A stretch of DNA of 59,323 bases from NCBI GenBank assembly GCA_021203775.1, contig JAJQAO010000024.1, positions 1 through 59,323 of the forward strand, in the 5' to 3' direction. The notes beneath the pieces were generated by a model, which searched no databases, was not told where the DNA came from, and was given only the letters and a program-made list of their open reading frames with translations. Source of the DNA: Phascolarctobacterium sp. (GTDB lineage: Bacteria > Bacillota > Negativicutes > Acidaminococcales > Acidaminococcaceae). Every line of letters begins with the position of its first letter. The first letter of the stretch is position 1. The position numbers and the translations under genes were made by a program. Below, piece after piece: positions 1 through 59,323 of this stretch.

Positions 1-2
1 CC

Positions 3-44
3 ATTACCGTTTACTACAATTTGATGAGCGAATATCGAATCTGA
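3..44 (+). CDS. Possible 3' end of an upstream gene (partial)
   Basis: Frame 3 is open from the window edge to a TGA at 42-44 (last residues LMSEYRI) and is followed at once by a strong terminator hairpin, as expected of a gene end. Fourteen codons are too few to name the product. The other frames are not better supported. Confidence 0.35.
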   Translation: MTVYYNLMSEYRI

Positions 45-45
45 C

Positions 46-76
46 AAAATGCCGCGGTAAAATACCGCGGCATTTT
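46..76 (+). terminator. Palindromic hairpin terminator
   Basis: Two perfect 14-base arms (46-59 and 63-76) around an AAA loop have a GC-rich core and end in TTTT. The symmetric A/T flanks let it work on either strand. It closes whatever lies upstream of the window. Confidence 0.85.
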
Positions 77-90
77 ATATTCCGGCCTGT

Positions 91-120
91 TTGTAGAGAA
101 GGTGACAAGTATGCTATAAT
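91..120 (+). promoter_or_regulatory. Sigma-A promoter for the zinc-ribbon gene
   Basis: TTGTAG (91-96) and TATAAT (115-120) are separated by 18 bases, with a TGn extended -10 (112-114). Transcription would begin near 127, about 25 bases before the ATG at 152. Confidence 0.7.
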
Positions 121-151
121 ATCTTCATCACTGATAAGCGAGGGGTCCAGT

Positions 152-505
152 ATGAAATGTGGTTTCTGCGGACGTGAAATAGACATGAGTGTTCTTGAAT
201 GTCCGTATTGCCATTATCAAATACAAAAAGAAGCTCAGGTACTTACTCCGGATGAGAGGGATACATTTGAAGGAATTACCATTGAAGAAGACGGCAGTAC
301 CGACCAGGAAGTTTATGGAGGAAATCGGCAGGAGAGAGTGCCTCCTAATTTTAAGGTGCGTACTTTCAGCTTTGGTAATGGTATTTTAAGTACATTGCTT
401 ATTATAGGCGTTATTTTAGCTTTTTGTTTTTTTCTCTTGCCTGCATTTCTGATCTTTGCATTAATAGGGGCGGTCATTGTGTTTTTCCTGCGACTCTTTG
501 CCTGA
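152..505 (+). CDS. Zinc-ribbon membrane protein
   Basis: A 117-residue protein of unknown function. Two CxxC pairs at the N terminus (C3/C6 and C17/C20) form a short zinc ribbon. An acidic linker follows, then about 35 hydrophobic residues near the C terminus that make one long or two closely spaced membrane segments. The ATG at 152 follows a GAGGGG Shine-Dalgarno. It has its own promoter and is closed by a hairpin before pnp, so it is probably monocistronic. The ribbon suggests a nucleic-acid or protein contact on the cytoplasmic side; the role is not predictable. Confidence 0.8.
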   Translation: MKCGFCGREIDMSVLECPYCHYQIQKEAQVLTPDERDTFEGITIEEDGSTDQEVYGGNRQERVPPNFKVRTFSFGNGILSTLLIIGVILAFCFFLLPAFLIFALIGAVIVFFLRLFA

Positions 506-511
506 CGGCAC

Positions 512-550
512 AAAAATCCTTTTTATTAAAAATTTAAAAAGGATTTTTTT
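512..550 (+). terminator. A/T-rich hairpin upstream of pnp
   Basis: Perfect 14-base arms (512-525 and 535-548) flank a 9-base loop and end in a T-run, which fits an intrinsic terminator for the zinc-ribbon gene. It lies 66 bases before the pnp ATG, so part of pnp transcription may have to read through it. Confidence 0.75.
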
Positions 551-613
551 CAGTTGCAGCGAATATAAGAGAAGTACAAAAAAGTATGAAAAAATGAGGA
601 GGCATAGAAGAAT

Positions 614-2701
614 ATGCATAGTTACACTATGGATCTTGGCGGCAGAGAACTTACCATTGAAGCCGGCAAGATTGCAAAACAGGCTAACGGTGCCGTTATG
701 GTACGTTACGGCGACACTGCTATTGTAGTGGCTGCTACTGGAACCAAAACACCGCGCGAAGGCGTTGATTTTTTCCCGCTGACTGTTGATTTTGAAGAGA
801 AGATGTATGCTGTCGGTAAAATTCCAGGCGGTTTTATTAAACGTGAAGGGCGCCCGAGTGAACAGGCTATTTTGACCAGTAGGCTGATTGACAGGCCTAT
901 CCGTCCGATGTTTCCGGACGGTTATCACAATGATGTACAGATTGTTGCTACGGCTGTGTCCGTTGATCCTGATAATGCTCCTGACATGCCGGCAATGATT
1001 GGTGCATCATGCGCTTTATCCATTTCTGATATTCCTTTTGACGGGCCTATTGCCGGTGTACGGGTAGGGCTTATTGATGGTAATTTTATTATTAATCCGA
1101 CCGTTGAACAGTCCCGTGCCAGCTTGCTTAATCTGGCGGTAGCCGGAACAAAGGATGCAATTTTAATGGTTGAGGCCGGCGCAAAAGAAGTATCTGAGGA
1201 AATAATGCTTGATGCAATCTGGTTTGGCCATGGCATTATAAGGCAGCTGGTTGAATTCCAGGAAAAAATTGTTGCTGAAATCGGTAAAACAAAAATGGAA
1301 GTTCCTGTATATGATCCTCCGGCTGCTCTTGTTGCTGAAATAGAAGAGTATGGCGCCCAGAAACTGAAGGATGCGCTTATGGATGCCAATAAGCTGGAGC
1401 GCGAAGAAAATGTTGCTAAAGTAAAAGCGGAAATTGCTGAGGTATTCTTAGCAAAATATCCGGATAATGAAAAAGACGTTGCCTATATAACTCAGAAGTT
1501 GGTTAAAAAAATCGTAAGGCGCACTATTTCCGTTGATAAAATCCGTCCTGACGGACGCCAGCTGGATGAAGTACGTCCCATTTCCTGTGAGGTAGGGCTT
1601 CTTGCAAGGCCGCATGGTAGCAGTCTCTTTACCCGCGGACAGACACAGATATTAAATGTGCTTGCACTTGCTCCTTTACGTGAAGCGCAGACTCTTGACG
1701 GGCTTGGGGCTGATGATACCAAACGCTATATCCACCATTATAATTTCCCGCCATACAGCGTAGGCGAAACCAAGCCGCTGCGCAGTCCCGGGCGGCGTGA
1801 AATAGGACATGGGGCACTTGCTGAGCGCGCTTTGCTGCCGGTTATCCCTTCAGAGGAAGAATTTCCATATGCAATCCGCTTGGTATCAGAGGTATTGGAG
1901 TCAAATGGATCTTCATCTATGGGCAGTGTCTGTGCAAGCACACTGTCGCTGATGCATGCAGGCGTACCTATTAAAGCACCTGTCGCTGGCGTTGCCATGG
2001 GCCTTGTGAAAGATGGTGAATATTTTACCATCCTTACGGATATCCAGGGTCTTGAGGATGCCTTGGGCGACATGGACTTCAAGGTTGCAGGTACCAGTAA
2101 AGGTATTACCGCAATTCAGATGGATATCAAGATTGACGGCATCAATAAGGAAATCTTTACTCAGGCACTTGCGCAGGCTAAACGCGGGCGGGAATTCATC
2201 ATGGGCAAAATGTTGGATTGCATAAGCGAGCCCAATAAAGAACTGTCGCCTTATGCTCCTAAAATTACCACTATTACTGTTGATCCTGAAAAGATTAGCA
2301 AGGTTATCGGCCCTGGCGGCAAAACTGTGAAAAAGATTGTTGAAGAAAGCGGAGCGAAAATAGATATTGATGACAGTGGCAAAATATTCATTGCTGCCGT
2401 GACCAGGGAATCAGCCAATAAAGCCATTGATATGATTCAGGGGATTGTTGCCGAGGCAGAGCCTGGGAAAATATATACCGGAAGGGTTACAAGAATTATG
2501 AATTTCGGCGCATTTGTCGAAATTCTGCCGGGCAAGGAAGGATTAGTGCATATTTCCCAGCTTTCTACAGAGCGCGTGGAAAAAGTAGAGGATGTTGTTT
2601 CTGTGGGTGACGAAATAGTCGTTAAAGTCACTGATATTGACAGTAAAGGCCGTATAAACCTTTCCAGAAAGGCTGTTCTTGCCAAAGGTTTTGAAAAATA
2701 A
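614..2701 (+). CDS. pnp: Polyribonucleotide nucleotidyltransferase (PNPase)
   Basis: PNPase degrades RNA 3' to 5' by phosphorolysis, releasing nucleoside diphosphates, and can also add tails. At 695 residues it has the normal family length. Domains in order: first RNase PH fold (about 5-140), helical linker (about 145-230), second RNase PH fold (about 310-450, with [11 protein letters not shown]), KH domain (about 550-610, IGPGGKT loop) and S1 domain (about 618-690, ending in INLSRKAVL). The ATG at 614 follows GAGGAGG. No convincing promoter is seen between the 512-550 hairpin and the start, so transcription probably comes from upstream through that hairpin. Confidence 0.98.
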
Positions 2702-2708
2702 TCTGCAG

Positions 2709-2737
2709 ATCCCGCTGATTCGCGTCGGCGGGATTTT
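2709..2737 (+). terminator. Short hairpin between pnp and dut
   Basis: Seven-base arms ATCCCGC (2709-2715) and GCGGGAT (2728-2734) are followed by TTT only. It is weak and probably allows some read-through into the dUTPase gene. Confidence 0.5.
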
Positions 2738-2754
2738 ATCTGAGTGAGGTACTT

Positions 2755-3204
2755 ATGAAAACAAGGGGTTTTGAAAAAATAAGTAAATATGCCGGCATGG
2801 AATTTACAATGCCTGAGCGTAAAACAAAAAAATCGGCAGGATATGATTTCTGCCTGCCGGAAAATGTGGTTCTTGAACCGGGAAAGCTGAAACTGGTCCC
2901 TACGGGAGTCAAGGCTTATATGGAAGATGATGAATATCTTGGTATGCATATACGTTCCAGCATCGCAATAAAAAGGAATATTATGCTTGTTAATAATGTG
3001 GGTATTATTGATGCCGACTATTATAACAATGAAGATAATGAAGGACATATCATGCTGGCGCTTCTAAATATGGGGAGCGAGCCTGTAATGCTGAACAAAA
3101 ATGACAGGATTGCCCAGGGGATTTTCTATAAATATTTGGTTACAGATGATGATGCGCGGGCAGAAAAGACAGTACGCAGCGGCGGGTTCGGCAGTACCAA
3201 ATAA
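2755..3204 (+). CDS. dut: dUTP diphosphatase-like protein
   Basis: A trimeric-type dUTPase would hydrolyse dUTP to dUMP and PPi, keeping uracil out of DNA. All five family motifs can be picked out: SAGYDF, IRSSIAIK, GIIDADYYNN (including the nucleobase-selecting hairpin), RIAQGIFYKY and the glycine-rich C-terminal RSGGFGSTK. The 149 residues fit the family. The N-terminal 25 residues are less typical, and a dCTP deaminase-like activity cannot be excluded. It lies 53 bases downstream of pnp. Confidence 0.88.
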   Translation: MKTRGFEKISKYAGMEFTMPERKTKKSAGYDFCLPENVVLEPGKLKLVPTGVKAYMEDDEYLGMHIRSSIAIKRNIMLVNNVGIIDADYYNNEDNEGHIMLALLNMGSEPVMLNKNDRIAQGIFYKYLVTDDDARAEKTVRSGGFGSTK

Positions 3205-3266
3205 TTGTGAATATTGTAAATACTTTACAAAAAAACATTGGGAATGAATAAATTTTTCTTTATAGT

Positions 3267-3295
3267 TTGACAAACAGCTTTAATAGTAATATAAT
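3267..3295 (+). promoter_or_regulatory. Consensus promoter of the lysine operon
   Basis: TTGACA (3267-3272) and TATAAT (3290-3295) with a 17-base spacer match the sigma-A consensus exactly. The start near 3302 places the riboswitch right at the 5' end of the transcript. Confidence 0.92.
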
Positions 3296-3315
3296 CTGCT
3301 AAATAAAATAAATAG

Positions 3316-3474
3316 CAAGATAGAGGAGCGGGAAGCATTAGTAACCTGCCGAGCGGGAGCTGGGACGCAGGTGAAAGGGTTACCGCCGAAGTATGGCAGC
3401 AGCCGTGTTGCCGTACTGGGACTGCAGTTAATAACTGCTGGACTGTCGCTGTTTCTGCAGCGGAGAGCTATCTC
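3316..3474 (+). promoter_or_regulatory. Lysine riboswitch (L-box) aptamer
   Basis: The conserved L-box core is readable: GATAGAGGAGCG with a downstream AGTAACC, then AAAGGG, CGCCGAAG, CTGGGACTGCAG, TGGACTGTCGCTG and GGAGAGCTATC closing helix P1 (AGATAG 3318-3323 with CTATCT 3468-3473). About 155 nt is the normal aptamer size. It lies between a consensus promoter and a terminator, ahead of four aspartate-family genes, so excess lysine should stop transcription. Confidence 0.96.
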
Positions 3475-3490
3475 AGCATTAGTATTTACC

Positions 3491-3521
3491 ACCGTTGAGA
3501 GAGCTCATCTCAACGGTTTTT
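3491..3521 (+). terminator. Riboswitch-controlled terminator
   Basis: Ten-base arms ACCGTTGAGA (3491-3500) and TCTCAACGGT (3508-3517) flank a 7-base loop and end in TTTTT. The 3' strand of aptamer helix P1 (3465-3475) is complementary to 3496-3506 at ten of eleven positions (A3470 opposite G3501), giving the competing antiterminator. Confidence 0.93.
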
Positions 3522-3561
3522 GTTTTGCTTTGGGGAATTTTTATGTTAAGGAGTGGATTTC

Positions 3562-4335
3562 ATGATTCGTGTGCTAGTGAATGGGGCCCTTGGACGCATG
3601 GGCGGAGAAGTTGTAAAAAAAGTTTCTTCGGAACCTGATTTGGAACTTGTGGGAGTTGTGGATATTAAAGATGGGAAAGTTCATGCCGAGAAGGCAGTTT
3701 TCGACGTCGATACTGATTTGCGGCACGCCATTGAGAAAACAAAACCTGACGTAGTAGTAGATTTTACCCGTCCTGATGTGGTCATGAATAATCTTCGCAT
3801 AATCCTTAATATGGGAGTCAGGGCGGTCGTAGGCACGACAGGGTTTAAGCCTAATGATTTGGAAGAACTAGATGCGCTTGCAAAAAAGAACAGCACTTCG
3901 CTTCTTATTGCTCCTAATTTCGCTTTGGGTGCGGTTGTTATGATGAAGCTGGCATGTGAGGCAGCAAAATATTTTCCCCATGTGGAAATAATTGAAAAGC
4001 ATCATGACAAAAAGTTGGATGCACCTTCAGGGACAGCTATCAGTACTGCCCAGAAAATTACTGCAGTCAGGGAAAAAATGCGCCAGGGCAATCCGGAAGA
4101 GAAAGAAACCATGCCTGGTGCCCGCGGAGCAGATTATGAAGGAATGAAAATTCACAGTATCCGTTTGCCGGGATATGTGGCATCTCAGGAGGTTGTATTT
4201 GGCGGTCAGGGTGAGATATTGCGCATTTCATCAGAACCCGTTAGCCGTGAATGCTATATGCCCGGGGTAGCAATGGGCTGTCGTAAGATTATTGAATGTA
4301 CCGGACTTGTGTATGGTCTCGACAAACTACTGTAA
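3562..4335 (+). CDS. dapB: 4-Hydroxy-tetrahydrodipicolinate reductase
   Basis: DapB reduces the DapA product to tetrahydrodipicolinate with NAD(P)H in lysine and diaminopimelate synthesis. The N terminus VNGALGRMGGEV is the dinucleotide loop. VGTTGF, LLIAPNFALGAV and the catalytic segment EIIEKHHDKKLDAPSGTA follow, giving 257 residues. The reading frame also opens at a GTG at 3553, but that codon lies inside the Shine-Dalgarno AAGGAGTG (3548-3555), so the ATG at 3562 is chosen. First gene of the L-box operon; 13 bases separate it from asd. Confidence 0.97.
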   Translation: MIRVLVNGALGRMGGEVVKKVSSEPDLELVGVVDIKDGKVHAEKAVFDVDTDLRHAIEKTKPDVVVDFTRPDVVMNNLRIILNMGVRAVVGTTGFKPNDLEELDALAKKNSTSLLIAPNFALGAVVMMKLACEAAKYFPHVEIIEKHHDKKLDAPSGTAISTAQKITAVREKMRQGNPEEKETMPGARGADYEGMKIHSIRLPGYVASQEVVFGGQGEILRISSEPVSRECYMPGVAMGCRKIIECTGLVYGLDKLL

Positions 4336-4348
4336 TGGGAGGAAATAA

Positions 4349-5380
4349 ATGAAGAAGTATAATGTTGCAATTTTAGGTGCTACCGGGGCCGTAGGCGGGG
4401 AATTCCTGAAATTGATTGAAGAACGCAGTTTCCCCTTTGCCGAGTTACGGCTGCTGGCTTCTAAACGCAGTGCGGGAAAAAAGATAGATTTCATGGGGAA
4501 AACTTATACGGTTCAGGAGGCAACAAAGGATTCTTTCGAGGGTATAGAGATTGCGCTCTTTGCTGGCGGCAGTATTTCCAAGGAATTTGCTCCTTATGCT
4601 GTAGGGTCAGGTGCTGTCGTAATAGATAATTCCAGTGCATTCAGGATGGATCCGGAAGTTCCCTTAATTGTTCCTGAAGTCAATCCGCAGGCAATTTTAA
4701 AGCATAAAGGTATTATCGCCAATCCTAATTGTTCCACAATTATTATGGTAATGGCTTTAAAACCGCTGTATGATCTTGCCAGAATCAAACGTGTTGTTGT
4801 TTCCACGTATCAGGCGGTATCAGGGGCAGGTAAGGAAGGGATTGACGAGCTCACGGACCAGGTTAAGGCTCAGGCTGAGGGAAAGGAAATGATAGCTAAT
4901 ATCCTGCCCACAACGAGTATGGAAAAACATTATCCAATAGCTTTTAATCTCATTCCGCAGATTGATATTTTCCTTGACAATCTCTATAGCAAGGAAGAAA
5001 TGAAAATGGTAAACGAAACGCAGAAAATTATGGAAGATTACGACATGCGTATTACTGCAACGACCATTCGCGTACCAGTTTACCGCAGCCACAGTGAATC
5101 TGTGAATGTTGAGTTTGAACATGATCTTAATCTGGAAGATATGAAGAAGGCTTTGAGTGCTTTCCCGGGGGTTGTTGTACAGGATGATCCGGAAAAGCAG
5201 ATTTACCCGATGCCTCTTTATACGTCTGAAAAAAACGACGTTTATGTCGGACGGTTACGCAGGGATGAGTCCAATCCCAATACTTTCAACATGTGGGTAG
5301 TCGGAGATCAGATACGCAAGGGTGCTGCACTGAATACTCTGCAGATAGCTGAGACCATGATTAAAAACGGCTGGCTGTGA
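4349..5380 (+). CDS. asd: Aspartate-semialdehyde dehydrogenase
   Basis: Asd reduces aspartyl phosphate to aspartate semialdehyde with NADPH, the branch point for lysine, threonine and methionine. The 343-residue protein begins with the Rossmann loop ILGATGAVGGEFL. The catalytic cysteine is C128 in NPNCSTI, followed by YQAVSGAGKEG and, near the middle, VPVYRSHSESV. A GGGAGGA Shine-Dalgarno precedes the ATG. The gene lies between dapB and lysC in the same transcript, so it should respond to lysine through the L-box. Confidence 0.97.
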   Translation: MKKYNVAILGATGAVGGEFLKLIEERSFPFAELRLLASKRSAGKKIDFMGKTYTVQEATKDSFEGIEIALFAGGSISKEFAPYAVGSGAVVIDNSSAFRMDPEVPLIVPEVNPQAILKHKGIIANPNCSTIIMVMALKPLYDLARIKRVVVSTYQAVSGAGKEGIDELTDQVKAQAEGKEMIANILPTTSMEKHYPIAFNLIPQIDIFLDNLYSKEEMKMVNETQKIMEDYDMRITATTIRVPVYRSHSESVNVEFEHDLNLEDMKKALSAFPGVVVQDDPEKQIYPMPLYTSEKNDVYVGRLRRDESNPNTFNMWVVGDQIRKGAALNTLQIAETMIKNGWL

Positions 5381-5405
5381 TTTTAGTTTAAAGGGAGAAG
5401 ATCAG

Positions 5406-6629
5406 ATGAAAATAATTGTACAAAAATTCGGCGGGACATCAGTTGCTGATGAGAAGTCCCGGGTTGCTGTAAAGGATAAGGTGCAGAATGCCATTCGCAA
5501 GGGATTTTCTCCGGTAGTAGTAGTTTCTGCCATGGGCCGCAAAGGTGCGCCTTACGCTACTGATACCCTTATTGATGTACTGAAGGAAGCCAATGCATCC
5601 GTGAATGTCCGTGAAATGGATGTAATGATGTGCTGCGGTGAAATCATATCTTCCTGTATATTAGCAGCAACCCTGCAAAAGTACGGAATTAATGCCATGG
5701 CACTTACCGGAGGGCAGGCAGGAATCATAACTGATTCTCAGTTTGGTACGGCCCGGATCAAGAATATTAATGTCGGCAATCTGCATTATCTTCTGGAATC
5801 CGGCATTATCCCGGTTGTCTGCGGATTTCAGGGCGTTACGGAAAACAATTCCAAGTTTACGACCCTGGGCAGGGGCGGAAGTGATACGACTGCAGCTGCA
5901 CTTGGCAGTGCTCTGCATGCTGAGTGTGTTGAAATATATACGGATGTAGACGGGATTATGACGGCTGATCCGAGGCTGGTGAAGGAAGCGAATATTCTGG
6001 AAAAGATTTCTTATGCAGAGGTGTGTGAAATGGCCCATAACGGTGCTAAGGTAATTCATCCCCGCGCTGTGGAAATTGCCATGAACCGCAGTATTCCCTT
6101 AATCGTAAAATCAACTTTCAGCGATGCGCCCGGAACCCTTATTACAAACGAACGCAGTGACAGCGGTAATGGCTGCAGTGAAATTTCAATCAATGAGCAT
6201 CCGGCAAGCGGTGTTGCCAATTTAAGTGATTTGGCTCAATTCCGTGTTGTTCTTGATCCTAAGGATCCGGCTGCCGGCAGGATGCTTTTTGAAGACCTGG
6301 CTGAAGCAGGCATAAGCGTAGGATGCCTTAACCTTTCAGAGAAGGAAGCCATGTTTGCGGTCTTTTCTCCTGATATTAAGCGTACTTGCCAGGTACTGGA
6401 CGATACAGGGTTTAAATATCAGTTAAACGAAGGCTGTGCCAAAGTTTCCGTGGTTGGCAGTGCCATGCGCGGGGTACCCGGAGTTATGGCTACTTTTGTT
6501 TCGGCACTGGCCGGTGAAAAAATAGGTATTTTGCAGACTGTTGATTCTGACACAACAATTTCTGCGATTATAAAAGAAGAACATCTTGTAGATGCGGTAA
6601 CTGCTTTGCATAAAGCTTTTAAATTATAG
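5406..6629 (+). CDS. lysC: Aspartate kinase
   Basis: LysC phosphorylates aspartate, the committed step of the aspartate family. The kinase domain (about 1-240) opens with VQKFGGTSVAD and contains FTTLGRGGSDTTA and YTDVDGIMTADPR. Two ACT domains fill about 265-405 and would bind the feedback amino acid. At 407 residues it is a monofunctional kinase with no homoserine dehydrogenase part. Its place behind a lysine riboswitch suggests that this is the lysine-responsive isozyme. It sits 25 bases after asd. Confidence 0.97.
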   Translation: MKIIVQKFGGTSVADEKSRVAVKDKVQNAIRKGFSPVVVVSAMGRKGAPYATDTLIDVLKEANASVNVREMDVMMCCGEIISSCILAATLQKYGINAMALTGGQAGIITDSQFGTARIKNINVGNLHYLLESGIIPVVCGFQGVTENNSKFTTLGRGGSDTTAAALGSALHAECVEIYTDVDGIMTADPRLVKEANILEKISYAEVCEMAHNGAKVIHPRAVEIAMNRSIPLIVKSTFSDAPGTLITNERSDSGNGCSEISINEHPASGVANLSDLAQFRVVLDPKDPAAGRMLFEDLAEAGISVGCLNLSEKEAMFAVFSPDIKRTCQVLDDTGFKYQLNEGCAKVSVVGSAMRGVPGVMATFVSALAGEKIGILQTVDSDTTISAIIKEEHLVDAVTALHKAFKL

Positions 6630-6646
6630 GAAGGGGTGTTTATTAT

Positions 6647-7543
6647 ATGACAAATCCATATTTTGGACGACTGCTTACTGCCATGGTTACTCCTTTTAAC
6701 GAAAAGGATGGCAGTATTAACTGTGCTGCTGCCGCTGATTTTGCCGAATGGCTTATAAATAACGGCAGCGACGGAATTGTTGTGGAAGGATCTACCGGTG
6801 AAGCCGCAACAATGAATTTGGAAGAAAAACTGGCAGTTTTACGCGCCGTAATTGAACGGGTCAATAAGCGTGTTCCAATTGTCGTGGGAGCGGGAACCAA
6901 CTGTACGGAAAGTACCATTGATTTAATTCATGCTGTTGAGAAATGCGGTGTGGACGGACTGTTGATAGTGGGGCCTTTTTATAATAAACCTACTCAGGAA
7001 GGTTACTACCAGCATTTTGCTGCTGCTGCCAAGGCTACTAAGCTGCCGATTATCGTTTATAATGTGCCGGGACGTACCGGATCCAATATCCTGCCTGCTA
7101 CCATAGCACGGCTGGCAAAGGATTTCAGTAATATCGTGGCAATAAAAGAGGCTGCAGGCAATGTAAATCAGGTAGCGGAACTTTACCGGCTGCTGCCGAA
7201 GGATTTCACTATTTACAGCGGCGATGACGGACTAATACTGCCTTTTATGGCAGTGGGGGCTACAGGGCTCATTTCCGTATTGTCAAATGTCGGCGGCGGA
7301 TTACTGCAGGATCTGATGCAGGCTTACAGCGAAGGCAGGGTCAAAGATGCCGCGGATTTAAATAAGAAGATGGTTCCCCTGGCAAATGCCATGTTCATGG
7401 AAACCAATCCGATTCCCATAAAAGCGGCTGTTACCAAGGTTACAGGCATTAATGCCGGTGTGCCCCGCCTGCCGCTCACGCCAATCAGCAGTGAATGTGA
7501 GGCAAAGCTTGACAGTATTTTAAAAAATAATGGTTTGATCTGA
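6647..7543 (+). CDS. dapA: 4-Hydroxy-tetrahydrodipicolinate synthase
   Basis: DapA condenses pyruvate with aspartate semialdehyde, the first step unique to lysine and diaminopimelate. The 298-residue TIM barrel shows GSTGEAATMN, GPFYNKPTQEGYYQHF, YNVPGRTG and the Schiff-base lysine K167 in VAIKEAAGN. An AGGAAGGGG Shine-Dalgarno precedes the ATG. It is the last gene of the L-box operon. The genome order here is dapB-asd-lysC-dapA, so the product of gene 2 and pyruvate feed gene 4, whose product feeds gene 1. Confidence 0.97.
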   Translation: MTNPYFGRLLTAMVTPFNEKDGSINCAAAADFAEWLINNGSDGIVVEGSTGEAATMNLEEKLAVLRAVIERVNKRVPIVVGAGTNCTESTIDLIHAVEKCGVDGLLIVGPFYNKPTQEGYYQHFAAAAKATKLPIIVYNVPGRTGSNILPATIARLAKDFSNIVAIKEAAGNVNQVAELYRLLPKDFTIYSGDDGLILPFMAVGATGLISVLSNVGGGLLQDLMQAYSEGRVKDAADLNKKMVPLANAMFMETNPIPIKAAVTKVTGINAGVPRLPLTPISSECEAKLDSILKNNGLI

Positions 7544-7553
7544 TAGAATTCCT

Positions 7554-7582
7554 AAAAAAGGACGGCTTTGCCGTCCTTTTTT
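7554..7582 (+). terminator. Terminator of the lysine operon
   Basis: Thirteen-base arms (7554-7566 and 7570-7582) include GGACGGC/GCCGTCC around a TTT loop and end in six T. Confidence 0.95.
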
Positions 7583-7601
7583 ATTATGTCTGAATTTTTC
7601 G

Positions 7602-7630
7602 TTACCCGCGGAATTTTTATATGTTATAAT
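7602..7630 (+). promoter_or_regulatory. Promoter for the 7667-12146 gene group
   Basis: A perfect TATAAT (7625-7630) has a weak -35 TTACCC (7602-7607) at 17 bases. It is the only plausible promoter between the dapA terminator and the TTG start at 7667. Confidence 0.6.
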
Positions 7631-7666
7631 GATAGATGGTAATAATTTTGAAAGGAGCTGGCTGAT

Positions 7667-8959
7667 TTGCTGTCCAAATTACTGCCGCTGTGCCTGATGG
7701 CCTGTTATCTGATGTTTGTGCCTGTTACTGCTCAGGCCGGAATAACTAATTTTTCTAAATTTGTAACCGCAGGGTATTGGCAAACTAATAATAAGAATGG
7801 GAACGACGTTATTATGGATAAGTCCCAGGTGGCTGACTTCAACAGGAAAATCTGTTCCGTTTCGCCTACGGTTGTCGATTTAGCCAGTTATCCCAAAACA
7901 GTCAGCGGAGCTTCCATAAAATCGAAAATTTCAAATTATGAAGTCTTAAATGACGATTTATATTTACATGGCAACAGGGTGAGCGATAATTATAAAAACA
8001 TCATACGTACGCAGACCAATGTGGATGCCGTTCCGAGTGAAGTAAAAGTGCAGTATGCAGTTACGGTAAGACGCTGTAATCTGCGTAATCTGCCTACAGG
8101 CGAGGGACTTTTTTATTTCCCTTCGGACCAGGACTTTGACGCATTACAGGAAACTGCACTTGATCCGGCGGAACCGGTAGCCGTTCTTCACAGCAGTGCC
8201 AATGGCTATTTCTATTATGTGCAGACTGTTAATTATATAGGATGGGTCAGTAAATATGATATCGCTTTCACGGATAAAAATACCTGGATGCAGTATGTTT
8301 CTCCCAAGCGTTTTCTGGTAGTTACCGGCAAAAATATTACGGTCAAAACTTCAGGTGAAGTTGTTGAATACCAGCAGGGATCAAGACTGCCGCTGGAAGG
8401 TGAGCAGAGCGATACGTATCTGGCAGCTGCTCCGGTGCGGGGTAAAAATGGCAAACTGAGTAAAGTAAGGGTTCTTGTAAAGAAAAATCCTTCCAGCCTG
8501 AATGTGGGATATCTTCCTTATACGTCGAACAATTTAATAGCTGCGGCTTTTAAGTTTTATGATACCCCTTATGGCTGGGGAGGATTGAAAAGCGGAGTTG
8601 ACTGTTCCAGCCTTATTTATAATGCTTATCGTACGGTGGGAATCTATCTGCCGCGCAATGCTGACGAGCAGGAAGCGTCGGCAGGCATACACTACAGTTT
8701 TTCCGGTTTAGGCAGTGAGAGACGCAATGAGATTATCAGAAATCTTAAACCGGGCGCCTGTCTTTTCATGGATGGCCATGTGGCCATGTATTTAGGACAG
8801 TCAGGGGATATGCCTTATATCATCCATTCCCTGGGGAGTTATTATGAAGGCGGACAGCGCCACAGACCAATGAAAGTAGTGGTAAGTGATCTTAATTTAA
8901 ATCGTTCCAGCGGCTTGTCCTTCCTGGAGTCTTTTACAAATGCCGTGGAATTTAGATAA
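7667..8959 (+). CDS. Secreted SH3 and NlpC/P60 cell-wall hydrolase
   Basis: A 430-residue secreted C40-family peptidase, probably a peptidoglycan endopeptidase cutting stem peptides. The signal peptide covers about 1-24 (cut near AQAG). A helical region and SH3-like stretches lie at about 120-280. The NlpC/P60 domain (about 290-430) has the nucleophile C313 in GVDCSSLIYNA and the histidine H371 in DGHVAMYLG. The start is a TTG placed 9 bases after AAAGGAG, with no ATG nearby in frame. It begins a run of tightly spaced genes (11 bases to the aminopeptidase). Confidence 0.88.
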   Translation: MLSKLLPLCLMACYLMFVPVTAQAGITNFSKFVTAGYWQTNNKNGNDVIMDKSQVADFNRKICSVSPTVVDLASYPKTVSGASIKSKISNYEVLNDDLYLHGNRVSDNYKNIIRTQTNVDAVPSEVKVQYAVTVRRCNLRNLPTGEGLFYFPSDQDFDALQETALDPAEPVAVLHSSANGYFYYVQTVNYIGWVSKYDIAFTDKNTWMQYVSPKRFLVVTGKNITVKTSGEVVEYQQGSRLPLEGEQSDTYLAAAPVRGKNGKLSKVRVLVKKNPSSLNVGYLPYTSNNLIAAAFKFYDTPYGWGGLKSGVDCSSLIYNAYRTVGIYLPRNADEQEASAGIHYSFSGLGSERRNEIIRNLKPGACLFMDGHVAMYLGQSGDMPYIIHSLGSYYEGGQRHRPMKVVVSDLNLNRSSGLSFLESFTNAVEFR

Positions 8960-8969
8960 GAAGGGATAA

Positions 8970-10460
8970 ATGATGTTTGTTAACGGTATAAAATGCAATG
9001 CTGTCAATATAAATGAGGCGGATTACAGGGATGCAGATGCCATAGTTCTCATGCTGTGCAAAGAATGCGTTCCGGCGATCGAAAAACTTTTGCTTCCGCA
9101 GAATATAGGTAAAACGTTGAGTGCTTATTTGGCCCTGCATGATGATATTTTTGAACCGTGCGAATTACGTTCCCTGGCTGTCGATTCTGATGGTAAATTA
9201 CAGCAGATTGTTATCGCAGGCTGCGGCTGCGGGAAGGAATGTAAACCTAATAATTTCAGGAAGGCAGCAGGAGCCGTATCAAGAGAGCTGCAAAGACAGA
9301 AAATTTCCAAAGCCGTTCTTGCAGCGCCCATACTGATTAACCCTGAAAGGGCTCACTATCTGCAGGCTCTTGCTGAAGGATTATATCTCGGGGCATATAA
9401 ATTTACGGAATATAAAAGTGATGCTAAGGAAACAGCAGGATGTTCCGTTGCTGTTGCCAGTACCGTGAATGATGCCGCACAGACAATAGCCAGGGCAGAA
9501 ATAATAGCCGCCGGAGTATCCTATGCCAGAACCCTGGCCAACCGTCCAGGCAATGCCGTGACACCTGAAGTTATGGCTCACGAGGCAGCAAAAGTTGCTG
9601 CCGAAAATGGTCTTGAAATAGAGATTCTTGACAGGAATAATATGGCAGATAAAAAGATGGGAGCCATTCTTGCTGTAGGGCAGGGGAGCAGTAATGCGCC
9701 CTGCATGATAACTTTAAAATATAACGGTGCCGGTGATGCTCCTTATACGGCTTATGTAGGCAAAGGCATTACTTTTGACAGCGGAGGTATTTCCATTAAA
9801 CCTTCTGCAAATATGGGCGAAATGAAAGATGATATGACCGGGGCAGGGGTGGTTTTAAGTGCCCTTTCAGTAATTGCGAAATTAAAATTGCCGTGCAACA
9901 TAATAGGCATACTGGGCTGTGCGGAGAATATGCCAGGAAGCACTGCCCAGCGGCCGGGGGATATTGTTACTTCAGCCAGCGGCAAGACGATAGAGGTTGT
10001 TTCAACGGATGCCGAAGGCCGGATGGTACTTGCGGATGCCGTGTGGTATGCCTGCCGGAACGGGGTAAAAAGGGTGATTGATATTGCCACATTAACGGGG
10101 GCTGCGATAATTGCCCTGGGAAAAGAAACCGCAGGCATAATTTCCAATAACGATTCTTTGGCGGATAACATAAAGACAGCCGGGAAAATGGCAGGAGAAA
10201 GCTATTGGCATATGCCTTCGCTCCCGGAATGCAAAAAAGCCATTAAAGGTGAGATTGCCGATCTTGTCAACAGCACGGGCCGGGAGGCAGGATGTATTAC
10301 AGGGGGACTTTTTATCGGTGAATTCGTGGATGAGGGCGTAGAGTGGGCCCATCTTGATATCGCCGGAACTTCCACTGCCGAAAAAACTGCTGGATTTACG
10401 GTTAAGGGCGGCACCGGTTTCGGTGTAATGACTCTGGTCAGGCTGGCAGAGAGGCTTTGA
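8970..10460 (+). CDS. pepA: Leucyl aminopeptidase, M17 family
   Basis: A cytosolic zinc/manganese aminopeptidase that releases N-terminal residues from peptides. The C-terminal catalytic half (about 170-496) has YVGKGITFDSGGISIKP, MKDDMTGAG and the family signature, here STDAEGRMVLADA, with the metal-binding Asp and Glu present. The N-terminal regulatory half (about 1-160) is divergent, as is usual. The gene is 496 residues long. Its stop is followed directly by the next start, so the three genes here are probably translated from one message. Confidence 0.94.
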   Translation: MMFVNGIKCNAVNINEADYRDADAIVLMLCKECVPAIEKLLLPQNIGKTLSAYLALHDDIFEPCELRSLAVDSDGKLQQIVIAGCGCGKECKPNNFRKAAGAVSRELQRQKISKAVLAAPILINPERAHYLQALAEGLYLGAYKFTEYKSDAKETAGCSVAVASTVNDAAQTIARAEIIAAGVSYARTLANRPGNAVTPEVMAHEAAKVAAENGLEIEILDRNNMADKKMGAILAVGQGSSNAPCMITLKYNGAGDAPYTAYVGKGITFDSGGISIKPSANMGEMKDDMTGAGVVLSALSVIAKLKLPCNIIGILGCAENMPGSTAQRPGDIVTSASGKTIEVVSTDAEGRMVLADAVWYACRNGVKRVIDIATLTGAAIIALGKETAGIISNNDSLADNIKTAGKMAGESYWHMPSLPECKKAIKGEIADLVNSTGREAGCITGGLFIGEFVDEGVEWAHLDIAGTSTAEKTAGFTVKGGTGFGVMTLVRLAERL

Positions 10461-11276
10461 ATGCTGGTTGATCTTCACATACATAGTACTTTTTCTGACG
10501 GACTGTACACTCCCGCACAGCTGGTAGCTGAAGCGGAAAGTAAAAACGTCCGTGTTATATCCATTACCGACCATGATTCATGGGAGGGAGTTGCACCTGC
10601 GTTACTGGCAGCAGAGGGAACTAAGGTAAAGGTTATTACAGGAGTGGAACTGGGAACACAGTTTGACGGTGCAAGTATTCATATTCTGGGATATCATGTG
10701 GACACGGGCTGTACGCTTCTGCATGATAAAATGGTTGCCCTGCGTAAAGCCAGGGAAGAGCGGCTGCTGAAAATACTTAAAAAGCTCAGCCTTCTGGGCT
10801 ATGAAGTTACTGCCGGGGAATGTGATCCGACAAATAGGGCGGTAGGCAGACCTCATGTGGCCAAAGCACTGGTAGCCAAAGGATATTTTTCTACGGTACA
10901 GGAAGCTTTTGATGTGCTGTTACGCAGGGGAGGCCCTGCATATGTTGCTCAGCCAAGATTAAACCCTGAGGAAGCCGTAAAGCTTATTCATTATGCAAAA
11001 GGAATTGCTGTTCTGGCTCATCCTAATGAACTTTCCGATGTTGATTTTGCGGAGATGCTGATAACAAAATTTCCTTTTGATGGGGTTGAGGTTTACCATC
11101 CGAGTGCTGATGGCGAATCCCAAAAACATTGGCTGCAGTTTGCCAGGAAGAAAAATATTTTAATCAGCGGCGGCAGTGATTTTCACGGCATTCCGGACAG
11201 GTATCCGGAAAGCCTTGGCATTTTCCGGGTTCACTACAGTGATACCGCAGGTGTCATAAATTATGCCTGGAAATGA
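10461..11276 (+). CDS. PHP-domain phosphoesterase
   Basis: A 271-residue PHP metal-dependent phosphoesterase of the YciV/RNase AM type, likely acting on 3',5'-nucleoside bisphosphates or short RNA 5' ends. Metal ligands are visible: DLHIHSTFSDG at the start, SITDHDSWEG, AVLAHPNE and, near the C terminus, GSDFHG. The ATG abuts the stop of pepA with no gap, indicating coupling. The exact substrate is not readable from the sequence. Confidence 0.9.
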   Translation: MLVDLHIHSTFSDGLYTPAQLVAEAESKNVRVISITDHDSWEGVAPALLAAEGTKVKVITGVELGTQFDGASIHILGYHVDTGCTLLHDKMVALRKAREERLLKILKKLSLLGYEVTAGECDPTNRAVGRPHVAKALVAKGYFSTVQEAFDVLLRRGGPAYVAQPRLNPEEAVKLIHYAKGIAVLAHPNELSDVDFAEMLITKFPFDGVEVYHPSADGESQKHWLQFARKKNILISGGSDFHGIPDRYPESLGIFRVHYSDTAGVINYAWK

Positions 11277-11300
11277 AACAGAGAAGGGAAAGTGTTTTAA

Positions 11301-12146
11301 GTGGAAGTAATTGCATTTGTAGGACCAAGCGGGACAGGAAAGAGCCACAGGGCCATTGGCGTGGCTTTTGACAATAAATGCGATGCCATAATTGACGACG
11401 GCCTGCTCATTAAGGGCACGAAAATTCTGGCCGGTACTTCTGCTAAGAACGAAGACAACAGGATCCAGGCTGTCAAGCGTGCCATATTTACGGATGACGA
11501 GCATGCCAGAATCATGCGCGAAGCGCTTGCAGAGAATAATATCAGAAGACTGCTGGTTATTGGGACTTCTGACAATATGGTTTCTAAAATTACGGCCAGG
11601 CTCGGACTTGATGTGCCGGTAAAAACAGTTTACATAAACCAGGTGGCTGACAAGTCGGAAATAAAACGTGCCCGCTATGCCAGACTGCATGACGGAAAAC
11701 ATATAGTACCCGTGCCGTCAGTAGAGCTGAAACCGCATTTTACCGGATATTTTGCCAATTTGCCTTATAACATCTTTTCAACCCAGAGACGGCATAAGAA
11801 AGATGCGGACAGATCCATAGTAAGGCCGACTTTCAGTTTTTATGGAAAGCTTTTGATTGCTGATACTGCCATTGAGGATATTATAAAAATTATCGCTGGA
11901 AAAATGCAGGGCGTGGACAAGGTAACAGGTATAAGGGTGCGCCGCCGCAGTGATAACAGTAAAGGTATTGTCATTGCTATAGAAGTCATTTTATGTTATG
12001 GTGTACAGATTTTTAATATAACAAAACAGCTGCAGGCTAAAATAAAGGAAAAAATAGAGTATATGACAGCCATGCAGGTAAAAAATGTTAATGTATCCAT
12101 TCGCAGTCTCAGTGTTCACGGCATGGAAAAACGCAAAATAGTATAA
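11301..12146 (+). CDS. P-loop ATPase fused to an Asp23/Gls24 domain
   Basis: A 281-residue protein with two recognisable parts. A Walker A loop (GPSGTGKS, residues 8-15) opens an N-terminal nucleotide-binding domain of about 170 residues. The C-terminal 90 residues read as an Asp23/Gls24 (DUF322) domain, with GVDKVTGIRVRR, then VIAIEVILCYGVQI and ending VKNVNVSIRSLSV. Asp23 proteins are linked to the envelope and stress in Gram-positives. Translation starts at GTG 11301, a rather long 11 bases after AAGGGA. It is the last gene before rnpB; no terminator is obvious. Function unknown. Confidence 0.75.
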   Translation: MEVIAFVGPSGTGKSHRAIGVAFDNKCDAIIDDGLLIKGTKILAGTSAKNEDNRIQAVKRAIFTDDEHARIMREALAENNIRRLLVIGTSDNMVSKITARLGLDVPVKTVYINQVADKSEIKRARYARLHDGKHIVPVPSVELKPHFTGYFANLPYNIFSTQRRHKKDADRSIVRPTFSFYGKLLIADTAIEDIIKIIAGKMQGVDKVTGIRVRRRSDNSKGIVIAIEVILCYGVQIFNITKQLQAKIKEKIEYMTAMQVKNVNVSIRSLSVHGMEKRKIV

Positions 12147-12181
12147 CGTATGTCACATTGTTTCAGGAAGCCTTTATATGG

Positions 12182-12210
12182 TTGACTAATGATGCCTGAT
12201 ATGGTAGAGT
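12182..12210 (+). promoter_or_regulatory. Promoter of rnpB
   Basis: TTGACT (12182-12187) and TAGAGT (12205-12210) are 17 bases apart. The predicted start near 12216 coincides with the first base of the RNase P P1 helix, which supports the call. Confidence 0.7.
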
Positions 12211-12215
12211 TAGTG

Positions 12216-12567
12216 AAGTGAGTGTGAAAGATAATCGCGGCTGGTTTCAGGCCAGGTGAGGAAAGTCCGAGCTCCATAGGGCAGGATGCCGGATAACGTC
12301 CGGCGAGGGTGACCTCAGGGAAAGTGCCACAGAAATGTGTACCGCCTGCTGCGGCAGGTAAGGGTGGAACGGTGCGGTAAGAGCGCACCAGCAGTCGGGT
12401 AACCGGCTGGCTAGGTAAACCCCATCCGGAGCAAGACCAAATAGGGGAGGAATGATGTTGCCCGCTGAATCTCCCGGGTTGCGTCGCTTGAACTTGCAGG
12501 TGACTGTAAGTCTAGATAAATGATTATCGCCGCTTTGCGGAACAGAACTCGGCTTATTGAGCACTCA
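12216..12567 (+). ncRNA. rnpB: RNase P RNA, bacterial class A
   Basis: This is the catalytic RNA that removes 5' leaders from precursor tRNAs. Universally conserved blocks are present: GAGGAAAGTCCGAGCTCC near the 5' end, the ACAGAAA/GCGCACCAGCAG region, GAGCAAGACCAAATAGG and the 3' AACAGAACTCGGCTTA. Helix P1 closes with TGAGTG (12219-12224) against CACTCA (12562-12567). The length of about 350 nt is normal. Ends are placed from P1 pairing and the promoter. Confidence 0.97.
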
Positions 12568-12577
12568 GTAATAAATC

Positions 12578-12604
12578 AGGCTGCCTTACGACAGCCTTTT
12601 TTAT
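12578..12604 (+). terminator. Terminator of rnpB
   Basis: AGGCTG (12578-12583) pairs with CAGCCT (12592-12597), followed by a T-rich tail. Confidence 0.85.
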
Positions 12605-12648
12605 TTTATAATGTCTTATATTTTATTTCAGTATAGTGGTGGAAATTA

Positions 12649-13584
12649 ATGCAAAAAGTTTCTATTGTGGTTCCTGTTTATAACGAACAGGATAATCTCC
12701 ATGAATTTTATAAGCGGATAACTGATACAATGGCTGCAGAGCCGTATGATTACGGTCTGGTTTTCATTGATGACGGATCTACAGATGACAGCGCACTTAT
12801 TTTAGCTGAACTGGCTAATAGCGATGAAAAAGTGGAAGCATATCTGCTTTCCAGAAATTACGGGCATCAGATGGCTTTGACATGCGGACTGGATAACGCT
12901 GACGGTGACGTTGTGATAACCATGGACGGGGATCTGCAGCATCCTCCGGAAATGATACCAAAAATGCTTGAGCTTTGGGCTGATGGCAATGAGATTGTCC
13001 AGACAAAGCGTCTTGCCACGGAAGAAGCCAATGTCTTTAAACGCTGTTCATCTTCCATGTACTATAAAATAATCAATACCATGTCCAAAGTAAAAATTAC
13101 ACCGGGAGGATCTGACTTCCGTCTGATGGACAGGAAGGCAGTAGATGCATTTAAGCGTTACCGGGAAAGGACCCGTTTTATACGCGGTCTGGTAAACACA
13201 CTGGGATTTAAGGTAGCTGCGATCGAATTTGTTGCGCCTCCGCGTTTTGCCGGGAAGTCCAAATTCAGTACAAATAAAATGCTGCATTTTGCACTTGACG
13301 GGATAACTGCATTTTCCAACCTGCCGCTGCGCTGGGCCTTTTACATAGGACTCATTTGCGGTATATGCAGCCTGCTTATATTAGGCCACGTTTTTTATGT
13401 AAAATATGTCATTGATGATGCCGTACCGGGATGGGCAACCATGACGGCAAGTGTGCTGTTCCTTGGAGGCATACAGTTGATAGGGATAGGTATCCTGGGT
13501 GAGTATATAGGGCGTATTTTCGAGGAAATAAAACACCGCCCGTTATATATTATTTCCCGTCACATAAAAAAGCAGTATCCATGA
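12649..13584 (+). CDS. Polyprenyl-phosphate glycosyltransferase, GT2 family
   Basis: A 311-residue membrane-anchored GT2 enzyme of the DPM1/GtrB/YkcC type that would move a sugar from a nucleotide donor to undecaprenyl phosphate on the cytoplasmic face. The GT-A domain (about 1-225) has VVPVYNEQDN, DDGSTDDSA and the metal-binding DGDLQHPPE. Two membrane helices follow (about 228-250 and 262-285), then a basic tail. It stands alone between rnpB and the next promoter, so the sugar and acceptor pathway cannot be inferred from its neighbours. Confidence 0.9.
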   Translation: MQKVSIVVPVYNEQDNLHEFYKRITDTMAAEPYDYGLVFIDDGSTDDSALILAELANSDEKVEAYLLSRNYGHQMALTCGLDNADGDVVITMDGDLQHPPEMIPKMLELWADGNEIVQTKRLATEEANVFKRCSSSMYYKIINTMSKVKITPGGSDFRLMDRKAVDAFKRYRERTRFIRGLVNTLGFKVAAIEFVAPPRFAGKSKFSTNKMLHFALDGITAFSNLPLRWAFYIGLICGICSLLILGHVFYVKYVIDDAVPGWATMTASVLFLGGIQLIGIGILGEYIGRIFEEIKHRPLYIISRHIKKQYP

Positions 13585-13650
13585 CTTAGGATGCTGAGGC
13601 AGTATTGATGCGGGTTTCAGCGTCAGTAAAGTCAGTATGATAATTTTAAT

Positions 13651-13679
13651 TTTACAGTGGGAAATTTTTATGATATAAT
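13651..13679 (+). promoter_or_regulatory. Promoter of the second NlpC/P60 gene
   Basis: TTTACA (13651-13656) and TATAAT (13674-13679) with a 17-base spacer. The start near 13686 rules out the upstream in-frame start at 13657. Confidence 0.85.
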
Positions 13680-13713
13680 TTTATTGGTATTTATAAAGAG
13701 GAGGGCCGGTGCC

Positions 13714-14379
13714 TTGGTGAGGAATAAGTTATCTGTATTGTGTTTTAGCGTGTTATTGTGTCTGACTAATACCATTACAGCCTTCGCTTCCTTTGAACGT
13801 GGAGATGATGGGCAAGACGTTCTTGCAATTCAAAAACGCTTGGTAGAGTTGAGTTATAAAATTGTCAATCTGGACGGTAATTTTGGGCCTGAAACAGAAG
13901 CTGCAACTAAAAAGTTTCAGGAAGATAAGGGACTTGATGTTGACGGTGTCGTAGGTCCTGATACTTACAGGGTACTTATGAATAAAGATATACCGCCTAA
14001 TCGTGGTAGAAGTTCCGTTGTGCGGAATGTCCTGAATGCGGCTTACAGTGTTATGGGTGTTCCTTTTGTATTCGGCGGAACGACTCCTTCCGGTTTCGAT
14101 TGTTCAGGTTTTGTCCAGTATGCTTTTGCCCGGGCAGGTGTTTCCATTCCTAGGATGGCAGACAGTCAGTTTTATTACGGACGCAGGATTTCCATGAGTG
14201 AGGTTCGTCCCGGTGATCTTGTTTTTTATACTACCTATGAACCGGGAGCGTCTCACTGCGGAATATATGTTGGCAATGGTAATTTCATTCATGCTGGCAG
14301 CAGTACTGGCGTAACGGTGGCCCCTGCATTTACCGGTTACTGGGGTGCACGCTACTACGGTGCCTGCAGAATACTTTAA
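13714..14379 (+). CDS. Peptidoglycan-binding NlpC/P60 endopeptidase
   Basis: A secreted wall hydrolase of 221 residues. A signal peptide (about 1-26, ending near ITAFA) is followed by a PG_binding_1 domain (about 30-85, with LDGNFGPETEAATKKFQ) and a C-terminal NlpC/P60 domain (about 100-221) with C130 in FDCSGFVQYAF and H181 in SHCGIYVG. The frame is open from 13657, but that lies between the promoter elements. TTG 13714 is 8 bases after AGAGGAGGG; GTG 13717 is a close alternative. Single-gene unit with its own promoter and terminator. Confidence 0.9.
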   Translation: MVRNKLSVLCFSVLLCLTNTITAFASFERGDDGQDVLAIQKRLVELSYKIVNLDGNFGPETEAATKKFQEDKGLDVDGVVGPDTYRVLMNKDIPPNRGRSSVVRNVLNAAYSVMGVPFVFGGTTPSGFDCSGFVQYAFARAGVSIPRMADSQFYYGRRISMSEVRPGDLVFYTTYEPGASHCGIYVGNGNFIHAGSSTGVTVAPAFTGYWGARYYGACRIL

Positions 14380-14386
14380 CGAAAAA

Positions 14387-14413
14387 CAGACAGGCTTGCC
14401 TGTCTGCTTTTAA
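14387..14413 (+). terminator. Terminator after the NlpC/P60 gene
   Basis: CAGACAGGC and GCCTGTCTG (14387-14406) form a 9-pair stem with a TT centre, followed by a short T-rich tail. Confidence 0.85.
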
Positions 14414-14445
14414 TATTCCGATTTTTTATTAGCATACAATAATGT

Positions 14446-14480
14446 AAAACTCCTGTATTGTTTTTCCATACAGGAGTTTT
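14446..14480 (-). terminator. Terminator of the minus-strand antiporter gene
   Basis: Thirteen-base arms (14446-14458 and 14468-14480) carry A/T ends on both sides, so the hairpin can serve both strands. It lies 6 bases beyond the antiporter stop codon. Confidence 0.85.
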
Positions 14481-14485
14481 ATTAT

Positions 14486-16795
14486 TTATAAAATTTCTTC
14501 CCGTACCAGGATATTTATCATTTCCTGCTTTCCTAAAACCCATAAGAGATCGCCATTTTCGAATATTAAGGAAACATTTGGATTAGTAATGGTATAACTG
14601 CCGCGTTCCAATCCTATGACAAGACAATGCCATTCATCACGTATATTGGCTGCCTTAAGGGATTTGCCCAGGAGGGGAGAATCTTTATCAACTGCAATAG
14701 CACAGGAGAAAAACTGGCTATCTGAAGATGTGCCTTTTGCCTTAAGCATAAATTCACGCATACTTATTGAATCACTGACTGGTTCCACATCCATTTCTTT
14801 TTTTGCGACGGCGGTATTAAAAAGTCTCATCTGAGGTTTGGTCCCAATAATAAGCAGGTAGGAATCTGCCTCAATAATACGGGCGCCTCCAGGCATATCA
14901 ATAACCTGATCCTGTGAGATTATCTGCAGTATATTGCAGCCAAAGAGTTCCCTTATAGCGGATTTTGCCAGGTTTTTTCCAATTAAGCGGGATTCAGGTA
15001 ATACTTTGAAAAGGGCAATCTGCAGTTCTTCATCGAACCAGCTTTCCTGGCTGTCAGCCGCACCGCTTTCTTCCCTGTGCTTGCGCATATGTTTTTCATT
15101 TAAATTGACAAGGAATCTTGATTCTATACGCAGATATTCGCTCAGAAGCCAGTCTGATGAAGATATGAAATAGGCCGCCAATACCGTTGCCAGCACAGCA
15201 AGTAAAGCCTGCAGGCCGATAAGGGTATAAAATATAAAATATAAGGACAGCGATGCCACTACAATCTTAATGAATAGCAGAAGCAGCAGTGGAATATGAT
15301 TGGTCCTGCTTTTAAGCCATAAAACGGAAAAGAGTTCTGAATTTACGCTTCTGTTCATGAGAATGGCGCGTAATATGGGGGACATGAACATAAGTGTTAT
15401 GAATGCGGCTAGGAGGTTGGCATAAGGGAGATCTAGAGTGGTTTGGAAATAAGGAAGCATATAATACGCTGAACCGATCGCAATAGCAGTTAGCAGCGTA
15501 ATAAAGATAACCATGCGCAGGAAATATCCATGCAGGAATTCGTGCCAGTCAGCGTCTTTACTGTCGGAATCATTGCTGTTGGTATAGCGGTCCAGCCATT
15601 TTATGAATCTTGCCGGCAGAATTTTCATTAGGGAATTATAGACCGGTTCTGCCGAAACCATGAAGAAGGGAGTTGTAAATGTTGTGATAACAGAAACGGC
15701 TACTATAATCGGATACAGGAAATCACTGATTACCCCGAGGCTCATACCCAAAGAAGCTATTATGAAAGAAAATTCACCAATCTGGGCCAGGCTGAATCCG
15801 CAGCGAATGGCAGTATTCAGATCCTGTCCGGATACAAGCACACCGCTGCTTGCGAAAAAAGGCTGGCCGATGATTGTAACGGCTATAATACATATAATCG
15901 GGAAGGCATGTTCTGTGAGCAGGGCAGGATCTACCATCATGCCGACGGATACGAAAAATATTGCCCCGAATAAATCCTTGACCGGTTTGACAAGATGTTC
16001 CACCTGTTCCGCATTTGGGGCTTCAGCGATTAAAGATCCCATAATGAATGCACCCAGGGCGGCAGAAAAACCCATTTCAGATACAAGTACTACCATGCCG
16101 AGGCATAGACCTATGGATGCTACCAGAAGTGTCTCATCATTCATTAACGACTGGGCTTTCTTAAAAAATGTCGGGACCAGATACATTCCCAGAACAAACC
16201 ACAGGACAAGGAAAAAGATCAGACGGGCTACACTGAAAATAAGTTCCGTGTCCATGGAAGAAACATCCGCTGCGGCCAGAGTGGATAAAAGTACCATCAT
16301 GACAATGCCTGCGATATCTTCTACAATCAGAATGCCGAAGACTATTTCCGTAAATGGCCGGCCTTTCAGCGACAGGTCCTCAAAAGCCTTTATGACAATA
16401 GTAGTGGAGGACATGGAAAGCATGCCGCCTAAAAACAGACTGTTCATGTGGTTCCAGCCTAAAAGGCTGCCGCATAAATATCCGAGGCCCAGCATGCCTG
16501 CTATTATTACGATGGTTGCTATAAAGGCCGTATTGCCTACGCTTTTCAGTTTATAAAAGCTGAATTCAAGTCCCAGGGCGAATAAAAGGAAAATGACACC
16601 TATGTCTGACCAGATCTGAATGTGCGAACTGTCGGAAACGGTGGGGAAAAAATTAAAGTGAGGGCCGGTAATGAATCCTGCAATGATATAGCCCAGCACC
16701 AGCGGCTGATTAAGCTTTTTAAATAATATGGTTGTTATTCCGGCAGCCAGCAAAATCATTGCAAGGTCGGAAACTAAAGGCGCTAAATGAACCAT
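14486..16795 (-). CDS. CPA2-family cation/proton antiporter with RCK_C domains
   Basis: A 769-residue inner-membrane antiporter of the KefB/YbaL type, exchanging K+ or Na+ for protons. The first 390 residues form the Na_H_Exchanger fold with 12 or so helices (GYIIAGFITGPH near the start, SALGAFIMGSLIAEAP in the middle). A second hydrophobic block lies at about 430-560. The cytoplasmic end has two TrkA_C/RCK_C-like modules (about 600-680 and 695-769). No NAD-binding TrkA_N domain is visible between them, unlike KefB. An AGGAGAAGG Shine-Dalgarno precedes the ATG. Confidence 0.9.
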   Translation of the reverse strand: MVHLAPLVSDLAMILLAAGITTILFKKLNQPLVLGYIIAGFITGPHFNFFPTVSDSSHIQIWSDIGVIFLLFALGLEFSFYKLKSVGNTAFIATIVIIAGMLGLGYLCGSLLGWNHMNSLFLGGMLSMSSTTIVIKAFEDLSLKGRPFTEIVFGILIVEDIAGIVMMVLLSTLAAADVSSMDTELIFSVARLIFFLVLWFVLGMYLVPTFFKKAQSLMNDETLLVASIGLCLGMVVLVSEMGFSAALGAFIMGSLIAEAPNAEQVEHLVKPVKDLFGAIFFVSVGMMVDPALLTEHAFPIICIIAVTIIGQPFFASSGVLVSGQDLNTAIRCGFSLAQIGEFSFIIASLGMSLGVISDFLYPIIVAVSVITTFTTPFFMVSAEPVYNSLMKILPARFIKWLDRYTNSNDSDSKDADWHEFLHGYFLRMVIFITLLTAIAIGSAYYMLPYFQTTLDLPYANLLAAFITLMFMSPILRAILMNRSVNSELFSVLWLKSRTNHIPLLLLLFIKIVVASLSLYFIFYTLIGLQALLAVLATVLAAYFISSSDWLLSEYLRIESRFLVNLNEKHMRKHREESGAADSQESWFDEELQIALFKVLPESRLIGKNLAKSAIRELFGCNILQIISQDQVIDMPGGARIIEADSYLLIIGTKPQMRLFNTAVAKKEMDVEPVSDSISMREFMLKAKGTSSDSQFFSCAIAVDKDSPLLGKSLKAANIRDEWHCLVIGLERGSYTITNPNVSLIFENGDLLWVLGKQEMINILVREEIL

Positions 16796-16854
16796 GTGCG
16801 TACCTTCTCCTGAAACGTCCCGTAATTATGTGAAAAACTGTCCTGCATGGCATA

Positions 16855-16883
16855 AAGACAAAAAAAGTAAAATATTGTATAAT
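16855..16883 (+). promoter_or_regulatory. Promoter upstream of the class IV aminotransferase homologue
   Basis: TATAAT (16878-16883) with AAGACA (16855-16860, four matches) at 17 bases. The leader of about 110 bases holds a second A/T-rich tract but no structure that I recognise. Confidence 0.55.
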
Positions 16884-17000
16884 TATTAAAGCTTAAAACT
16901 TAAAACTGTATATTATATATTATACAGTATTTTGCGTGAAGAAAAAGTAAATTTGCCATTGGAAATTTTAAATACAGACCGAACTGGAGGTTTTTGTTAA

Positions 17001-17867
17001 ATGAGTGAAAATATTGTATTGATTGACGGCGAGATTATTCCTGAAGATGAAGCTTTTGTCAGTGTAAAGGACAGAGGATATAATTTTGGCGACGGTGTAT
17101 TTGAAATAGTGCCTGTCTACAACGGACGCTGCTTCGGCATTCTGCCCCACATGAACAATCTTTTCGATTATGTCATTCAGACCAAGATACCTGCCGTTTA
17201 TACTATTGAAGAACTGGTGGAATTTCATGAGCTCCTGCTGGAAAAGACGGGATTTAAGGACTGTGAGATTTATACACAGATCACCAGGGGATATGGCACC
17301 TACGGCCTGCAGCATCCTGAAAAAAGCATTCCTGCCCTTATGATGTTCGCTATGCCTGTGGACAGGGAAATGCTGAAAGGTAAACGCGCTACCGGTATTA
17401 ATCTTATCACGGAAAAAGATGTGCGCTGGCAGCGCTGTGATATTAACAGTCTTAACAGATTACCTGAAATTATGGCTAGACAGAAAGCCTGTATAAGCAA
17501 TGCTTTCGATACTTTGTTCGTGCGTGATGGGAAAATTACGGAGACAACGGAAGCAGGGTTCTTTATTTTTAAAGATGATGTTCTTTGGACGCATCCGGAG
17601 AATAACCTGATTCATAAAAATATTACGGCCAGACTGCTGCGTGAGCGGTTATGTCCGGATCTGCAGCTGCAGATTATAGAAAAGGCGTTTGACAAGGAAT
17701 TTGTCCTTAACGCGGAAGAAGCATTTATTTGCGGACCGCGCTGCGAGTTTCTGCCGGTTGTAAAAATAGACCGCAGTTTTGTCGGCAGCGGCAAACCCGG
17801 TCCGGTATCAGCAATGCTGCAAAAAGCATATTTGGATTTTGTCATGCTGGAATGTCCGGAAAAGTAA
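17001..17867 (+). CDS. Class IV aminotransferase homologue lacking the PLP lysine
   Basis: A 288-residue protein of the fold-type IV PLP family (D-amino acid aminotransferase, BCAT, PabC). Overall order is normal: GYNFGDGVFE near the start, YTQITRG, then VRWQRCDINSLNRLPEIMA. In D-amino acid aminotransferase and PabC the matching segment has Lys (CDIKSLN, IKHLN) as the Schiff-base residue; here it is Asn149 (AAC, 17445-17447). The substrate-carboxylate Arg and His that follow TRG in D-amino acid aminotransferase read Tyr and Leu here, and the phosphate-site TSTTSE reads CGPRCE. So it is probably not a standard transaminase. ATG follows CTGGAGG. Confidence 0.85.
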   Translation: MSENIVLIDGEIIPEDEAFVSVKDRGYNFGDGVFEIVPVYNGRCFGILPHMNNLFDYVIQTKIPAVYTIEELVEFHELLLEKTGFKDCEIYTQITRGYGTYGLQHPEKSIPALMMFAMPVDREMLKGKRATGINLITEKDVRWQRCDINSLNRLPEIMARQKACISNAFDTLFVRDGKITETTEAGFFIFKDDVLWTHPENNLIHKNITARLLRERLCPDLQLQIIEKAFDKEFVLNAEEAFICGPRCEFLPVVKIDRSFVGSGKPGPVSAMLQKAYLDFVMLECPEK

Positions 17868-17868
17868 A

Positions 17869-18372
17869 ATGAATAATAAATCTCTGGCAAGAGGGGCACT
17901 GATGCTTGCAGTTGCCGTCATTCTTCAGTCGCTGCGGCTGGTTTTGCCGCTTCCTCTGATAGTTACAACCTATTTTATTGGTATATTGGTTAATATGATA
18001 CTGGTGCTTACGTTTATGCTTAACGGCTTTAAGGCAGCACTGCTTCTGGCATGTCTTTTACCGGTATTCGCATATTTTGAAGGGCAGCTGCTGCTGCCTT
18101 TTTTGTTGCCGGTAGTAATATGCGGTAATGTGGTATTACTGTATCTTTTTTCCCGTTTTCAATATTCAAGGTTCCGCCTGGTTTTACCTTCACTGGGGAA
18201 GGTTCTTGTTATGTTTTGCAGTGCCTGTCTGGGATTATTTTTATTCGGGCTGATGGAATCGGCAGTATGCAAAGCTGTTCTGTATGCCATGAGCATACCT
18301 CAGTTTGTTACATCTTTGGCCGGGATTTGGGCGGCTGGAAGAATGTATGTATTACTGGAAAATAAAATATAA
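17869..18372 (+). CDS. Small integral membrane protein, possibly ECF S-component-like
   Basis: A 167-residue, almost wholly hydrophobic protein with about five predicted membrane helices. The start MNNKSLARGALMLAVAVILQ resembles the N terminus of ECF transporter substrate-binding (S) subunits, but no clear family signature is seen and no energy-coupling genes are near. ATG 17869 lies one base after the stop of the preceding gene, so coupled translation is likely. The reading frame extends upstream to 17779 inside that gene, which is less plausible. Confidence 0.7.
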   Translation: MNNKSLARGALMLAVAVILQSLRLVLPLPLIVTTYFIGILVNMILVLTFMLNGFKAALLLACLLPVFAYFEGQLLLPFLLPVVICGNVVLLYLFSRFQYSRFRLVLPSLGKVLVMFCSACLGLFLFGLMESAVCKAVLYAMSIPQFVTSLAGIWAAGRMYVLLENKI

Positions 18373-18457
18373 ATCTTTGGAAAGCTGGAAGTGATTTTTA
18401 AATTTCAGACAGTTTTCCTGCATGTGCATAAGATAAGTAAAAAATGGTAACTTGTGT

Positions 18458-18463
18458 TATAAT
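18458..18463 (+). promoter_or_regulatory. Extended -10 promoter for the DUF2156/GNAT pair
   Basis: TATAAT is preceded by TGT at 18455-18457, an extended -10, with no good -35 at the usual distance. The start near 18470 leaves a 31-base leader containing GGAGG. Confidence 0.6.
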
Positions 18464-18500
18464 TATAAAGAAATAATCTGAATATTATGGAGGTTTTATA

Positions 18501-19385
18501 ATTTTAGAATTCAATGAAGTAACATTAGAGCAGAAAGATTTATTTGAAAAATATCTTTCTAAACCTTATCAGCGCGGCAGTGAATGCGCCTTTTCCAATC
18601 TTTTTGTGTGGCGTGATTGCTATCATATCTACTGGTGCATTGCCCGCGATTTTTTGTTAATCAAAGTTAACCGCAACAATGTTGACTTTTTCCTGCAGCC
18701 TTTCGGCGGCAGGGATGAAGATTTGCCTCTGCTTATAAATGACATAAGGGAAATTCATGAAGGCATTCCTTTCGAGATGCATGGTATTTACGAATGTACT
18801 AAAGAGCGTATGGAAAGGGTAATGCCCGGGATAGAGTTCATTGAAGACAGGGACACAAGCGACTATATATATTTGCGGGAAAATCTTGCAACATTAGCCG
18901 GCCGCAAGTACCATGGTCAGAAAAATCATTATAATACTTTTAAAAAGAATTATCCTGATTACGTTTATGAACCGATAACTGAAAGCAATATGGCTGAATG
19001 TCTGAGTTTTGGCGAAAAATGGTGTGATGACAGGCTTCATGAAGATCCCAGCATCACCTGTGAAAAATATGCAATCCAGCAGGCTTTCCATAACTTTGCT
19101 GCTTTGGAATTGCGCGGCGGTGCTATACGGCTGGACGGGAAAATAGAAGCCTTCAGTTTCGGAAGGAAAATCAACGAAGATACGGCAGTGGAACATGTTG
19201 AAAAAGCAAATCCTGAAATACGTGGCCTGTATGCTGTAATTAATAAGGAATTTGCCGCTCATGCCTGGGGTGATGTCGTTTATCTTAACAGAGAAGAGGA
19301 CATGGGACATGAAGGACTTCGCAGGGCCAAGGAATCTTACCATCCGGAATTCATACTTAAAAAATATAATGCAGTTTTCAGATGA
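18501..19385 (+). CDS. DUF2156 (MprF C-terminal-like) protein, ATT start
   Basis: A 294-residue protein related to the DUF2156/phosphatidylglycerol lysyltransferase C-terminal family (two GNAT-like folds). The family usually starts with LEF and then has a CxFxNLFxWRD motif; here ILEFNEVTLEQKDLFEKYL and SECAFSNLFVWRDCYHIYW are both present. These lie upstream of the first ATG/GTG (GTG 18606). The only well-placed start is ATT at 18501, 7 bases after GGAGG (18489-18493). RKYHGQKNHYNTF in the middle and PEFILKKYNAVFR at the end are also family-like. Substrate unknown. Confidence 0.75.
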   Translation: MLEFNEVTLEQKDLFEKYLSKPYQRGSECAFSNLFVWRDCYHIYWCIARDFLLIKVNRNNVDFFLQPFGGRDEDLPLLINDIREIHEGIPFEMHGIYECTKERMERVMPGIEFIEDRDTSDYIYLRENLATLAGRKYHGQKNHYNTFKKNYPDYVYEPITESNMAECLSFGEKWCDDRLHEDPSITCEKYAIQQAFHNFAALELRGGAIRLDGKIEAFSFGRKINEDTAVEHVEKANPEIRGLYAVINKEFAAHAWGDVVYLNREEDMGHEGLRRAKESYHPEFILKKYNAVFR

Positions 19386-19393
19386 GGTGCAAA

Positions 19394-20569
19394 ATGATTT
19401 TCCGAGTTGTGAATGAAGAACGCATGGAACAGGTCAGGGACCTCTGGAAATATTCTTTTGAAAAAGAGGATGACCCGTTCTTCCAGTGGTATTTTTCTGA
19501 ATACTGCGGCAAAGACAATACTGTTATCGGCGGATTTGATGAAAATGATAGCCTGCAGAACATGCTGCATCTGAATCCATATATGCTTCGGATACGCGGC
19601 TATGAGCAGCTTGTGCATTACATTGTGGGGGTGGCTACAGCGCCTGAATCCCGCGGACGCCGTATCTTCGGGGAACTTTTAAAGACTGCCTTTGAAGTCC
19701 TGCGTTCCCAGCAGTTTCCTTTTGTGCTCTTAATGCCGATCCATGCAGGAATTTATCTGCCGTACCAGTTCAGTTACTGCTATTACCGTCACAAATATGA
19801 TATGGATATCAAAATATTCCAGCCCGGAAAAACAGGTGAAGATTTGCCTGTAAGGCGGGAGACCGCAGATAAAGTTAAATTAAGCGCTATTTATGAGCGG
19901 ACAGTCAAAAACTGGAACGGAGTTCCCGTTCGCACTGATTTCCAGTGGAAGAAACTCCTGACCGTGCATGGGATGGAAAATGTACTGTGCGCCGTATGCT
20001 ATAGGGATACGGAAGCAGCAGGTTACATGCTGTACAAAGTTGCTGATGGTGTTTTCAATATTATTGAACTTTTAAGCTGCGACCAGGAGGTACGCAACAG
20101 ACTTCTGCAGTATGCCGCACAGCATAAAAGCGAAAGCACGCGGCTGACATGGCTGGCTGAGGAATGGGATAAAAGTTACCTTTACTTTAAGGATCAGAAT
20201 CTCAGCGGGGAGTTATATCCTTTCATGATGGCACGCTGCATTGATGCACGGCTGGCACTTTCTAAACTGCCTGTGCCTGACAATATCCCTGAAGACAGTA
20301 TTGTTCTGCTCTTGTCAGATAACATAATTGAGCGTAACAACCATCTTTTAAAATTAAAAACATCTGCGGGAAAACTGGATGTTGTAAGCACGATGGATGA
20401 TGAAGAAATTACAATGGACATGGGGGCATTTACGCAACTGTATTTCGGAACTTTTTCGGCCAGTGAGCTTTACGAAGCAGGAATGATACGGACAGGGAAC
20501 ATGGAAAAACTGGCGTTACTTGATAAAATATTCCCTAAATGCCGCAATTATATAAACGAGTATTTTTGA
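19394..20569 (+). CDS. Eis-like GNAT acetyltransferase
   Basis: A 391-residue GNAT-family protein of the Eis/SCP2-like type. The acetyl-CoA loop is in the first domain: IVGVATAPESRGRRIFGEL. A second GNAT-like fold and a C-terminal sterol-carrier-like domain (about 290-391) follow. ATG 19394 has GAGGTG just upstream. An ATG at 19382 overlaps the previous stop but lacks a Shine-Dalgarno. Eis relatives acetylate amines such as aminoglycosides or lysines; the substrate here is unknown. It pairs with the DUF2156 gene in one transcript. Confidence 0.82.
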   Translation: MIFRVVNEERMEQVRDLWKYSFEKEDDPFFQWYFSEYCGKDNTVIGGFDENDSLQNMLHLNPYMLRIRGYEQLVHYIVGVATAPESRGRRIFGELLKTAFEVLRSQQFPFVLLMPIHAGIYLPYQFSYCYYRHKYDMDIKIFQPGKTGEDLPVRRETADKVKLSAIYERTVKNWNGVPVRTDFQWKKLLTVHGMENVLCAVCYRDTEAAGYMLYKVADGVFNIIELLSCDQEVRNRLLQYAAQHKSESTRLTWLAEEWDKSYLYFKDQNLSGELYPFMMARCIDARLALSKLPVPDNIPEDSIVLLLSDNIIERNNHLLKLKTSAGKLDVVSTMDDEEITMDMGAFTQLYFGTFSASELYEAGMIRTGNMEKLALLDKIFPKCRNYINEYF

Positions 20570-20596
20570 TCCAAGTAAGAGAGGGGAGCCTTTACA

Positions 20597-23500
20597 ATGG
20601 GTAATATCAGAAGGATTTATGTGGAGAAAAAGGCTGCATTTTCTGTTGAAGCACATGGTCTGCTTGAAGATTTGCGCAATAATCTGGGAATGCAGGGATT
20701 AAAAAATATCCGCATAATTAACCGTTACGATGTTATGGGATTAAATGATGAGGAATTTTCCATAGCAAAAAAACTGGTATTGTCAGAACCGCCGGTAGAT
20801 ACGGTTATTGAAGAAAAACTGCCTCTGCCGGAAGGATGCAGAGTCTTCGTTGCAGAGCTTCTCCCGGGGCAATATGACCAGCGGGAGGATTTTGCCGAGC
20901 AGTGTATCCAGCTGATTACCCAAAAAGAACGGCCTGTTGTCGCCGCCGGGAAAATTTATGTATTGGAAGGACAATTGTCGGATGCGGAACTGGATAAGAT
21001 AAAGGCCTATTGCATCAACCCTGTTGAAGCCCGTGAAGCGGAATGGGAGAAGCCTGATACACTCCTGAGTACCTGCGAGGAACCTGAAAAAATCAGCACC
21101 ATAGCCGGGTTTTTAACCATGACCGGTGAGGAAGCGGAAAGCATGCGCAGCGAAATGGGCCTGGCCATGAGCCTTGAGGATCTGCTGTGGTGCCAGAAGT
21201 ATTTCATGGAGGAACAGCGGGAACCTACCGTTACCGAAATCAGGGTCCTGGATACTTACTGGTCCGACCATTGCCGTCATACCACATTTATGACGCAGAT
21301 TGATAAGGTTGAAATTATTCCGGGACTTTACACAAAACCGGTTAAAGAAGCATATGATAAATACCTGGCTGTCCGTGACAGTGTTTATGGCAAAGACACT
21401 AAAAGGCCTGTTACTCTTATGGATATGGCCGTCATCGGCATGAAAGAGTTGCGTAAGCAGGGACTTCTGGAAGATCTTGACGAATCTGAGGAAATTAATG
21501 CCTGCTCCATTGTGGTTCCTGTGGAAATAGACAATAAAACAGAAGAATGGTTGGTTATGTTTAAAAATGAAACCCATAATCACCCTACGGAAATAGAACC
21601 GTTTGGCGGGGCTGCAACATGCCTTGGCGGCGCCATCCGTGATCCGCTGTCCGGACGTTCCTATGTATATCAGGCCATGCGGGTTACAGGTTCTGCAGAT
21701 CCGCGCGTGCCGGTTGCTGAAACTATAGAAGGGAAGCTTCCCCAAAGGAAGATTACAATTGGAGCTGCTGCAGGCTACAGTTCCTACGGGAATCAGATCG
21801 GACTCGCCACAGGACATGTACAGGAATATTATCATGATAAATTCATGGCAAAACGCATGGAAATAGGAGCTGTTATCGGAGCTGCTCCGCGAAGTGCGGT
21901 AAGAAGGGAGCGCCCGGCTGCCGGAGATGTGGTCGTTCTGCTTGGAGGCAGGACCGGCCGTGACGGCTGCGGAGGGGCTACCGGGTCATCAAAGGAACAT
22001 ACTGTTGATTCCATAATGAGCTGCGGTGCTGAAGTGCAGAAGGGTAATCCGCCGACGGAGCGTAAGCTTCAGCGTCTCTTCAGAAATCCTGAAGTCACCA
22101 AGATGATTAAACGCTGTAATGACTTCGGGGCAGGTGGGGTTTCCGTTGCCATAGGTGAGCTTACGGACGGCCTGGTAATTGATCTTGATAAGGTACCGAA
22201 AAAATATGAAGGACTTGATGGAACAGAGCTTGCCATTTCAGAATCACAGGAACGGATGGCAGTTGTTATTGCAGCTAAGGATACGGATGCCTTTATAAGA
22301 GCCGCAGATGCTGAAAACGTGGAGGCAACAGTTGTAGCGGAAGTTTCAGATATCCCGCGCCTTGTCATGTACTGGCGCGGAGATAAAATAGTGGATATTT
22401 CGCGAGCCTTTTTAGATACGAACGGTGTTGCCCAGCATACTGAAATAGTTGTAAAAGATACTGATGAGGGACCTGTTTTTAAGCAGGTACCGCAAATTGT
22501 GGACGATGAAAAAGATCTTAAAACAGCCTGGCTGAAAAATCTTAACCGGCTTAATGTCTGCAGTCAGAAAGGGCTGGCAGAGCGTTTTGACAGTACCATA
22601 GGCCGGGGAACGGTTATTATGCCGTTTGGCGGCAGAAGGCAGCTGACACCGTCTGAAGGCATGGTAAGCCGTCTGCCTGTTATGAACGGAAAGACTACTA
22701 CCGACAGTATTATGGCCTGCGGCTATAATCCTTACATAGCCTGCCGCAGTCCTTTCCACGGTGCCCTGTATGCGGTTATGGAATCAGTGGCCCGGGCAGT
22801 TGCACTTGGGGGAAATCCGAAAAAACTGCGGCTCAGCCTGCAGGAATATTTCCCCAGGCTTCATAATGCGGAGAACTGGGGCCAGCCGTTTTCCGCCCTT
22901 TTGGGAGCTTTTACTGTACTTAACGCCTTAAAACTGCCCGCTATAGGTGGAAAAGACAGCATGTCAGGCACCTTCATGGATAAAACTGTCCCTCCGTCAC
23001 TGGTATCCTTTGCCGTCGGCATTACCGATGATAAGCATGTTTTATCTGCAGAATTTAAACAGCCGGGCAGTACGGTTGTTGCCCTGCTTTGCCCCATGAA
23101 TGAAGAGGAAGTGCCGGATTTTAAGATTTTCAGGGAGAATCTTATTGCTGTACATAAAGGTATTAAGGATGATAAGATTTCTGCAGCTGCCGTTGTAAAA
23201 GAAGGCGGTATTGCAGCCCTGATAAGTACCATGTGCATGGGAAATAAATTCGGCTTTGAATTTACCGGATCTTTTGATGACAGGAAACTGCTTTTCGCAC
23301 TTCAGCCCGGGGCGATGGTTCTGGAATTGGCCGAAGGTACTGACCGGGAAGAAATTTTTAGCGGGTTAGACTGCATTGTTTTGGGACATATTACGGAGAA
23401 GCCCGTAATCAGAATAAATAACACCGAAATAAGTCTTGATGAGGCGGAAAAAGCATATAGGGAACCGCTCCAGGGAATTTTCCCTGACGGTATGCCTGTA

Positions 23501-24373
23501 ACAGAAGATCCTGAGGACATCAAGCAGCCTTTATACGAGGAAAAACTGCCGTTAACTGCACCTGTTGTTATCGCCAGACCGCGCGTGTTTATTCCCGTCT
23601 TTCCTGGCATTAACTGCGAATATGACAGTGCCCGTGCTTTTACCGAAGCCGGGGCAGTTGCGGAAACTTTTGTCATACGCAACCTTACTGCGCAGGCAAT
23701 TGAGGAATCTGTAGAAAAAATGGCTGAACTTATTTATAACAGCCAGATCATCATGATTCCGGGAGGCTTCAGTGCCGGTGATGAGCCGGACGGGAGCGGG
23801 AAGTTCATAGCCACTATGTTCCGCAGCCCTAAGATTAGGGAAGCGGTAAGCGATTTATTGGAAAACCGTGACGGACTTATGCTGGGGATATGCAACGGAT
23901 TCCAGGCACTGATCAAACTGGGACTTGTTCCATACGGAGAAATCCGTGATATGGATGAAATGTCACCGACACTTACCTTTAATACCATAGGCCGTCATAT
24001 TTCCCATATTGTATCCACAAAGGTAGTGTCAAATAAGTCACCATGGCTTAGCTGTTGCAGCCCAGGAGATATTTATTCAGTTGCAGTATCGCACGGGGAA
24101 GGACGTTTCTATGCTCCTTTAGATCATATCCGTGAGCTTTTTGCCAGGGGACAGGTTGCTACCCAATATGTCAATGAGGAAGGTATTCCGACCATGAACA
24201 CTCCCTATAATCCTAACGGCAGTCTGTATGCCATTGAGGGAATTACAAGTCCGGACGGACGTGTTTTTGGTAAAATGGGACATACTGAGCGTTACGCTCC
24301 GGGGCTCTTCCGTAATATTTATGGAACCAAAGAACAATTGATTTTCCATGGTGGGGTAAATTATTTTAAATAA
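20597..24373 (+). CDS. purL: Phosphoribosylformylglycinamidine synthase, single-chain
   Basis: FGAR amidotransferase uses ATP and glutamine to make FGAM in purine synthesis. At 1258 residues it is the one-piece form in which PurL and PurQ are fused, as in many Clostridia and Proteobacteria. The synthetase part has HNHPTEIEPFGGAAT and the ATP-site segment FGAGGVSVAIGEL. The glutaminase domain (from about 995) has PGINCEYDSARAF, GGFSAGDEPDGSGK, the nucleophile C1099 in LGICNGFQ and SHGEGRFYA. The GAGGGGAGCC Shine-Dalgarno is strong. No other purine genes are adjacent. Confidence 0.96.
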   Translation: MGNIRRIYVEKKAAFSVEAHGLLEDLRNNLGMQGLKNIRIINRYDVMGLNDEEFSIAKKLVLSEPPVDTVIEEKLPLPEGCRVFVAELLPGQYDQREDFAEQCIQLITQKERPVVAAGKIYVLEGQLSDAELDKIKAYCINPVEAREAEWEKPDTLLSTCEEPEKISTIAGFLTMTGEEAESMRSEMGLAMSLEDLLWCQKYFMEEQREPTVTEIRVLDTYWSDHCRHTTFMTQIDKVEIIPGLYTKPVKEAYDKYLAVRDSVYGKDTKRPVTLMDMAVIGMKELRKQGLLEDLDESEEINACSIVVPVEIDNKTEEWLVMFKNETHNHPTEIEPFGGAATCLGGAIRDPLSGRSYVYQAMRVTGSADPRVPVAETIEGKLPQRKITIGAAAGYSSYGNQIGLATGHVQEYYHDKFMAKRMEIGAVIGAAPRSAVRRERPAAGDVVVLLGGRTGRDGCGGATGSSKEHTVDSIMSCGAEVQKGNPPTERKLQRLFRNPEVTKMIKRCNDFGAGGVSVAIGELTDGLVIDLDKVPKKYEGLDGTELAISESQERMAVVIAAKDTDAFIRAADAENVEATVVAEVSDIPRLVMYWRGDKIVDISRAFLDTNGVAQHTEIVVKDTDEGPVFKQVPQIVDDEKDLKTAWLKNLNRLNVCSQKGLAERFDSTIGRGTVIMPFGGRRQLTPSEGMVSRLPVMNGKTTTDSIMACGYNPYIACRSPFHGALYAVMESVARAVALGGNPKKLRLSLQEYFPRLHNAENWGQPFSALLGAFTVLNALKLPAIGGKDSMSGTFMDKTVPPSLVSFAVGITDDKHVLSAEFKQPGSTVVALLCPMNEEEVPDFKIFRENLIAVHKGIKDDKISAAAVVKEGGIAALISTMCMGNKFGFEFTGSFDDRKLLFALQPGAMVLELAEGTDREEIFSGLDCIVLGHITEKPVIRINNTEISLDEAEKAYREPLQGIFPDGMPVTEDPEDIKQPLYEEKLPLTAPVVIARPRVFIPVFPGINCEYDSARAFTEAGAVAETFVIRNLTAQAIEESVEKMAELIYNSQIIMIPGGFSAGDEPDGSGKFIATMFRSPKIREAVSDLLENRDGLMLGICNGFQALIKLGLVPYGEIRDMDEMSPTLTFNTIGRHISHIVSTKVVSNKSPWLSCCSPGDIYSVAVSHGEGRFYAPLDHIRELFARGQVATQYVNEEGIPTMNTPYNPNGSLYAIEGITSPDGRVFGKMGHTERYAPGLFRNIYGTKEQLIFHGGVNYFK

Positions 24374-24378
24374 AAATA

Positions 24379-24413
24379 AAAGATCCAAAACCTTTATGGT
24401 TTTGGATCTTTTT
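24379..24413 (+). terminator. Terminator of purL
   Basis: Fourteen-base arms (24379-24392 and 24398-24411) around a 5-base loop, ending in a T-run. The A-rich 5' flank means it can also stop the minus-strand gene at 24425-24640. Confidence 0.93.
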
Positions 24414-24424
24414 GCATAAGCTGT

Positions 24425-24640
24425 TCATGAAAGGGATTTAAAAATCTGTTCCTGTTTCAGATTGAGAAAATTTTCATTGGAAACGGGAATTCTGCCATAT
24501 TTATTCTCATAATCGTCAATAACCCATTTTAAAATCTGTTCTATTTCCTTATTCAGGGAACGGCCGTTAGCTTTGGCAATGTACTTCATTTTTTTCATCA
24601 CAATAGGATGCATACGCAGTGTAAAACGTAATTCCTCCAT
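24425..24640 (-). CDS. Arc-type ribbon-helix-helix DNA-binding protein
   Basis: A 71-residue protein. ELRFTLRMHPIVMKKMKYIA forms the strand and first helix of a ribbon-helix-helix fold, and NGRSLNKEIEQILKWVI the second helix; the RSLNxEI pattern is typical of Arc/MetJ-type repressors. The ATG (24638-24640) follows AAGGGGGTG on the minus strand. There is no toxin or other partner next to it. It reads convergently with purL and divergently from the M16 peptidase, whose 200-base upstream region is a natural candidate target. Confidence 0.78.
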   Translation of the reverse strand: MEELRFTLRMHPIVMKKMKYIAKANGRSLNKEIEQILKWVIDDYENKYGRIPVSNENFLNLKQEQIFKSLS

Positions 24641-24732
24641 TAAGACACCCCCTTGACATCATAATAACATTATTCCATATAGATATTATAATATTTTTCT
24701 CTGGTTTGTGCAAGTATGATGTGTTAGATTTT

Positions 24733-24761
24733 TTGGCGGGTAATATGATAAACTATATAAT
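24733..24761 (+). promoter_or_regulatory. Promoter of the M16C peptidase gene
   Basis: TTGGCG (24733-24738) and TATAAT (24756-24761) are separated by 17 bases. Confidence 0.7.
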
Positions 24762-24841
24762 AGTACATTAAGTGATGCTCACAGAAAGTTTGGGCTCATT
24801 AAATCAATAATGAAATAAAAACGGAGAAACAGGAGGCTTTC

Positions 24842-27763
24842 ATGAAATTAACTGTAAATGATATCTGCCATGGATTTAAGGTTTTGACATGCGATTTCGT
24901 AAAAGAAGTAGATTCTGACGTGTATCTGCTGGAGCATCTGCAGAGCGGTGCCCGTCTGCTTTACCTAGGTAATAGTGATGATAATAAGGTTTTTTCAATC
25001 TCTTTCCGCACGCCGCCTGCCGATGACACGGGCATACCGCATATTTTAGAGCATTCTTCTCTCTGCGGGTCACGTAAATACAAGTTAAAAGAGCCTTTTG
25101 TGGAACTGGTAAAAGGATCACTTAACACATTTTTGAATGCCATGACCTATCCTGATAAAACAGTGTATCCGGTAGCCAGCAGGAACGATAAGGATTTCCT
25201 TAATCTGATGGATGTTTACCTGGATGCGGTGTTTTTCCCGCTGATCTATAAGAATAAATTTACCCTCCGCCAGGAAGGATGGCATTATCATCTTGATAAT
25301 GCAGAAGGAAAACTATCCTATAACGGTGTTGTGTATAATGAAATGAAAGGGGTTTATTCCACTGCCGATGCATTGCTTTCCAACGCAGCACTGAAAACCC
25401 TGTTTCCGGATACGCCGTACAGATTTGAATCCGGCGGTTACCCGGAGGCCATACCGCAGCTGACGCAGGAGGCATTTGAAAATTTCCATAAAACTTATTA
25501 CAGACCGGAGAATTCCTACATTTACCTGTATGGCAATATGGATATCGAATATTGCCTGGACTATCTTGACAGTGAATATCTGGCTGGTTTCAAAAAAACA
25601 GGCATGGTGCATTCGGAAATACCGGTGCAGGCACCTCTGAAAAAAACGAAGGAAATAAAAGCTTATTATCCTGTTGCCCAAAACGAGGACTGCAGTGCAA
25701 AAACTTATCATGAGCTGTCCATTGTCACTGGTACGGCTACCGATGTAAAAACTTCCATGGCTTTGAGGCTCTTGGAGGGAATACTGCTTGAATCTGAATC
25801 ATCGCCTTTGCGGAGGGCTCTTTTGAGGGAAGGCGTGGGGCAGAACATAAGCGGCAGCTATTCCGGCGAGATACTGCAGCCTATTTTTTCCATCAGGGCT
25901 TCCGGAAGCGATTTTGACCTGCGGGATAAATTTGTAAGTGTTATTTATAATACTCTGCAGAAAATTACAATTGAAGGGCTGGACAAGAAACTGCTTACGG
26001 CAGCGCTGAATTCCATGGAATTCAAACTGCGTGAGGCTGATTTCGGCGTTTATCCGAAAGGGTTAATCTACAACCTGAGCGTAATGAACAACTGGCTTTA
26101 TGGCGGCAATCCCGTGGAAGGGTTACGCTATAACGAAATCCTGCAGGAACTGCGCGATGGTATTAATACGCATTATTACGAAAATCTTATAGAAAATTAT
26201 CTCCTTGATAATACTCATAAAGTACTGGTTTCCCTGCTGCCGGAACCAGGAAAGGAAGAAGCGGACCGCGCGGCAGAGGCTAAAAAAATGGCTGCCTTAA
26301 AGGAATCTGTAAGTAAGGAAAAATTGCAGCAGTATATTGATGAATGTGCAGAATTGAACAGGCTGCAGGCACAGCCTGACAGTGAGGAAGCACTGGCATC
26401 CATTCCGATTTTACAACGCGGTGATATACGCAGGGAAATAGAAAAAATCCCCGTAAAGGAAGAATTATCTGGCAGCACTACACTGTTGTATGTTCCGGCT
26501 GCCACCAATAAAATAGACTATCTAAACTGGTATTTTGATATTACCGGCGTGGAACGCATACTTCTGCCTTATTGCTACCTCCTGCTCGATATTCTCGGTA
26601 AATTCAATACGGAACGCTATACGTATGAGGAGATTGCCACTGAAAGCATCATGTATACCGGCGGTGTAAGTTTTGACGTGCGTGCCATGTCGGACGCGGA
26701 AGACGATGAAAAATACAGGATTTACTTTTCGGTTAAAGGAAAGGCCCTGCATGAAAACCTGCCTAAGCTTCTGGATATCCTGCAGGCAGTAGCACTTGAA
26801 AGTAAACTGGACGATGAAAAGCGGTTTAAGGAATTACTGGCAGAAATAAAAACTGATTTAGACAGTAATTTCTTTGCCAAAGGCCAGACTGTAGCCATCT
26901 CCCGTCTGTATTCCTACTGCAGTGCATCGGGAAGGGTAAACGAACAGGCCCAGTTCAGCTATTATCAGTTCATAAAAATGCTGACAGAGAATTTTGACAG
27001 GGAGAAAGGAAAGGCTTTAGCTATTCTGCGCAGGCTGCTGCAGGTATTTTTCCATAAAAACAGGTATGTATTGGTATATTCCTGCGACGAAGACTTACGG
27101 GAAAAAGTGGTTGCTGCGGCACAGTCTTTTGCAAGTAACTTGCCGGCAGCTGAATTGAATGATACTGCAGAAGACCTGCCCGCACCTGGAAATAATGAAG
27201 GCATAACAACTGCCGGCAAAGTTCAGTATGTGGCTGCAGGAGGAAATTTCCGCAGGCACGGCCATCATTATAAAGGTGCCATGCGTGTTCTGGAAACTGT
27301 TTTGCGCTATGAATATTTATGGACAAAAATACGCATACAGGGCGGGGCCTACGGTGCAACAGCATGTTTCAACACTAATGGCACGGGCGTCTTTGCATCT
27401 TACCGCGATCCGAAGCTTAGTGAATCGCTTACTGCTTACAGGGAACTGCCGAAATGGCTGGAAACACTCAATTTTTCTTCACGTGAGCTGGATAAATATG
27501 TCATTGGCACTATCAGCGGTATGGACAGGCCGCTTACCAATTCCATGCGGCTTGACGAAGCGGCAGTTGCGTATTTAAGGAATTTTGGTGATGAATTAAA
27601 ACAGAAAATACGCGATGAGGTTTTAAATGTAACCAATGGGGACTTGCAGGAATTAGCAGTCATAATCCGTGATATGCTAAGTGACGGATATATTTGCGTG
27701 GTAGGCGGGAAAGAACAGATCATGGCTAATGAAAATCTGTTTGATAAAGTCATTGATGTGTGA
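24842..27763 (+). CDS. M16C metallopeptidase, presequence-protease type
   Basis: A 973-residue insulinase-superfamily peptidase of the PreP/Cym1 type, degrading short unfolded peptides inside a closing chamber. The inverted zinc motif HxxEH is H67-I-L-E70-H71 in GIPHILEHSSLCGSRKY, with the distal Glu in YNGVVYNEMKGVYS. Four half-domains in the usual arrangement follow, including the M16C-associated region (about 460-710). The C-terminal inactive half contains RIQGGAYGATACFNTNG. An AGGAGG Shine-Dalgarno precedes the ATG. There is no signal peptide, so it acts in the cytoplasm. Confidence 0.95.
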   Translation: MKLTVNDICHGFKVLTCDFVKEVDSDVYLLEHLQSGARLLYLGNSDDNKVFSISFRTPPADDTGIPHILEHSSLCGSRKYKLKEPFVELVKGSLNTFLNAMTYPDKTVYPVASRNDKDFLNLMDVYLDAVFFPLIYKNKFTLRQEGWHYHLDNAEGKLSYNGVVYNEMKGVYSTADALLSNAALKTLFPDTPYRFESGGYPEAIPQLTQEAFENFHKTYYRPENSYIYLYGNMDIEYCLDYLDSEYLAGFKKTGMVHSEIPVQAPLKKTKEIKAYYPVAQNEDCSAKTYHELSIVTGTATDVKTSMALRLLEGILLESESSPLRRALLREGVGQNISGSYSGEILQPIFSIRASGSDFDLRDKFVSVIYNTLQKITIEGLDKKLLTAALNSMEFKLREADFGVYPKGLIYNLSVMNNWLYGGNPVEGLRYNEILQELRDGINTHYYENLIENYLLDNTHKVLVSLLPEPGKEEADRAAEAKKMAALKESVSKEKLQQYIDECAELNRLQAQPDSEEALASIPILQRGDIRREIEKIPVKEELSGSTTLLYVPAATNKIDYLNWYFDITGVERILLPYCYLLLDILGKFNTERYTYEEIATESIMYTGGVSFDVRAMSDAEDDEKYRIYFSVKGKALHENLPKLLDILQAVALESKLDDEKRFKELLAEIKTDLDSNFFAKGQTVAISRLYSYCSASGRVNEQAQFSYYQFIKMLTENFDREKGKALAILRRLLQVFFHKNRYVLVYSCDEDLREKVVAAAQSFASNLPAAELNDTAEDLPAPGNNEGITTAGKVQYVAAGGNFRRHGHHYKGAMRVLETVLRYEYLWTKIRIQGGAYGATACFNTNGTGVFASYRDPKLSESLTAYRELPKWLETLNFSSRELDKYVIGTISGMDRPLTNSMRLDEAAVAYLRNFGDELKQKIRDEVLNVTNGDLQELAVIIRDMLSDGYICVVGGKEQIMANENLFDKVIDV

Positions 27764-27814
27764 TATACAGATAGAAAGTCTGCTGTTTTATCTACCTGAC
27801 GCTAAAAATAAAAA

Positions 27815-27870
27815 ACGGAAATTTTCTTAATAACACCTGAAAAACGGGGTGCTTATTGGAAAATTTCCGT
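27815..27870. terminator. Bidirectional hairpin between convergent genes
   Basis: ACGGAAATTTTC (27815-27826) pairs with GAAAATTTCCGT (27859-27870), and an inner CACC/GGTG with AATAA/TTATT extends the stem. It separates the M16C gene (plus) from hydF (minus). Confidence 0.75.
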
Positions 27871-27893
27871 ATGTGTATTTTTATGCGGTTATT

Positions 27894-29123
27894 TTATTTC
27901 AGCAAAGCGGCAATATCTTCAAAAGGAGCAAGTGTCCTCTGTAAAATACCGTTCATATAGGCTATGATGATGCCGTAATTGGTCATGGGAATGCACTGAT
28001 CTGCCGCGCATCTGTTCCGGTAGAGCATCTCACGCTCGTTCAGCATACAGCCGCCGCAGTGAACAATCATTTTATAAGGGGAAAGATCATGAGGGAATTC
28101 TCCGCCGCTGGTAAAAACAAAGTCAGGCGATTTTTTCGTATAATTGCGTATCCATGCAGGGAGTTTCACGGTACCGATATCATCGCACTGGCGGTGATGG
28201 GTACAGCCTTCACTGATCAGTATTTTTTCTTTGTCCTGGATGGTTTCCAGAGCCTTTACGCTTCTTACTGAGTAAGCAAGGGTTCCTTTATATCTGGCAA
28301 ATAAAATTGAAAAAGAGGTAAGCGGAATATCAGGCGGGACTGTAGCGGCGACTTTTTCAAAAGCCTGGCTGTCAGTAATGACAAGTCTTGGCTTTTGGGA
28401 TAACTTTGCCATAGCTGCCGCCAGTTCAGTTTCCTGTACTGAGATGGCAACAGCCCCGTTATCTAAAATATTGCGGAGCACCTGCTGCTGGGGGAGAATG
28501 AGCCGTCCTTTAGGAGCGGCACTGTCAATGGGGATAACCAGAATGACTATATTTGAAGGCTTAAGCAGGTCACCGACAAGTTCCTTCGGCTGTTCACTTG
28601 GAACAAGCCGTGCCAGGGATTCCTTTAAGGAAATGATATTTTCGCCGGTTACGGTACTGACAAAAAAGCAGGAAAGATCGTGATCTTTTTTCAGCTTGCC
28701 GGCAAGATCAGTACGCTTGGCGGCATCCAAAAGTTCACTTTTATTGAATACTACCACAAACGGTACGTTTTTGCTGCGTATATGCTTTAAAAGGGCAGCA
28801 TCTTCAGGTGCTATGCCGATAACTCCGTCTATTACGAGGATGGAGATATCAGTTTTGTTTAAAACCTGATAGGCTTTTTCAATACGCAGATTCCCCAATG
28901 TACCGTCATCATCAATACCGGGGGTATCAATAATAACCACAGGGCCTAAAGGCAGCAGTTCCATGGCCTTGTAGACGGGGTCCGTAGTAGTTCCTTTATA
29001 TTCGCTGACTATGGCGATATTTTGGGAGGTCAGGGCATTAATCAGGCTGGATTTGCCTGCATTGCGTCTGCCGAAAATTCCTATATGGGTACGTTCTGAT
29101 GAAGGTGTGGCATTTAAACTCAT
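27894..29123 (-). CDS. hydF: [FeFe]-hydrogenase maturation GTPase HydF
   Basis: HydF is the scaffold on which the 2Fe subcluster of the H-cluster is built before transfer to HydA. The GTPase domain (about 1-165) has GRRNAGKSSLINAL, IIDTPGIDD and NKSE. The C-terminal cluster domain has the ligand set CxH...HCxxC (CTHH, then VHCGGCMLNERE). The 409 residues are normal. A GAGAAGGGAA Shine-Dalgarno precedes the ATG. hydE, hydG and the hydrogenase are not in this window, so they must lie elsewhere if the pathway is complete. It follows the NAPRT-like gene by 18 bases in one operon. Confidence 0.94.
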   Translation of the reverse strand: MSLNATPSSERTHIGIFGRRNAGKSSLINALTSQNIAIVSEYKGTTTDPVYKAMELLPLGPVVIIDTPGIDDDGTLGNLRIEKAYQVLNKTDISILVIDGVIGIAPEDAALLKHIRSKNVPFVVVFNKSELLDAAKRTDLAGKLKKDHDLSCFFVSTVTGENIISLKESLARLVPSEQPKELVGDLLKPSNIVILVIPIDSAAPKGRLILPQQQVLRNILDNGAVAISVQETELAAAMAKLSQKPRLVITDSQAFEKVAATVPPDIPLTSFSILFARYKGTLAYSVRSVKALETIQDKEKILISEGCTHHRQCDDIGTVKLPAWIRNYTKKSPDFVFTSGGEFPHDLSPYKMIVHCGGCMLNEREMLYRNRCAADQCIPMTNYGIIIAYMNGILQRTLAPFEDIAALLK

Positions 29124-29141
29124 AAAATTCCCTTCTCACTT

Positions 29142-30194
29142 TTATTTTACAAGCTCAAGGCGGGGATTGGGGATAAGCCTGCGTCCGGCTTTGGCACATT
29201 CTTTTCCGTTAACGGCAACTACATCTGCCGTGAAATTAATATTGCCGTCAAAGAAACTGGAACCTACGGCATAGGTATCAACAGGCGCGCCCGCTGCTTC
29301 AAAGTCAGCTATGCGTTTGGCATCAAAGCCTCCTGATACCACGATTTTCACATAATCAAATCCTTCCGCATCAAGGGCCTTGCGTACATTAAAGACCAGT
29401 TCCTTGCAGACGCCGGTGGGATTAAACATACCCATCTGCGGCAGGACACTTTTATCGACTATGCTTCCTGAAGTATCAAGGCGTACGGCCTGAAGTTTTC
29501 GTCCGAGTTTACGCGCTACGGCAAGAGCCGTATTCACGCAGTCATTGTCAAAATCGACAAGCGCAATGCGGGCTATTCCTTCGGCCACATATTTATCAAA
29601 TGCTTCCGTTGCGGCAATCGTATCGCCGTTATAAGAGGCGATTAAGGCATGGGGAATGGTCCCGAGACCTTTGCTTCCGCTGGACAGCGCATTAGCATCC
29701 GTTGAAAACCCCTTAATGCCGCCGACCATTGCAGCATATCCGTCGGATTCCTGGGTCTGGTAAATGTCATACCTGGCAGGGAAAAATAATACAGATTTAC
29801 CATTAGCAGCCTTTATAACATTGCGGACATTTGTTGCAATACGGCTTTGGCGCGCCAGGATTCCTAAATATATGGTTTCGAGATGCGCAAAATCAGCCAA
29901 ATCACCTTCAATAGTCATGATTGTTTCCCAGGGAGATACCTCGTCACCGTCATAGAGAGCGTTGATGACAATGTTTTCCGGATGATGTGCACAGGTCTTT
30001 ATAAGGGCTATAACTTCGTCTATACCGCATACTACGACATGCTCGCGTGTAAAAACCTGCATCATGACACGCGGATGGTGGTTATCGCCGTTTAATATTT
30101 CTTCAGTCCTTAAAAAATATGCATCACTGTAATAGCCTGATTTTATCCGTTCTACGGGAAAATGGAATTTTTCAACAGCTATCCTTTTTTTCAT
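29142..30194 (-). CDS. Nicotinate phosphoribosyltransferase-like protein
   Basis: A 350-residue member of the NAPRTase family, which makes nicotinate mononucleotide from nicotinate and PRPP in NAD salvage. ERIKSGYYSDAYFLRTEEIL at the N terminus, TIYLGILARQSRIATN, FFPARY and VVSGGFDAKRIADF fit the shorter type II-like members rather than the 400-490 residue PncB form. A CGGAGGCC Shine-Dalgarno precedes the ATG. It is the first gene of a two-gene operon with hydF. A quinolinate phosphoribosyltransferase-like activity is less likely. Confidence 0.85.
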   Translation of the reverse strand: MKKRIAVEKFHFPVERIKSGYYSDAYFLRTEEILNGDNHHPRVMMQVFTREHVVVCGIDEVIALIKTCAHHPENIVINALYDGDEVSPWETIMTIEGDLADFAHLETIYLGILARQSRIATNVRNVIKAANGKSVLFFPARYDIYQTQESDGYAAMVGGIKGFSTDANALSSGSKGLGTIPHALIASYNGDTIAATEAFDKYVAEGIARIALVDFDNDCVNTALAVARKLGRKLQAVRLDTSGSIVDKSVLPQMGMFNPTGVCKELVFNVRKALDAEGFDYVKIVVSGGFDAKRIADFEAAGAPVDTYAVGSSFFDGNINFTADVVAVNGKECAKAGRRLIPNPRLELVK

Positions 30195-30265
30195 AGCATT
30201 GGCCTCCGTGTATTAATTCCGTTTTTATAATTTGGAAAATATAACTTAGTTTAAATATATATTAA

Positions 30266-30294
30266 ATAATACAATAATAGTACTGGTTATTCAA
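30266..30294 (-). promoter_or_regulatory. Minus-strand promoter of the NAPRT-hydF operon
   Basis: Read on the minus strand, TTGAAT (30294-30289) and TATTAT (30271-30266) are 17 bases apart, about 65 bases before the start codon. Confidence 0.6.
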
Positions 30295-30327
30295 GCGGTT
30301 AAGAAAAATTTAGCAGAGGAGAACTTC

Positions 30328-31491
30328 ATGGACACTGCCGGCAAATCTTATACCATTCTGCTTTTATCCGCCCCCATCGGGTCTGGGCACAGACTGGCGG
30401 CTGAGGCGCTGGAAGAAAGCTTTGGCCAATATGATAATATAAAAGTCATCCATGGGAGCATTTTTGATGTTCTTCCTAATGCATTACGTTCATTTATCCT
30501 GAAAAGTTATGTATATATATCGTCGGAAAAACCTGTGATATATAAACGTCTTTATGCATGGGGCAATAACAGGGACGGTTCCCTGCGCCTGCGTAGTTGC
30601 ATTAATGATTTTTTCGCGCGGGTTCTGGGAAAATATATCAGTAAAATAAATCCTGATGCCGTAATAGCTACCCATGCCACGCCTGCAGGGATTATGGCAG
30701 CGTATAAAAAGCGGGAGCAGGGGAATTTCTATCTGGGTGCGGTAGTAACGGATTACACGGTTCACCGCTGGTGGCTTTATGATGACGTGGACTGCTATTT
30801 TATAGCAGACGAGGAACTTAGAAAAGAAATTACTGTTAAAAGTGACGTACAGGCTTTTGGAATCCCCGTAAGAAATAAGTTCATCCGGCAGAACAGGGAG
30901 GACTGCCGCAGACGTTTCAGCTGGGCGCCGGATAAAAAAATATGCCTGCTCATGGGCGGCGGGGAAGGCATGCTCCCCATGGAAGATATTATAGCCGGTT
31001 TCGGCGGACGGTACCCGGAAAACCTGCATTTTGTAGCTGTTACCGGGCATAATGAGAAAATGCGTCAGCGTCTTTCAGAACGCTTTAAAGGTGAAGTGGA
31101 AATTTACGGATTTACGGAGCTGGTACCTGATTTAATCGGAGGGGCTGACCTTATTATCACCAAGGCAGGAGGACTTACGGTATCGGAAGCTTTGGCTGCG
31201 GGACTCAAAATTATAATTTACAGTCCTTTACCGGGGCAGGAGACTAAAAATGCCGAATTCCTAAAGAGGCATGACCTGGCATCAATATCCTGGACAATAA
31301 GAGAACTTACCGAACACATAACTGATTTCTGCAGCCGGGAGGCAACATCATGCAATTTAAAAAAAGATCTTTCGGCAAAGACTGATGCCGCGCAGGAGAT
31401 ATGTCAGTACGTCTTAAATGAGCTTTCAAAAAAATATGGCCTTGACCATATGGGTAAAGGTAACTATAATGGAAGAAAATCTTCGCCATGA
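30328..31491 (+). CDS. MGDG synthase/UgtP-like glycosyltransferase
   Basis: A 387-residue GT28-type enzyme resembling bacterial UgtP and plant MGDG synthase, which put sugars on diacylglycerol. The N-terminal domain has LLSAPIGSGHRLAAEALEES. The C-terminal GT-B donor domain has LMGGGEGMLP and TKAGGLTVSEALAAGL, a close match to the family's donor-binding loop. It should sit at the inner face of the membrane and make glycolipids, though the acceptor is not certain. A GAGGAG Shine-Dalgarno precedes the ATG. Confidence 0.9.
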   Translation: MDTAGKSYTILLLSAPIGSGHRLAAEALEESFGQYDNIKVIHGSIFDVLPNALRSFILKSYVYISSEKPVIYKRLYAWGNNRDGSLRLRSCINDFFARVLGKYISKINPDAVIATHATPAGIMAAYKKREQGNFYLGAVVTDYTVHRWWLYDDVDCYFIADEELRKEITVKSDVQAFGIPVRNKFIRQNREDCRRRFSWAPDKKICLLMGGGEGMLPMEDIIAGFGGRYPENLHFVAVTGHNEKMRQRLSERFKGEVEIYGFTELVPDLIGGADLIITKAGGLTVSEALAAGLKIIIYSPLPGQETKNAEFLKRHDLASISWTIRELTEHITDFCSREATSCNLKKDLSAKTDAAQEICQYVLNELSKKYGLDHMGKGNYNGRKSSP

Positions 31492-31521
31492 TAAAATAAA
31501 AACCGTGAGATAAGCAGGATT

Positions 31522-31560
31522 GCGTTAATATTGCGCAGTCTGTTGCAAAATTATTAACGC
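31522..31560 (+). repeat. Inverted repeat in the topA leader
   Basis: GCGTTAATA (31522-31530) pairs with TATTAACGC (31552-31560), with TTGC/GCAA inside the loop. The repeat ends 8 bases before AGGAGG of topA. It may be an operator or a leader hairpin; there is no T-run, so it is not a terminator. Confidence 0.5.
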
Positions 31561-31576
31561 ATACAGGAGGAAACAA

Positions 31577-33682
31577 ATGGCAAAAGATCTTATAATAGTC
31601 GAATCTCCCACTAAAGCGAAAACAATAGGAAAAATTCTGAGCACAAGCAAATATACTGTATGTGCTTCGATGGGGCATTTAAGGGATTTGCCTAAAAGCA
31701 CCATCGGCGTTGACATAGATAATGATTTTGAACCAAAGTACATAAATATACGGGGCAAAGGGGATCTTATCAAAACCTTAAAAACCCAGGCAAAAAAATC
31801 CAAAAAAATCTATCTGGCGACGGACCCTGACCGGGAAGGTGAAGCCATCAGCTGGCATCTGACACATATTTTGGGACTTGACCCCAAGGAAAAATGCCGC
31901 ATTGAATTTCATGAAATCACAGCTGATGCTGTAAAAAAGGCATTGAAACAGCCGCATTCCATTGATCTTGACAAGGTGGATGCACAGCAGACCCGCCGTA
32001 TTATTGACCGTATCATCGGTTATAAATTAAGTCCGCTCCTCTGGCGCAAAATCTGCAACGGGCTCAGTGCAGGACGGGTCCAGTCCGTGGCATTGAAAAT
32101 TATCGCCGACAGGGAAAAGGAAATTGCCGCTTTTGTTCCTGAAGAATACTGGACGTTAAACGTCAAATTACGTGAAAACAGCAAATGTCCTATTTTTGAA
32201 GCAGAAGCAGTAAAATACAAAGGGAAAAAACTTAAATTAAATAATGACAAAGATGCCCATATTGCCGAAGATGCCTTAAAGAAGGCGGAGTATATTGTCA
32301 GTGCGGCAACACAAAGTGAACGGAAACGTCGCCCAATGCCTCCTTTTACAACTTCTACCTTGCAGCAGGAAGCCAATAAAAAACTGGGATTCAGCGCAAA
32401 AAAAACCATGATGGTAGCCCAGCAGCTCTATGAAGGGGTCTCCTTAGGAAAAGGGCAGACAGGTCTTATCACATATATGAGGACGGATTCCGTACGTTTT
32501 GCCGATTCTGCATGCAGTGAAATAAGAAATCATATTGAAAAAGAATATGGGAAAGAATACCTGCCGGGCAGACCCAATGTGTTCAGCAGTCAGAAAAATT
32601 CACAGGATGCCCATGAAGCCATAAGGCCTACCAGTATTGCACGCCTGCCGAAAGATATAGCTGCCCATCTGTCACCTGACCAGCGCAAACTGTATTCCCT
32701 GATCTGGGAAAGGGCTGTTGCAAGTCAGATGCGCGATGCCGTTTACGTTGTTACCAGCCTGGACATTGATGCAGGCGATTATCAGTTGCGCGCAAGCGGA
32801 AGCACACTTAAATTTCCTGGATTTATGAAATTAGCGGGTAAGGATGCTGAAGATGAAAAAGAAAAGATGGTTCCGTATCTGGCGGCCGGTACCAAACTGC
32901 AGCTACATAAACTGCTTCCGGCCAAACAGCATTTTACTGAGCCGCCTGCGCCTTTTACAGAAGCTACCCTTGTTAAAGTGCTTGAAGAAGAAGGGATTGG
33001 GCGTCCGAGCACTTATGCGCCGACTATCCAGACAATACTTGCCCGCGGGTACGTGCGCAGGGAAGCAAAAAAACTGGTTACCACGGAGCTTGGCCGTCTG
33101 GTTTTAGAAATGCTTACAGAACATTTCAAAAAACTGATTAACGAAAAATTTTCTGCCCAGATGGAAACGGAATTGGATGAAATAGCTGAACATAAAACCG
33201 ATAAAAGTTATATCCTGCATAAATTCTGGGATGAGTTTTACGAATGGCTTAAAAAGGCAGATACGAAAATAATAAAAGTTCCTCCAAAAATTTCAAAAGT
33301 TCACTGTGATAAATGCGGGGAACTGATGGTAATCAAACGCGGCAGGAATGGGGAATTTCTGGCATGCCCCGGGTTTCCTAAATGCCATAACATAAAGCCT
33401 ATTTCCAAAGGAACAGGTTTTAGATGTCCGGAATGCAATGGGGAAATAGTTGAACGCAAAAGTAAAAAAGGTAAAACATTTTACATATGTGAAAATAATG
33501 GGGAAAATGGCAAAACATGTTCCTTTATATCTTATGACAGGCCGACAGATAAAAAATGTCCTGAATGCGGTAAATTAATGGTTGAACATATAGAAAGAAC
33601 AGGCAGGAAACGGCTTTATTGCATAGATCAGAACTGCCCCAAGGGGCGCCCTGAAAAAAAGGCAGTAAAAAATGGGAAGTAA
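31577..33682 (+). CDS. topA: DNA topoisomerase I
   Basis: Type IA topoisomerase that relaxes negative supercoils. The TOPRIM domain opens with [14 protein letters not shown] and has [14 protein letters not shown]; the catalytic tyrosine is Y300 in [10 protein letters not shown]. The C terminus has zinc-finger modules with CxxC pairs ([24 protein letters not shown]). At 701 residues it is a normal Firmicute enzyme. Its last 11 bases overlap the start of trmFO. This is the start of the conserved topA-trmFO-xerC-codY block. Confidence 0.97.
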
Positions 33683-34997
33683 TCCTGTACATGTCATCGG
33701 TGCAGGTCTGGCAGGCTGTGAAGCTTCCTGGCAAATCGCCAGTTACGGATTGCCTGTGATTCTTCATGAAATGCGTCCCCTTAAAAGGAGCGCTGCTCAC
33801 CGGACGGATCTTTTTGCCGAACTGGTCTGCAGCAATTCCCTGCGTGCCGCTAATATCGAAAATGCCGTCGGGTTGCTTAAGGAAGAGATGCGCAGACTGG
33901 GTTCTTTAATAATGCGGGAAGCAGACTGCCACCAGGTACCGGCAGGCGGAGCCCTGGCTGTAGACCGTGAAGGCTTTGCCTCAGGGGTTACGGAATCAAT
34001 AAAAAACCATCCGCTCATAAACGTACAGGCTGAAGAAATAACTGATCTTGATAGCGTTGCGGGAACGGTTATAATTGCCAGCGGCCCTCTGACATCAGAA
34101 GATTTGGCCGATAATATACGGAAGCTCATAGATGGGGATTATTTTTACTTCTATGATGCGGCAGCGCCTATAGTGGCAGCTGATTCTTTAGATTATGATA
34201 AGATATACCGGGCTTCGCGTTATGATAAAGGCGGCGCCGCATATCTCAACTGTCCCTTTGATACAAAAGAGGAATACATTGCCTTCAGACAGGCCTTGTG
34301 CAATGCGGAAACAGCTCCTGTCAAAGAGTTCGAAAAAGAAATATTTTTTGAAGCCTGCATGCCGATAGAAGAGATGGCAGTAAGAGGGGAAGACACCATG
34401 CGCTTCGGCCCTATGAAGCCAGTGGGACTTATCGATCCGCGTACTGGGAAAGAACCTTATGCCGTAGTTCAGCTCAGGCAGGATGATGCAAATGCTTCCA
34501 TGTATAATATTGTGGGTTTCCAGACCCATTTGAAATGGCCTGAACAGAAGCGTGTCTTTGGTATGATTCCCGGTCTTGAAAAGGCAGAATTTTTACGTTA
34601 TGGCGTTATGCACAAAAATACGTATTTAAATTCGCCGCGGCTTCTGGATAACAGATTTAACCTGCGCAGTGAAAAGCGGTTTTATTTTGCAGGACAGATA
34701 ACCGGGGTAGAAGGCTATGTTGAATCAGCGGCATCAGGGCTTATGGCCGGAATACATGCCGCAAGATCAGTTCTGAAACTTCCAGAAATCCGGTTCCCGT
34801 CGGAAACTGCGCATGGAGCACTGGCTAATTATATCAGTAGTGCTGACATAAAAAATTTTCAGCCTATGAATATAAATTTTGGCCTGATTCCACCCCTTAA
34901 ACAAAAAATACGGAAGAAACGTGAAAGGAATGTCCTTATTGCGGAAAGAGCACTGGAATCTTTGGCAGTTTTTCAGAAAGAATTCCCGTTACCATAA
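33672..34997 (+). CDS. trmFO: Methylenetetrahydrofolate-tRNA uracil-54 methyltransferase
   Basis: TrmFO is a flavoprotein that methylates U54 in the T-loop of tRNA using methylenetetrahydrofolate. The N-terminal FAD loop [13 protein letters not shown], the [17 protein letters not shown] segment with the catalytic cysteine, and [16 protein letters not shown] near the C terminus are all present in 441 residues. The ATG overlaps the topA stop by 11 bases, so translation is coupled. Its position between topA and xerC matches B. subtilis gid. Confidence 0.96.
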
Positions 34998-35006
34998 AAA
35001 TACGGA

Positions 35007-35045
35007 CAGCTGATGCGGAAAGAAGTATCTGCATCAGCTGTTTTC
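35007..35045 (+). terminator. Terminator after trmFO
   Basis: CAGCTGATGC (35007-35016) pairs with GCATCAGCTG (35031-35040), followed by TTTTCTT. Confidence 0.85.
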
Positions 35046-35125
35046 TTATTCCGGAAATGACAAATTTATCTTGCGGGGTATACAGCTTTTATGCTACCAT
35101 AGGAAAACAAGGAGTTGTCAGAATA

Positions 35126-36037
35126 ATGGTTGCTACACAGCAGAAATATCTGGAAAAATTCATCAATTATCTGAGCGTGGAAAAAAATTCCTCACCACTT
35201 ACTGCCAGTAATTATCAAAAAGATATTAACTGTTTCTATACATTTCTGAATCAGCGTTTTAATGGAAAATTTGATCTTGCTGAAATAGGTCCTCTTGATA
35301 TAAGAGCTTATCTTGCGGAGCTGAATCAGAAACAGTATGCAAGACGTACTATAGCCAGGAGGATTTCCAGCCTGCGCTCTTTTTACAAATATCTGGTCAG
35401 GGAAAACCACCTTGAGTACAATCCATTCAGTAAAGTAAAAACCCCGAAACTGGACAAAAGACTGCCGGTGTTTTTGGAAGAAACGGAAATAAATGAACTT
35501 CTGGACATGCCTGAAAAGACCACTCTGGGGATGCGCGACAGGGCAGCATTGGAATTGTTGTATGCCACAGGCTGCCGTGTTTCGGAACTTGTCGGTCTGA
35601 CTATGGAAAAAGTTGATTTAGGGAACCGCTACGTATTGTTGCTGGGAAAGGGCAATAAGGAACGTATAGTTCCTTTAGGGAGAACATGCTGTAAGGCATT
35701 GGCTGATTATTGCAGTAAAAGCAGAAAGATAATAATGGAAAAATACAATACGCCAAATCATAATTTCCTGTTTGTCAACAGCCGTGGAGGAGTACTGACG
35801 GACAGAAGCGTTCGGCGTATATTGGATAAATACTTATCTATGCTGGCTATTCATAAAAATGTCAGTCCGCATACCATAAGGCATACTTTTGCTACTCATC
35901 TTCTTGAGCACGGAGCAGACTTACGGGCCGTGCAGGAACTTTTGGGACATGCGAACTTATCTACAACACAGATATACACACATGTGAGCACGGAACGTAT
36001 TGCCAGCGTATACCAGAAAAACCATCCCCGTGCTTAG
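35126..36037 (+). CDS. xerC: Tyrosine recombinase XerC
   Basis: Site-specific recombinase that resolves chromosome dimers at dif. The 303-residue protein has an N-terminal core-binding domain (about 5-90) and a catalytic domain with the tetrad motifs ATGCRVSEL, SPHTIRHTFATHLLEHG, LLGHANL and the nucleophile in TTQIYTHVS. The frame opens at 35057, but ATG 35126 follows AAGGAG (35109-35114) and gives the usual N terminus. The location between trmFO and codY matches B. subtilis codV, which supports XerC over an integrase. Confidence 0.95.
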   Translation: MVATQQKYLEKFINYLSVEKNSSPLTASNYQKDINCFYTFLNQRFNGKFDLAEIGPLDIRAYLAELNQKQYARRTIARRISSLRSFYKYLVRENHLEYNPFSKVKTPKLDKRLPVFLEETEINELLDMPEKTTLGMRDRAALELLYATGCRVSELVGLTMEKVDLGNRYVLLLGKGNKERIVPLGRTCCKALADYCSKSRKIIMEKYNTPNHNFLFVNSRGGVLTDRSVRRILDKYLSMLAIHKNVSPHTIRHTFATHLLEHGADLRAVQELLGHANLSTTQIYTHVSTERIASVYQKNHPRA

Positions 36038-36067
36038 ATAATGAAATGTTTTAGAGGGGACTCTTTT

Positions 36068-36832
36068 ATGGAACTTTTGGAAAAAACAAGGAAAATCAAT
36101 AAATTGCTCCAAAAAGGTGATAAAGTAGAATTTAATTCCATTGCCGGGCTTCTGCGGGACGTTATTAACGCCAATATTTACATTATAGGTCGTAGCGGTA
36201 AAGTGAAGGGATATTCATTAATAAGTGAATTCGAATGCAAAATTATGCGGGAACAGGTCTTGAAGAATAAATGCTTTCCCGCTGATTACATGAAATTTGT
36301 AATGGATGTAAAAGAAACAGTGGCAAATATTCCCCATAGTGGGAAACGCTGTTCATTCCTTAATGACATGGACTGTACCTTTAACAAAAAAATGACCACA
36401 ATAGTCCCAGTTTATGGCAATGGGGAACGCATAGGGACTTTGATTCTGGCCAAATATAATGATAAATTTGATGATGAGGATCTGCTGCTGGCAGAATATG
36501 CTGCAACCGTTGTTGGTGTGGAAATTCTGCATGTAAGGGAAGCACATATTGAAAAAGAAGCGCGAGAAAAGGCGATGGTGCAGATAGCATTTTCCACATT
36601 GTCATATTCTGAGCTGGAGGCCATCGTAAATATCATAAGTGAACTGAACGGTAAAGAAGGAGTTCTGGTTGCATCAAAAATTGCCGACAGGGTGGGACTT
36701 ACACGTTCCGTTATTGTCAATGCCCTGCGAAAATTTGAAAGTGCTGATCTGATTGAAACAAAATCCCTAGGAATGAAGGGGACTTATATAAAAGTAAAAA
36801 ACAAATTTCTTTTTGATGAACTGAAAAAATAA
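36068..36832 (+). CDS. codY: GTP- and branched-chain amino acid-sensing repressor CodY
   Basis: CodY represses nutrient-scavenging and adaptation genes when GTP and branched-chain amino acids are high. The N-terminal GAF domain starts MELLEKTRKINKLLQ, and the C-terminal winged helix-turn-helix reads SKIADRVGLTRSVIVNALRK then KSLGMKGTYIKV, almost identical to the B. subtilis motif. At 254 residues it is of normal length. ATG 36068 follows AGAGGGGA; an ATG at 36041 in frame lacks such a site. It is placed 30 bases after xerC; hslV and hslU, which separate them in B. subtilis, are absent. Confidence 0.96.
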   Translation: MELLEKTRKINKLLQKGDKVEFNSIAGLLRDVINANIYIIGRSGKVKGYSLISEFECKIMREQVLKNKCFPADYMKFVMDVKETVANIPHSGKRCSFLNDMDCTFNKKMTTIVPVYGNGERIGTLILAKYNDKFDDEDLLLAEYAATVVGVEILHVREAHIEKEAREKAMVQIAFSTLSYSELEAIVNIISELNGKEGVLVASKIADRVGLTRSVIVNALRKFESADLIETKSLGMKGTYIKVKNKFLFDELKK

Positions 36833-36834
36833 AA

Positions 36835-36857
36835 AATGCTAGCACGTTGCTAGCATT
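36835..36857 (+). terminator. Hairpin after codY
   Basis: AATGCTAGC and GCTAGCATT flank a 5-base loop directly after the codY stop. There is no T-run, so the stronger hairpin downstream may be the main stop. Confidence 0.5.
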
Positions 36858-36889
36858 GACTAACGGTTTTTCAGTATAGCAAAAATAGT

Positions 36890-36917
36890 AAAGGCGTAGA
36901 GATGGCTCTACGCCTTT
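36890..36917. terminator. Bidirectional terminator between codY and the tRNA cluster
   Basis: Twelve-base arms AAAGGCGTAGAG and CTCTACGCCTTT around a 4-base loop lie between codY and the minus-strand tRNAs and have A/T ends suited to both directions. Confidence 0.88.
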
Positions 36918-36926
36918 AGTTTCGTA

Positions 36927-37002
36927 TGGCAGGGGCAGTAGGACTTGAACCCACAACCAACGGTTTTGGAGACCGCTACTCTACCAATTGAGCTATACCC
37001 CT
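36927..37002 (-). tRNA. tRNA-Trp (CCA)
   Basis: Cloverleaf on the minus strand with acceptor AGGGGTA/TGCCCCT, T-loop GTTCAAGTC, anticodon loop CTCCAAA (anticodon CCA) and an encoded 3' CCA. Last of three minus-strand tRNAs. Confidence 0.96.
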
Positions 37003-37003
37003 G

Positions 37004-37078
<75 letters not shown>

Positions 37079-37084
37079 ATATAT

Positions 37085-37161
37085 TGGCGACCCGGATGGG
37101 ACTCGAACCCACGACCTCCGCCGTGACAGGGCGGCATTCTAACCAACTGAACCACCGGGCC
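37085..37161 (-). tRNA. tRNA-Asp (GTC)
   Basis: Minus-strand cloverleaf starting GGCCCGGTGGTTCAG, anticodon loop CTGTCAC (anticodon GTC), T-loop GTTCGAGTC and encoded CCA. It is the first of the Asp-Gly-Trp cluster. Confidence 0.97.
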
Positions 37162-37247
37162 AATCCAGTGTCGCTTGACATTTGTAAATGTTATCATAAC
37201 TTCTGCTCAAAAGCAAGTTTTTTTCTCCTTTCGGTACTATTTGGCAT

Positions 37248-37276
37248 TTGAAAGAAGTAATCTTTCGTATTATAAT
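37248..37276 (+). promoter_or_regulatory. Promoter of the AlkA-like gene
   Basis: TTGAAA (37248-37253) and TATAAT (37271-37276) with a 17-base spacer. Confidence 0.82.
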
Positions 37277-37321
37277 TATAAAGAAATTATTAAAACTATA
37301 TTATGAAGGGTAGGGTTGTTT

Positions 37322-37942
37322 ATGTGCCAACCCCCAGATTGGGCAGCAGGTGATCTGTACCTGTGCGAAAACGCTCCAGAACTGGCTCCTATAATCAAAA
37401 AGTTTTCACCATGCCCCCTGTCCCCGAAGAAGCAGGAGGAATATTTTTCCATTCTTCTTTCAGGCATAGTTGCGCAGCAGCTTCCGCCAGAGGTAAGCCA
37501 GGATTTAATGCAGAAAATGGAAAATTTTCTGGGAAGCCCCATTACTCCAAAGGCGGTATTTGGAGCTAAAGATGAGGATTTATGTGCTTTGGGCTTAGTT
37601 AAGCAGAAAGTGGATTATGCCAAAAGTTTTGCTGGTGCCATTGCAGACGGCATAATAACCATGGATAAATTTCCCGAAATGACGGACAGCCAGATTTCTA
37701 AACAGCTGCTGCAGATACGCGGCCTCGGGCAGTGGACTATAGAAATGTTTCTTCTGCTGGCATTGTGCCGTAAGGATGTTGTGCCTTCAGCAGATTTTAT
37801 TTTCAAAAAGGAGCTGCAGAGGCTGATGAAACTTCCAGAGATTCCCAAACGGGGACAAGTAACAAAAATAACTGAGCATTGGCGGCCTTGGAGATCTCTG
37901 GCAGTATGGTATCTCTGGCAGAATGCCGGCAGTAAAAAATAA
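37322..37942 (+). CDS. DNA-3-methyladenine glycosylase, HhH-GPD family
   Basis: A 206-residue AlkA-like enzyme that cuts alkylated bases from DNA. The helix-hairpin-helix is QIRGLGQWTIEMFLLLAL and the catalytic aspartate is D158 in VVPSADFIFKK, which aligns with the PVDD segment of AlkA. It lacks the N-terminal AlkA domain, as the short forms do. Starts at TTG 37316 and ATG 37322 are both possible; each has a purine-rich site upstream (AAGGG and TAGGG). A secreted protein gene follows 22 bases later. Confidence 0.85.
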   Translation: MCQPPDWAAGDLYLCENAPELAPIIKKFSPCPLSPKKQEEYFSILLSGIVAQQLPPEVSQDLMQKMENFLGSPITPKAVFGAKDEDLCALGLVKQKVDYAKSFAGAIADGIITMDKFPEMTDSQISKQLLQIRGLGQWTIEMFLLLALCRKDVVPSADFIFKKELQRLMKLPEIPKRGQVTKITEHWRPWRSLAVWYLWQNAGSKK

Positions 37943-37964
37943 AGTTTCACAGGAGGTACGACCA

Positions 37965-38399
37965 ATGAAGAAAATAATAGCACTCTTTTTTGTAATAATG
38001 ATGTTCTCCACAGTATGCGGGGCATTTGAGAGGCCTGATACCAGTAAGTGGTGGCGTCTGGCTGCATCGAGTGATATGGAATATTGGATTGACCGTGACA
38101 ACATGACATTTTCCGATGCCCAATCCGCCAAATACGCAAATGCGTGGGTGCTGGTTCATGATATGAAGGATAACACCCAGAAATTTGAAAATCTTGAAAT
38201 AAATCTGGATAAGAGACAGATAAGAACCTTATCTTATGTTGTTCTTAACAGTGACGGCAGTCAGAAAGAGTCCGTAAATACCCCCGAAGAGTTTAGGGAT
38301 ATTACTCCCGGAAGTCTGGATGAGATGATATTTGACTCCGTGCGCAGGGTTTATAATTCAAAGAGCGACTTTACTAAGGTAAAGGTTAAAAAGCGCTGA
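37965..38399 (+). CDS. Secreted surface-adhesin E-like protein
   Basis: A 144-residue exported protein. The signal peptide MKKIIALFFVIMMFSTVCGA is clear. The mature part has the repeating pattern WWRLAASSDMEYWIDRDNMTF, then AWVLVHDMKD, RQIRTLSYVVLNSDGS, and ends with FRDITPGSLDEMIFDSVRRV, which fits the surface-adhesin E domain common in Negativicutes. There is no anchor, so it is periplasmic or released. ATG 37965 follows AGGAGG; the frame opens upstream at 37923 inside the glycosylase gene, which is not credible. Function unknown. Confidence 0.8.
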   Translation: MKKIIALFFVIMMFSTVCGAFERPDTSKWWRLAASSDMEYWIDRDNMTFSDAQSAKYANAWVLVHDMKDNTQKFENLEINLDKRQIRTLSYVVLNSDGSQKESVNTPEEFRDITPGSLDEMIFDSVRRVYNSKSDFTKVKVKKR

Positions 38400-38406
38400 C
38401 ATGTGG

Positions 38407-38412
38407 TATAAT
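38407..38412 (+). promoter_or_regulatory. Extended -10 promoter for the 140-residue protein
   Basis: TATAAT is preceded by TGG (38404-38406); no strong -35 is seen. The transcript would start about 65 bases before the ATG at 38484. Confidence 0.5.
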
Positions 38413-38483
38413 ATAAGGGCAACTTAAATAGATTGTAAACATCAGAGTATTAATGAACAACGAAACAGAAAGGTCAGAAAGGC

Positions 38484-38906
38484 ATGGCAAAACTGGACGC
38501 AAAGTGGAGTAAATTGCAGGCAGAGCTGTTAAATTATGTTGATAATTTAATGGCTTCAAATGTAATAACGACGAACATTGCGGATAAACTTCAGGAAGAA
38601 ATAATAAACGCAAAGGCTGTTACCGAGCTGCCTTTCCAGCTGCAGAAAATAGCGGAAAAATATCAGGCGGTATTAGGAAAACTTGTTTTTGAAAAGAGCA
38701 GTCCGGAAAGCAAAATATGGCTGGTAAGCACACTAAGTGCCGCCGGTGATCCTGTTCTCGGGGAATGGCAGTTCAGCTTTGACAAGGAAAAAATCTACAA
38801 TTTCTATACCGATTATCCTTCCAACATGACACCGGAAGAAGTAGAAATTTTCAATAAGGAATTTCCGAACATGGCAGCTGACAAAAAATCTGACGATAAC
38901 CAGTAA
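38484..38906 (+). CDS. Conserved-looking protein of unknown function
   Basis: A 140-residue soluble protein with no family that I recognise. The first 60 residues are helical and could form a coiled coil (KWSKLQAELLNYVDNLMAS). The middle holds a short beta-rich stretch with KIWLVSTLSAAGDPVLGEWQ, and the tail is acidic. No signal peptide or membrane segment. It is bounded by its own promoter-like site and a strong terminator, so it is a single-gene unit. Confidence 0.7.
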   Translation: MAKLDAKWSKLQAELLNYVDNLMASNVITTNIADKLQEEIINAKAVTELPFQLQKIAEKYQAVLGKLVFEKSSPESKIWLVSTLSAAGDPVLGEWQFSFDKEKIYNFYTDYPSNMTPEEVEIFNKEFPNMAADKKSDDNQ

Positions 38907-38933
38907 GACGTCCAGGTTAAATATTTGATTTAT

Positions 38934-38963
38934 AATCCCGCCGGAAAATCCGGCGGGATTTTT
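38934..38963 (+). terminator. Strong GC-rich terminator
   Basis: Twelve-base arms (38934-38945 and 38949-38960) with core CCCGCCGG around an AAA loop, followed by TTT. Confidence 0.95.
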
Positions 38964-38971
38964 ACGTATTC

Positions 38972-38997
38972 ATGTAAATTACTGTTAAAATTTACAT
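38972..38997. repeat. Inverted repeat upstream of the amidotransferase promoter
   Basis: ATGTAAATT (38972-38980) and AATTTACAT (38989-38997) have an 8-base spacer. Size and symmetry fit an operator; a related half-site AATGTAAAC lies at 39142-39150 between the promoter hexamers. Confidence 0.45.
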
Positions 38998-39077
38998 TGT
39001 ATATCAGTAATATTTCCTGACAGCCGGGAAACATAAAACGGCCAGGTCCTAAGCTATAGCAAAAAAACTGCTGCAAA

Positions 39078-39108
39078 ATCCCTATTTAAGATAAAATGGG
39101 GATCTTTT
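39078..39108 (+). terminator. Possible terminator upstream of the promoter at 39137
   Basis: ATCCCTATTT pairs with AAATGGGGAT over ten positions (one T-G wobble), with a 6-base loop and a CTTTT tail. It would stop transcription coming from further upstream. Confidence 0.5.
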
Positions 39109-39136
39109 AAATAAATATAAAAAAATCTTTAAAAGG

Positions 39137-39165
39137 TTGACAATGTAAACTATAAATAATATAAT
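39137..39165 (+). promoter_or_regulatory. Consensus sigma-A promoter
   Basis: TTGACA (39137-39142) and TATAAT (39160-39165) with a 17-base spacer, an exact consensus. Only the lysine operon and tRNA-Leu promoters in this window are as good, so the downstream gene should be strongly expressed unless repressed. Confidence 0.92.
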
Positions 39166-39188
39166 ATTAATAGGGGGAACGATAATGT

Positions 39189-39251
39189 ATGGCAAATGCT
39201 TTAATTAAATCCGCAGCGCCTTCCACCAGGAGAATGCGGAAGAGAAATTAA
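39189..39251 (+). CDS. Candidate 20-residue basic leader peptide
   Basis: ATG 39189 opens a 20-codon frame (starts MANALIKSAAPS, ends RRMRKRN) with GGGGG 11 bases upstream. A second frame from ATG 39185 encodes only seven residues and is better spaced (7 bases). Five of the last seven residues are Arg or Lys. It may be a translated leader or chance; no conservation could be checked. Confidence 0.3.
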   Translation: MANALIKSAAPSTRRMRKRN

Positions 39252-39304
39252 AAAGAAGCAGAAAACAAAGAAGAAAATTTTACGGGATAAAGGAGGGATT
39301 AACC

Positions 39305-39898
39305 ATGTGCATTATTGCTTACGCTCCTAAGGGAGGGAAAATACAGGATGAAACTATTAAGATGATGTTCAGGAATAATCCGCATGGGGCGGGTTTCATG
39401 TATAAACCCGAAAGCGGGCTCATTGAAATCCGTAAAGGTTTCATGACGGCTGATGATTTACTGGAAGCCTATCATGAAATCCCGGCGGATGCGGAGAATG
39501 CCGTCCACTGCAGACTGGCAACCAGCGGCAGGATATCAGCAGGCTGCTGCCATCCTTTTCCTGTCAGGGCAGACACGCGTGACATGAAAAAGGAAAATGA
39601 CAGTGCAGAAATTGCCGTCATGCACAATGGCACGGTAACCAGTTGCACGCCTGCAGAAGGAATGAAGTCCGACTGTTCTGATACAATGATATTTACGGCC
39701 GGACTGCTCTCTAATTTAAAAACCGGATTGGATAATCCGCATGTAAAAAGGAGTATAGAGAAAATAATAGGGTCATCAAGACTTCTGATATTTCGTGAAG
39801 AAGGCGGAACGCTGATGTTTGGCAGGTGGTACAAGAAAGAAGGGATATTCTATTCCAAGGATGGGTATTCAGATTGCCGCAGCAGGTTTGCCGGATAA
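39305..39898 (+). CDS. Class II (Ntn-type) glutamine amidotransferase-like protein
   Basis: A 197-residue protein with the nucleophilic Cys2 exposed after Met removal (MCIIAYAPKGG), HCRLATSGRIS and MHNGTVT, the order of class II amidotransferase domains. It has no synthase domain attached, so the acceptor of the ammonia or acyl group is unknown; stand-alone relatives occur in phages and bacteria. HGAGFMYKPESG in the N-terminal third is typical of that group. The GGAGGG Shine-Dalgarno is strong. Driven by the consensus promoter 39137-39165. Confidence 0.82.
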   Translation: MCIIAYAPKGGKIQDETIKMMFRNNPHGAGFMYKPESGLIEIRKGFMTADDLLEAYHEIPADAENAVHCRLATSGRISAGCCHPFPVRADTRDMKKENDSAEIAVMHNGTVTSCTPAEGMKSDCSDTMIFTAGLLSNLKTGLDNPHVKRSIEKIIGSSRLLIFREEGGTLMFGRWYKKEGIFYSKDGYSDCRSRFAG

Positions 39899-39926
39899 TT
39901 CTGCAGAAGAAAAATCAGCGGCACGG

Positions 39927-39956
39927 TTGATATTGTAAAGCAGATGATATTATAAT
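39927..39956 (+). promoter_or_regulatory. Promoter of the DinJ-like gene
   Basis: TTGATA (39927-39932) and TATAAT (39951-39956) are 18 bases apart, 27 bases before the ATG at 39983. Confidence 0.7.
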
Positions 39957-39982
39957 GATAACAGAGGCGGTGATTATTCATT

Positions 39983-40312
39983 ATGGATCCGAATAAAAAG
40001 GACATGTACCAAAAAGATGTAGGACAGAAGATCCAGACACAGATCCGGATTAAGGCCGACGTAAAAAAAGAAGTTACGGAACTGTTTGAAGAATTGGGTC
40101 TTGATATGTCTACTGCAGTCAACCTGTTTTTAAAGCAGTGTATTCTCTGCAAGGGCCTTCCGTTTAATGTCGGGATGCCAGGATCACGTGCAAACAGGCT
40201 GCCATGTCAGCATCACGGCCTGAATAATCATAATCGTGACAGGGACAGAAGGGAAAACAGCAGGTTTGAAGATTCTGACATTGAAAAAATATCAATATCT
40301 GAAGAAGAATAA
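39983..40312 (+). CDS. RelB/DinJ-type antitoxin without a visible toxin
   Basis: A 109-residue protein. TQIRIKADVKKEVTELFEEL followed by GLDMSTAVNLFLKQCILCKG and LPFNV is the DinJ ribbon-helix-helix pattern, covering about 18-65. The remaining 44 residues are an unusual polar tail rich in His, Asn, Arg and Asp (HHGLNNHNRDRDRRENS). A YafQ/RelE toxin normally follows within a few bases, but here there is a terminator 18 bases on. It may be an orphan regulator. GAGGCGGTGA precedes the ATG. Confidence 0.8.
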   Translation: MDPNKKDMYQKDVGQKIQTQIRIKADVKKEVTELFEELGLDMSTAVNLFLKQCILCKGLPFNVGMPGSRANRLPCQHHGLNNHNRDRDRRENSRFEDSDIEKISISEEE

Positions 40313-40329
40313 ATTAAGCTGGCAGTTTT

Positions 40330-40362
40330 ACTTGCACCCATAAATTATGGGTGCAAGTTTTT
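40330..40362 (+). terminator. Terminator after the DinJ-like gene
   Basis: Fourteen-base arms (40330-40343 and 40345-40358) with core TTGCACCCAT and a T-run. Confidence 0.93.
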
Positions 40363-40377
40363 TGCGGAATTTAAATA

Positions 40378-40406
40378 AACCGCCGGGCTTTCCCTGCCGG
40401 GCGGTT
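40378..40406 (-). terminator. Terminator of the minus-strand ybaK gene
   Basis: AACCGCC (40378-40384) pairs with GGCGGTT (40400-40406), with GGC/GCC extending it past a G-G mismatch. It lies beyond the stop of the gene at 40445-40927. Confidence 0.75.
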
Positions 40407-40444
40407 TTGGAAACGGTTATATTATTCTTAATTATGATTAATTA

Positions 40445-40927
40445 TTAATCTGCATCCTGCCATGCTTTGCATACGTCAATCCAGCCCTGGCAGTTACAGG
40501 AGAATTCTGCCAGTTCTTCCGGTGTAAGTTCTATGGCGCTGTTATGGCTGCCGCAGGCGGGAAAGAAGGTAGTAAAGCGCTTTAAGGAAATATCGAGATA
40601 GACTTTCACGTCTTCGTTAATGCCGAACGGGCATACTCCTCCAACAGCGTGGCCGACCATGGTTTCCACTTCATCTGACGAGAGCATTTTGGCCTTGGTG
40701 CCGAAAAAATGCTTGTATTTGGTATTGTCAATTTTACTGTCACCGGCGGTAACGATAAGAATACAGTTTTCCCCAATCCGGAATGACAGTGTTTTTGCTA
40801 TGCGCGCCGGTTCGCACCCTGCCGCCTTTGCGGCCAGTTCAACAGTGGCACTGGAAACGGGAAATTCCAGAATGCGTTCTGCAGCACCGAACTGCTGCAG
40901 ATGATTACGTGCCCTTTCAAGAGACAT
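40445..40927 (-). CDS. YbaK/EbsC-type aminoacyl-tRNA deacylase
   Basis: A 160-residue editing enzyme that hydrolyses mischarged tRNA, of the YbaK/ProXp family. ARIAKTLSFRIGE carries the conserved lysine, and MVGHAVGGVCPFGI the glycine-rich GxxxGGxxPFG loop; CGSHNSAIELTPEEL near the C terminus closes the fold. An AAGGAGATG Shine-Dalgarno precedes the ATG. It stands alone on the minus strand. The exact mischarged substrate is not readable. Confidence 0.9.
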   Translation of the reverse strand: MSLERARNHLQQFGAAERILEFPVSSATVELAAKAAGCEPARIAKTLSFRIGENCILIVTAGDSKIDNTKYKHFFGTKAKMLSSDEVETMVGHAVGGVCPFGINEDVKVYLDISLKRFTTFFPACGSHNSAIELTPEELAEFSCNCQGWIDVCKAWQDAD

Positions 40928-41095
40928 TGCAGCATCTCCTTAATATAATAAACTAAGATAATTTTACTTATGTCCTTTTCTGATGTCAATAGCAGCAGAA
41001 CGGCACTTGTCATTGCACTTGCGCGGTAGCATGGGTGCATGTTTTATGGTAAACTAGAATTAGCGATAATGGTAATGTGGACAGGGATGGATGAG

Positions 41096-42238
41096 ATGGA
41101 ACAACAGACTTTATTAATTCTTTTCAGCGTGGCAGCGGTACTTTTCCTGGCAGTTATTTTTCTCTTAATCCAGATGCTGCGTAAAAGCAGCAGGCAGGGC
41201 AGATATGAGGAACTGCAGCGGCTGGAGCTTATGGAAAGGACCTTTTACGATGGTCTGCGCGATTTAAGGGGAGAACAGAGCAGTCTTGCCCAGGCGACAA
41301 GGATGGAAGCCCAGGCTTATTCCGACCGCCTTAGCGAGCATATAGACAAGCGCGTTGCAAGGCTTGCCGATCTTACGGATAAAAATCTTGAACGTATCAG
41401 GGTTACGGTGGACGAAAAACTGGATGATTCCCTGACGCGCAGGTTTTCCCTTGTCAGCCAGAGGTTAGAGGAACTGCACCGCAGCTTGGGGGAAATGCAG
41501 GGGCTTGCAGGCGGTGTTGATGATCTAAAGCGTATTTTATCCAATGTAAAAACACGTGGTATCTGGGGCGAAATCCAGCTCGGAATCCTGCTCCGCGACA
41601 TGCTACCCAGGGGGCGGTTTGCGGAGAATGTGGAAGTAAATCCCAGAAGCGGCTGTCGGGTAGAATTTGCACTTCGCCTGCCGGGCGGGGAACAGGAGAT
41701 ATTTCTCCCTATTGATGCCAAATTCCCGCAGGAGGATTACCAGAGGCTTCAGAATGCCAGGGAGGCCGGAAATGCTGAGGCTGCCGGGAATGCAATAAAG
41801 GAACTGGAACGGCGTCTGAAAAAAGAGGCGAAAGATATCCGTGATAAATACATCTGCCCGCCATATTCTACGGACTTTGGCATCATGTACCTGCCAAGTG
41901 AAGGACTTTTTGTGGAAGCATTAAATATTCCGGGGCTCGCGGACGATCTGCAGCGTACTTTCCGCGTATGTATTGCAGGGCCAACTACTCTTGCTGCTCT
42001 GCTTAATTCCCTTCAGATGGGATTTAAGACTCTTGCCATTCAGGAGAAAACGGATGAGGTATGGCGACTGCTGGCCGGTGTAAACAGGGATCTTGCCAGT
42101 CTCTCGGAGTCACTGGAAAAAGCCGCTAAAAAAATTGAAGAGGCCCAGAGTGCTGTTGAGGCGGCCCAGAAAAGGGCAGAGATTACCGGCCGGAAACTTG
42201 TAAATATTGAGGGAGTAAATGACGAAACTGACGTGTAA
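41096..42238 (+). CDS. rmuC: RmuC-family DNA recombination protein
   Basis: RmuC limits DNA rearrangements and has a nuclease-like core. The 380-residue protein has an N-terminal membrane helix (about 5-25), a long coiled coil (about 35-135), the RmuC domain (about 140-340, with NVKTRGIWGEIQLG, LPIDAKFPQEDY and YLPSEGLFVEAL) and a second coiled coil at the C terminus. The frame opens at 41039; ATG 41096 lies 8 bases after AGGGA and gives the usual N terminus. ATG 41087 is an alternative. Confidence 0.9.
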   Translation: MEQQTLLILFSVAAVLFLAVIFLLIQMLRKSSRQGRYEELQRLELMERTFYDGLRDLRGEQSSLAQATRMEAQAYSDRLSEHIDKRVARLADLTDKNLERIRVTVDEKLDDSLTRRFSLVSQRLEELHRSLGEMQGLAGGVDDLKRILSNVKTRGIWGEIQLGILLRDMLPRGRFAENVEVNPRSGCRVEFALRLPGGEQEIFLPIDAKFPQEDYQRLQNAREAGNAEAAGNAIKELERRLKKEAKDIRDKYICPPYSTDFGIMYLPSEGLFVEALNIPGLADDLQRTFRVCIAGPTTLAALLNSLQMGFKTLAIQEKTDEVWRLLAGVNRDLASLSESLEKAAKKIEEAQSAVEAAQKRAEITGRKLVNIEGVNDETDV

Positions 42239-42381
42239 TACTGACTAATGTTTCTTGCGGAAGACTTACAGTTACATCCTGGATATGTGGGCTGCAGAGA
42301 TACAGAATCATCCTTGCAGTGAATGCGCGTAATAATACCATGTTTTTGTATTTCAAAGTTACCTGATACGGCCCTTTCAGC

Positions 42382-42410
42382 TTGTAAAAATGAGCATGTC
42401 ATAGTATAAT
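42382..42410 (+). promoter_or_regulatory. Promoter of yebC and the ruv block
   Basis: TTGTAA (42382-42387) and TATAAT (42405-42410) with a 17-base spacer, 58 bases before the yebC ATG. The 130 bases between rmuC and this promoter hold nothing that I recognise. Confidence 0.8.
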
Positions 42411-42467
42411 ACTAGAGTAAATGTTCAGTAAATATTAAAGTAACATTTCGGTTTGGAGGATTTAATC

Positions 42468-43208
42468 ATGTCGGGACATTCTAAATGGGCGAATATTAAA
42501 CACAAAAAAGGCAGGGTAGATGCCCTGAGAGGCAAAGTAACAACTAAAATCGGCAGGGAGATTACGATAGCCGTCCGCCTTGGCGGGGCTGATCCTGTCG
42601 GTAATATGAAATTAAAACTGGCCCTTTCCAAAGCTAAGGCCAATAACATTCCCAAAGACAATATTCAGCGTGCCATCCAGAAGGGTCTGGGGGCGGCAGA
42701 GGGCGCTGATTTCCAGGAGATTACCTACGAAGGGTATGGTCCTGCAGGTGTTGCCATAATGGTTGAAACACTTACGGATAACCGCAATCGTACCGCAGCA
42801 GACGTGCGGCATGTATTTACCAAGCACGGAGGCAATCTCGGGGGAACCGGCAGCGTGAGCTATATGTTCAAGCAGAAAGGCATATTTTCCGTCAGCAACG
42901 AGACGGGAGTGACGGAAGATGATCTTATGATGATCGTACTTGATGCCGGTGCCGAGGACATTAAAACTACGGAAGACGGCTTTGAGATTATTACTGATCC
43001 CCAGTCTTTTGATGCAGTGGAAAAAGCCCTTGCGGATAATAATATCGAAACGGAAATGTCCGATCTTGAAATGGTGCCTGATACTTATACTGAACTTACT
43101 CCTGAGGATGCCGCGAAGGTGCAGAGAATGGTTGATGCCCTTGAGGATTTGGATGATGTACAGGATGTTTTCCTCAGCGCTGACTTGCCGGATGATGAAG
43201 AGGAATAG
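42468..43208 (+). CDS. YebC/PmpR/TACO1-family regulator
   Basis: A 246-residue member of the YebC family, reported to act as a transcription factor or as a translation factor helping ribosomes at proline-rich stretches. The N terminus SGHSKWANIKHKKG is invariant in the family. PKDNIQRAIQKG, YEGYGPAGVAIMVE, LTDNRNRTAADVRH and GGNLGGTGSVSYMF follow in order. ATG 42468 is 9 bases after TTTGGAGG; an in-frame TTG at 42453 lies within that site. It precedes ruvC, as in many bacteria. Confidence 0.95.
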   Translation: MSGHSKWANIKHKKGRVDALRGKVTTKIGREITIAVRLGGADPVGNMKLKLALSKAKANNIPKDNIQRAIQKGLGAAEGADFQEITYEGYGPAGVAIMVETLTDNRNRTAADVRHVFTKHGGNLGGTGSVSYMFKQKGIFSVSNETGVTEDDLMMIVLDAGAEDIKTTEDGFEIITDPQSFDAVEKALADNNIETEMSDLEMVPDTYTELTPEDAAKVQRMVDALEDLDDVQDVFLSADLPDDEEE

Positions 43209-43213
43209 AAAGG

Positions 43214-43242
43214 AAAGCAGGCAGGATCTTGCCTGCTTTTTT
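43214..43242 (+). terminator. Terminator after yebC
   Basis: AAAGCAGGCA (43214-43223) and TGCCTGCTTT (43230-43239) with a T-run. It lies 23 bases before the ruvC start, so ruvC may depend on read-through or an unseen promoter. Confidence 0.9.
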
Positions 43243-43264
43243 GTATAAGAAATGGGGAATAATT

Positions 43265-43759
43265 TTGCTGGTTTTGGGAATAGATCCGGGTACCGCAATC
43301 TGCGGATACGGTCTTGTTGACGTGACGGGCAACAGACTGAAGGCGCTTCATTATGGGGCCGTAGTTACTGAAAAAGACATGGCGGCCGCGCTCAGACTGA
43401 AGAAAATATACGATGCGCTTACTTCTGTTATTGAGGAGTATAAGCCTGATATCATGAGTATTGAGCAACTTTTTTTCAACAGGAATGTAACTACCGCCAT
43501 AGCCGTGGGACAGGCAAGAGGGGTTGCCATGCTTACTGCGGCAAATAAAGGAATTCCTGTTTTGGAATTCACGCCCATACAGATTAAACAGGCAGTTACG
43601 GGCACGGGAAGTGCAGATAAGGAACAGGTGACATTTATGGTTCAGCGCCTGCTTAACATAAGAGAAAAACCTAGACCGGATGATGTGGCCGATGCCCTTG
43701 CCATTGCTATCTGTGGGGCACATACGGCATCAACCTTAAGATGGCAGGAGTTGATATAA
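43265..43759 (+). CDS. ruvC: Holliday junction resolvase RuvC
   Basis: RuvC cuts Holliday junctions moved by RuvAB. LVLGIDPGTAICGYG opens the RNase H fold with the first catalytic Asp, SIEQLFFNRNVTTAIAVGQARG and PDDVADALAIAIC carry the other acidic residues. The frame reaches upstream into the yebC terminator; TTG 43265, six bases after GGGGAA, gives the standard N terminus and a normal 164 residues. ruvA follows without a gap. Confidence 0.95.
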   Translation: MLVLGIDPGTAICGYGLVDVTGNRLKALHYGAVVTEKDMAAALRLKKIYDALTSVIEEYKPDIMSIEQLFFNRNVTTAIAVGQARGVAMLTAANKGIPVLEFTPIQIKQAVTGTGSADKEQVTFMVQRLLNIREKPRPDDVADALAIAICGAHTASTLRWQELI

Positions 43760-44362
43760 ATGATAGGAGCACTTAAGGGAACAGTAGCTTCTCTGACAGC
43801 AGACAATTGTATAATAGATACATCTGGAGGTGTAGGTTATCGTGTTTTCATGCCGGCAGACCAGTTGGCACAGATGTCGCTTGGCAGCAGTGTCCGGCTC
43901 ATAATACATACTGCCGTGCGCGAAGATGCGGTGCTGCTTTACGGCTTTATAAACCAGGAGTATTACGATTTATTCGAGCTTCTGCTTACAGTAAGCGGCC
44001 TCGGTCCTAAAATCGCCCTTGGCATTCTCTCTGCCGTAAAGCCGGACAGCTTTTATCTTGCCGTCAGAAATAAGAATATGAATCTCCTGGTAAGCCTGCC
44101 GGGAATAGGAAAAAAGACTGCCGAGCGCATGGTGCTTGAACTGAAGGACAAGGTAGGCGGTATTGATGAAAAGAATATTTCCGCTGGAGGACAGGAGAAA
44201 TACGGGAATGAATCCCTAACGGAGGCTGTGGAAGCACTTATTTCGTTAGGATATAGCAATAGTGAAATCATGCCGGTGCTGAAAAAAATACCTGACTGCG
44301 AGAGTCTGTCGGGTGAGGAAATTCTAAGAAAAGCTTTGAAGCTATTTGCAGGGAGGAAGTAA
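43760..44362 (+). CDS. ruvA: Holliday junction DNA helicase subunit RuvA
   Basis: RuvA tetramers bind the four-way junction and load RuvB. The 200 residues comprise an OB fold (about 1-63), a helix-hairpin-helix domain (about 64-140, [13 protein letters not shown] and [19 protein letters not shown]) and a C-terminal RuvB-contacting domain (from about 150, [12 protein letters not shown]). The ATG directly follows the ruvC stop and its own stop overlaps the ruvB ATG by one base. Confidence 0.97.
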
Positions 44363-45372
44363 TGGAATTCAATGATAGAATTGTCACGGGGCAGGAAAAG
44401 GATGGGGATACATGGCAGTACAGCCTGAGGCCGCGCCTTTTGGAAGAATATATAGGACAGAAACAGGTGAAAGACAATCTTTCAGTGTTTATAAAAGCTG
44501 CTGCCGGAAGAAATGAAGCACTGGACCACGTGTTGCTCTTCGGGCCTCCTGGACTTGGCAAAACGACTCTTGCCAATATCATAGCCAATGAGCTTAACGT
44601 AAATATCCGTGTTACTTCAGGTCCTGCCATAGAAAGACAGGGAGACCTTGCGGCAATTTTAACTAATCTCGGGGATAATGATGTTCTTTTTATTGATGAA
44701 ATTCACCGTTTGTCCAAAACCGTGGAGGAGATTTTATATTCCGCCATGGAGGACTATGCCCTTGACATCATTATCGGTAAAGGACCGGGTGCAAGAAGTG
44801 TACGTCTTGATCTGCCGCATTTCACATTAATAGGTGCCACTACAAGGCTTGGAAGTATTTCCGCGCCGCTGCGCGACCGTTTTGGAGTCCAGTGCAGGCT
44901 GGAATTCTATAAGCCTGAAGAACTTAAGATTATTATCAAACGTAATGCTTCAGAGTACCTCAAGATTCCGGTTGATGAGGAAGGAGCAAGGGAAATTGCC
45001 TGCAGAAGCCGCGGAACACCGCGTATAGCCAACAGGCTTTTAAAGCGGGTACGTGATTTTGTCCAGGTCCGCGGTGCGGATGTCATAACGAAAGATCTGG
45101 CATCAGAGGCACTTGAAAAACTGGAGGTTGACGGGCTTGGTCTTGACCGTAATGATCGCCGGATTTTAAATACAGTCGTGAAAACATTTAATGGGGGGCC
45201 GGTTGGAATAGAGACCATCGCCGCGGCCGTCAGTGAGGAAACAGCAACCATAGAAGACGTTATAGAACCATATCTGCTGCAGCTCGGCCTGTTGCAGCGC
45301 ACGCCAAGAGGGCGTATGGCAACTCGTGAAACATACAGTTATCTGGGTATTCCGTGGCCGGAGAAGGAATAA
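44362..45372 (+). CDS. ruvB: Holliday junction helicase motor RuvB
   Basis: RuvB is the AAA+ ring motor that drives branch migration. In 336 residues it shows [18 protein letters not shown], the Walker [10 protein letters not shown], Walker [10 protein letters not shown], the sensor segment [20 protein letters not shown] and the C-terminal winged helix with [17 protein letters not shown]. The ATG is coupled to the ruvA stop. It is followed after 3 bases by queH. Confidence 0.97.
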
Positions 45373-45375
45373 ATA

Positions 45376-45969
45376 ATGAAATTACTTTTACATGCCTGTT
45401 GTGGCCCGTGTTCCTGTTATCCGACAGAAAAACTTGCGGCTGACGGCAGGCAGTTTGATATTCTCTTTTTTAACCCCAATATACATCCATATAAAGAATT
45501 TAAGCGCAGGATGAACACGCTTATGGAGTTCTGCGAGAAAAAACGGCACCACCTTATCATAGATAAAAAATATGACCTTGAAGGATGGGTGCGCGGAATG
45601 CTGGAAGAACCGGGAATACGGTGTGCCTTCTGTTACAGGGAGCGTCTGCGCTATGCGGCCCATTTTGCCTCTGAGGGCGGATACGATGCATTTACCAGTA
45701 CGCTTCTCGTGAGCCCGTACCAGAAGCATGAGCTTATAATAAAATGTGCTGAAGCGGCATCAGAAGAGTTTGATATTCCTTTTTACTACGAGGATTTTCG
45801 TACGGGATATCAAAGGGGTGTAGGAATCAGTCTTGAAATGGGACTTTACCGGCAGTCGTATTGCGGCTGTATTTTCAGCGAGAGGGACCGCTATGCCGTT
45901 ACGGGCAAAAAGGAGGAAAAAGAAAGATTCATCCGCGTCAGCAAATTTATAACTATGGTGAAAAGTTAA
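45376..45969 (+). CDS. queH: Epoxyqueuosine reductase QueH
   Basis: QueH reduces epoxyqueuosine to queuosine in tRNA, the last step of the pathway, and replaces QueG in many anaerobes. The N-terminal HACCGPCSCYP and the internal CAFCYRERL supply the cysteines for the cluster, and YCGCIFSERDR near the C terminus completes the set; the length of 197 residues fits. GGAGAAGGAA lies in the end of ruvB. It is upstream of queA and tgt, separated from them by one gene. Confidence 0.92.
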   Translation: MKLLLHACCGPCSCYPTEKLAADGRQFDILFFNPNIHPYKEFKRRMNTLMEFCEKKRHHLIIDKKYDLEGWVRGMLEEPGIRCAFCYRERLRYAAHFASEGGYDAFTSTLLVSPYQKHELIIKCAEAASEEFDIPFYYEDFRTGYQRGVGISLEMGLYRQSYCGCIFSERDRYAVTGKKEEKERFIRVSKFITMVKS

Positions 45970-45978
45970 GGAGCTAGA

Positions 45979-47253
45979 ATGAAAAAGATCATCTGCATAT
46001 GTCTGCTGGTGGCCGTATTTGGTTCGGCAGGGACAGCATTAGCCGCTACCATACGCGTTGGGCTTGTCAGCGGTCAGGCTACCGCTGAAATCAGTTGTGA
46101 TGATGACTTCGTCCTAAGCGATGGTTCGGAAAATATGATAGTTCCTGCGGGAAAGTATTTTCTTAACGCACAGGATGGGGCACTCGCCATGGAAAATATC
46201 GTTTTCGGCAGACGGCTTTATATCAGTGCTTCGGAAGGAAAAAACGTTCCTCAGATAAATAAAAAATCCTACAGGGGAAGGTTTGTGGCAATTGCCGTCG
46301 GGAATATGCTGGTACTCAGTAACGTGGTTGATCTGGAACAATACATCTGCAGCGTACTGCCGGGTAAAACCACGCCCGTGTGGCCTGATGAGGCTATAAA
46401 GGCCCAGGCTGTCGCAGCAAGAAGCTATGCCTGGCATATGAGAAGCATCCATTCAGGCGATTATTACGATATTACGGCAAATGATAAAGAACTGCTTTAT
46501 CCGGGAATCGACGGGGAAAAAGATGCTATAAGCGGACTGGTAAAAGCTACTGCAGGACAGATTTTAAGAGACGGGAACGGAACACCAGCGCTGGCCGTGA
46601 CCACATCCAGCAGCGGGGGAAGAACTGAATCTGCCTGGGAAGCATGGAGGAAGGATATCAGTTATCTTCGCTCGGTTGAGGATTACGATCAGGACAGTCC
46701 TGACTACGAATGGGATTATAATGTTGCCCCTGTTATGCTTCAGAACATACTTGAACAGAATGGTTATGAAGTAGGGAAGCTTGAAAATATAAGGCTTTCG
46801 CCGATTGATGAAAAAGGCAGTGACCGTACTTCAACCGGCAGGGTAAAATATGTTATTTTCAGCGGTGACAAAGCAACATGCAGGGTAAGCGGGGATTTTC
46901 TTTTTGAAGCGCTTGCACTGAACAGTACTTTTTTTGATATAGATACTGGGACACCGGCACCTGAGTCCTTGAAAGTTCAGATAGAAAATTCTTATGGTAT
47001 GACGGTAGGCAGTAAGGACATAAATATTAAGGTTAATGATGATAAAAAGCCGGTCTGGAAAAATATTACCCGCAGCTACCACATGATAAGCGGCGGCAAG
47101 GAGGAAAAGGTTATTTTCAGGGGACACGGACGGGGATTTGGTGTAGGCCTCAGCATGTGGGGAGCAAGAGGGATGGTGAATGCCAATGAAAAAATATCCT
47201 GTGCACAGATTCTGCGCCATTATTACCCCGGGACCTATCTATCCGAAATTTGA
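45979..47253 (+). CDS. SpoIID/LytB-domain secreted protein
   Basis: A 424-residue exported protein with a signal peptide (about 1-23, cut near ALAA). The SpoIID domain (about 100-400) has [35 protein letters not shown] and SSGGRTE, plus [18 protein letters not shown] near the C terminus. SpoIID relatives are lytic transglycosylases that act on peptidoglycan; the LytB-type homologues occur in non-sporulating bacteria too. Its Shine-Dalgarno is AAGGAG. The stop at 47251-47253 precedes queA by 11 bases. No sporulation genes are near. Confidence 0.9.
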
Positions 47254-47264
47254 CAGAAAGAAAA

Positions 47265-49447
<2,183 letters not shown>

Positions 49448-49495
49448 CGGATAACATAGATATATTTCTTTTTATCGTTTTATGGAGGTGTCCAA

Positions 49496-49792
49496 ATGCC
49501 TGATGAACCAATGTCAATGTTGAATCTTCTCTGGCCATTCATACTTATGGCAGGTATTTTCTATTTTATGCTCTGGAAACCACAGAAAAAAGAACAGCAG
49601 AAAAGAAAAAATCTCTTAGATGCCCTGAAAAAAGGGGATAAGATTATTACCATTGGCGGAGTTTATGGTACGATTACAGCCCTTTCTGAGGAGAAGATGA
49701 CTTTGGAAATAGCTGAAGGAGTGGAGATAGACTTTTTGCGTAGCGCCGTTAGCGGATTCCAGGACCCGGAAAGAAACAAGGCAATCGGGTAA
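49496..49792 (+). CDS. yajC: Preprotein translocase subunit YajC
   Basis: YajC accompanies SecDF at the Sec translocon. The 98-residue protein has one membrane helix (about 8-25, LWPFILMAGIFYFMLWKPQ), a basic stretch, and the conserved GDKIITIGGVYGTITAL segment followed by VEIDFLRSAVSGF. GGAGGTG precedes the ATG. The gene order tgt-yajC-x-secD-secF is the usual one except for the inserted formyltetrahydrofolate cyclo-ligase. Confidence 0.95.
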   Translation: MPDEPMSMLNLLWPFILMAGIFYFMLWKPQKKEQQKRKNLLDALKKGDKIITIGGVYGTITALSEEKMTLEIAEGVEIDFLRSAVSGFQDPERNKAIG

Positions 49793-49795
49793 ATT

Positions 49796-50380
49796 ATGAA
49801 TAAGGCTGAGTTGCGGAAAACCCTGAAGAATGCCCGGACACATTTTACGGGTGTGGCAGAAGCCAGCCTCAAGACTGCCCAGAATATTTTAGCCTGTGAT
49901 GCTTACCGTAAGGCAAAGCATATCATGGGCTATTTGGCTTTTGGAAATGAATTGTCCGTGGATTACGTTCTTTCTCAGGCACTGTCTGAAGGGAAACAGG
50001 TCTTCGTGCCTCATATGATTTCAGAAAATGAGTTCGTGCCTGCACGGTTGGCGGAATTCGGCAGCTTTAAGTTTGATAGCTACGGTATCCGGTGTGTACC
50101 GTCGCCTGTAATAATTATTGATTCTAAAATAATTGATTTAGTACTGGTACCTGCACTGGCTTGTGATAAGAATGGGAACAGAATGGGAATGGGTGCAGGT
50201 TGCTATGACAGATTCCTGCCGCAGGTTAACGCCACTAAAATTGGCGTTGTCTGGGAAGCGCTGCTGCTAGAAGAACTGCCCAGGGACATATGGGATGTTC
50301 CTCTTGACTTTGTGGCGTGCGAAAACGGTATAATAAAAATTTCTCAGCAAACAGGGGGGAATAATTTTGAGATGGAATGA
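49796..50380 (+). CDS. 5-Formyltetrahydrofolate cyclo-ligase
   Basis: This enzyme turns 5-formyl-THF into 5,10-methenyl-THF with ATP, recycling a storage form of folate. In 194 residues it has the N-terminal KAELRKTLKNAR, MGYLAFGNELSVDYV and the signature LVPALACDKNGNRMGMGAGCYDRFL. It sits between yajC (3 bases upstream) and secD (overlap of 14 bases), so it appears fully embedded in the sec operon. The Shine-Dalgarno is weak. Confidence 0.95.
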   Translation: MNKAELRKTLKNARTHFTGVAEASLKTAQNILACDAYRKAKHIMGYLAFGNELSVDYVLSQALSEGKQVFVPHMISENEFVPARLAEFGSFKFDSYGIRCVPSPVIIIDSKIIDLVLVPALACDKNGNRMGMGAGCYDRFLPQVNATKIGVVWEALLLEELPRDIWDVPLDFVACENGIIKISQQTGGNNFEME

Positions 50381-51602
50381 AATCGGGAAATTTCTGATTG
50401 TTGCACTTGCGATCATCGGTGGTTTCTGTGTTTATATTTCGCCGCTCAGCCAGTCCATAAAACAGGGGCTCGACTTGCAGGGTGGAACGCATGTCGTTTT
50501 GCAGGCGGTGGATACTCCAGAGCTTAAAGTTGATGATGATGCCGTAAACCGTGCCGTCAAAATTATTGAGAGGCGCGTAAATGAACTAGGTCTGACGGAA
50601 CCTGTCATCCAAAGGCAGGGGAAGGACCGCATTATCGTTGAGCTTCCGGGAGTTAAGGATCCGGAAAAGGCAATTGCCATGCTGGGGCGTACGGCCATGC
50701 TCCATTTTGAAGATGATAAAGGCAATGTTGTTTTAACGGGCAGCGATTTAAAGGATGCCAAAGCCCAGATTAATAACAACAATCAGGCCGCGGTGGGTCT
50801 TGAGTTTAATGAGGCGGGCGGCAAGAAATTTGCTGATCTTACGGCACGCAATGTCGGCCGTAAGATTGCAATAGTACTTGACGATGAGGTGCTTACTGCC
50901 CCCGTGGTTCAGGAAACTATTACAGGCGGCCGTGCACAGATTACCGGTTCCCGCAATATTGAGGAAGCGGAACATCTTGCAATTCTTCTCCGCAGCGGCT
51001 CTTTGCCTGTAAAAATTGAGGTCATGGAGAACCGTACTGTCGGTCCGACTCTTGGTCAGGATTCCAAGGAAAAAAGCATAAAGGCATTCATGATTGGTAT
51101 TGCCGGTGTATTCATTTTTATGCTGATTTTCTATCGTTTTTCTGGCATCGTAGCGGATGTCGCGCTTCTGTTATATGTAATGCTGCTCCTTCTTGCTATG
51201 CGTTATCTTGATGCAACGCTTACCCTTCCGGGTATTGCGGGTATTATATTATCGATAGGTATGGCGGTCGATGCCAATGTACTTATTTTTGAGCGGTTCA
51301 AAGAAGAAATAAGAAACGGCAGAACTCTCAGGAGTGCAATGGATGCAGGATTTTCCAGGGCTATCATTACAATATTTGATTCTAACATTACAACCTTAAT
51401 GGCTGCTGCCGTGCTATTTTATCTGGGGACAGGCCCCGTCAAGGGATTTGCAGTAACTCTGGCTCTTGGCGTAATCTTAAGTATGTTTACCGCAGTAACC
51501 ATTACCAGGATGCTGCTGCGCTTCCTCATATTCAGCAACTTTACCAAAAATCCGGCCTTTTTCGGTATTGGCGTAGGTAAAGCGGAGGAGGTGTCTAAAT
51601 GA
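50367..51602 (+). CDS. secD: Protein translocase subunit SecD
   Basis: SecD uses the proton gradient to pull secreted proteins out of SecYEG. The 411-residue protein has an N-terminal membrane helix, the periplasmic P1 domain with QGLDLQGGTHVVLQ, and five C-terminal helices including MAVDANVLIFERFKEE. The only start with a good site is TTG 50367, after AGGGGGGAA; it overlaps the previous gene by 14 bases. It is the shorter Gram-positive-like length. secF follows with a 4-base ATGA overlap. Confidence 0.96.
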   Translation: MRWNEIGKFLIVALAIIGGFCVYISPLSQSIKQGLDLQGGTHVVLQAVDTPELKVDDDAVNRAVKIIERRVNELGLTEPVIQRQGKDRIIVELPGVKDPEKAIAMLGRTAMLHFEDDKGNVVLTGSDLKDAKAQINNNNQAAVGLEFNEAGGKKFADLTARNVGRKIAIVLDDEVLTAPVVQETITGGRAQITGSRNIEEAEHLAILLRSGSLPVKIEVMENRTVGPTLGQDSKEKSIKAFMIGIAGVFIFMLIFYRFSGIVADVALLLYVMLLLLAMRYLDATLTLPGIAGIILSIGMAVDANVLIFERFKEEIRNGRTLRSAMDAGFSRAIITIFDSNITTLMAAAVLFYLGTGPVKGFAVTLALGVILSMFTAVTITRMLLRFLIFSNFTKNPAFFGIGVGKAEEVSK

Positions 51603-52486
51603 AGTTTTCTATAGTGAGAAATTATAGGATTTTCTTTGGGATTTACATTATCTTCCTGCTCATAGGTATTGGTTCTATGTTATTCCGCGGGTTTAACCTC
51701 GGCATTGATTTTACCGGCGGCACCATAATGGATCTTAATTTTGCAAAACCAGTTTCCGTAGCCGAAGTACGCGATGTTTTAAAAGAACACGATTTAGGGA
51801 ACAGTATCATACAGCTTGAAGGCAATACGGAAAATGCGGAAAGTGCACAGGGGGTGCTAATCCGTACGGGTGTTATAACGGATGAAGTCCGCAGGGCTGC
51901 AATGGACGATATGCAGGCAAAACTTGGTACCTACGACATTCAGCGCGTAGAGCAGGTAGGTGCTACTATCGGCGGTGAACTTATCCAGCAGGCGGTTACC
52001 GCCATCGTGCTTTCTTGGTTTTTAATGGTTGCCTATATAACATTTCGCTTTGAGTTTCGTTTTGCAATAGCTGCCATCATAGCACTTATAATTGACGTTA
52101 TGATTACCTTAAGCTGTTTTTCACTGCTGCAACTTGAAATGGATTCTTCCTTTGTCGCTGCACTGCTTACGGTAGTTGGCTATTCTATAAATGGAACAAT
52201 AGTAGTATTTGACCGTATCCGCGAAAATCTTAAGATACACAGACGCAGTGAAAGTCTTGAAGATATGGTGGATAGCAGTATCAGACAGACTATGACCCGC
52301 AGTTGCTATACCGTCGGGACGTCACTTTTTGCCGTGGCATCCATTTTCTTCTTCGGCGGCGATACAATCCGCAACTTCTCCTTTGCCATGATGGTTGGTT
52401 TCGCTAGCGGCGCATATACGTCTATTTTCCTCGCAGGTCCGTTGTGGCTGCTCCTGCGCGGTAGAGGCAAGAGAAAGGCCGCGTAA
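51599..52486 (+). CDS. secF: Protein translocase subunit SecF
   Basis: Partner of SecD. The 295-residue protein has FNLGIDFTGGTIMDLNFA after the first helix, VGATIGGELIQQAV, then the helical core with GYSINGTIVVFDRIRENL and TRSCYTVGTSLFAVASIF. The ATG overlaps the secD stop (ATGA), and GGAGGTG is the Shine-Dalgarno. secD and secF are separate genes here, unlike the fused B. subtilis SecDF. Confidence 0.97.
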   Translation: MKFSIVRNYRIFFGIYIIFLLIGIGSMLFRGFNLGIDFTGGTIMDLNFAKPVSVAEVRDVLKEHDLGNSIIQLEGNTENAESAQGVLIRTGVITDEVRRAAMDDMQAKLGTYDIQRVEQVGATIGGELIQQAVTAIVLSWFLMVAYITFRFEFRFAIAAIIALIIDVMITLSCFSLLQLEMDSSFVAALLTVVGYSINGTIVVFDRIRENLKIHRRSESLEDMVDSSIRQTMTRSCYTVGTSLFAVASIFFFGGDTIRNFSFAMMVGFASGAYTSIFLAGPLWLLLRGRGKRKAA

Positions 52487-52495
52487 TGATACTTC

Positions 52496-52527
52496 AGGCA
52501 CCGCTCATATCACGCGGTGCCTTTTTT
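52496..52527 (+). terminator. Terminator after secF
   Basis: AGGCACCGC (52496-52504) and GCGGTGCCT (52514-52522) with a 9-base loop and a T-run. Confidence 0.95.
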
Positions 52528-52546
52528 GTTAATGAAGTGACTAGTA

Positions 52547-52575
52547 ATGACATCCATATAAATATCTGTTAAAAT
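52547..52575 (+). promoter_or_regulatory. Promoter of tctB-tctA
   Basis: ATGACA (52547-52552, five of six) and TAAAAT (52570-52575) with a 17-base spacer. The start near 52582 excludes the upstream in-frame ATG at 52574. Confidence 0.75.
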
Positions 52576-52606
52576 GTTATTGGAAAAGTTTTTTGGAGTT
52601 ATTGTG

Positions 52607-53077
52607 ATGAAAAGCATGGCATGTTGTAATTATTTTATAGGTGTCTTGGGTCTTGTTATAAGTGCACTTATCATGGATGCGTCCGCCGCTTTTTCCCTTG
52701 ATTTCACGGAAACAGGCCCAGGAGCAGGTTTCTGGCCGTTTGCCCTTGGCGTTGCACTTGGAACGGCGGCAGTTATTCTACTGATTTATACATTTTTCAA
52801 CAGGGGACGCCTGAAAGAAGAAAAAGTCCTCCTTTGTATGCCTGCCAACAGACGGGTATATCTTCTGCTGGGCATGATAGGAACTTACTGTTTTCTCATT
52901 GCGCTGCTTGGTTTTTATCCAGCGTCAGCGGTATTGATTCCCTGTGTAATGGCCTTGATGGATGAGGCGAGCCGGAAAACCGTTATCTTAACGACTTTTG
53001 GCGCGCTTATTTTTATTTATCTTGTCTTTGGTGTTGTGCTTCATACTCAGATGCCGCAGTCAATATTTTGGGAGTAA
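52607..53077 (+). CDS. tctB: Tripartite tricarboxylate transporter small subunit TctB
   Basis: The four-helix partner of TctA, about 156 residues. GPGAGFWPFALGVALGTAAVI is the typical TctB motif, and the other helices lie at about 1-20, 80-100, 105-120 and 125-150. The gene starts at ATG 52607 (GTG 52604 is also possible) with GGAG upstream. tctA begins 6 bases later. A binding protein TctC is not found on either side in this window. Confidence 0.88.
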   Translation: MKSMACCNYFIGVLGLVISALIMDASAAFSLDFTETGPGAGFWPFALGVALGTAAVILLIYTFFNRGRLKEEKVLLCMPANRRVYLLLGMIGTYCFLIALLGFYPASAVLIPCVMALMDEASRKTVILTTFGALIFIYLVFGVVLHTQMPQSIFWE

Positions 53078-53083
53078 TGGGAA

Positions 53084-54571
53084 ATGGCAGATATTTTAAG
53101 TGCGCTTGAAATGATATTGGTACCGCTTAATATACTAGGCCTATTCTTTGGTGTGGCAGTGGGTATAGCATTCGGATGTATGCCGGGACTCAGCGTCAAT
53201 ATGGGACTTGCGCTACTTTTTCCACTGGCATTCAGTTTCCATGGAATAGGCGGAATATTGATGTTGCTTGGGATTTACTGTGGTGCAATATACGGCGGTA
53301 GCATTTCTGCTATTTTGCTTAGGACACCCGGTACTCCGGCATCTGTCGCTACCACACTTGACGGATATCCCATGGCAGTTCAGATGAAGCAGCCGGGCAG
53401 GGCACTCGGACTTTCTACCATGGCCAGTGTCTTTGGCGGTATTTTCAGTACGATATGTTTAATTCTTCTTGCACCTCAATTGGCGAAACTGGCTCTCCAG
53501 TTTTCCAAACCCGAATATTTTGCGCTAGCAGTTTTCGGACTCAGTATAATTACCAGCGTCTCTTCAGGAAGCGTCATTAAGGGAGTTATGGGAGGACTTA
53601 TAGGCCTTTTTCTGGCCACGGTAGGGATAGATGCCATGAGCGGGACAATCCGTTTTACGGCGGATACCACTTATCTTTTGGGGGGTGTGTCTTTCATTCC
53701 TGTTCTCATAGGCGTATTTGCTTTTGCTCAGGTGCTTGCGAGCGTGGAGGATAGCTATCATGGCAAACGGGCAGAGCAGCATCTTCACATTGACAGGGCC
53801 ATTCCGTCTTTGGAAGATATAAAAAGGGTGATTGTTACATTGATACGGTCATCCTGCATAGGAACCTTTATAGGATGTATTCCTGGAACTGGAGGGGACA
53901 TTGCATCTTTTGTATCATATGATCAGGCAAAACATTGGTCCAAAAATGGTAAGAATTTCGGTAACGGCGAACCAGAGGGTATTGTTGCCTCGGAGGCGGG
54001 AAATAATTCCGTGTCGGGTGGAGCCTTCATACCGGTTTTGACATTAGGAATTCCCGGAGATGGCGCAACGGCAATTATGATGGGAGCGCTTATGGTGCAG
54101 GGACTGCAGCCAGGGCCGCTTCTTTTCGTGGAAAAGGCGCCAGATGTCTATGCAATTTTTATAGGTCTGTTTCTTGCAAATATCATCATGGGGATACTGG
54201 GATTTTCCTTGATAAGGCTTTTTGTTAAGGTAGTCAATGTACCGATACAGATATTGCTGCCAATTATCATTCTCATGACATTTGTAGGAACATATTCATA
54301 TAATAATTCTTTTAACGATGTTTATGTAATGGTTTTTGCTGGGATAGTAGGATATTTTTTGAATAAACTTGGATTTTCCATGTCGGCGGTTATCATCGGT
54401 ATTATTTTAGGAGGTATGGCAGAGCAGAATTTCGTTGGCTCACTTATTATGAGTGACGGCAGCTTTGATATTTTCCTAACCAGGCCCATATGCTTATTGT
54501 TTCTTGCTGCTGCAGCTATATCGCTTTTATCACCGTTATTTGGTAAAATCTTTAAAAAGGGGAAGGGCTAG
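53084..54571 (+). CDS. tctA: Tripartite tricarboxylate transporter large subunit TctA
   Basis: The 495-residue channel subunit of a TTT-type importer, with about 11-12 helices. GIAFGCMPGLSVNMGLALL, YGGSISAILLRTPGTPASVATTLDGYP and GIPGDGATAIMMGALMVQGLQPGP are the family's conserved substrate-site segments, repeated in the two halves. Substrates in the family include citrate and tartrate. With TctB upstream and tartrate dehydratase downstream, tartrate or a related dicarboxylate is a plausible substrate. No terminator is seen before the tRNA promoter. Confidence 0.93.
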   Translation: MADILSALEMILVPLNILGLFFGVAVGIAFGCMPGLSVNMGLALLFPLAFSFHGIGGILMLLGIYCGAIYGGSISAILLRTPGTPASVATTLDGYPMAVQMKQPGRALGLSTMASVFGGIFSTICLILLAPQLAKLALQFSKPEYFALAVFGLSIITSVSSGSVIKGVMGGLIGLFLATVGIDAMSGTIRFTADTTYLLGGVSFIPVLIGVFAFAQVLASVEDSYHGKRAEQHLHIDRAIPSLEDIKRVIVTLIRSSCIGTFIGCIPGTGGDIASFVSYDQAKHWSKNGKNFGNGEPEGIVASEAGNNSVSGGAFIPVLTLGIPGDGATAIMMGALMVQGLQPGPLLFVEKAPDVYAIFIGLFLANIIMGILGFSLIRLFVKVVNVPIQILLPIIILMTFVGTYSYNNSFNDVYVMVFAGIVGYFLNKLGFSMSAVIIGIILGGMAEQNFVGSLIMSDGSFDIFLTRPICLLFLAAAAISLLSPLFGKIFKKGKG

Positions 54572-54586
54572 CCTTGTTTATGTAAG

Positions 54587-54615
54587 TTGACATGTATATA
54601 ATAAAAAAGTATAAT
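54587..54615 (+). promoter_or_regulatory. Consensus promoter of tRNA-Leu
   Basis: TTGACA (54587-54592) and TATAAT (54610-54615), exact hexamers with a 17-base spacer, 38 bases before the tRNA. Confidence 0.93.
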
Positions 54616-54652
54616 AAATAACAATCCAAGCATAAAGCCTGGAGATAAAAAC

Positions 54653-54739
54653 GCCGAAGTGGCGGAATTGGCAGACGCACTTGACTCAAAATCAAGCGTA
54701 GTTTCCTACGTGCCGGTTCGAGTCCGGCCTTCGGCACCA
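54653..54739 (+). tRNA. tRNA-Leu (CAA)
   Basis: Class II tRNA with a long variable arm: acceptor GCCGAAG/CTTCGGC, anticodon stem-loop CTTGACTCAAAATCAAG (anticodon CAA), T-loop GTTCGAGTC and an encoded CCA. It has its own promoter and terminator. Confidence 0.97.
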
Positions 54740-54751
54740 AAAGAAAAACAG

Positions 54752-54777
54752 GCTTTCGGGTTTCCCGGAAGCTTTTT
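54752..54777 (+). terminator. Terminator of tRNA-Leu
   Basis: GCTTTCGGG and CCCGGAAGC (one T-G wobble) around a TTT loop, followed by five T. Confidence 0.88.
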
Positions 54778-54937
54778 GTATTTTACGGGTGCAAGGATTT
54801 TAGTTGCAATAGACTGACAAATTATGTAATAATTTTACTAATGACTGTTTTGTGATTAAAAGTACATTGAAGACCAGCTGGCACAGGTTTTCAATGGCCG
54901 TAGCCCATATAATAATAAGCGGAAGGGAGATTCATAT

Positions 54938-55843
54938 ATGAGTAATCAGCAGGCCGTGGAAAAAATGACGGATATCATAGCTCGTTTTCTTGATTATAGT
55001 GGTAAAGTCCTGCCCGATGACGTCACTAAGAAATTGGAGGAACTCCGCGATGCAGAAACAGGAGAGCTGGCAAAGTCGATTTATGAAACAATGTTCAAAA
55101 ATCAGGAACTTGCAAAAGAGCTTAATCGTCCTTCCTGTCAGGATACGGGGGCTATACAGTTTTTCGTAAAATGCGGGACTAAATTCCCGCTTATAGGAGA
55201 GCTGGAAACGCTGCTTAAGGAGGCGGTTATCCGGGCTACAAAAAGGGCCCCGCTGCGTCACAATAGCGTTGAAACATTTGACGAGTACAATACGGGGCTT
55301 AATGTAGGAAAAGATATACCCAGTGTTTTCTGGGAGATTGTGCCTGACTGTGATACCTGTGAAATCGATACCTACATGGCAGGAGGAGGCTGTACGCTTC
55401 CGGGAAGGGCCATGGTACTTATGCCTGGTGCCGGGTATGAGGGCGTTGTCAATTTTGTTCTTGACATTATGACAAGTTACGGACCTAACGCCTGCCCGCC
55501 ATTGCTTGTAGGTGTGGGCGTCGGAACTTCTATAGAAGTGGCGTCCCTTCAGTCAAAAAAGGCACTTATGAGGCCGCTGGGGGAACATAATCCGAATGAG
55601 AGGGCAGCAAAACTCGAAAGACTTCTTGAGGACGGCATTAACAAAATCGGGCTCGGACCTCAGGGCATGATAGGTAATTCCTCCGTAATGGGAGTTCATG
55701 TGGAAAATTCCGCCAGACACCCTTCCGTTATTGGTGTAGCTGTAAATGTAGGATGCTGGTCACACAGAAAGGGACATATAATATTCGACAAGGATCTCAA
55801 CTACACAATTACATCCCATAAGGGGGTTGAATTATATGGCTAA
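54938..55843 (+). CDS. ttdA: L(+)-tartrate dehydratase alpha subunit
   Basis: The iron-sulfur subunit of the enzyme that converts L(+)-tartrate to oxaloacetate. The 301-residue protein follows E. coli TtdA closely along its length: [83 protein letters not shown]. Three Cys at family positions can bind the 4Fe-4S cluster. A class I fumarase alpha subunit is the alternative, but the [12 protein letters not shown] and GCWSHRKG regions favour TtdA. GGAAGGGAG precedes the ATG. Confidence 0.88.
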
Positions 55844-56447
55844 AAAAATTTTAACAACACCAATTAAGGCAGAAGATTTAGAAGATATCCGTATAGGGGA
55901 TGTAATTTATCTTACGGGGCATATTACAACTTGCCGTGATGTTGCCCACAGAAGGCTCATTGAAGGCGGGAGGGAACTGCCCGTTGATGTCAACGGCGGC
56001 GCTATTTTACATGCAGGACCGATTATCCGTCCGCTGGGGAACGATAAGTATGAAATGGTATCTGTAGGGCCTACCACCAGTATGCGTATGGAAAAATTCG
56101 AAAAGGAATTCATAAAACATACCGGTGTTAAACTCATCGTCGGTAAAGGCGGAATGGGTAAGGAAACTATGGAAGGCTGCAAAATATATAAAGCTCTCCA
56201 TTGCGTATTCCCGGCAGGATGCGCGGTAATTGCAGCTAAATGTGTTGAGGAAATTGAAAGCGCAAACTGGAAAGATCTGGGAATGCCTGAAACCCTCTGG
56301 ACATGCCGTGTGCATGAGTTAGGGCCTTTGATTGTTTCCATAGATGCCAATGGTAACAATCTTTTTGAGAAGAATAAGGTTATTTTCAATGAGAGAAAAG
56401 AAAAAGTTTCGGAAGAAATTTGTAAGGAAGTAAGATTTATTAAGTAA
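55836..56447 (+). CDS. ttdB: L(+)-tartrate dehydratase beta subunit
   Basis: The 203-residue partner of Ttd[60 protein letters not shown] and [12 protein letters not shown] match E. coli TtdB almost residue for residue. The ATG lies inside the end of ttdA (8-base overlap) after GGGGGTT, indicating coupled translation. Together with ttdA it makes the alpha2-beta2 enzyme; oxaloacetate would enter central metabolism. Confidence 0.9.
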
Positions 56448-56461
56448 TTGAGGCAAAATAA

Positions 56462-56489
56462 AACGTGATACAGATATCTGTATCACGTT
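56462..56489. terminator. Perfect 28-base palindrome after ttdB
   Basis: The arms (56462-56475 and 56476-56489) are perfectly complementary. On the minus strand it is followed by TTTTATTTT, so it works best as a terminator for the EF-hand gene that ends at 56504; on the plus strand there is no T-run. Confidence 0.75.
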
Positions 56490-56503
56490 GAGCCATTTTG
56501 TAT

Positions 56504-56863
56504 TTACATGACGGGATTTTCAGTAGAACCCTCCTGGTCAAATATAAAGGCAGGGGAAGGATAGTAGAATTGGCAGAACTGGAAGTTTACGACTTCGGTG
56601 GAAAAACGTTTCAGCAGCACGTAAGATGCGCGTTCTTCAAAGTCAATGAGATTATCTTTGTTTATATCTGCGTCATCTACAATAACTAGGAGAAATGCCT
56701 GTACCTCCGGAGCATCCTCAGGAACCTGGCTGCGGTCCAACGGAATGTTCGGTACAATTCTGAGATGGGCAACAGGCTGCTGGTTTTCATTAAACAGCAT
56801 TGCACGGTAAACATCATTATAAAGGGTACGAGCGAGTCTCATTGTATAAGCTCCGGAAGTCAT
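56504..56863 (-). CDS. Small EF-hand-loop protein
   Basis: A 119-residue protein with no family that I recognise. Residues 66-77 (DINKDNLIDFEE) fit an EF-hand calcium loop: D1, N3, D5, I8, D9 and E12. The stretch before it is hydrophobic (VQAFLLVIVDD) and the segment after it is helical (ASYVLLKRFSTEVV). There is no signal peptide. The start is the ATG at 56861-56863, after AAGGAGTG; the frame reads on upstream to 56932 without a better site. It stands alone between ttdB and the TRAP genes. Confidence 0.7.
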   Translation of the reverse strand: MTSGAYTMRLARTLYNDVYRAMLFNENQQPVAHLRIVPNIPLDRSQVPEDAPEVQAFLLVIVDDADINKDNLIDFEERASYVLLKRFSTEVVNFQFCQFYYPSPAFIFDQEGSTENPVM

Positions 56864-57049
56864 CTCAAACACACTCCTTATAGTCTTCTTATAACAAAGT
56901 CTAACACAAAGGTGTATTTTAAGCAAACGCACTGTTTTTCCGAGGGATATTTTATTAATGTTTTAAATATTACACAATCGTGAAAATGTAATGTCTCCGC
57001 AAAATGTATTTTGTATACACTGATATTTTTAAATAAATTTTGCAGGATT

Positions 57050-57078
57050 TTGATTTTTTTTCACGAATGTTGTAAAAT
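57050..57078 (+). promoter_or_regulatory. Promoter of the TAXI-TRAP operon
   Basis: TTGATT (57050-57055) and TAAAAT (57073-57078) with a 17-base spacer. An inverted repeat with ATTAC...GTAAT lies upstream near 56969-56992 and could be a regulator site. Confidence 0.7.
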
Positions 57079-57130
57079 CAATATGGTGCAGATTATTTTA
57101 AGCACATATTAAAAAAGGAGGTCATTATTT

Positions 57131-58153
57131 ATGAAAAAACTCTTAGCATTCCTGCTGGGTATCATGGTTATGGCTACCATGGTTGCAGGCTGCGGTGGTG
57201 ACGACAAGAAGAAAGAGGAACCAAAGAAACCAGCAGCTACCGAGCAGAAGAAAGAAGAAGCAAAACCGGCAGCAGGTGGAGCACAGAAATTCTTTAACAT
57301 CGCTACTGGCGGTACTTCAGGTACCTACTTCCCGATTGGCGGCGCTATCGCAGATGTTCTTAACAAAAACATCCCTGGTGCTAACGCTTCCGCTCAGTCC
57401 ACAGGCGCAGCAGTAGCAAATATCAATCTGCTGCAGCAGGGCAAGGTTGATATCGCTTTTGTACAGAACGATATCGCTTACTATGCTGACACAGGCACTG
57501 AAATGTTCAAGGACAAAAAAGTTGACGGCCTGCAGGCTTTGGCTTGTCTCTATCCTGAGACAATACAAATAGTAACCTTGGCAGGAACCGATATTAAATC
57601 AGTTTCCGACTTCAAGGGTAAACGTGTTGCAGTAGGTGCGGCAGGATCTGGTACTGAAGCAAATGCCCGTCAGATTCTGAAAGCTTATGGTCTGACATAT
57701 GATGACGTAAAAGTACAGTATCTGTCTTTCGGTGAAGCAGCTGGCGCTCTGAAAGACGGTAACGTAGATGTTGCATTCGTAACTGCAGGTTTCCCGACGG
57801 CAGCCATTCAGGATATCGCTACCCAGAAAGTAATCAGGTTAATTCCTGTTGATAGTGATAAAGCTGATGCCCTGATGAAAGACTATCCGTTCTATACTAA
57901 AGTTACGATTAAGGCTAACACTTATAACAAGCAGGATGCTGATGTTAATGCTGTAGCAATACTCTGCATGCTGGCAGTTACTAACAAGATGGACGAAAAG
58001 ACAGCATATGATGTTACAAAGGCCATCTTCACCAACTTGGACCGCATTAAAGCATCTCACTCAGCTGCTAATGTAATATCCAAGGAAACTGCTTTGAACG
58101 GCGTTTCTGTTCCACTGGCTCCTGGTGCTGATAAGTTCTTTAAGGAGAAATAA
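57131..58153 (+). CDS. TAXI-family TRAP transporter receptor, lipoprotein
   Basis: A 340-residue solute-binding protein. The lipobox LVAGCGGDD (residues 17-25 region) sets the mature N-terminal Cys, followed by a flexible Lys/Glu/Pro/Ala linker (about 26-50) that would hold it on the membrane. IATGGTSGTYFPIGGAIADVL is the TAXI signature. Ligands of TAXI receptors are often dicarboxylates or glutamate. AAAAGGAGG is a strong Shine-Dalgarno, and codons look biased to high expression. DUF1850 and permease genes follow on the same strand. Confidence 0.95.
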   Translation: MKKLLAFLLGIMVMATMVAGCGGDDKKKEEPKKPAATEQKKEEAKPAAGGAQKFFNIATGGTSGTYFPIGGAIADVLNKNIPGANASAQSTGAAVANINLLQQGKVDIAFVQNDIAYYADTGTEMFKDKKVDGLQALACLYPETIQIVTLAGTDIKSVSDFKGKRVAVGAAGSGTEANARQILKAYGLTYDDVKVQYLSFGEAAGALKDGNVDVAFVTAGFPTAAIQDIATQKVIRLIPVDSDKADALMKDYPFYTKVTIKANTYNKQDADVNAVAILCMLAVTNKMDEKTAYDVTKAIFTNLDRIKASHSAANVISKETALNGVSVPLAPGADKFFKEK

Positions 58154-58160
58154 TTAGGTA

Positions 58161-58688
58161 ATGTGTATCCTCAAAGACCGGAAACCGACATTTGCCGGCT
58201 TCCGGTCTTTTTTAACAGGCCTTGTTATAATAGCTGTAATACTTACTGTTTTTGGCTGGTACGCAACCAGAATGATTGTTTCTTTTAACCCCGAGAATAA
58301 TAAGCCGGCACAGTATTTTGTAACTGCTGTGGGAGATGTCTGGAATATACGCTTTACTCATTCGGTGGAAAGAACACTGGTTGAAGAGTTCTTTACCGTT
58401 AATGGTATTGATGATCTTGTAATGACACATACCATATTTGAAACTTTCGGTTGGGGACTGCCATATGACGCAGCTCCAGGCACTATAAAACATACCGATG
58501 ATGGGAAATTTGACCTTCTCATGAATCGCCCATATAAAACAGTGAAGCTGCGTGTTGCCGTACAGGCAAGACCATGCGTTGTTCATCATGATGACATCTA
58601 CGATTTATGCGAAATGTACGGGCAGGGAACAGCGGTTGAAATAAAAGTCCAGTACCGTTATCAGTATTGGCTTGCAAATTATTTTTAA
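58161..58688 (+). CDS. DUF1850 protein with one N-terminal membrane helix
   Basis: A 175-residue member of the DUF1850 family, which accompanies TAXI-TRAP permeases. One helix (about 17-38) and an outer domain with IRFTHSVERTLVEEFFTVN and FETFGWGLPYDA follow a short basic N-terminal stretch. ATG 58161 lies 7 bases after the receptor stop. The first 18 codons overlap a strong terminator-like hairpin (58173-58213), and no other ATG, GTG or TTG in frame follows before the helix ends. So the terminator is inside the gene, or the start is unusual. Confidence 0.8.
   Translation: MCILKDRKPTFAGFRSFLTGLVIIAVILTVFGWYATRMIVSFNPENNKPAQYFVTAVGDVWNIRFTHSVERTLVEEFFTVNGIDDLVMTHTIFETFGWGLPYDAAPGTIKHTDDGKFDLLMNRPYKTVKLRVAVQARPCVVHHDDIYDLCEMYGQGTAVEIKVQYRYQYWLANYF
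58173..58213 (+). terminator. Strong terminator-like hairpin inside the DUF1850 5' end
   Basis: Eleven-base perfect arms (58173-58183 and 58200-58210, core GACCGGAA/TTCCGGTC) enclose a loop that can itself pair, and a run of six T follows. It starts 20 bases after the receptor stop and would cut most transcripts there. Confidence 0.8.
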
Positions 58689-58709
58689 TGTAGGAGGAGG
58701 AGAAGTCCA

Positions 58710-59323
58710 GTGTCTGCAAAAGAAGATAAAGACAATATACAAGAGCTTTCTGCAGAAGAAGTGTTGCAAAAATTTGATAAGGAATCCAATAAACGTGAGA
58801 TGACGGGATTCTGGAATATCGTCATTTCCGGCATATGTATTTTATTTGCTATTTTCCAATTATATACAGCCACTTTTGGCATTTTAGACGCTCAGCTTCA
58901 ACGTGCTGTGCATCTTACTTTTGGGTTTCTGCTCATTTTTCTGCTGTATCCTGCAAGAAAATCATGGTCCAGACAGTCTATGCACCCATTGGATATTTTA
59001 TTTGCCGTTGTAAGCGCCTGTACTTCCATGTATATAGTTATTTTTTATAATGAGTTGGTGTTGCGTGCAGGCATGAATAATGAAACGGATTTTATTGTAG
59101 GCCTCATAGGAACAATTATGGTATTTGAGGCTGCAAGGCGTGTCGTCGGATGGCCGATGATTACAGTTGCTTTCGTGTTCTTAATATATGCGTTTTTCGG
59201 TAATCATATTCCAGGCATAATGGCCCATCGCGGAGTAGGTGTACAGGAAATGTTTGATCACCTCTATTTTACGACAGAGGGTATTTTTGGCACGCCAATG
59301 GGTGTATCATCAACTTTCATCTA
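58710..59323 (+). CDS. TRAP transporter fused permease, TAXI type (partial)
   Basis: The frame is open from GTG 58710 to the window end (204 codons, no stop). GTG lies 7 bases after AGGAGGAGGAG, the strongest Shine-Dalgarno here. The N-terminal about 30 residues are charged and cytoplasmic; membrane helices begin at about residue 33 and correspond to the small DctQ-like part of a fused TAXI permease. The DctM-like part would lie beyond the window. It is the third gene of the TAXI-TRAP operon. Confidence 0.9.
   Translation, partial: MSAKEDKDNIQELSAEEVLQKFDKESNKREMTGFWNIVISGICILFAIFQLYTATFGILDAQLQRAVHLTFGFLLIFLLYPARKSWSRQSMHPLDILFAVVSACTSMYIVIFYNELVLRAGMNNETDFIVGLIGTIMVFEAARRVVGWPMITVAFVFLIYAFFGNHIPGIMAHRGVGVQEMFDHLYFTTEGIFGTPMGVSSTFI

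Follow-up and report, generated by a model that had tools for sequence, protein, structure and literature searches.

The window analyzed here, a stretch of 59,323 nucleotides of Phascolarctobacterium sp. DNA (contig JAJQAO010000024.1), encodes a homologue of D-amino acid aminotransferase (DAAT) in which the Schiff-base lysine is replaced by asparagine. The gene probably specifies a conserved pseudo-transaminase of the Acidaminococcaceae, kept after loss of the lysine and given a new ligand or chemistry. It is close to certain that the protein does not act as an ordinary PLP transaminase, and nearly certain that it is functional; its pocket likely serves a new ligand or chemistry. The gene, its putative ribosome binding site, and the codon in question are located as follows.

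17001 to 17867, + strand: coding sequence (288 amino acids) of a class IV aminotransferase homologue that lacks the lysine, a pseudo-D-amino acid aminotransferase, assigned by PF01063 match, AlphaFold fold, and 43 orthologous rows
16986 to 16990, + strand: Shine-Dalgarno-like GGAGG, ten bases 5′ of the ATG, from the sequence
17445 to 17447, + strand: codon AAC for Asn149 at the position of DAAT K145, the Schiff-base lysine, from the sequence, the DAAT alignment, and 43/43 Acidaminococcaceae rows

The frame at 17001 to 17867 (+) is open, and its 288-residue product, a homologue of class IV (fold type IV) aminotransferases, matches PF01063 well above the curated cutoff (E = 3e-26; 93 bits versus 28.5). 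Against TIGR01121, the D-amino acid transaminase equivalog, it scores below the curated cutoff (225.3 versus 277.45 bits), as do its orthologues in Phascolarctobacterium faecium (233) and Succiniclasticum ruminis (198). Between orthologues, dN/dS was 0.01 to 0.11 in the close within-family pairs for which it was computable; the lysine-less gene is thus under strong purifying selection. A sequence-only reading had judged the gene not to be an obvious pseudogene, and the open frame, the GGAGG, and the low dN/dS all bear this out.

Asn149 lies in the context C-D-I-N-S-L-N, which pairs with CDIKSLN of DAAT in a pairwise alignment that is gap-free nearby, placing the asparagine on K145. The window protein therefore lacks the Schiff-base lysine of functional class IV PLP-dependent aminotransferases, as the sequence-only reading had claimed, and no other lysine aligns there. 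To follow this position across relatives, orthologues were collected from the organism's own bacterial family, including the named genomes of P. faecium DSM 14760, Phascolarctobacterium sp. ET69, and S. ruminis DSM 9236 and many metagenome-assembled genomes (MAGs); the nearest relative, from a Phascolarctobacterium MAG, is 94% identical. With two Acidaminococcus class IV proteins set aside, asparagine is invariant at the K145 position in the 43 Acidaminococcaceae rows (Phascolarctobacterium, Succiniclasticum, and uncultured genera; 45 to 94% identity to the window protein), and none carries lysine; a separate family alignment gave Asn in 42/42. Both asparagine codons are in use (27 AAC and 18 AAT across all Asn rows). 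Homologues of the same order and class have lysine at this position, save for separate losses elsewhere in the Negativicutes, and in a maximum-likelihood tree the Acidaminococcaceae-type Asn rows form one clade (100/100 support) amid Lys rows.

The predicted structure of the lysine-less protein is that of an intact DAAT. The AlphaFold model has a pLDDT of 93.8 (54 sequences), and DAAT is its top structural match (Foldseek TM 0.92; VIA-align Z 38.6, rmsd 1.1 Å over 279 residues, 30% identity), in line with the earlier impression that the fold was otherwise undamaged. The order of elements is the same as in DAAT (PDB 1daa and 1a0g; TIGR01121), and the equivalent of Glu177 is kept; the window protein differs in that K145 and R50 are both Asn, R98 is Tyr, H100 is Leu, T241 is Pro, L149 is Arg, and S180 is Glu. 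Pocket-lining residues, taken from the alignment with DAAT and not from model coordinates, are listed below with their frequencies among the 43 family rows.

17157 to 17159, + strand: Asn53, replacing the PLP-phosphate Arg50; Asn in 35/43 rows, Arg in every Lys-type row
17301 to 17309, + strand: Tyr101-x-Leu103, replacing R98 and H100 of the carboxylate trap; Leu103 invariant (43/43)
17457 to 17459, + strand: Arg153 (DAAT L149), four residues past the lysine position, the place of the O3′ contact in a related transaminase (PMC12429042); Arg in 41/43 rows
17541 to 17552, + strand: Glu181 (equivalent to the PLP-N1 Glu177, kept; 43/43) and Glu184 (equivalent to Ser180; acidic in 43/43)
17613 to 17621, + strand: His205 and Asn207, replacing Leu201 and Gly203 in the alignment
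17736 to 17741, + strand: Pro246-Arg247, replacing the phosphate-binding Thr241 and the adjacent Thr242 in the alignment

The carboxylate trap of DAAT consists of Y31, R98, and H100 (PMC10003956); the window protein has Phe34, Tyr101, and Leu103 instead, so the canonical trap is absent, and R98 is replaced by Tyr or Phe in 41/43 rows. In a fold type IV enzyme, PLP is held by the lysine, a Glu at N1, a Tyr four residues past the lysine at O3′, and an Arg and two Thr at the phosphate (PMC12429042). Of these, the N1 contact survives throughout the family (Glu181, 43/43). The phosphate site does not: Arg50 has become Asn, T241 is Pro in 37/43 rows, and TSTTSE of DAAT reads CGPRCE in the window protein; Thr209, the counterpart of T205, is kept in 33/43. 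The replacement of the Arg/His pair after TRG and of the Thr/Ser in TSTTSE, both noticed in the first inspection of the sequence, thus stands, and the change of R50 to Asn53 is a loss beyond these. Nearby, L201 is His in 38/43 rows, G203 is Asn in 37/43, and T242 is Arg in 38/43. Because the replacements at the trap, phosphate, and neighboring PLP-site positions are themselves largely fixed, the pocket appears to have been rebuilt to a new use rather than to have decayed. S180 is Glu or Asp in all 43 family rows. An acidic residue at this position (Glu184 in the window, 17550 to 17552) recurs in both large Lys-less lineages of the Negativicutes, in 43/43 rows here and in all Ala rows of the second lineage, and Ser is found in all Lys rows of the same alignment; the shared residue is possibly convergent.

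That second lineage is formed by rumen Selenomonadaceae (Schwartzia-like), in whose DAAT orthologues the lysine is Ala, Gly, or Asn (L138, L140 to L150, L153, and L187 to L198; Ala in L142, L144 to L150, L153, and L187 to L196). Like the Acidaminococcaceae proteins, these are positional orthologues of Lys-type DAATs, but their rows form a clade apart from the Acidaminococcaceae Asn clade in the maximum-likelihood tree, marking an independent loss, and the PLP phosphate residues are mostly kept. The Ala proteins, 10 loci in one of the comparisons, retain R50, R98, T205, T241, and E177 and have Asp at S180; dN/dS among them was 0.03 to 0.06. The Selenomonadaceae Lys-less genes precede a carboxylase/decarboxylase alpha-chain-like gene (named by sequence), as most Lys-type relatives do, and not an S-component gene. 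One of the Ala proteins (L142) passes the TIGR01121 cutoff (278.8 versus 277.45 bits) and would therefore be called a D-amino-acid transaminase without having the catalytic lysine. In one further Negativicutes lineage (the identical MAG loci L046 and L127), Arg occupies the lysine position (CDIRTTNLL) and Cys replaces His100.

Outside the Negativicutes, a Variovorax paradoxus protein that resembles aminotransferases (PDB 7z79) shares with the window protein both the class IV fold and an Asn at the lysine position, which the N174K mutant 9j32 converts to Lys (LRLNSHSRLN versus LRLKSHSRLN in alignment). It belongs to another subfamily (22% identity to the window protein), with branched-chain type enzymes as its nearest relatives, and judging by the alignment it retains Arg and Thr at the phosphate but lacks the N1 Glu, the opposite of what the Acidaminococcaceae family shows. 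A class IV protein on a Yoonia plasmid (L221:238-1155), encoded beside an ornithine cyclodeaminase gene, has 7z79 as its closest PDB entry; it likewise carries Asn in place of the lysine and lacks the N1 Glu. Given the precedents in the Selenomonadaceae, the Arg lineage, and 7z79, lysine-less class IV proteins are already known as a kind, of which the Acidaminococcaceae family is a variant with its own residue pattern. Searches of a limited literature collection for lysine-less class IV transaminases found no paper on the Acidaminococcaceae family or on 7z79, and literature searches lent no support to the idea that succinate fermentation links the two Lys-less lineages.

The stop codon of the Asn gene is closely followed by a gene for a small membrane protein.

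17869 to 18372, + strand: six-helix membrane protein of 167 amino acids with the predicted fold of an ECF-transporter S component (RibU/PanT-like), from AlphaFold and VIA-align

The model of this protein (pLDDT 89.6) aligns with TmRibU at Z 15.5 and with PanT at Z 13.0, and the best 15 VIA-align rows (Z 9.5 to 15.5) are without exception ECF S components or transporter subunits akin to them, which places the modeled protein in the S-component fold. It shares this fold with RibU and PanT, but neither Pfam nor NCBIfam gave a hit for it, and searching the PDB with its sequence profile returned nothing; fold comparison alone gave matches. The S-component-like gene adjoins the Asn gene at 37/44 orthologous loci, with a 4-base overlap at several. 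It also stands beside Lys-type genes in other Negativicutes, overlapping in L030 and lying directly downstream in L128 and L133; in Pelosinus and others it lies near the Lys-type gene behind an MFS-like gene, and linkage is seen in L048 as well. Since Lys-type genes show this linkage, the pair is most likely older than the loss of the lysine, the idea that the S-component gene was gained along with that loss was rejected, and the shared synteny supports the view that the Asn genes are orthologous to the Lys genes. The S-component-like family occurs in 50/59 family genomes. The two genes also occur apart: genus g12 has the S component without the Asn gene, and three genomes (G015, G025, and G027) have the Asn gene without the S component.

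Across the 59 family genomes, many of them 95 to 100% complete, the Asn protein is the sole class IV aminotransferase wherever it is present, bar one genome (G027) with a second, Lys-bearing class IV protein. A heteromeric Lys-bearing class IV partner is thereby ruled out for all gene-bearing genomes but that one, and the idea was rejected. The gene is missing from genus g12 (9 genomes). Glutamate racemase is encoded in 57/59 genomes, so a D-amino acid aminotransferase is not required as the source of D-glutamate. Other familiar roles were also considered. A role as PabC (4-amino-4-deoxychorismate lyase) was rejected for want of a PabB partner: the gene is kept in many genomes without a chorismate-binding enzyme, including all six of genus g2, and elsewhere there is at most one such enzyme per genome with the Asn gene. 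The IlvE role was set aside as well, the gene persisting in genomes without IlvC (e.g., genus g2). A link to vitamin B6 supply was likewise rejected, PdxS being present in 13/59 genomes and no correlation being visible.

Several other accounts of the family can be weighed against this evidence. Decay of the gene or a sequencing error is virtually dismissed by asparagine in many species, the 43 rows from many independent assemblies, the use of both Asn codons, and dN/dS of 0.01 to 0.11. It is very improbable that another lysine took over the Schiff base. Lys191 and Lys255 are indeed invariant among the Acidaminococcaceae Asn proteins, but neither aligns near K145, and Lys191 is just as invariant in Lys-type homologues (13/13), which points to an older role; Lys178 is replaced by Arg in some members of the family. 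None of the invariant lysines is convincing as a substitute in the alignment.

Use of PLP without a Schiff-base lysine, with PLP or PMP held noncovalently through the Glu181 and Thr209 region as a cosubstrate or with an external aldimine stored, is unlikely. The invariance of Glu181 and the frequent retention of Thr209 speak for it, and some binding of PLP or vitamin B6 may persist through these residues; lysine-free PLP binding is plausible for the Selenomonadaceae Ala proteins, which keep Arg50, Thr205, Thr241, and Glu177. The Acidaminococcaceae proteins, however, have lost both Arg50 and Thr241 (the latter mostly to Pro), and loss of one contact to the phosphate reportedly impairs the binding of PLP (PMC12429042). 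Quite unlikely, too, is a scaffold or regulatory protein with a ligand-free pocket, for example, one that pairs with the neighboring membrane protein or with some metabolic enzyme. Pseudoenzymes often serve as scaffolds or regulators, and the S-component-like gene directly downstream at most loci would fit such a partnership; yet the same linkage at Lys-type genes, the occurrence of either gene alone, and the gathering of conserved polar substitutions at active-site positions all count against it.

Largely fixed substitutions, strong purifying selection, and the fact that most genomes have no class IV partner with the lysine thus narrow the reading to a rebuilt pocket. The family would have started from a Negativicutes DAAT encoded near an ECF S-component-like gene; loss of the PLP lysine on the line leading to the Acidaminococcaceae would then have left a pseudo-transaminase, which was retained. 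With the fold kept, the internal aldimine could no longer form, and neither the PLP phosphate nor the substrate carboxylate would be held in the usual way. The residues now largely fixed at the old active site (Asn149, Arg153, Glu181, Glu184, His205, Asn207, and Arg247) would form a polar pocket whose most likely role is to bind a different small metabolite, the protein being either an enzyme that works without PLP or a ligand-binding protein; we infer a homodimer with a new ligand and no PLP. The original suggestion of a noncatalytic PLP-fold binder, a regulator, or an enzyme with another chemistry agrees with the loss of the lysine, trap, and phosphate residues from a predicted fold that is intact, and the protein would have one of these roles. 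A more specific reading is put forward tentatively, as possible rather than probable: the protein would be an enzyme independent of PLP, or a sensor of a metabolite, built on a fold type IV scaffold by one of several separate lysine losses in this superfamily, and the acidic residue that both large Lys-less lineages of the Negativicutes have at Ser180 would reflect a new chemistry or ligand common to the two.

In the gut and rumen, Phascolarctobacterium and Succiniclasticum are common, and their DAAT look-alike is very probably not a D-amino acid transaminase; metabolic models that assign them this reaction would be wrong. Several separate, conserved losses of one catalytic lysine, each sparing different residues of the PLP site, amount to a natural experiment in how new function arises on a PLP fold.

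Farther downstream, at 18606 to 20569 of the window, lie a PF09924 (LPG_synthase_C) gene and, after it, a GNAT/SCP2 gene; next comes a gene for a 1258-residue phosphoribosylformylglycinamidine synthase-like protein. This block follows the Asn gene in several relatives. Acidaminococcaceae-type genes were also found in MAGs labeled Candidatus Dorea or Acholeplasmataceae (L139, L094, L098, and L101), whose labels or bins look wrong.
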